Virus record (IMG/VR): IMGVR_UViG_3300046791_000684
Location: 1-28,410 of that record
DNA length: 28,410 nucleotides
Source of the DNA: a virus
Reading direction: 5' to 3' (one strand)
The translations under genes were made by a program, and so were the position numbers. Below the pieces are notes generated by a model. It was given only the letters and a program-made list of their open reading frames with translations, was not told the DNA's origin and did no database searches. Every line of letters begins with the position of its first letter. Within the stretch, counting starts at the first letter, position 1. Positions 1 through 28,410 of the stretch are shown piece after piece.

Positions 1-229
1 GGCCAACCGAGAGGTCCATCTCCCGGGCCAGGGCCTGCGCCGAGTAGATGAGCCTCGGGAAGGATTCCCCGACAGATCCGGGGCCCCTCAGCGTTCTCTC
101 CTTCGGTGAAGTGGGTTCGACCCCGGCAGGAGGGTTTTCCACATCGCCCGGCGAGGGGATCCTCTCCTCGCCCTTGGGCGGGAAGGCCCCTTCCCTACGA
201 CCGCCAGCCCCTTCGCTACGACCCTTCAT
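1..229 (-). CDS. Partial CDS, 5' end of an unknown protein running off the left edge
   Basis: On the minus strand an open frame starts with ATG at 229 (an in-frame GTG sits directly before it at 232) and stays open to the window edge, giving about 76 residues. The N-terminal ~50 residues are rich in Gly, Pro, Arg and Glu and look like a disordered tail. The last visible part, SFPRLIYSAQALAREMDLSVG without its final residue, looks like folded helical protein and could be the start of a helix-turn-helix or enzyme domain. The first codons contain a near-perfect 17-base direct repeat (186-202 and 207-223). It is transcribed divergently from the HTH gene at 496, as expected of an early or repressor-type gene facing a shared control region. 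Function is not recognised. The start and even the reality of the gene are uncertain because only the 5' end is visible. Confidence 0.5.
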   Translation of the reverse strand, partial: MKGRSEGAGGRREGAFPPKGEERIPSPGDVENPPAGVEPTSPKERTLRGPGSVGESFPRLIYSAQALAREMDLSVG

Positions 230-495
230 CACGGCGCCCCCCGTGACCGTCCGTCCTAGCGGCTACGGTGCCGATTACCTCCCAGGGGGGCCGCGCGGGG
301 TGCGCGGCGGTGAGGCCCGTCCCCTCGGGGGCGTTTCAGCATTCGTATACCAGCCGTTGGGGATGATAGGTAGGCCCGTCGGAAATGTCCATCAAAAAAT
401 TCTGATGGTTTTCCCTTGTAGCCTGAAACCACCTACCCCATACTGGCGGCGGCAATGGAGGTTCACCTTGGTGACCAAGGCTCGCGGAGGTAGAA
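230..495. promoter_or_regulatory. Intergenic control region between divergent early genes
   Basis: This 266-base stretch has no convincing gene. The best plus-strand promoter candidate is TTGTAG (416-421), 17 bases, CATACT (439-444), which would start transcription near 451 just ahead of the HTH gene. An inverted repeat CCATCA (389-394) / TGATGG (403-408) flanks a short AT-rich tract, the most AT-rich spot in this part of the window. GGTAGG (369-374) and CCTACC (432-437) form a wider inverted pair around the -35 region. This layout resembles a phage regulatory intergenic region with operators. The promoter matches are weak and are inference only. Confidence 0.45.
466..480. promoter_or_regulatory. 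15-bp perfect palindrome, candidate operator
   Basis: CCTTGGT-g-ACCAAGG is a perfect 7-base inverted repeat around a single base. It lies between the candidate promoter (416-444) and the ribosome binding site of the HTH gene at 496, where a repressor could block transcription or early elongation. An overlapping partial palindrome TCACC/GGTGA (464-474) reinforces the symmetry. The adjacent XRE-like proteins are the obvious candidate binders; that link is inference. Confidence 0.5.
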
Positions 496-774
496 ATGAT
501 GGCCGTCCCGGAGGCAGCGACCCTGGCCAAGAAGGCACCACCCGTTCCGGCAAGGCCCGTCCCCGACTGGTCGCCGGAGAAGTTCGCCAGAGCGTGGGCC
601 ACCGCGAAGGACCGGCGCCCCGACTTCCGGGTCAAGCACATGGCCCAGCGAGCGGACGTCACGACGTCCACGCTCCACGAGTGGAAGAAGACGGGCGGCT
701 CGAAGCCGGACATCAACCAGGCCTTCGAGCTGGCGTCCTACCTCATGGTGGACCTCATGGATCTCGTGGAGTAG
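496..774 (+). CDS. XRE/Cro-like helix-turn-helix protein
   Basis: Predicted small DNA-binding regulator of 92 residues. GGAGG lies six bases before the ATG at 496 (a second ATG follows immediately at 499). Residues 1-25 form an Ala/Pro-rich tail. Residues about 45-90 fit an XRE-type fold: KHMAQRADVTTSTLHEWKKT gives the two helices of the HTH, with TSTLHEW at the start of the recognition helix, and INQAFELASYLMVDLMDLV gives the trailing helices typical of Cro/CI-like repressors. No peptidase or dimerisation domain is present, so it resembles Cro more than a cleavable CI. The 15-bp palindrome at 466-480 just upstream is a plausible autoregulatory operator. A second HTH-like frame follows closely. 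Target and physiological role are unknown. Confidence 0.75.
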   Translation: MMAVPEAATLAKKAPPVPARPVPDWSPEKFARAWATAKDRRPDFRVKHMAQRADVTTSTLHEWKKTGGSKPDINQAFELASYLMVDLMDLVE

Positions 775-830
775 AGCAGGTCCGTAGGTTCCACGGCCCG
801 GCAGTCAAGGCCGCTCGCGTCAAGGCCGGG

Positions 831-1019
831 ATGAGCCAGCGCGATCTGGCGGACGGGCTCCGGAGTCTCTCCGCCAACAATCCCTGGCCTCAGAGCGTGA
901 GCGGTTGGGAACTCGGCGGGGTCCCCTCGATCCGGGACTTCTTCGCGCTCTGCTCCGTCCTCCGCTCGCGCCCGGTCTCTCTCACCATCCTCGTAGATCG
1001 TGGCCGGGGGGCGGCGTGA
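831..1019 (+). CDS. Second small XRE-like helix-turn-helix protein, start uncertain
   Basis: The frame ending with TGA at 1017-1019 encodes a clear HTH-like segment: MSQRDLADGL (helix 2), then an 8-residue Asn/Pro-rich insertion, then QSVSGWELGGVPS (recognition helix, as in the SQSTVSRWERG-type motifs of XRE proteins). The first in-frame ATG is at 831, giving 62 residues. The preceding codons (about 780-830), reading VRRFHGPAVKAARVKAG, look like the normal first helix of the same domain, yet no ATG, GTG or TTG in this frame was found just upstream. Either the protein starts at 831 without helix 1, uses an unusual start codon, or is fused to the preceding HTH gene by frameshifting, since the frames differ by -1 and meet near 772. 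I judge the domain real and the start unresolved. Confidence 0.5.
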   Translation: MSQRDLADGLRSLSANNPWPQSVSGWELGGVPSIRDFFALCSVLRSRPVSLTILVDRGRGAA

Positions 1020-1024
1020 CCGAC

Positions 1025-1660
1025 CTATCTCTCCTCGTCGAGCGCCTTTGCCCGACGCAGGTAGTCCTCCGCCTCGTCGGACCATCTCCTCACGATGGAC
1101 CTCGCGGCCTTCGCATCCGCCCGATCGATGGCAGTCTTCAGGTCCGGCAACGCGACGGCCGCCAGGTGTGCCAGGATCTTCCTCCTGCGGAGGCTCTTCA
1201 GATCCTCCTCGGTAATGCGCGTCTTCGTTCCCCTCTCGGAGAATTCCCACCGGGCCGTCTCAGCTTGGTCGAGTTCAATGGCGATCTGTTTCTCGATCGG
1301 AGCGAAGTAGAGCAAGAGATCGTACTTGCGGAGGTCTTCGGTGTTCCAGGCCGCTTCGATCTCATCTTCCGCCTTGCGCAGATCCGATTGGGAGGCGACC
1401 AGGTCCTGGCTCCGCATGTCGAAGTCACCGCGCATCTTCTTCAGGGCCGCCGACTCCAGCACGAGTCTGGATTCAAGTTCGCCGTTTCGGGTCTCGGCCG
1501 CTTCCGCACGGGCTTGGCCCAGTCGAAGGGCATCTCCCCTTGCTTCCTCCAGCGCGAACGATCGAGCGGCTCTATCGTTCGCCGCTCGCGCAGCAAGGAG
1601 ACCAAACGCTCCGACCACAGCTCCTGCGATGCCGACCGCGAAATGGATCGCCGGTCTCAT
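1025..1660 (-). CDS. Membrane-anchored coiled-coil protein, unknown function
   Basis: A 211-residue protein with a single N-terminal hydrophobic segment (residues about 5-27, rich in Ala, Val and Gly) followed by long charged helices. The region about 30-110 is strongly Ala/Glu/Arg-rich with heptad-like spacing, suggesting a coiled coil; the C-terminal part is also helical (LKSLRRRKILAHLAAV). A strong ribosome binding site, AGGGAGG, lies six bases before the ATG, supporting expression from this strand even though neighbouring genes run on the plus strand. It converges on the small HTH gene, with stops 5 bases apart. A single transmembrane anchor plus coiled coil is seen in superinfection-exclusion, spanin-like and scaffold-type proteins, but nothing here is specific enough to choose. 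Confidence 0.65.
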   Translation of the reverse strand: MRPAIHFAVGIAGAVVGAFGLLAARAANDRAARSFALEEARGDALRLGQARAEAAETRNGELESRLVLESAALKKMRGDFDMRSQDLVASQSDLRKAEDEIEAAWNTEDLRKYDLLLYFAPIEKQIAIELDQAETARWEFSERGTKTRITEEDLKSLRRRKILAHLAAVALPDLKTAIDRADAKAARSIVRRWSDEAEDYLRRAKALDEER

Positions 1661-1716
1661 CCCCTACCTCCCTGTCCCCTGATGGGGCGCCTGCACTCTA
1701 CCCTCCGGCGGGCCGC

Positions 1717-1998
1717 ATGAGGGAGCGCCAACGGCGCGCCCTCATGACCCGGATCCGGGTCCAGAAGGAGCTGGGAGACCTCTGGTACCAGGTCTCGGCC
1801 GCGGGCTTCACGGTCCGCCAGGACCTCGACTGCCGGGACATCGTCGTGGTCCCGCCAACTCCGGACGTTCCCCTCAGCCCCGGCGCGCTGGAGCTCCGGC
1901 GCCGGGGCCCGGAGGTCTTCGACATGCTGGAGAGCCTCGATCGCCTCATGGGTGTCGTCCTCGCCGTGGAACCGCCGCCCACCTGGAGGGATCGATGA
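1717..1998 (+). CDS. Small TubC-docking-domain-like protein
   Basis: First gene of a five-gene overlapping plus-strand operon, 93 residues from ATG 1717 (an internal ATG at 1744 is an alternative; neither has a strong ribosome binding site). The central pattern LGDLWYQVSAAGFTVRQDL, a short strand ending in a Val-Val-Val-Pro-Pro motif, a Pro-rich turn and a final leucine-rich helix resembles the small TubC N-terminal-docking-like proteins frequent near phage replication genes. Those have the shape L..L...G..V......L.V.P followed by a helical tail. The resemblance is by pattern only. Its TGA overlaps the ATG of the next gene (ATGA, 1995-1998), implying translational coupling. Confidence 0.55.
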   Translation: MRERQRRALMTRIRVQKELGDLWYQVSAAGFTVRQDLDCRDIVVVPPTPDVPLSPGALELRRRGPEVFDMLESLDRLMGVVLAVEPPPTWRDR

Positions 1999-2126
1999 AC
2001 CCGACCGATGCTCCCCTCACCGCGCCCCGTCCCATGCCGTGGTGGTTCGTCGCCGCGGCGGGGATCCTCCTCGCTGGAACGACGGCGGCCGTCGTGGCTC
2101 GCCTCCTCGTGGGGCTGTCGGCGTGA
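1995..2126 (+). CDS. 43-residue single-pass membrane protein
   Basis: A very short gene supported by a good ribosome binding site (GGAGG six bases before ATG 1995) and by four-base overlaps on both sides (ATGA with the previous gene, GTGA at 2123-2126 with the next). The product has a Pro-rich N-terminus, then PWWFVAAAGILLAG and a further hydrophobic stretch to residue 42, a single transmembrane helix. The tryptophan pair marks one membrane interface. Function is unknown; small one-helix proteins of this kind in phages act as holin partners, antiholins or membrane adaptors, and nothing here distinguishes these. Confidence 0.6.
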   Translation: MNPTDAPLTAPRPMPWWFVAAAGILLAGTTAAVVARLLVGLSA

Positions 2127-2560
2127 CGGCCTGCGCCCCCTTCCGTGTGGCGCGCTCTCAGGAGCGGCTCCCGCGGTTCCCCTCAAGGAAGGCATGCTTC
2201 GACCTCCGGGCGGTCTTCGGGGACACCGAGTGCGTCTGCCGGATCTACCCCGCGCGCGGGTTCTACGTCGTGGGGGCTTGCGGCCACGCCCATGGCTGGG
2301 ATCTTGCCAGAGGGGACGCCGAAGCACAGGCGAAGAGGCTGAACGAGGGGGCGGAGGACCTGATCCCGGCGTTGCAGGGGCCGGTCGAGCGGGTCGGCGT
2401 TGCACCGCCCCCTCCATCCAAGGACGATGACGGTGCTGGCGACGGGGCTGCCCGGCATGGGCGTAAGAGCGTCGAGAGCGTCCCACCTAATCCCTATTCT
2501 CCAAGGACCTCCGACATTCCTCCCCGTCGTCTTCCCGTCGGGACCGCCCGCGAGGCATGA
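2123..2560 (+). CDS. Conserved-looking small hypothetical protein, Pro-rich tail
   Basis: GTG at 2123 overlaps the previous TGA as GTGA, and the TGA at 2558-2560 overlaps the ATG of the next gene, giving 145 residues. The first ~85 residues look folded: CFDLRAVFGDTECVCRIYPA then GFYVVGACGHAHGWD and a helix EAQAKRLNEGAEDLIPAL. It holds five cysteines and two histidines near one another, which could bind a metal, though no standard zinc-finger spacing is seen. The C-terminal ~55 residues are rich in Pro, Asp and Arg and probably disordered. I do not recognise the family. The precise overlaps at both ends are the main support for the start and for the gene being real. Confidence 0.55.
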   Translation: MTACAPFRVARSQERLPRFPSRKACFDLRAVFGDTECVCRIYPARGFYVVGACGHAHGWDLARGDAEAQAKRLNEGAEDLIPALQGPVERVGVAPPPPSKDDDGAGDGAARHGRKSVESVPPNPYSPRTSDIPPRRLPVGTAREA

Positions 2561-2889
2561 GCGAGCGGGCGATCCGGATCGTGAACGACCCGGCGGACCC
2601 CCTGGTCCTGAAGGTTGTGGATGCGGCCACCGGGGAGCCCCTGAAAGGCGTCTACCGGGTCACGCTGGAGCACACGATCGGCTACTTGCCCCGGGCGTGG
2701 ATCGAGTTCTTCGGAGTGGAGTCGAAGGTGGAGGCTCGGCTCGTGGCGAAGGAGGAGGGACTGGCCCGACGGTACCTCGAGCGCCTCGGCAAGATGGGGC
2801 ACCCGGACGCCGGACGGGATCCGGTGGGTGCCCTTGGCCAGGTGGCCGTGGACCTCCAGCAGGCTCTCACCCTCAAGGAGACCGCATGA
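2557..2889 (+). CDS. 110-residue hypothetical protein upstream of the ATPase
   Basis: A compact protein without membrane segments. Residues 1-60 look like a small beta-rich domain: AIRIVNDPADPLVLKVVDAA, a turn TGEPLKGV, then YRVTLEHTIGY, and a strand containing VESKVEARLV. The rest is helical (EGLARRYLERLGKMG and VGALGQVAVDLQQALTL). Its ATG overlaps the previous TGA (2557-2560) and its TGA overlaps the ATG of the ATPase gene (2886-2889), so translation of the three genes is probably coupled. Strict coupling to a HerA-like ATPase suggests the two proteins work together, for example as an adaptor or substrate-recognition partner, but this is inference. Family not recognised. Confidence 0.6.
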   Translation: MSERAIRIVNDPADPLVLKVVDAATGEPLKGVYRVTLEHTIGYLPRAWIEFFGVESKVEARLVAKEEGLARRYLERLGKMGHPDAGRDPVGALGQVAVDLQQALTLKETA

Positions 2890-4688
2890 CGGCCGGCCAG
2901 CCGATCCTCGGGAAGACCCTTGATGGGGCGGACGTCGCCATCGACCTGGACGTCCTGATCGTCTCCCGCCTCCTCGCCCAGGCGAACTCCGGAGGGGGGA
3001 AGAGCTTCCTCCTGCGCCGGATCCTGGAGCGCACCCACGGGCGCGTTCAGCAGCTGATCCTGGACATTGAGGGGGAGTTCCACACCCTCCGGGAGGAGTA
3101 CGACTACGTTCTGGCGGCCCCCCGCGGCGGGGACACCCTGGCGGACGTGCGCACGGCTCCCCTGCTCGCCCGCCGCCTCCTCGAGCTCGGGGTCTCGGCC
3201 ATCATCGACCTCTCCGAGATGAAGCACCACGAGCGCGTCCGCTTCGTGCGGCTCTTCCTCGAGGCCCTCATCGACGCCCCCCGCTCCCTCTGGCACCCCG
3301 TCCTGGTCGTGGTGGACGAGGCGCACCAGTTCTGCCCGGAGAAGGGGGAGGCCGAGTCCGCCGGCGCCGTCATCGACCTGATGACCCGTGGCCGGAAGCG
3401 GGGCTACTGCGGGGTGCTCGCCACCCAGCGCCTGTCGAAACTCGCCAAGGATGCCGCGGCCGAGGCGAACGTCAAGCTGATCGGCCGGGCCGCCCTCGAC
3501 GTGGACATGAAGCGGGCGGCCGAGGAGCTAGGGTTCACCCGCAAGGAGGACGTCGCCCGCCTGCGGGGGCTCCCGCCGGGGCGGTTCTTCGCCTTCGGGC
3601 CCGGGCTCTCCGACCAAGTGCTCGAGATCCAGGTGGGGGAGGTCCGCACGACCCACCCCAAGGCCGGTCAGCGGGAGGCTCCCGTCCCGCCGCCCCGCGC
3701 CAGGGTCCAGAAGGTGCTCGCCCAGCTGGCCGACCTCCCGAAGGAGGCTGCCGAGGAGGCTCGCACGGTGGGGGAGCTGCGCACCGAGGTCCTCCGGCTC
3801 CGGCGCGAGGTCGCCGCGAAGCCGGCGCCGGCCGCGCCGGAGGTCCAGCGCGTGGAGGTCCCCGTGCTCGGGAAGGATGTCCTCGCGGAGCTCGACCGAT
3901 GCGCCGCGAACCTCGGGAAGCAGGCGGCACACTTCGCGGAGGTCGCCGGGACGCTGGAGCGGGGCGCGGCCAGCCTCCAGGAGACGGCCGCGGCCGTGGA
4001 CCGCCTAGGGCGGGACCTGATGGGGGCCATCGCCAAGGCCGGGCGGAACGGCTCCCCGGCGCCGGGGGCACGGGCCACCACCGTCAAGGCCGCCGACGTC
4101 GGCCGGTTCGTGAGGACGGCTGCCCGCCCGGATGGCATGGTCAAGGGCCCCGGCGGACTTCGTCCCCCGACCGTGAACGAGGCTCGCGCCATGGACGGCG
4201 AGGCGTTGGGCGTCACGGGGCCCGAGCAGAAGATCCTGGACGCAGTGGCCTGGTTCCGGGGCGTGGGCATCGAGCAGCCGGAGCAGGCCGCCGTCGCCCT
4301 CCTCGCGGGCTATACGGTCGGCGGGAGCTCCTTCCGGAACGCTCGCGGCGCTCTCCACACCAAGGGTCTCATCCGCCTCGAGGGGGAGGGGATCCTCCTC
4401 ACGGAGGAGGGCGCGGACCTGGCGCACGAGCAGCCCGTTCCCCTCACCACCGAGGAACTCCATCGGAAGGTCCTCGGATGCCTGCCGGGGCCCGAGCAGC
4501 GCCTCCTCGAGGTCATCCTCCGGGCCTACCCTGAGGCCGCGCCGCAGGAGACGATCGCCGAGGAAACGGGCTACACGGTCGGCGGCAGCTCCTTCCGGAA
4601 CGCTCGCGGGCGCCTGCGGACCTTCGGGCTCATCGAGTTCGTGGGCGGAGCCCTGCGCGCCCGGCCGCTGCTATTCCTCGAGGCCTAG
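2886..4688 (+). CDS. HerA/FtsK-superfamily (DUF87-like) ATPase with duplicated winged-helix tail
   Basis: A 600-residue predicted DNA-pumping or remodelling ATPase. AAGGAG lies five bases before the ATG. Walker A is ANSGGGKS (residues 33-40) and Walker B is VLVVVDEAH (about 139-147); LATQR (178-182) fits the conserved glutamine after the sensor strand of HerA/VirB4-like enzymes. Residues about 260-400 are Pro/Ala-rich with two coiled-coil stretches (roughly 275-315 and 330-385). The C-terminus holds two similar winged-helix units (about 445-505 and 535-592), each with GYTVGGSSFRNARG. HerA-family proteins form hexameric rings that translocate DNA. The phage packaging motor is separately encoded by the terminase, so this enzyme probably acts in replication, recombination or anti-phage interference; I cannot tell which. 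No nuclease domain is seen in it, and its stop shares CTAG with the convergent gene. Confidence 0.8.
   Translation: MTAGQPILGKTLDGADVAIDLDVLIVSRLLAQANSGGGKSFLLRRILERTHGRVQQLILDIEGEFHTLREEYDYVLAAPRGGDTLADVRTAPLLARRLLELGVSAIIDLSEMKHHERVRFVRLFLEALIDAPRSLWHPVLVVVDEAHQFCPEKGEAESAGAVIDLMTRGRKRGYCGVLATQRLSKLAKDAAAEANVKLIGRAALDVDMKRAAEELGFTRKEDVARLRGLPPGRFFAFGPGLSDQVLEIQVGEVRTTHPKAGQREAPVPPPRARVQKVLAQLADLPKEAAEEARTVGELRTEVLRLRREVAAKPAPAAPEVQRVEVPVLGKDVLAELDRCAANLGKQAAHFAEVAGTLERGAASLQETAAAVDRLGRDLMGAIAKAGRNGSPAPGARATTVKAADVGRFVRTAARPDGMVKGPGGLRPPTVNEARAMDGEALGVTGPEQKILDAVAWFRGVGIEQPEQAAVALLAGYTVGGSSFRNARGALHTKGLIRLEGEGILLTEEGADLAHEQPVPLTTEELHRKVLGCLPGPEQRLLEVILRAYPEAAPQETIAEETGYTVGGSSFRNARGRLRTFGLIEFVGGALRARPLLFLEA
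4308..4634 (+). repeat. Internal gene duplication: two copies of a winged-helix segment
   Basis: Two segments beginning at 4308 and 4569, 261 bases apart, are nearly identical at DNA level over about 40 bases (both encode GYTVGGSSFRNARG followed by a similar L-T-GLI segment) and diverge on either side. Each sits in the recognition-helix area of one winged-helix unit of the ATPase. The DNA identity is higher than expected for ancient domain duplication, suggesting recent duplication, gene conversion or strong selection on the DNA-contact surface. Confidence 0.75.
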
Positions 4689-5371
4689 GGGATCGAGCCC
4701 GGCGCGGTGAGGTCGGCCAACTTGATGGCCTGCCGACGGCGGAACAGGTCTTCCCGCTGCCGCTGAAGGGCCTCGCTCGCATGGTCAAGGTCCTCGGCGC
4801 TCATCTTCGCCTTCCACCTCTCGAACAACTGCAGGGTGACGGCGCAGGAGGGACGGCCCTCTTCCTCGATCAGCACGACGTAGGTGTCGTAAAGGACCCA
4901 GACCATTCCGTAGTAGGCGCGGCCCATCATGATGTAGCCCGTCTCGTCGTCAGCCACGCCCGAAGTGAATCCGGCGGCCACCACCTCCATCACGCAGGTG
5001 AGTTCGTACCAACCGTTCAGCGCCTTGCGCTTCTTCGCGGCCGCGTACTGCTCGGGAGTCAGGCTCTCCTTGGAGAAGTTCCCTATGGTGAATGGCTCCT
5101 TCAGCTTGAGATTGGCAGCGTCCGCGCTGGCGAAAAAGATGGAGCCGCGGGACAGGACTTCCTTGGTGAACCATTCGCCATACTTCAGGGCCGCCTCCCT
5201 GGAGGCGCGCAGGTTCCTGGTCTTCAGGTCCTGCTCCATCAGGTCCAGCTGGCGCTTCAGCAGGATGATCTGGACGAGGGCGACGATGGCGCAGACAGCG
5301 AGGATGATGGCTGCGATCTGCCCTGCGTCCTGCAGCGTGAAGGGGGGCGGAGCAGGAGGCGCGGGGGGCAC
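4685..5371 (-). CDS. Membrane-anchored protein, possibly DUF4760-like
   Basis: A 228-residue protein starting with GTG at 5371, three bases after the stop of the HicA-like gene, so probably translationally coupled and the last gene of that cassette. After a Pro-rich N-terminus, residues about 15-38 form a single transmembrane helix (IAAIILAVCAIVALVQIILL). A cytoplasmic-looking helical domain follows, with NGWYELTCVMEVVAAGF and YIMMGRAYYGMVWVLYDTYV as its core. A short membrane helix followed by an all-helical domain with an N-x-x-E-like helix resembles DUF4760-type proteins, but this is a weak pattern match. Its TAG shares the bases CTAG (4685-4688) with the stop of the convergent ATPase gene. 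Location next to a toxin-antitoxin-like pair suggests an accessory or exclusion function; unproven. Confidence 0.65.
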   Translation of the reverse strand: MPPAPPAPPPFTLQDAGQIAAIILAVCAIVALVQIILLKRQLDLMEQDLKTRNLRASREAALKYGEWFTKEVLSRGSIFFASADAANLKLKEPFTIGNFSKESLTPEQYAAAKKRKALNGWYELTCVMEVVAAGFTSGVADDETGYIMMGRAYYGMVWVLYDTYVVLIEEEGRPSCAVTLQLFERWKAKMSAEDLDHASEALQRQREDLFRRRQAIKLADLTAPGSIP

Positions 5372-5374
5372 CGG

Positions 5375-5617
5375 CTAACCCAGGACGAAGCCGAATTCGG
5401 CGGGGTCAATCCCCAGCCGGGCGCAGGTGCTTCGGAGCAGCGAAGGCAGAACGCGGGCCTCCAGATCCTTCACCTCAACGGGCACCCACCTGATGCCATT
5501 GGTGGTGGCCAGTTCGAGCTCGAAGAAACTCCCGGTCTTCTGCCACTTCACGCCGCGCTTAGCGAGTTCCTGGAAGAACTCGTGGAACGACATCGCCCGA
5601 CAGAATGGGTAGGACAT
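5375..5617 (-). CDS. HicA-like small protein lacking the usual histidine motif
   Basis: An 80-residue protein (ATG 5617; a second in-frame ATG at 5593 would give 72 residues and neither has a clear ribosome binding site). The pattern FHEFFQELAKRGVKWQKTG, then a strand SFFELELATT, then WVPVEVKDLEARVLPSLLR and a final helix LGIDPAEFGF matches the layout of HicA mRNA-interferase toxins (helix, Gly-Ser-His strand, V-P-V/H loop, helix, final helix ending in E-E/F). HicA proteins carry a catalytic histidine in a GSHH-like motif; here that position reads GSFF, so activity as a ribonuclease is doubtful. It lies 11 bases downstream of a HicB-like gene, which supports the assignment. Alternatives: an inactivated toxin or an unrelated dsRBD-like fold. 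Confidence 0.55.
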   Translation of the reverse strand: MSYPFCRAMSFHEFFQELAKRGVKWQKTGSFFELELATTNGIRWVPVEVKDLEARVLPSLLRSTCARLGIDPAEFGFVLG

Positions 5618-5628
5618 AGGGCGGCCGC

Positions 5629-5943
5629 CTAAGCGATGGCCAGTTCGGCCGCCTCAATCCTCTTGCTGGCGGGCTGATGGGACAGCTTCTTGCTGAAGTC
5701 CATCCGCCGGTCGATCGGGATCGCGTCGAGCCACTTCTTCTGGTACCACTCCGGCGCAGGCCCGATGTCCTTGAACGGCACCTCTCCACGACGAAGGGCG
5801 ATCGAAATCGTCGCGTCCATGGTCCTCTCGAAGCTGGCGATGGCCTCCTGGATCGTCTTCCCCTGGGCGGCGATGTCCAGCTCCAGCGCCTGGCTGACGT
5901 AGTGCCCCCCCTCGCTGATGACGAGAACGCGGAACTTCTTCAT
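5629..5943 (-). CDS. HicB-like antitoxin
   Basis: A 104-residue protein opening with MKKFRVLVISEGGHYVSQAL and then ELDIAAQGKTIQEAIASFER, the typical HicB partial RNase-H fold (strand, strand, loop, helix with the G-x-T-x-x-E-A core). HicB antitoxins neutralise HicA and repress their own promoter. The C-terminal part (PEWYQKKW and beyond) is not an obvious HTH or ribbon-helix-helix, so DNA binding is uncertain. The start at ATG 5943 is preferred because GGGAGGGAAGG lies six bases before it; an ATG two codons upstream is too close to that site. The gene order antitoxin first, then HicA-like, is less common than the reverse. A perfect TTGACA sits upstream at 6013-6018 (minus), though a matching -10 is weak. 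Confidence 0.7.
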   Translation of the reverse strand: MKKFRVLVISEGGHYVSQALELDIAAQGKTIQEAIASFERTMDATISIALRRGEVPFKDIGPAPEWYQKKWLDAIPIDRRMDFSKKLSHQPASKRIEAAELAIA

Positions 5944-6294
5944 GAGCATCCTTCCCTCCCTCCCTGCGCGGCCTCCCATCGAGCGGGAAGAATGACCGCC
6001 GCGGGGGGCCAGTGTCAAGGAGGGACTTGCTTGAACCAGTCGGCACCATGGTACCGCCTCTTTAGACGCTTGGGCCGGATGGTCCCGTACCCATTTGTCC
6101 CAAGAGGGTTATGGCGGCATTCGATTCCGCCCTTCTTCGGGCTCCGGGGCGGAATGGGCCCGGGGCGGTTCGCGACCGGGCGGAGTCCGGGGCGGCGGCG
6201 GGGTCTTGGGCCCCACCCTTGCGCGAGCCTGGCCTCGGGGGAAAGGAGCTACCCCTCTTCCAGACGAGCGGCACCGCCCCGGCGGACGCGGATC
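5944..6294. other. Non-coding gap with inverted repeats upstream of the HicB-like gene
   Basis: No convincing gene was found in these 351 bases; the open frames crossing it are compositional shadows. It holds a minus-strand TTGACA (6013-6018), a GGTACC hexamer (6050-6055) similar to the palindromes in the 6651-6796 promoters, and two inverted repeats. One is ATTCCGCCC (6124-6132) / GGGCGGAAT (6147-6155), a perfect 9-base stem. The other is a wider CTTGGG/CCCAAG pair near 6069-6105. The 9-base stem lies downstream of the regulator gene ending at 6295 on the minus strand and could act in transcript termination, though no U-tract follows. Confidence 0.5.
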
Positions 6295-6630
6295 CTACTT
6301 CGCGGCCGGCGGCTTCGGCACCCCCTTCTCGAACTCCTTGCCCCACTTCGTGAAGTTCGAGTGGATGTACCGGCGGAGGGCGGCCTTCTTCACCGGCCCG
6401 ATCTCCGACGGCAGGTTGCGGCCCCCCTCCCACCGCTTCGCGCGGGGGTTCCAGCGGCCGGTCCAGGCGGTGACCCCCGTGCCCTTCGGGTGCATCCCGA
6501 GGGCCCGGGCGACGGTGGCGGCCGTGAGGCCGTAGCCCCCGGCCTCCTGGGGGAGCAGCAGCATGCGCAGGGACCGGACGAGGAAGATCTCGTCCTCCCG
6601 GACGTCCAGGTGGTCCTTCATGGCGTTCAT
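6295..6630 (-). CDS. Putative DNA-binding regulator with HTH-like segment
   Basis: A 111-residue basic protein. AAGGAGG lies just before ATG 6630 (a second ATG three codons on is an alternative). Residues about 33-60 (GYGLTAATVARALGMHPKGT followed by GVTAWTGRW) read as a helix-turn-helix with a long second helix, followed by a basic stretch (NPRAKRWEGGRNLP) and two helices to the end. No enzyme motif is seen. It is expressed from a promoter at 6651-6678 that is a close inverted copy of the divergent promoter at 6769-6796, and both carry GGTACC palindromes; this position is what one expects of an autoregulated repressor controlling both genes. The HTH reading is by eye and moderately confident; the regulatory role is inference. 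Confidence 0.6.
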   Translation of the reverse strand: MNAMKDHLDVREDEIFLVRSLRMLLLPQEAGGYGLTAATVARALGMHPKGTGVTAWTGRWNPRAKRWEGGRNLPSEIGPVKKAALRRYIHSNFTKWGKEFEKGVPKPPAAK

Positions 6631-6650
6631 GGCACCTCCTTGGTTGTATG

Positions 6651-6678
6651 AGTGTACCACGGTACCGGCAACCGTCAA
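6651..6678 (-). promoter_or_regulatory. Promoter for the regulator gene, with overlapping operator
   Basis: Read on the minus strand: TTGACG (6678-6673), 16 bases, TACACT (6656-6651), with transcription start expected near 6644, immediately before the ribosome binding site. The spacer contains CCGGTACCGTGG, an imperfect palindrome around GGTACC. The 28-base element matches the divergent promoter at 6769-6796 at 20 of 28 positions. Confidence 0.65.
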
Positions 6679-6768
6679 GGGGAAATCAACCTGTTCCGGA
6701 TGGCATGACAGAGTGATATAGGCCGGGTCTTCCCCTCCACTGCCCGCCGGATTTCTTCCTGATTTAGG

Positions 6769-6796
6769 TTGACGGTACCGTCTACCGTGCTAGACT
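6769..6796 (+). promoter_or_regulatory. Promoter for the 80-residue gene, with perfect 12-bp palindrome
   Basis: TTGACG (6769-6774), 16 bases, TAGACT (6791-6796). The -35 box overlaps GACGGTACCGTC (6771-6782), a perfect 12-base palindrome, followed by another half-site ACCGT (6784-6788). A repressor bound here would occlude RNA polymerase. Transcription is expected to start near 6803, leaving a leader of about 144 bases before the next gene. Confidence 0.7.
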
Positions 6797-6802
6797 GTTC
6801 TT

Positions 6803-6946
6803 AGTTGATTGACATCTGAAGAGCCGAGCGACGGGCCGGGTTGAAAGTCCCGGAGGTCGTTCGGTGCGACAGGGAGACAGGAATAGGCCGGGGACTTGGC
6901 CCCGGCCGCATGGCTCGGCAAAAGGCCGAGCGGAAAGGAGGCGCCC
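6803..6946 (+). ncRNA. Structured mRNA leader with mutually exclusive stems, candidate riboregulator
   Basis: The leader between the predicted start and ATG 6947 contains three stems. Stem 1 is CCGAGCGAC (6824-6832) with GTCGTTCGG (6856-6864), nine pairs including one G-U, enclosing CCGGG/CCCGG (6836-6840, 6849-6853). Stem 2 is GGCCGGGG/CCCCGGCC (6886-6893, 6900-6907). Stem 3 is GCTCGGC/GCCGAGC (6913-6919, 6925-6931), ending directly before the ribosome binding site GGAAAGGAGG. The sequence GCCGAGC also occurs at 6823-6829, inside stem 1, so 6913-6919 can pair with either copy. One state keeps stem 1 and stem 3, the other replaces both by a long-range helix. This is the logic of a riboswitch or attenuator. 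No known family was recognised, and it could also be a stable small RNA. Confidence 0.5.
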
Positions 6947-7189
6947 ATGAGCGCCGATAAGGCCCGCAACCTCGCGGTCTACCTCGCGTGGTTGGCTCTC
7001 GCGAAGGCGAGGCAGGGTCGGTACGGACGGTCTTGGGCGTACGTTCGCAAGATGAGGGTGCCGATCGCGGAGATGAAGGACATGACCGCGACGGCCCTTC
7101 TGAGGGAGGTGGAGTACACCTTCCACACGAAGGACGACCGGAGGAAGAGCCCGGCTCTGGCGGCTCTGGCCGCGTACCTCGTCGGCTAG
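6947..7189 (+). CDS. 80-residue protein of unknown function (moron-like transcription unit)
   Basis: Start ATG 6947 follows a strong ribosome binding site (AAAGGAGG, five bases away). The product is basic and mostly helical: ARNLAVYLAWLALAKARQGR is an amphipathic helix, then YGRSWAYVRKMRVP, a helix around MTATALLREVEYTF, a charged linker KDDRRK, and a last Ala/Leu-rich helix. There are no cysteines, membrane segments or recognisable motifs. The gene has its own promoter, structured leader and double terminator, and runs opposite to both neighbours; such autonomous units in phages are often morons, or lie in immunity regions as cro-like genes. Partner and function are unknown. It is the only gene on the plus strand between 4688 and the right edge. 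Confidence 0.7.
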   Translation: MSADKARNLAVYLAWLALAKARQGRYGRSWAYVRKMRVPIAEMKDMTATALLREVEYTFHTKDDRRKSPALAALAAYLVG

Positions 7190-7196
7190 GTGAAAG

Positions 7197-7220
7197 GGGG
7201 AGGCCCGCAAGGGCCTCCCC
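7197..7220 (+). terminator. Hairpin directly after the 80-residue gene
   Basis: GGGGAGGCCC-GCAA-GGGCCTCCCC is a perfect 10-base stem with a GNRA-type tetraloop, starting seven bases after the stop codon. No U-tract follows, so it may stabilise the transcript end rather than terminate alone. Confidence 0.6.
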
Positions 7221-7241
7221 TGACCTCCCTGTCGCGGTTCG

Positions 7242-7271
7242 AGGGCCCCGGGGTGTTCCCCGGGGCCCTTT
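7242..7271. terminator. Strong hairpin between convergent transcription units
   Basis: AGGGCCCCGGGG (7242-7253), loop TGTT, CCCCGGGGCCCT (7258-7269), followed by TTC on the plus strand: a perfect 12-base GC stem with a short T run. It lies between the plus-strand gene ending at 7189 and the end of the late operon at 7294, so it probably serves transcripts from both sides. Confidence 0.7.
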
Positions 7272-7293
7272 CGATTCCCCCCGTCCGACGGCC

Positions 7294-7509
7294 TCAGCCT
7301 CCCGTCACGACGGCCTCGACCTCCCGGCCGCACCGTAGGCACCGGAGCAGGATCCGCCCCCAGACGCTGTCCCAGACCTGCCGGTGGGCCTCGGGCCGGG
7401 CACATCGGAAGCACTGGCGCGTGACCATGAGGGGGGCGATGAGGTTCTGGTCGCCGGGGAGGGGGAGCGCGGCCTCGGCCAACCGCCGGAGGCTCTCGAC
7501 GGGCTCCAT
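7294..7509 (-). CDS. Small zinc-ribbon protein
   Basis: A 71-residue protein with two CxxC knuckles: CFRC at residues 33-36 and CLRC at 57-60, separated by 20 residues, a standard zinc-ribbon layout. A short helical N-terminus (VESLRRLAEAAL) precedes it. The last gene of the long minus-strand operon, its ATG lies three bases after the previous stop. Zinc ribbons of this size in phages bind nucleic acid or support protein folding; target unknown. Confidence 0.65.
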   Translation of the reverse strand: MEPVESLRRLAEAALPLPGDQNLIAPLMVTRQCFRCARPEAHRQVWDSVWGRILLRCLRCGREVEAVVTGG

Positions 7510-7512
7510 GGG

Positions 7513-7683
7513 TCAGCCGGCGACGGGCGGCGCGGCTTCCGGCCAGGCGTGGACCGAGGAGGCGAGGACCGCCTGCGGGGGCCCCTCCGTTCCGGCCGGG
7601 GACTTGAGGGCGAGGACCACGGTCCCCCCGGCGTCGGTGACCACCGACGCCTCGACCAGGACCGTCTCCCCCCGCGCGAACAC
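7513..7683 (-). CDS. 56-residue beta-rich hypothetical protein
   Basis: Begins with GTG at 7683, two bases after the stop of the lipoprotein-like gene, and ends three bases before the next ATG. The sequence FARGETVLVEASVVTDAGG followed by a TVVLALKSP strand alternates polar and hydrophobic residues as in a small immunoglobulin-like or fibre-associated beta domain; the tail is Pro/Ala-rich. Support comes from its tight fit between neighbours and its protein-like composition; without that it would be discounted as noise. No ribosome binding site is obvious, so coupling to the upstream gene is likely. Confidence 0.5.
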   Translation of the reverse strand: MFARGETVLVEASVVTDAGGTVVLALKSPAGTEGPPQAVLASSVHAWPEAAPPVAG

Positions 7684-7685
7684 GG

Positions 7686-8360
7686 CTACTTCGGCGGCTC
7701 GGCCGGTGGCCCCGGGGAGGGCTTCGGGGGCTCTGCCCCGCGGCCGCCGCCGCCGAGGCTGATGGGGAGCCCCGCGCCCCCCGTCAGGGGCACGGTCGCC
7801 TGAGGGGAGACCGTGTTCGTCGGAGTGGCGGTCGCCCCCTGCGAGGACGGGGTCGTGGTCCCGGAGCCGGAATTCGTGATGAGGACGGAGACCGTGGGCG
7901 GGAGCAGTTTCCCGTCCGGCCCGATCGCCCCGGGGACCCCGATGATCGTCGTCTGGACGATGACGTCCCGGAGCCTCCCGTCGCCGGCCGCCGGAGCGGT
8001 CGCCGAGCCCGCCAGGCCCGACGCGCAGCCCGACAGGCCGAGGCCGAGGGCCCCGGCGAGGAGGAGGGCGGAGGCCGCGGAGGAGGGGGGCAGCGGCTTC
8101 TCGCCGCCCGCGGTCAGGTTCGCGCCGGGGCGGCCCTTCCAGAGATCCACCACCTTGTGGATGCCGCGGATGACCGTGTAGACCGCGGCCAGGGACGCGA
8201 GGATCCACGCCTTCGTCTCGTCCTTGATGGGCAGGTGGGCGACGATCGTCCCGACGGCGGCGCTCCCGGCGAACTCGGAGCTGGTCACGCCCGCGGACGG
8301 GCCGACGACGGCGTTCCAGAGCCCTCCCACGAGCCCGTTCTGCGGCATCTTGACGTCCAT
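7686..8360 (-). CDS. Membrane segment plus embedded lipobox: holin-like/lipoprotein composite
   Basis: A 224-residue protein with AGGAGG before ATG 8360. Residues 1-75 resemble a small phage membrane or holin-like domain with a hydrophobic helix at about 50-67 (TKAWILASLAAVYTVIRGI) followed by a positive segment. A second hydrophobic segment (SSAASALLLAGALGLGLSGC) at 93-112 ends in a lipobox LSGC with Cys112. The rest is Gly/Ser/Thr/Pro-rich, finishing in PPKPSPGPPAEPPK, like the Pro-rich Rz1-type outer spanins. A lipobox normally sits within the first 30 residues; here it is internal. Possibilities are a genuine two-segment protein processed at Cys112, an internal start producing a separate lipoprotein (GTG codons at 8153 and 8150 lack a good ribosome binding site), or a fusion of two lysis genes. 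Confidence 0.6.
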   Translation of the reverse strand: MDVKMPQNGLVGGLWNAVVGPSAGVTSSEFAGSAAVGTIVAHLPIKDETKAWILASLAAVYTVIRGIHKVVDLWKGRPGANLTAGGEKPLPPSSAASALLLAGALGLGLSGCASGLAGSATAPAAGDGRLRDVIVQTTIIGVPGAIGPDGKLLPPTVSVLITNSGSGTTTPSSQGATATPTNTVSPQATVPLTGGAGLPISLGGGGRGAEPPKPSPGPPAEPPK

Positions 8361-8374
8361 GGCGGCCTCCTGGC

Positions 8375-8830
8375 TCAGCCCTTGGCGTGCTCGCGGAGGA
8401 CCTGCTCGACGTTCAGGAGGACCGTCTGGGTCCTCTCCTGGACTCGGCGCGTCTCCCGCGACTCCTCGGACCGTGCGCGGAGAGCGTCGGTGTTCAGGGT
8501 CATCGTCGAGTCGAGCCGGCCGAGGGTCCGGATCGCCTCCGCGTTCGTCTCCTGGAGCTTCTCGAGGTGCTGGTCGAACTTCGCCAGCCTCACATCGTGG
8601 CGATCGATGATCTTGAGGACGACCGCCTCATGGGCCTCCTCCCTCGCCTTCATGTCCGCCGCATGGCGCTCCTCGCGGCCCTTCAGGTAGGAGAGGGCGA
8701 AGCGGAGGACGCCGAGCACGGCGAGGATGAAGAGCACGAGGACGGGCCACTGGCGCGCCAAATCGCCCCAGACGCTCTCCGACGGAAGGCCGGTGGGGAG
8801 ACTCTGGGCGTCGGCGAGGAGGGGGACCAT
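8375..8830 (-). CDS. Single-pass membrane protein with coiled-coil tail
   Basis: A 151-residue protein; AGGAG lies ten bases before ATG 8830. Residues 28-49 (WPVLVLFILAVLGVLRFALS) form one transmembrane helix. The remainder is a long charged helix with heptad features (KGREERHAADMKAREEAHEA through LEKLQETNAEAIRTL). The segment just after the membrane helix is very basic while the N-terminus is acidic, so the positive-inside rule puts the coiled coil in the cytoplasm; that argues against a simple inner-spanin (Rz) role even though a lipoprotein-like gene follows. Position at the distal end of the tail genes makes a lysis or holin-associated function likely but unproven. Confidence 0.65.
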   Translation of the reverse strand: MVPLLADAQSLPTGLPSESVWGDLARQWPVLVLFILAVLGVLRFALSYLKGREERHAADMKAREEAHEAVVLKIIDRHDVRLAKFDQHLEKLQETNAEAIRTLGRLDSTMTLNTDALRARSEESRETRRVQERTQTVLLNVEQVLREHAKG

Positions 8831-8848
8831 GGCGCCGGATCTCCTGGG

Positions 8849-9607
8849 CTACGTCACCGCGTAGGCGGCCCCGGGGGACTCGCCCATGTCCTGCCACTCC
8901 GTCGCGGAGATCTTCTGAATGACGACGGAGTCCCCGATGACGTTGCTCTGGATGAAGCCGGCGGCCGCGGAGACGTTCGCCCCGCGGCGGATGGTCTCCC
9001 CCGCGTCGGCCACGGCCCGGAGGTTCTGGGCGGCGACGACGTGCATCCGGAACCAGAAGCCGACGGGGAGCCCGGTCAGGGTGTACTTCACGAGCCCCGC
9101 GGCGCCACGGTTCGTGAGCATCCGGCCGCAGTCCGAGGGGACGGCGACCCGGTCGGCCGTGATGTCCAGGACCCGGGCCACGCGGTTGGCGCGACTGCGG
9201 AAGTTCTCCTGCCAGTTGTTCCCGTCCCGCACGAACTCGATGAACTCGCTCCTGCTGTCCAGGACGAAGTCCACGCCGTCGGCCATGAGGAAGAGGCCGG
9301 CGCCGCCGGCGTTGTGCTTGATGGTCACGACGTGGGCGGGGTCGAACGCCCGGATCCGGAGCGGGCGGCCCTCGGGGTGGTTCGTCTGGAGGGCGTTGGC
9401 GAGGTTGTCGGTGGCCGCGCCCCCCTCGGTATCCACCGTGCACATGGCCACGGTGGGGGTGATGGTGTCCGCCGCCAGGACCAGGTTCTCCTCGTCGGCC
9501 CCACCGAGCATCTCCCGGACGAAGGAACGGAGACCCTCGACCCAGGTCTTGCGGGCGCCCTGGTTGATGGCATTGGCGTAGCCGTTCTGGGCGGGGAGGC
9601 TGCTCAT
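8849..9607 (-). CDS. Phage structural/fibre-like protein
   Basis: A 252-residue protein without membrane segments. Residues about 85-140 contain RIRAFDPAHVVTIKHNAGG, then LFLMADGVDFVLD and FVRDGNNWQENFRS. This fits a repeated beta-strand arrangement seen in phage fibre or appendage proteins, where a ladder of short strands ends in a tryptophan-containing strand. The C-terminus (VIGDSVVIQKISATEWQDMG) looks like another such unit. It lies after the glycine-rich fibre and the CxxC protein, so a tail appendage or virion-decoration role is likely. One copy of the repeated start-associated motif lies 12 bases before its ATG, and no conventional ribosome binding site is visible. The family assignment is by resemblance only. 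Confidence 0.6.
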   Translation of the reverse strand: MSSLPAQNGYANAINQGARKTWVEGLRSFVREMLGGADEENLVLAADTITPTVAMCTVDTEGGAATDNLANALQTNHPEGRPLRIRAFDPAHVVTIKHNAGGAGLFLMADGVDFVLDSRSEFIEFVRDGNNWQENFRSRANRVARVLDITADRVAVPSDCGRMLTNRGAAGLVKYTLTGLPVGFWFRMHVVAAQNLRAVADAGETIRRGANVSAAAGFIQSNVIGDSVVIQKISATEWQDMGESPGAAYAVT

Positions 9608-9619
9608 GGGCCCCGAAGA

Positions 9620-9633
9620 TGGCCCCCCGCTTC
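9620..9633 (-). repeat. Start-associated motif, copy A
   Basis: Minus-strand GAAGCGGGGGGCCA, 12 bases before the ATG of the fibre-like gene at 9607. No Shine-Dalgarno sequence is present between motif and ATG. Confidence 0.6.
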
Positions 9634-9661
9634 CGCGCGGCAGGGAGGGGGGCGCGGCCGG

Positions 9662-10072
9662 CTACCCGCCGGAGACCTCGGGGACTCCGGGGGTCGGGAC
9701 GATGCCCTTCTCCTTCGCGTAGGCGAGCTCCGAGTCGGCCGGGCCGTCGATCCAGTAGGCCTCGAGCTCCTCCTTCGACCGGAACTCCTTCGCAGGGTCC
9801 CCGTCAGGCTTCAGAGGGGTACGGACCAGCGCTTCGCAGACCGGGCACAGGTCTGCCTGAACGAGGTAGAGGCCGCCGAGCTGCAGGGCCCGGCAGAAGA
9901 TCTTCCAGTGGCAAGACATGAGCGGGTCGTAGGTGGCATCGGTCTCGGTCCCCGCCAGCTCCTGCTTCATGCGGGAGGTGGCCTCCTGGCCGGATCGGGC
10001 GACGAGATGCCAGAGCCCCCGGGCCTTGATGGCCTCGGAGAGCTTGTCCCAGTGGGGCTGGCAGAACTTCAT
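9662..10072 (-). CDS. Conserved phage hypothetical protein with Cys/His clusters
   Basis: A 136-residue protein beginning MKFCQPHWDKLSEAIKARGL, a start I recall as recurring in small phage hypothetical proteins of metagenomic origin (memory, not a search). Possible metal ligands are Cys4/His7, Cys54/His55/Cys60 and a CPVC knuckle at 76-79, suggesting one or two zinc sites. A DPLM motif follows the first helix pair. GAGGA precedes the ATG by a few bases. It sits between tail-fibre genes, yet looks like an intracellular zinc protein rather than a virion part. Function unknown. Confidence 0.65.
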   Translation of the reverse strand: MKFCQPHWDKLSEAIKARGLWHLVARSGQEATSRMKQELAGTETDATYDPLMSCHWKIFCRALQLGGLYLVQADLCPVCEALVRTPLKPDGDPAKEFRSKEELEAYWIDGPADSELAYAKEKGIVPTPGVPEVSGG

Positions 10073-10084
10073 GAGGTTCCTCGC

Positions 10085-11833
10085 CTACTGGGAGATGAAG
10101 ATGATGATCCCGCTGGCCCCGGCCCCGCCGGCGCCGGAGTTGAAGCCGTTCAGGGAGGCTCCGCCGCCGGCCCCCCCGCCGCCCCACTTCCCGCCGGCGC
10201 CACCGGTCCCCGCGGCGGTGGTCTTGCTCCCCATCCCACCCCCGCCGCCGCCGCCGCCGCGAACCGTGTTCAGGAGCGTGACGTCGGTCCCAGGGTTCCC
10301 GTTCTGACCCGCGGAGATGCCGGCGGCGCCGCCCGCGGGGGAGATGGCCGATAGCGCGCCGTCCCCGCCGGCGCCGGCCGATCCAAGGACGTCGGTGCCG
10401 CCGATGCCCCCGCCACCTCCACCACCGCCGCCGCAGTTGGAGGTTGCCGGATCGAAGGATCGCCCCCCAGCGCCGGCGGCCCCGCCGAGGGACCCGGCAC
10501 CCCCGTCCCGGCCGAACCAGTTCCCGTACTGCGAAGCGGTCACTCCTGCCGTTCCGGCGGAGCCGGTCCCCCCGCCCCCTGCGGCCCCGCCCGTGGCGCC
10601 GGCCTGGTAGGTGGCGAACCCGGAGCCGATGTAGGTGTCCGAGCCGGCCACCCCGGGGTTACCGTCCGTGCCGTTCACCGTGATGGCCGTGCCGCCGGTC
10701 CCGCCGATCCCGACCGTGTAGGAGACGGTCGCCGGTAGGTCCGAGGCCACGATCTCGACCACGGTCATGCTGCCGGACGCCCCGCCGCCGCCACCACCAC
10801 GGGTGGTCCCGGCGGCCCCACGGCGGCCACTCCCGCCCCCGCCGCCGGCCCCCATCATGTAGATCCGGACGGACTGGGCCCATGTCGGCTTCGTCCAGGT
10901 GCCGGAGCTCGTGTAGACGTCGATCTGCCCGCCGTAGAGGTGCGGCGTGGTCGCCCAGACGGGGTTGGCCCCGGCCCCGAGCGTCTTCAGGAAGTCGCCC
11001 GAGGTCCCGGCCGCGAGCCGGGACCAGGTCGAGGACCCACGGTAGAGGATGTCCCCCTGAGCGGCCGACCCGATGAAGTCGAGGACCTCCGAGATGGTGC
11101 ATTCCTCGACGTCCCCCGCTCCGGCGGTCTTCCGACCGTGGATCCGGGAGGTCGCGGAGACGTTCTGCATCTTGGCGTAGGTGACGGCGTCGTTCGCGAT
11201 GGTTGCCGCGAAGGACCCGGTTCCGCTCCCCGTCACATCCCCGGTGAGGGTGATCGTCTGATCCCCGGTGTTCGTGCCCGAGGAGGTTCCGGAGAAGGTG
11301 CCGCTCTGGGTGGCCAGGGTGCCGAGCCCGAGCGTCGTCCGCTGGGCGGAGGCATCGGCGTCGTCGATGAGGGCCCGGCCAGCGCCCGTGCAGGCGATCT
11401 CCTCGACGACGCCCGCTCCCGCGGTGGCGCGGCCGAGGACCTTGTCGGTCGCCGAAACGTTCTGGATCTTCGAGTAGGTCACTCCGCCCGTCGCCACGTC
11501 AAGGCCGTAGGTCCCGCCGGCGCCGCCGTCCGTCCCCGTCAGCGCGGCCCCCGGCGTCAGGACGCGCTCGTTGGTCAGGGTGGCGTCGGTGCCAAGGGTG
11601 AGGTAGGAGGGGGTCTTGGGGCCGACGTTCGCGCTGCCACGGATCCCGCCCGCGAAGGTATCGGCCTGGAGGAACTCGTTCGGGGCGATCGTGTACTTCC
11701 CGAAGAAGATCGAGGTGCCATTCGCCTGGGGGCAGGCGAGGAAGCCGGCCGCGACGGCAGCTCCGCCGGCGAGGAGCGCACCCAGAAAGCCGAAAGCCGT
11801 CGAGATCAGCGCCGTCTTCACGGAACCTCGCAT
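10085..11833 (-). CDS. Glycine-rich tail fibre/receptor-binding protein with N-terminal hydrophobic segment
   Basis: A 582-residue protein; AGGAGG lies six bases before ATG 11833. Residues 7-33 are a hydrophobic stretch (TALISTAFGFLGALLAGGAA and on to Cys34) preceded by Lys6 and Arg2, resembling a signal peptide or membrane anchor, which is odd for a tail fibre. Two fibre repeats follow at about 117-147 and 216-246, each with the pattern VTY-(S/A)K-(I/M)QNVSAT and a GR-TAGAG-VEE core, separated by TGDQTITLTGDVTGSGTG. A GTWTKPTWAQSVRIYMMGAG segment opens the C-terminal region (about 329-575), which is packed with glycine runs, the hallmark of Gly-rich phage adhesin tips. It lies downstream of the J-like and FN3-like tip genes, as host-recognition proteins usually do. 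Confidence 0.75.
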   Translation of the reverse strand: MRGSVKTALISTAFGFLGALLAGGAAVAAGFLACPQANGTSIFFGKYTIAPNEFLQADTFAGGIRGSANVGPKTPSYLTLGTDATLTNERVLTPGAALTGTDGGAGGTYGLDVATGGVTYSKIQNVSATDKVLGRATAGAGVVEEIACTGAGRALIDDADASAQRTTLGLGTLATQSGTFSGTSSGTNTGDQTITLTGDVTGSGTGSFAATIANDAVTYAKMQNVSATSRIHGRKTAGAGDVEECTISEVLDFIGSAAQGDILYRGSSTWSRLAAGTSGDFLKTLGAGANPVWATTPHLYGGQIDVYTSSGTWTKPTWAQSVRIYMMGAGGGGGSGRRGAAGTTRGGGGGGASGSMTVVEIVASDLPATVSYTVGIGGTGGTAITVNGTDGNPGVAGSDTYIGSGFATYQAGATGGAAGGGGTGSAGTAGVTASQYGNWFGRDGGAGSLGGAAGAGGRSFDPATSNCGGGGGGGGGIGGTDVLGSAGAGGDGALSAISPAGGAAGISAGQNGNPGTDVTLLNTVRGGGGGGGGMGSKTTAAGTGGAGGKWGGGGAGGGASLNGFNSGAGGAGASGIIIFISQ

Positions 11834-11843
11834 GCGAACCTCC

Positions 11844-13529
11844 TCAGGAAGGCATCCTCGAGCGCAGCACCCAGACATCCACAGAGCCAGCGGTGAGGTT
11901 GTTGAGCGGCCCAACGTCCGTCGTCAGCCTGAGCACCAGGAAGTCGCTCCCGGAGCCGACCCTCTCGATCCCCAGCAGGGAGGTGGAGTAGAAGACGGTC
12001 GCGCCCGGGGCCACATCGAGATCCACGTCCGGGAGATACTTGTCGGGGATGGCCACGACCCCGAGGCATCCGGTGATGGCGGTCATCCCCGTCCCCTGCC
12101 ACTCGATCGTCGGCTTGAGCACGACGGCGAAGATGGCGTCCCCGGCGAGGATGGGGGTGACGTTCACGGTCTTCTGCACCCCGGGGTCATGGAACGACCC
12201 CTGGTTGAAGGTGAACTTCTCCCATGCCGGGGCGTAGGCGGCGGAGATCGCCACGCCTCCGACCTTGCCGCCGACCACCCGCAGGAAGTCCCCCTCCACC
12301 GCCGATCCGAGGGGAATCCGGACGCCGTTGAAGTGGCCTGCGACGACGTCGGGGGCCGGGTAGGGCCCATGGAGATCTCCGGTGGCGCTGCCGCCGGGGA
12401 GGGGATGCGCGTCGGGCAGGGTCTCGCGGATGGTGAAGCGGGAGAGTTGCGCGCGGATGGGGCCCGCAGGGAACACGATCCGGAAGTCCATCCGCTCGGG
12501 GTAGGGGCGGGCCAGGCGACCCGGCCAGGGCTTCCAGGCGTACTGGTCGAAGGCGGGGCCGCTGTCGTCTGCCGGATCGGCCGGATCGGTGGCGGCGCCC
12601 CAGGCCGGGGAGTCGTCATCCACCCCATGATCCGCGAGGGAGTTGTCGTCCGCCTTCCAGGCCGGATCGAGGTCGTTCGGGGACCAGGCCGGGGCGTCGT
12701 GGGTGCGGTACTCGACGCGCCAGTTCCGACCGGCGACGATCCCCACGTCGATCGTGAGGACCGCCCGGTCCACCTGGAGGTCGTAGCCGCCGTTCAGGCT
12801 CCCCGGGTCGTAGTCCCGCACGACATACTGCATCTCCTTGTAGGTGGTCGGGAAGGCGGCTGCCGCGTCATCGTCCTGCCAGGCGGGGGCGTTGTCGTCA
12901 GTGTCGGCGGGGCTCGATGCGTCCACGTCCGCCACGAGGAGGGCGCCTGCCAGGCTCCCGTTCACCCGGATCCCGGCGAAGGCCGGGGCGTGGGCCGTCT
13001 CCCGGCCGACCACCGGCTCCGCATCGTCGAAGGGGCCGAGGTTGAACATCGCGTAGAGGGGATCGGACTTCGATCCCTTCGCGTCCACGGCCACGACGGC
13101 GATGGTTCGGAGTCCCTTGGGGACGTTGCAGACGGGGAAGGGGGGGCCCGGCCAACGGACCCCCGGGATCGGGACCATGTCCGACCAGTGGGGGTAGTTG
13201 TCCGGGGCGTGGCGGATCTCGTAGGCGACCGCCATCCCATCCGTGGAAGGCTCCCAGACGATCTCCGTGTTGCACTCCACCCGGAGCCCGGTGGGGGGCG
13301 CGGGGCGGTCCACCGGCGGCAGGACGGTGAAAGGGGCCCAGACCGCCCAGTCCGTCGTCTCCCCCGTCTCGTCGTCGGCCTGCCGCATCTGGATCTCGTA
13401 GGTGTGTCCCAGGACGAGGTCCGGGAAGGGCAGCTGCGTGCTCCCTCCGGGAAGGCGATCGAGCGTCACCCAGGGCGACCAGAGCGAGTCGCCAAGGACC
13501 TCCCGGAAGCGCCCCTCGATCCAGATCAC
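11844..13529 (-). CDS. Tail-tip protein with FN3-like domain and Asp-rich repeats
   Basis: 561 residues starting with GTG at 13529, whose GTGA overlaps the stop of the J-like gene. Residues about 75-160 (PAPPTGLRVECNTEIVWEPS, then AYEIRHAPDNYP) form an FN3-like domain of the kind found in the C-terminal part of lambda J-like proteins, so this gene may be the detached C-terminal half of J. Residues 205-335 hold repeated acidic-aromatic motifs (DDNAPAW, DAPAW, DLDPAW, DDDSPAW, DDSGPAF) that could bind calcium. Around residue 380 is ATGDLHGPYPAPDVVAG, a variant of the GDLSGTYPNP repeat common in fibres. The C-terminus is a beta-rich domain. Likely part of the tail tip or its host-contact structure. 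Confidence 0.65.
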   Translation of the reverse strand: MIWIEGRFREVLGDSLWSPWVTLDRLPGGSTQLPFPDLVLGHTYEIQMRQADDETGETTDWAVWAPFTVLPPVDRPAPPTGLRVECNTEIVWEPSTDGMAVAYEIRHAPDNYPHWSDMVPIPGVRWPGPPFPVCNVPKGLRTIAVVAVDAKGSKSDPLYAMFNLGPFDDAEPVVGRETAHAPAFAGIRVNGSLAGALLVADVDASSPADTDDNAPAWQDDDAAAAFPTTYKEMQYVVRDYDPGSLNGGYDLQVDRAVLTIDVGIVAGRNWRVEYRTHDAPAWSPNDLDPAWKADDNSLADHGVDDDSPAWGAATDPADPADDSGPAFDQYAWKPWPGRLARPYPERMDFRIVFPAGPIRAQLSRFTIRETLPDAHPLPGGSATGDLHGPYPAPDVVAGHFNGVRIPLGSAVEGDFLRVVGGKVGGVAISAAYAPAWEKFTFNQGSFHDPGVQKTVNVTPILAGDAIFAVVLKPTIEWQGTGMTAITGCLGVVAIPDKYLPDVDLDVAPGATVFYSTSLLGIERVGSGSDFLVLRLTTDVGPLNNLTAGSVDVWVLRSRMPS

Positions 13530-15610
13530 TTGCCACTCAGGGTCACGACGACGTCCCCCTTCGTCTGGACGTCGAGGAACGTGGGCTTGGAGAGGGCGGC
13601 GGGCGCCACCGAGCCGGAATCGGCCGTCGAGCCCGCGCCGGCGTCGTAGATGCCGGACCCGAGCGGGGCCACCGTGATCTTCGCCCCGAGATCCCCAGCC
13701 TGCTCGACCTTCAGCACCACGCAGGCCATGGACTCCTTGCCGGTCTCCCCGAAGAAGATGAGATCGTCCGGGGCCGCGCCATGGACCGCGGTGGTGGAGA
13801 TGTCCTTCCACTCCCCGGGCACGGTTACGACCGGGTAGACCGCCGAGGTCCCATCCGACTTGATGACCCGGACCTCGTAGGTGCCGCCCACGGCCATCGT
13901 GACGGCTTCGTCGAGGAGGAGCCGCTTCGTGGAGGGGACCTCCTTCACGCGGGCCTGGCCGAGCCCCCAATCCTTCAGGAGGTCGGTGGCCACGCGGACG
14001 ACGTCACCGCGGGTCACGGCCATCTGCTGCCAGCTCGTGGAGAACTCCACGGGCTCCGCGCGGGCGAGTTCGACGGCGATCCGGTAGGCCCCGAGCTTCT
14101 CCACCTGGCCCTGCTCGACCACTCCGTCGAAGTTCCAGGACTCGAACCTCGTGGCGACCTGGTTCCCCCCGGAGCCGTCGGCGTTGTATCCGGGGGAGAA
14201 GACGAGGACCGCGTCATCGGCATAGGCCTTGGCGACGTTCTTGAAGGAGCAGCGGGCCCCGTGGAAGGGGGGGACGTAGGAGAAGGGCGCGCGGAACCCC
14301 CAGGCGTTCCGAGGGCAGAAGTGGCCCGAGGGGAGGGCCGTGGCGGGGTTCGGCTCCCGGGCCACGCCCCAGAGCCCGTCCCGGCGGGAGAGGGAGGCCC
14401 GCCCCGCGGCGCAGATCATCCGGAGGGCCGCGTCGATCTCCCCCTGGCCCCCGTCCTGGCCGAACGTGAAGTCGAACTTGAACCCCCGGGAATCGCAGTC
14501 CGCTGCCCAGGTCTGGAGGGAGGTCAGGTCGAGCCTAGCGTCCGCCAGGGGCCGGGGGTTCCCCATCCCCTGGAGGACCTCCCGGAAGGCCGCGGCCGGG
14601 TTCCTGCTGAGCTGGACGCCCCATGCGGCCCCCGTCCAGGCGTTCCGCTCGGCCTGGACGTCCGCCTCGAGGTCCGGGAGGCTCGGGTCACTGCTGGCCG
14701 AGGCCGGTAGCTCGACGACGATGGCCGAGTAGCCCGGGACCTTGCCGGGGGCCTTCGGCCCTCCGGAGATGCACCGGATGAAGGTCGCCGCGGGATCCGG
14801 GGCGCTCCCGGAGACGTTGCTGATGCGGCAGCGGACCTCCCACCCCTTCTTGTAGCCGTTCTTCGTCGGATCCGGGTCGAGGTCGAGGTTCACGACGACC
14901 TCGATGGGGAGAGTGTCGTCGAACCCGAGCACCCTGAAGGACTGGGACCAGGTGCCGGAGTCCCCGGCGGCCGCCGAGGAGCCGATCGGCCGCGCGCAGA
15001 CCGTCAGAGTGCAGTTCACGGCGCCCCAGTAGGTCTGCCCTGCGCTCGTCCTCTTCTTCGAGAGGCCGTTCGGGAAGGTGACGACGGTCTCGACCGTGGT
15101 CGTGGTGGGGGGGGTGAGCACGGAGCCCGACCACTTCGCGAAGCTGTTCGAGTCGGTGGTGGGGACAGGGGCACCGGGAAAGGCGGCGTCCAACGCGAGG
15201 GGGAACATGGTGAGCCCCGGATCCCCGGCACGGCCCTCGACCAGCTCGTACCAGAAGGGGATCGGGCTCGTGGTGGGCCCCTTCTGGCGTCCGGCGGCCT
15301 TCACGCGGCCGGAGATGAGGGTCTTCGAGCCGAGGCGGAGGTTCGAGATCTGGAGCGGCCCGGGGCCGAAGGTCTTCAGAACCACGATGAGTCCGGCCCC
15401 GTCCGAGACCTTCCCGTCCCGCCACTTCGCCAGGAGGAGGGGCTTGACCGCCCGGGCCCCCATGACGACCGGCTTCGGACGGTAGCGGGGGAAGCGGGGA
15501 TCCGGGAGGTCGAGGATCGCCGGCGCCCAGGGGGCCGCCGGCGGGACGAGCCCGCGCCGGAGTCGGTCGTTCGCCGTCTCGAAGATCCGCTGGCGGCGGG
15601 GGCGGGCCAT
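13526..15610 (-). CDS. Tail-tip protein, lambda J-like (central tip attachment)
   Basis: A 694-residue protein. Residues about 340-560 carry the features of phage tip-attachment proteins: VQLSRNPAAAFREVLQGMGN, then LTSLQTWAADCDSRGFKFDF, a domain ending with ICAAGRASLSRRDGLWGVAR, and GDVVRVATDLL. This matches the conserved core in which a bound-loop domain is followed by the oligonucleotide-fold-like tip. The N-terminal third is a beta-rich segment with a Ser/Thr-rich stretch (VLTPPTTTTVETVV). Lambda J is about 1130 residues; here the FN3 part sits on the next gene. ATG 15610 is three bases after the stop of the DUF1833-like gene. Confidence 0.7.
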   Translation of the reverse strand: MARPRRQRIFETANDRLRRGLVPPAAPWAPAILDLPDPRFPRYRPKPVVMGARAVKPLLLAKWRDGKVSDGAGLIVVLKTFGPGPLQISNLRLGSKTLISGRVKAAGRQKGPTTSPIPFWYELVEGRAGDPGLTMFPLALDAAFPGAPVPTTDSNSFAKWSGSVLTPPTTTTVETVVTFPNGLSKKRTSAGQTYWGAVNCTLTVCARPIGSSAAAGDSGTWSQSFRVLGFDDTLPIEVVVNLDLDPDPTKNGYKKGWEVRCRISNVSGSAPDPAATFIRCISGGPKAPGKVPGYSAIVVELPASASSDPSLPDLEADVQAERNAWTGAAWGVQLSRNPAAAFREVLQGMGNPRPLADARLDLTSLQTWAADCDSRGFKFDFTFGQDGGQGEIDAALRMICAAGRASLSRRDGLWGVAREPNPATALPSGHFCPRNAWGFRAPFSYVPPFHGARCSFKNVAKAYADDAVLVFSPGYNADGSGGNQVATRFESWNFDGVVEQGQVEKLGAYRIAVELARAEPVEFSTSWQQMAVTRGDVVRVATDLLKDWGLGQARVKEVPSTKRLLLDEAVTMAVGGTYEVRVIKSDGTSAVYPVVTVPGEWKDISTTAVHGAAPDDLIFFGETGKESMACVVLKVEQAGDLGAKITVAPLGSGIYDAGAGSTADSGSVAPAALSKPTFLDVQTKGDVVVTLSGK

Positions 15611-15613
15611 TCC

Positions 15614-16105
15614 CTACCTCCAGAGGTCCGGGTCGGAGGCGGGGGTGAAGAGGACTCCGGGGTAGGCGTCCCGGCCGAGGGGCTCGTAGGAGAGGGTGAG
15701 CTGGAGGGAGCGCCCCCGGGTGGGGACTCCCTCGTCGCCGGGGTCCCGGGCTCGGAACTCGAAGTAGGCGGAGGCCTCGACGGTGTCGGGGGTGGTCAGG
15801 GTCACGGCCTCGAGGAGGACGGTGGGCGGGGACCCGGTGGCGGCCCGGACCAGGTCAAGGAAGGTCCGGTCCCTGGCATCCATGTTGAGGGTGGTCTCGA
15901 CCGAGGTCTCGAGGTCGTTCGGGAACTCCCCCTCGAAGCCCCAGCCGGTGAAGACGTTTCCCCGGGAGACCACGTCCTTGGTGTTGGCCACGAAGCGCTG
16001 GGTGGCGAAGGAGGCATGGGAGATGGAGATGAGCAGGAGGAGCCCTTCCCCGCTCCGCGAGGCCTGGAGGGCCGCGCGGAACGTCGCGGAGACGTTGCGG
16101 CTCAT
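15614..16105 (-). CDS. Tail-tip protein, DUF1833-like
   Basis: A 163-residue protein starting at ATG 16105, overlapping the previous TGA by four bases. It opens with LLLLISISHASFATQRFVAN and NVFTGWGFEGEFPNDLE, continues with strands such as VLLEAVTLTTPDTVEASAYF and LTLSYEPLGRD, and ends YPGVLFTPASDPDLWR. This fits the DUF1833 family, where a strand of the form 'isH.....r.V.d......G..f....f....P.d' opens the protein and a YP..xFTP..FPGL-type ending closes it. Members sit between the tape measure and J genes in many siphophages, as here, and are thought to form the tail hub. Assignment is by pattern and position. Confidence 0.6.
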   Translation of the reverse strand: MSRNVSATFRAALQASRSGEGLLLLISISHASFATQRFVANTKDVVSRGNVFTGWGFEGEFPNDLETSVETTLNMDARDRTFLDLVRAATGSPPTVLLEAVTLTTPDTVEASAYFEFRARDPGDEGVPTRGRSLQLTLSYEPLGRDAYPGVLFTPASDPDLWR

Positions 16106-16470
16106 GGGAGGACCTCGAGGCGCATCTCCACCCGCCAGAGCCGCCCCGCCCACTCCCCGGAGACCTCGGGGGACCAGTGAGGCTCCTCGCGGAACCCGAA
16201 GTCCCGGATTCCGTCGGCCCGGGGGTCGATCCACGAGAAAGCGAGCGTCCACCCCTGGAGGATCCCCTTCCCCCACGACTCGAAGACCTGAAGCTGGTCC
16301 CCCGTCAGGAGGACTGCGCCGTCCCAGGTGCCGATCGGGTCCGAGGTGAGGCGGCGCTTCATGGGGGGCCCGCGGCCGACCTTGGTCGTGAGCATGGATT
16401 CCCCGGGCTCCCCCTGGATGGGAAGCAGGAGGTAGCTGCCGCGCGGGAACGGCCAGGCGGCGGCGCTCAT
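16102..16470 (-). CDS. Minor tail protein, unrecognised
   Basis: A 122-residue protein starting at ATG 16470, overlapping the tape-measure stop (16467-16469), and ending in overlap with the next start. Features are PRGSYLLLPIQGEPGESMLT, then TWDGAVLLTGDQLQVFESWG, then LQGWTLAFSWIDPRADGI and a C-terminal strand pair ending WRVEMRLEVLP. It is beta-rich and has no membrane segment. Position directly after the tape measure and before the DUF1833-like gene is that of distal tail or gpM/gpL-like proteins in lambda, but I cannot match the sequence to a family. Confidence 0.55.
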   Translation of the reverse strand: MSAAAWPFPRGSYLLLPIQGEPGESMLTTKVGRGPPMKRRLTSDPIGTWDGAVLLTGDQLQVFESWGKGILQGWTLAFSWIDPRADGIRDFGFREEPHWSPEVSGEWAGRLWRVEMRLEVLP

Positions 16471-18590
16471 CCGCGCTGGTTCCCGCGCGGCTGCGTCCCG
16501 TACCGCTCCTCGTAGCTCCGCGCGGCCTCGCCGCCCAGGCGGACGTCCTCTCCGACCTCGACGCCCAGGTCCACGCTCCCGTCATCCCGCCACCGCGCCG
16601 AGGGATTGACCCCGACCTTGTTGGATGCGGTGTTGTTCACCGTCAGGTTGATGCGAGGCGCGACGCCCGGGCTGTACCCGGGCCGACCGATCGCCTCGAC
16701 GGCGCGCATGGCGTTCGCCGCGAGGAGGGCGGTCATGTTCGCGCCGCTCAGCTGGATCCCGCGGCCGTCGTTGACGACCAGGGAGACGTTCTTGAACTGG
16801 TCGAGCGCCTTGCGGGTCTCGGCATTCATCTCGCGGATGGACCCCGTCGTCTGGCGGAAGGAGTGGGTGACCGTCCCCATGCTCTGGACGGCCTTGGCGG
16901 CGACCTGCTGGGTGCTCTGCCCGAAGCTCTTCAGGATCCCCTCGACGCGGGCCTTCTCAGCCTTCCCCTCGGCATCATTCTTGGCGAGGATCTGGGCCCG
17001 CCGCACCTGGATCTCCGCCTCGAGGGCGAGGTCCTCCTTGCCGGCCTCGATCGCCGCCAGAATCAGGTCCTTGTAGTGGGCGTAGAGGTCCGTCAGCTCC
17101 TTCTCCTGGGAGACCTTCCGGAGCTCCTCCTGCTCCGCCAGGTAGGTCTCCGCGATGGTCCGGATCGAGCCCCCGGAGATCTGCGCGAGGGCGACGTCCT
17201 TCTCGAACTCCTGACGGGCCAGTGCGAGGCGGTTCCCGGCGTTCTCGGCCTTGAGATCGAGGAGGGCCCGGTCGAGGTTCTCCTGGAGCTTCGCGCGCTC
17301 GAAGGCGAACTGCCGCTCCTCGGCGAGTTGCTTGGCCCGGGCCTCGGCCGAGATGCGGCGGTAGGCGGTCTCGATCTCCAGATCCCTCTGGAATTCAAGG
17401 GACCTGCGCTTCTCCGCGTTGGTGACTCCCTGGAGGATCCCGATGTACTTCTCGTCGATGGCATTCCTGGCCTGGCGCTTCGCCAGTGCCTTCTCCTCCA
17501 TCGTGAAGAGGGCCTGCTTGACCGGCGTCTCCCGTCCCATGAGCCGGGACAGCTTGTCCTGGACCTCGGCCTTGGCCTTGTCGATGCGCAGGCTCTCGAT
17601 GCTGAGGCGGTTCGCCTCGTTGAGGGGGCGGATCACCCTCTCGTAGTCCCGCTTGCTCTCGATCTCGGCCCGCTCCTTCGCGATCTTCAGCTCCTCGGAG
17701 GCGATGCGGTACTCCTCCTGCATCCCGCGGACCTTGTTCTCCTGATTCTTGACGTCCTCGGACTCCCGCAGCTTGTCGGTGTAGGTGGTGTCGTGGAGCG
17801 CCTTGAGGACGCGCTGCTGCTCCTCGAGCCCCGTAGACAGGCTCTGGACCTTGTTCTCGGCTTTGGCGACCGAGGCCTGGTACTGGTCGATCTGCTCCTT
17901 CAGGACCTGCATGTCCACGGCCTGGTTCTTCAGGCCCAGCTGGGACCCGCGAACGGACTCCAGGAAGTTGAGGTTCTCCTGCTGTGCCGCGCGGATGGAG
18001 TCCCGCCACTTGAGCCAGATCGCGATCCCGAGCGTGGCGGCGATCCCCACCGGCCCGAAGGCCTTCGCGACATGCCCGAGGCCTCCCGCCATGGCGGCGG
18101 ACTGCCCGGTCGTTTCCTTCATGACCGCCCCGACGCCGCGAAGGCGCTCGCCCATGGTGAGGGCCTTCTCGCCGACCTCGAAGTTGACCGTCCCCAGCCG
18201 CTTCAGGGCAGTGGCGCCGGCATTCGACCCCTTCACCTCCTCGCTCGTCCCCTGGATGATGATCTGGCGGCGCTTCTCGGCCAGTTCCCGCTCCAGGGAG
18301 AGGGTGTCGTTCCCGAGCTTCTTGTTCTTCGCGATGACCTTCGCGTAGCGGTCCTCGAGGGCCGCGAGCTGCCGCTGGGTGGCGCTCCCCGTCAGCTCGA
18401 CGAGGGCCTTGTCCATCTGCTGCTGGGCCGCGATGACCTTCTTCGCATGGCGGCCGGCGGTCTCGGCGAGGTCATCGAGGCTCCGGCCGGCGTCCTTGGT
18501 CGCCTTCTTCGCCTCGGCGAGCTTCTCCTTGAAGTCGGTGACGTTCGCCTTCAGGGTCAGCTGCGCATTCCCGGCAATCGTGCTACCCAT
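16467..18590 (-). CDS. Tail tape measure protein
   Basis: 707 residues from ATG 18590 (the frame extends upstream, but this start follows the frameshifted chaperone and gives the typical N-terminus MGSTIAGNAQLTLKANVTDF). Residues 1-100 and 225-560 are long coiled-coil helices rich in Lys, Glu, Ala and Gln, with a hydrophobic block in between (FGPVGIAATLGIAIWLKW, about 185-210) like the membrane segment of many tape measures. The C-terminal ~100 residues are a Gly/Asn-rich domain (INLTVNNTASNKVGVNPSAR). At the usual ~0.15 nm per residue this predicts a tail of roughly 105 nm, consistent with a siphovirus of ordinary size. It overlaps the end of the frameshift product by eight bases. Confidence 0.85.
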   Translation of the reverse strand: MGSTIAGNAQLTLKANVTDFKEKLAEAKKATKDAGRSLDDLAETAGRHAKKVIAAQQQMDKALVELTGSATQRQLAALEDRYAKVIAKNKKLGNDTLSLERELAEKRRQIIIQGTSEEVKGSNAGATALKRLGTVNFEVGEKALTMGERLRGVGAVMKETTGQSAAMAGGLGHVAKAFGPVGIAATLGIAIWLKWRDSIRAAQQENLNFLESVRGSQLGLKNQAVDMQVLKEQIDQYQASVAKAENKVQSLSTGLEEQQRVLKALHDTTYTDKLRESEDVKNQENKVRGMQEEYRIASEELKIAKERAEIESKRDYERVIRPLNEANRLSIESLRIDKAKAEVQDKLSRLMGRETPVKQALFTMEEKALAKRQARNAIDEKYIGILQGVTNAEKRRSLEFQRDLEIETAYRRISAEARAKQLAEERQFAFERAKLQENLDRALLDLKAENAGNRLALARQEFEKDVALAQISGGSIRTIAETYLAEQEELRKVSQEKELTDLYAHYKDLILAAIEAGKEDLALEAEIQVRRAQILAKNDAEGKAEKARVEGILKSFGQSTQQVAAKAVQSMGTVTHSFRQTTGSIREMNAETRKALDQFKNVSLVVNDGRGIQLSGANMTALLAANAMRAVEAIGRPGYSPGVAPRINLTVNNTASNKVGVNPSARWRDDGSVDLGVEVGEDVRLGGEAARSYEERYGTQPRGNQRG

Positions 18591-19217
18591 GGCTCGCCTC
18601 CGGCTTCGGCGGCACGTCCTTGCCGCCATACATCAGGGTCAGGAGCCTCATCGTCTCGACCATCGCCGCTGGGCTCTGCGCGGCGCCGGCCGCCGCCCCG
18701 GCGCTTCGACGGTAGCCCTGCCTCCGGAAGGAGGCCTCGACGACGAAGAGGACCTCGCCCGGCGTGAGGTCCCAGAACTCGCCGATCCGTACCCCATGCT
18801 CCAGGGCCAGGAGGAGGACCTCATCCCAGTCCGGCAGCCCCTCGGGGGAGGGGGCTACCCCGCCCCCGGGGCTTTTCCCTCGGCGCCCCCCGGGTCCTCG
18901 GCGGGCTTCTTGGGACCGTTCAGGGCGAGCTGGAGCGCCTGGCAGGCGAGGTCCGAGGCAGGCATGCTCCCGAGCTCCTCGAGGATCGCATCGGCCTGGT
19001 CGGCGGTGAAGGGCGGCGCCTTCGGATCGTCCTTGCAGCGCTTCCCCTCGAGCCCGGCGAGCAGGATGATCGCGGTCTTCGCAGGGCTGGCGAACGAGTC
19101 GAAGACGTTGTCGAGGTTGACCTGATGGTCCTTCTCCAGCCCGCGCAGGGCGCGCTGGGTGTAGCGGAGCGTCCAGCTCCGGCCGCACGCCTCGAACGTG
19201 ATCTCGCGGTCCGCCAC
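18583..19217 (-). CDS. Tail assembly chaperone, long form (gpG-T-like -1 frameshift product)
   Basis: Predicted 211-residue product made when ribosomes slip -1 at GGGAAAA (18879-18873) and continue for 96 codons to TAG at 18583. The added part contains PDWDEVLLLALEHGVRIGEF followed by WDLTPGEVLFVVEAS, the typical FW-x-L-T-P-x-E signature of phage tail-assembly chaperone T domains. In lambda the long form (gpGT) wraps the tape measure through its T region and recruits tail tube subunits. Position between tail tube and tape measure is exactly as in lambda-like tails. The ATG start of the tape measure lies inside the last codons. No independent start was identified for the downstream frame, which makes frameshifting the likely way to express it. 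Confidence 0.8.
18850..18879 (-). promoter_or_regulatory. -1 ribosomal frameshift signal (slippery heptamer and hairpin)
   Basis: Minus-strand G_GGA_AAA (18879-18873) is a perfect X_XXY_YYZ heptamer in the zero frame of the short form. Five bases later GGGGGC (18867-18862), loop GGGGTA, GCCCCC (18855-18850) forms a stable hairpin at the usual distance. The lambda equivalent uses GGGAAAG. After the slip the frame enters the T-like extension. Confidence 0.8.
18855..19217 (-). CDS. Tail assembly chaperone, short form (gpG-like)
   Basis: A 120-residue protein ending with TAG at 18855-18857. The GTG at 19217, five bases after the tail tube stop, is the best start available; no ATG lies nearby in frame and the ribosome binding site is weak. 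The N-terminus (VADREITFEACGRSWTLRYT followed by QRALRGLEKDHQ) and the central helices (FTADQADAILEELG) resemble gpG-type chaperones, small acidic proteins that assemble with tape measure and tail tube but leave the mature tail. Codons for GGAEGK straddle the slip site; normal termination adds APGAG. Confidence 0.7.
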   Translation of the reverse strand: MADREITFEACGRSWTLRYTQRALRGLEKDHQVNLDNVFDSFASPAKTAIILLAGLEGKRCKDDPKAPPFTADQADAILEELGSMPASDLACQALQLALNGPKKPAEDPGGAEGKAPGAG

Positions 19218-19222
19218 GAGGG

Positions 19223-19669
19223 CTAGGCCAGGGTCGGCTGGCCGGTGATCTGGAGGCTGATCTTCGCCGTCATCTGGCCGTCGAGCCCGACCACGGGCTC
19301 GAAGTCCGCCACGAGGGCGGAGAAGCTCCACTGCGTGTAGCCGGTGGCGGGGGGGATCTGGACCCGGTAGTCCCGTCGCGGCTGGGGGCGGGCGATGAAG
19401 TCGCCGAGGAGGCCGGCGAGGCCGTGGGAGGCGCTCTGGGGCTGCCAGTTCACGACGGCCTCGACCACGCCGCCGGACCGCATGGCGTCGATGAACTCCG
19501 GGTAGGCCCCGGGGCTCAGGAAGTGCGTCACCTCCTTCATGGCCGCCGCGAGCTTCGGGGGCTTGATGGAGATGAGCTCGAGGACGTCGGTGAAGTTCAC
19601 GCTCGCGCCGTCGGTGGAGTCCCCGCGCTGGAGCTTGAAACCGTACCCGTGGATGGCGGCGGTCGGCAT
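19223..19669 (-). CDS. Major tail tube protein
   Basis: A 148-residue protein with AAGGAG before ATG 19669. The N-terminus MPTAAIHGYGFKLQRGDST, then FTDVLELISIKPPKLAAAMK and EVTHFLSPGAYPEFI, followed by the strand-rich second half (VVEAVVNWQPQ, and a final QMTAKISLQITGQPTLA) fits lambda gpV-like tail tube proteins: a beta sandwich with a characteristic 'ITG' strand near the end and a G-x-P loop. Tube subunits polymerise around the tape measure. Gene position directly before the chaperone pair supports this. The leader contains one copy of the start-associated motif (19727-19740) and a hairpin GCCCCC-GCAA-GGGGGC (19693-19708), which may stabilise or regulate this highly expressed message. Confidence 0.75.
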   Translation of the reverse strand: MPTAAIHGYGFKLQRGDSTDGASVNFTDVLELISIKPPKLAAAMKEVTHFLSPGAYPEFIDAMRSGGVVEAVVNWQPQSASHGLAGLLGDFIARPQPRRDYRVQIPPATGYTQWSFSALVADFEPVVGLDGQMTAKISLQITGQPTLA

Positions 19670-19726
19670 GGTCGTTCACTCCTTCGGGGCCGGCCCCCTT
19701 GCGGGGGCGTCTGTAGCCGAGGAGAT

Positions 19727-19740
19727 TGGCCCCCCGCTTC
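19727..19740 (-). repeat. Start-associated motif, copy B
   Basis: Minus-strand GAAGCGGGGGGCCA followed by ATCTC, 57 bases before the tail tube ATG (19669) and 17 bases after the stop of the tail terminator gene. Between it and the start lies the hairpin at 19693-19708. Confidence 0.6.
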
Positions 19741-19757
19741 GGGAAGGGGCGCCGCCG

Positions 19758-20150
19758 CTACGTCCCCGCGTCCCAGACGATGAAGTCCTGGGATCGGCGG
19801 TAGAGGACGAGGTCCGAGTCGTAGAGGTCCCTCTCGGCCTCCAGGAAGACCGCAGGGACGTTCGAGCCACGGGCGAACCCCCTGAACCCGGAGAGGAGCG
19901 TGCGCAGCGCCTGGGCCACCTTGGCCGCATCGAGGTAGGTCTTCCCGTAGCAGTCCACCTGAACCCGGACCTTCATCAGGCCCGAGGGCCCCGCGTGGCT
20001 CATGACCGGCACCACGGAGACGACGTTCAGGACCACGGCCGGGAGATCGACGGGCTGGGGGAGGATGACGGGATGCACCCGGTCCACGACGAGTGCCTTC
20101 ACCGCGGGGTCCGCGAGGATCATCGCCCGGAGGTCGCCGTCGGCCACCAT
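19758..20150 (-). CDS. Tail terminator/completion protein (gp11/DUF3168-like)
   Basis: A 130-residue protein starting at ATG 20150 with a one-base overlap (TGATG) to the previous gene. VADGDLRAMILADPAVKALV followed by HPVILPQPVDLPAVVLNVVS and a strand VRVQVDCYGKTYLDAAKVAQ matches the tail-terminator fold of small siphophage proteins (lambda gpU, DUF3168): helix, Pro-rich strand, then 'v.vq.DcyG.ty.dA..va..lr'. Such proteins cap the tail tube and join it to the head. Location between the gp10-like gene and the tail tube fits exactly. Confidence 0.75.
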   Translation of the reverse strand: MVADGDLRAMILADPAVKALVVDRVHPVILPQPVDLPAVVLNVVSVVPVMSHAGPSGLMKVRVQVDCYGKTYLDAAKVAQALRTLLSGFRGFARGSNVPAVFLEAERDLYDSDLVLYRRSQDFIVWDAGT

Positions 20151-26964: not shown

Positions 26965-28410
26965 TCAGAAGATGCGCGGCTTGCGGGTCTCGTAGGAGCT
27001 TCGCTGGACCGGGACCATGTTCAGGAGGCGGTTTAGGGCGATGATGGAGGCGATCACGCCGTCGATGCGCTTGTGGGGTTTGGCCTTGTGGACGAAGATG
27101 TTCTCCTTCTTGTCCTCCTTGGCGACCGCGTTCAGGGCGTTCCATCGGAGGCAGGGGTTCCCGTCGTGCTGGAGGCGGCCGCCGAGAAGGAGGGCCTTCA
27201 GGAGCTTGGCTGGATCGCTCATGGCCACAACGGTCTGCTGGACCTCGGTGACCACGAGCCCCGTGCTCTGGAGGGCCGAGACGAACCACCCTGCGTTGGC
27301 CGGGTCGAACCCGATCTCCTGGATGGGGCTGCCGGCGTCCTTGAAGGCCGGGAGGATCTCCCCGGTCAGCTCCTCGAAGATGGTCGGGTAGTCCGTCATG
27401 TTCCCCTCGGTCGCGCGCACGAAGTTCCGCCGGACCCAGTCGGAGTATTCGACCTTGTCGTCCTGCTCGTGCTTGCGCATCGGCTCCTTCGGGATCCAGA
27501 ACCAGACGTGGAGGTCCACCGAGAAGTCCATGACCACTTCGCGGATGTGCTCTCTCTTCTCCGCGTCGAGGTGCTTCAGGGTGAGGAGCCCCCCGCGCCC
27601 CTCGAGGGGGCGGCGAACCGCGGCGACGAAGGCGCAGAGGTCCCACTTCGCCGCGAGGTCGAGCCCGGCGGCCACTTGGCACCCCTTCGGGATGACGAGG
27701 GGGACCCTCTTCGCCTTGCAGTCGTCCCATGTGTTGAGCGCGATCCATGAGGTCGCCTGCTGGGCCCAGATGTTCAGATGGAGCTGGAGGAGGCTGTTCA
27801 GGCGGGAGGGGTCCTCCTGGGCGAGCATCACCTCGCGCGCCAGGTAGTCCGGCTTCACCGTGATGCCATAGGAGGGGTTCGCCTTCTTCCAGGTCGAGGC
27901 CTTGGTCCAGTCGGCCTTGGCGTCGGCGGCGAAGATCACCGGCAGGTAGTTCTCGTCCTTGGAGGTCCCCTTGATGACGTCCTGCGCGTGGTCGTACTCC
28001 TTGTAGCAGATCGAGGAGACGTCGTCCCCGGCGGTGGTGATGAAGATGGTGATGGGCTGGCGGCGCGCGGCGACCCCCTTCGTGAGGGTGTTGTAGAGCT
28101 TGTCGTCGGGCTGCTCGTGGAGCTCGTCGAAGAGGATGGCCTGGAGGTTGGGGCCGTGCTTCCCCTTCGCCTCGGCCGAGATCGCGCGGAGGCTCGCGGT
28201 GGTGGAGGGGATGAAGATCTTCGGCCCCACGGCCCGGAGCACCGAGCGCCCGGCCAGGTGCTCGTTCTTCTCCGTCATCGTCCAGCAGTAGTTGAAGAGG
28301 TACCGGGCCTGCTCCTTCTCGGCCGCGGCGACGAGGACCTGGGCTCCGGGCTCCTTCTCTCCGTCCAGGTGGGTGATGGCCAGCCCAAGGCCGGCGACCA
28401 GGACCGTCTT
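26965..28410 (-). CDS. terL: Terminase large subunit (5' part cut by the window edge)
   Basis: The visible 481 residues begin with KTVLVAGLGLAIT, in which the first Lys-Thr pair is probably the end of Walker A, so the N-terminus lies beyond the right edge. Walker B is LQAILFDELHEQPD and the coupling motif TIFITTAGDD follows. The C-terminal nuclease half includes AAGLDLAAKWDLCAFVAAVR with an Asp of the RuvC-like site, EIGFDPANAGWFVSAL with the second, and RIDGVIASIIALNRLL with the last conserved Asp. This pattern is typical of Terminase_1/COG4626-type enzymes, found in phages with HK97-like heads. The enzyme packages DNA through the portal. The small subunit is not in the window. Confidence 0.9.
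   Translation of the reverse strand, partial: KTVLVAGLGLAITHLDGEKEPGAQVLVAAAEKEQARYLFNYCWTMTEKNEHLAGRSVLRAVGPKIFIPSTTASLRAISAEAKGKHGPNLQAILFDELHEQPDDKLYNTLTKGVAARRQPITIFITTAGDDVSSICYKEYDHAQDVIKGTSKDENYLPVIFAADAKADWTKASTWKKANPSYGITVKPDYLAREVMLAQEDPSRLNSLLQLHLNIWAQQATSWIALNTWDDCKAKRVPLVIPKGCQVAAGLDLAAKWDLCAFVAAVRRPLEGRGGLLTLKHLDAEKREHIREVVMDFSVDLHVWFWIPKEPMRKHEQDDKVEYSDWVRRNFVRATEGNMTDYPTIFEELTGEILPAFKDAGSPIQEIGFDPANAGWFVSALQSTGLVVTEVQQTVVAMSDPAKLLKALLLGGRLQHDGNPCLRWNALNAVAKEDKKENIFVHKAKPHKRIDGVIASIIALNRLLNMVPVQRSSYETRKPRIF

Follow-up and report, generated by a model that had tools for sequence, protein, structure and literature searches.

A structured leader RNA beside a probable immunity-type promoter pair in an uncultured, GC-rich phage

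Can the leader RNA of a small phage gene alternate between two mutually exclusive folds? The question is raised by a 7-base motif, GCCGAGC, which occurs twice (6823-6829 and 6925-6931) in the predicted leader of an 80-residue gene and has its complement, GCTCGGC, between the two copies (6913-6919). All three segments are exact, and from them one can indeed draw two pairings that exclude each other. The first-pass annotation took this arrangement for the architecture of a riboswitch, an attenuator or a leader responsive to a trans-acting RNA. We find that switching is unsupported for the complete RNA, and that a small possibility of it is left during transcription.

The gene, its promoters and its surroundings

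The window, by which we mean the whole stretch of DNA analyzed, is an IMG/VR record of 28,410 bases (IMGVR_UViG_3300046791_000684) from an uncultured, GC-rich virus (69% GC). Its minus strand carries a late operon of the siphophage type, with genes for a terminase (26965-28278) and a portal protein (25524-26939), and also for a head protease, a major head protein and tail proteins. The 80-codon gene stands alone on the plus strand and runs convergently into the end of this operon, and its leader separates it from a divergent promoter pair. Elsewhere in the window, a HerA-like ATPase encoded at 2400-4688 has matches to HerA models in both NCBIfam and PADLOC, at scores under the curated cut-offs. 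Relatives of this ATPase (66 on IMG/VR contigs, plus one on a contig of a Planctomycetota metagenome-assembled genome) give a hint of the host range of the phage group. A perfect 15-nt inverted repeat at 9413-9659, with arms about 220 nt apart, is longer than any other found in the window for that range of distances.

The 80-residue protein (P0001; plus strand, 6947-7189, 243 bp, ATG at 6947) has a GC content of 0.59, 0.48 and 0.89 at the three codon positions. This periodicity, a strong Shine-Dalgarno sequence and a single-sequence structure model with four helices (pLDDT 76) suggest that the gene is real. They include the two features, codon-position GC and a good Shine-Dalgarno sequence, that argue for a coding gene and against one large non-coding RNA spanning 6803-7275, a possibility we considered and rejected. 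The best leads on the protein, both of about the same length and both below threshold, are phrog_2008 (E 0.006) and DUF7202 (E 0.05). As a separate observation, the fold of the coding sequence is more stable than those of its synonymous-codon permutations (z -2.3 to -2.6), the strongest such effect in a test of 15 short genes. For the transcript as a whole (6803-7275) z reaches -10, to which the two hairpins at its end contribute. It had been proposed that the gene is followed by terminators. Folding does show two strong, terminator-like hairpins on the plus strand after it (7196-7221 and 7242-7269); the T-tracts that would complete them are weak or absent, which is why the terminator scanner missed both.

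A promoter of its own was also claimed for this gene, and a sigma70-like site was found where one is needed (plus strand, 6769-6796; TTGACG-16-TAGACT, with TG before the -10), placing the predicted start near 6803. A near mirror image of it, TTGACG-16-TACACT, occupies 6651-6678 on the minus strand, and the 28-nt arms of the two sites are 75% complementary. Scanning 6000-8200 returned these 2 sites against 0.0 expected in shuffles, and the pair makes up two of the three promoter-like sites in the entire window. Both promoters share an operator-like 17-nt repeat, ACGGTACCG(G/T)C(A/T)ACCGT, between the -35 and the -10. The copy in the spacer of the plus-strand promoter, ACGGTACCGTCTACCGT (6772-6788), contains the inverted repeat ACGGT-N7-ACCGT; the copy in the divergent promoter, ACGGTACCGGCAACCGT (6659-6675), is a direct repeat of the first and 88% identical to it.

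The natural reading of these repeats is that a single regulator would act on both divergent promoters. Expression of the 80-residue gene would then probably be controlled at the DNA level, by a phage repressor at the promoter, and the promoters with their shared repeat form a probable control region of the phage immunity type. Divergent promoters under repressor control are typical of the phage lambda immunity type. The resemblance here lies in divergent sigma70-like promoters with an operator-like repeat in each spacer; unlike in lambda, the repressor is putative, and neither P0001 nor the product of the divergent gene, P0002, matches a known regulator family. P0002 (minus strand, 6295-6631, Shine-Dalgarno AGGAGG) is a candidate regulator for which we found no family match and obtained a poor structure model. 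Among 294 planctomycete genomes its matches are weak; several fall on C-terminal repeats of an apparent bacterial topoisomerase I, at E of about 3e-4 to 1e-3 per genome.

Folding of the complete leader

The predicted 5′ leader comprises 144 bases of the plus strand (6803-6946), its start being inferred from the promoter position and its end set by the ATG. Three local hairpins spanning 109 nt are present in both its minimum-energy and its centroid fold. The first (H1, 6823-6865, -27 kcal/mol) has an outer stem, 6823-6832 with 6856-6865, and an inner one, 6836-6840 with 6849-6853. The 9-pair stem described earlier (6824-6832 with 6856-6864) is exact, and an additional G-U pair, 6823-6865, extends it to 10 pairs. 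After a gap of 20 nt comes H2 (6886-6907), with 8 GC pairs, a 6-nt loop and -18 kcal/mol, and with no T-tract following it. The third hairpin (H3, 6913-6931; 7 pairs, 5-nt loop, -12.7 kcal/mol) is the pairing of GCTCGGC with the downstream GCCGAGC, and ends 3 nt before the Shine-Dalgarno sequence AAGGAGG (6935-6941). In the full leader the pairs of H1 and H3 have probabilities of at least 0.999, with a pairing probability of 0.9997 for H3.

The competing helix, 6823-6829 with 6913-6919, is predicted to form with a probability of 7e-8. If the native stems are forbidden, the best remaining fold is worse by 9.5-10.9 kcal/mol in RNAs that end at 6946-6950 and by 13.1 kcal/mol in one that ends at 6960, a gap whose robustness is shown across temperature only. 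Two folds of comparable stability are thus absent from leaders ending at or after 6946, and are predicted only transiently, before about position 6925. The folding check of the leader region that had been proposed as a test of the switch consequently went against it: the full-length leader is predicted to be monostable, with the rival fold clearly worse.

Nor do the two states differ in a way that translation could read. When each was forced, the Shine-Dalgarno sequence was largely unpaired in both, with a mean unpaired probability of 0.66-0.80 in the native and 0.58-0.74 in the rival state. Its last GG pairs in a small hairpin (6940-6944 with 6951-6955) that holds the AUG in its loop in either state. 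With the RNA cut at 6950, the AUG is about half open in the native and open in the rival state; with the first codons included, it is equally open in both. No T-tract follows any leader hairpin, and neither fold makes a terminator. Since access to the Shine-Dalgarno sequence and the AUG is about equal and no terminator is formed, the rival state has no visible output, and the alternative fold would leave access to the ribosome binding site unchanged. The leader thus shares with translational riboswitches and attenuators the mutually exclusive helices that can be drawn beside a ribosome binding site, and differs from them in being monostable and in having neither an output domain nor an Rfam match. 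The earlier statement that it fits no known riboswitch consensus holds, there being 0 Rfam matches at the gathering threshold in the window; the best one below it is M23 RNA, at 22.2 bits against a gathering threshold of 41.2.

How unusual such a leader is depends on the comparison. Its folding energy of -66 to -68 kcal/mol is lower than that of shuffled sequences (z -3.4 with 200 shuffles, -2.8 with 40), and it ranks in roughly the top 3% when 710 windows of its length from both strands of the contig are compared, so that it is not unique. The densest cluster of extreme-fold windows in the contig (6801, 6881, 6961 and 7041) is nevertheless the leader with its surrounding transcript. The leader lies in a non-coding stretch, the upstream half of which is richer in AT. 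As for the motif itself, a triple of 7-mer, complement and 7-mer within 144 nt has P = 0.003 in a 144-nt leader of the same composition. The contig as a whole has about 15 such sites, and its shuffled versions have 2-15; the observed number is within the shuffle range, and the leader triple is therefore not exceptional and by itself no evidence.

A side observation concerns the unpaired leader stretch GCGACAGGGAG (6866-6876), which is an 11-nt perfect complement to 7225-7235, a segment of the 3′ UTR flanked by the terminal hairpins of the gene. Through this complementarity the transcript could close on itself. The pairing has a P of about 0.06 in shuffles of the region, and the contig holds 22 complementary 11-nt pairs of this kind against about 10 in shuffles.

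A rival fold in short transcripts

The picture changes for transcripts that end before the downstream GCCGAGC is made. In those ending at 6920-6924, the native fold is more stable by 2.3 kcal/mol than a long-range hairpin spanning 6823-6919, and in an RNA starting at 6820 the two are equal in energy (gap 0). Controls with permuted stem pairs had a gap of 15.9 ± 5.0 kcal/mol, and in 0.4% of them it was as small as the real one; with part of the sequence fixed, the share was 1.3-2.2%. Orientation controls that left base runs intact gave a gap as small in 5 of 256 cases, the real one counted. The low-gap variants among these include some with the outer stem of H1 reversed. Because that reversal keeps the gap small, the effect comes mainly from cross-pairing between the inner part of H1 and H2 (GGGCCGGG with CCCCGGCC, and GUCCC with GGGAC) and less from the 7-mers that first drew attention. 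This nearly isoenergetic fold of short transcripts is the sole positive evidence for a switch; it is modest and came to light after the region had been chosen. We infer, moreover, that H1 and H2 are already folded once 6913-6919 emerges.

Relatives and the function of the leader

Within the data searched, and within the reach of single-sequence queries and covariance models, which are weak detectors, this leader is an orphan. IMG/VR yielded no relatives with P0001, P0002 or the portal protein as queries, and no homologue of the leader with three patterns. BLAST searches of annotated phages with the leader region and the proteins, and of plasmids with the leader alone, returned noise only. The exact 18-mer of the H1 loop had no matches. 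Seeds of 15 bases from the leader hit 79 loci, 0 of which have the leader fold, and the best seed family is antisense to a gene annotated only by its open reading frame. P0001 met only noise-level matches in the 294 planctomycete genomes. None of the loci found with the HerA-like ATPase profile (66 viral and the one planctomycete contig) has the leader, P0001 or P0002, whole records having been searched for 50 of them. Weak covariance matches (L020 and L060) were discarded, as they overlap unrelated coding regions. Two further identities were rejected: a piece of a group II intron, for which GUGCGAC and a domain-V-like hairpin are present but in the wrong order and with no Rfam match, and the RNA of a type III toxin-antitoxin system, for which repeats are absent and the protein is too small.

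We lean, by a narrow preference, toward an ordinary structured 5′ UTR of a small, operator-controlled phage gene, with control exerted at the promoter. Transcription would start near the predicted position 6803. The promoter used and that of P0002 have the operator-like repeat in common, and a repressor acting on both would set on/off control at the DNA level. The nascent RNA would fold into the local hairpins H1, H2 and H3, which would persist with the Shine-Dalgarno sequence mostly unpaired, and would plausibly protect the 5′ end from decay. GCTCGGC would pair locally with the downstream GCCGAGC, its upstream match being incidental and derived from similar GC-rich hairpins. Small phage genes with a structured 5′ UTR form a general class, and the stable hairpins between a promoter and a Shine-Dalgarno sequence that stays open agree with it; the orphan sequence of this leader does not. 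Against a plain UTR stand a leader longer and more structured than such a UTR needs, and the unusually small energy gap to the rival fold in transcripts that stop at 6920-6924. It appears unlikely that these hairpins are by-products that simply follow from the very high GC content of the genome and have no function. A comparably unusual fold is seen in about 2-3% of all 144-nt windows of the contig, most of them coding, the motif triple is at chance level and evidence of conservation is absent, all of which suits by-products; the concentration of extreme windows in and around this leader, in a non-coding stretch, does not.

Binding of a protein or of polymerase, either as a put-like RNA acting on the elongation complex shortly past an early phage promoter or as the site of a phage RNA-binding protein, seems rather improbable. 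The put RNA of HK022 works by antitermination, for which it depends on the zinc-binding domain of the beta-prime subunit of RNA polymerase. The analogy is with putL of this phage, a two-stem-loop RNA of about 70 nt encoded immediately after PL (PMC9378689), and the leader resembles it in lying directly 3′ of a regulated phage promoter and in its two larger stem-loops. It differs in having three hairpins over a longer span, the larger two 20 nt apart instead of adjacent, and in showing no similarity in sequence and no Rfam match. Downstream there is a single-gene unit of 243 bp and then strong hairpins, so that there is nothing long to read through. We are more doubtful still of a conformational switch in which a ligand, a protein or a trans-acting RNA would stabilize 6823-6919, displace H1-H3 and alter translation of P0001. 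The small gap before 6925 is transcribed speaks for it, as does an outer H1 stem that contains G-U pairs where the competitor pairs perfectly. It has to contend with the monostability of the full-length leader, with H1 and H2 forming earlier and needing to be unfolded, with the missing output, with an effect that survives reversal of the outer H1 stem, and with homologues of which none were found. Very improbable, finally, is a co-transcriptional version, in which a pause near 6920-6924 would give 6823-6919 time to form, and its persistence would depend on a factor of the phage or the host, which would thereby set expression of the operator-controlled 80-residue early protein.

As it stands, this orphan structured leader of an uncultured phage has little importance. 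It illustrates that in a genome of 69% GC, complementary 7-mers arise around ribosome binding sites often enough to mimic switches with which the energies disagree. Should the phage make use of the transient rival fold, the leader would represent a type of phage regulator absent from Rfam, and the gene it controls would be one that adjoins a probable lysis-lysogeny promoter pair.
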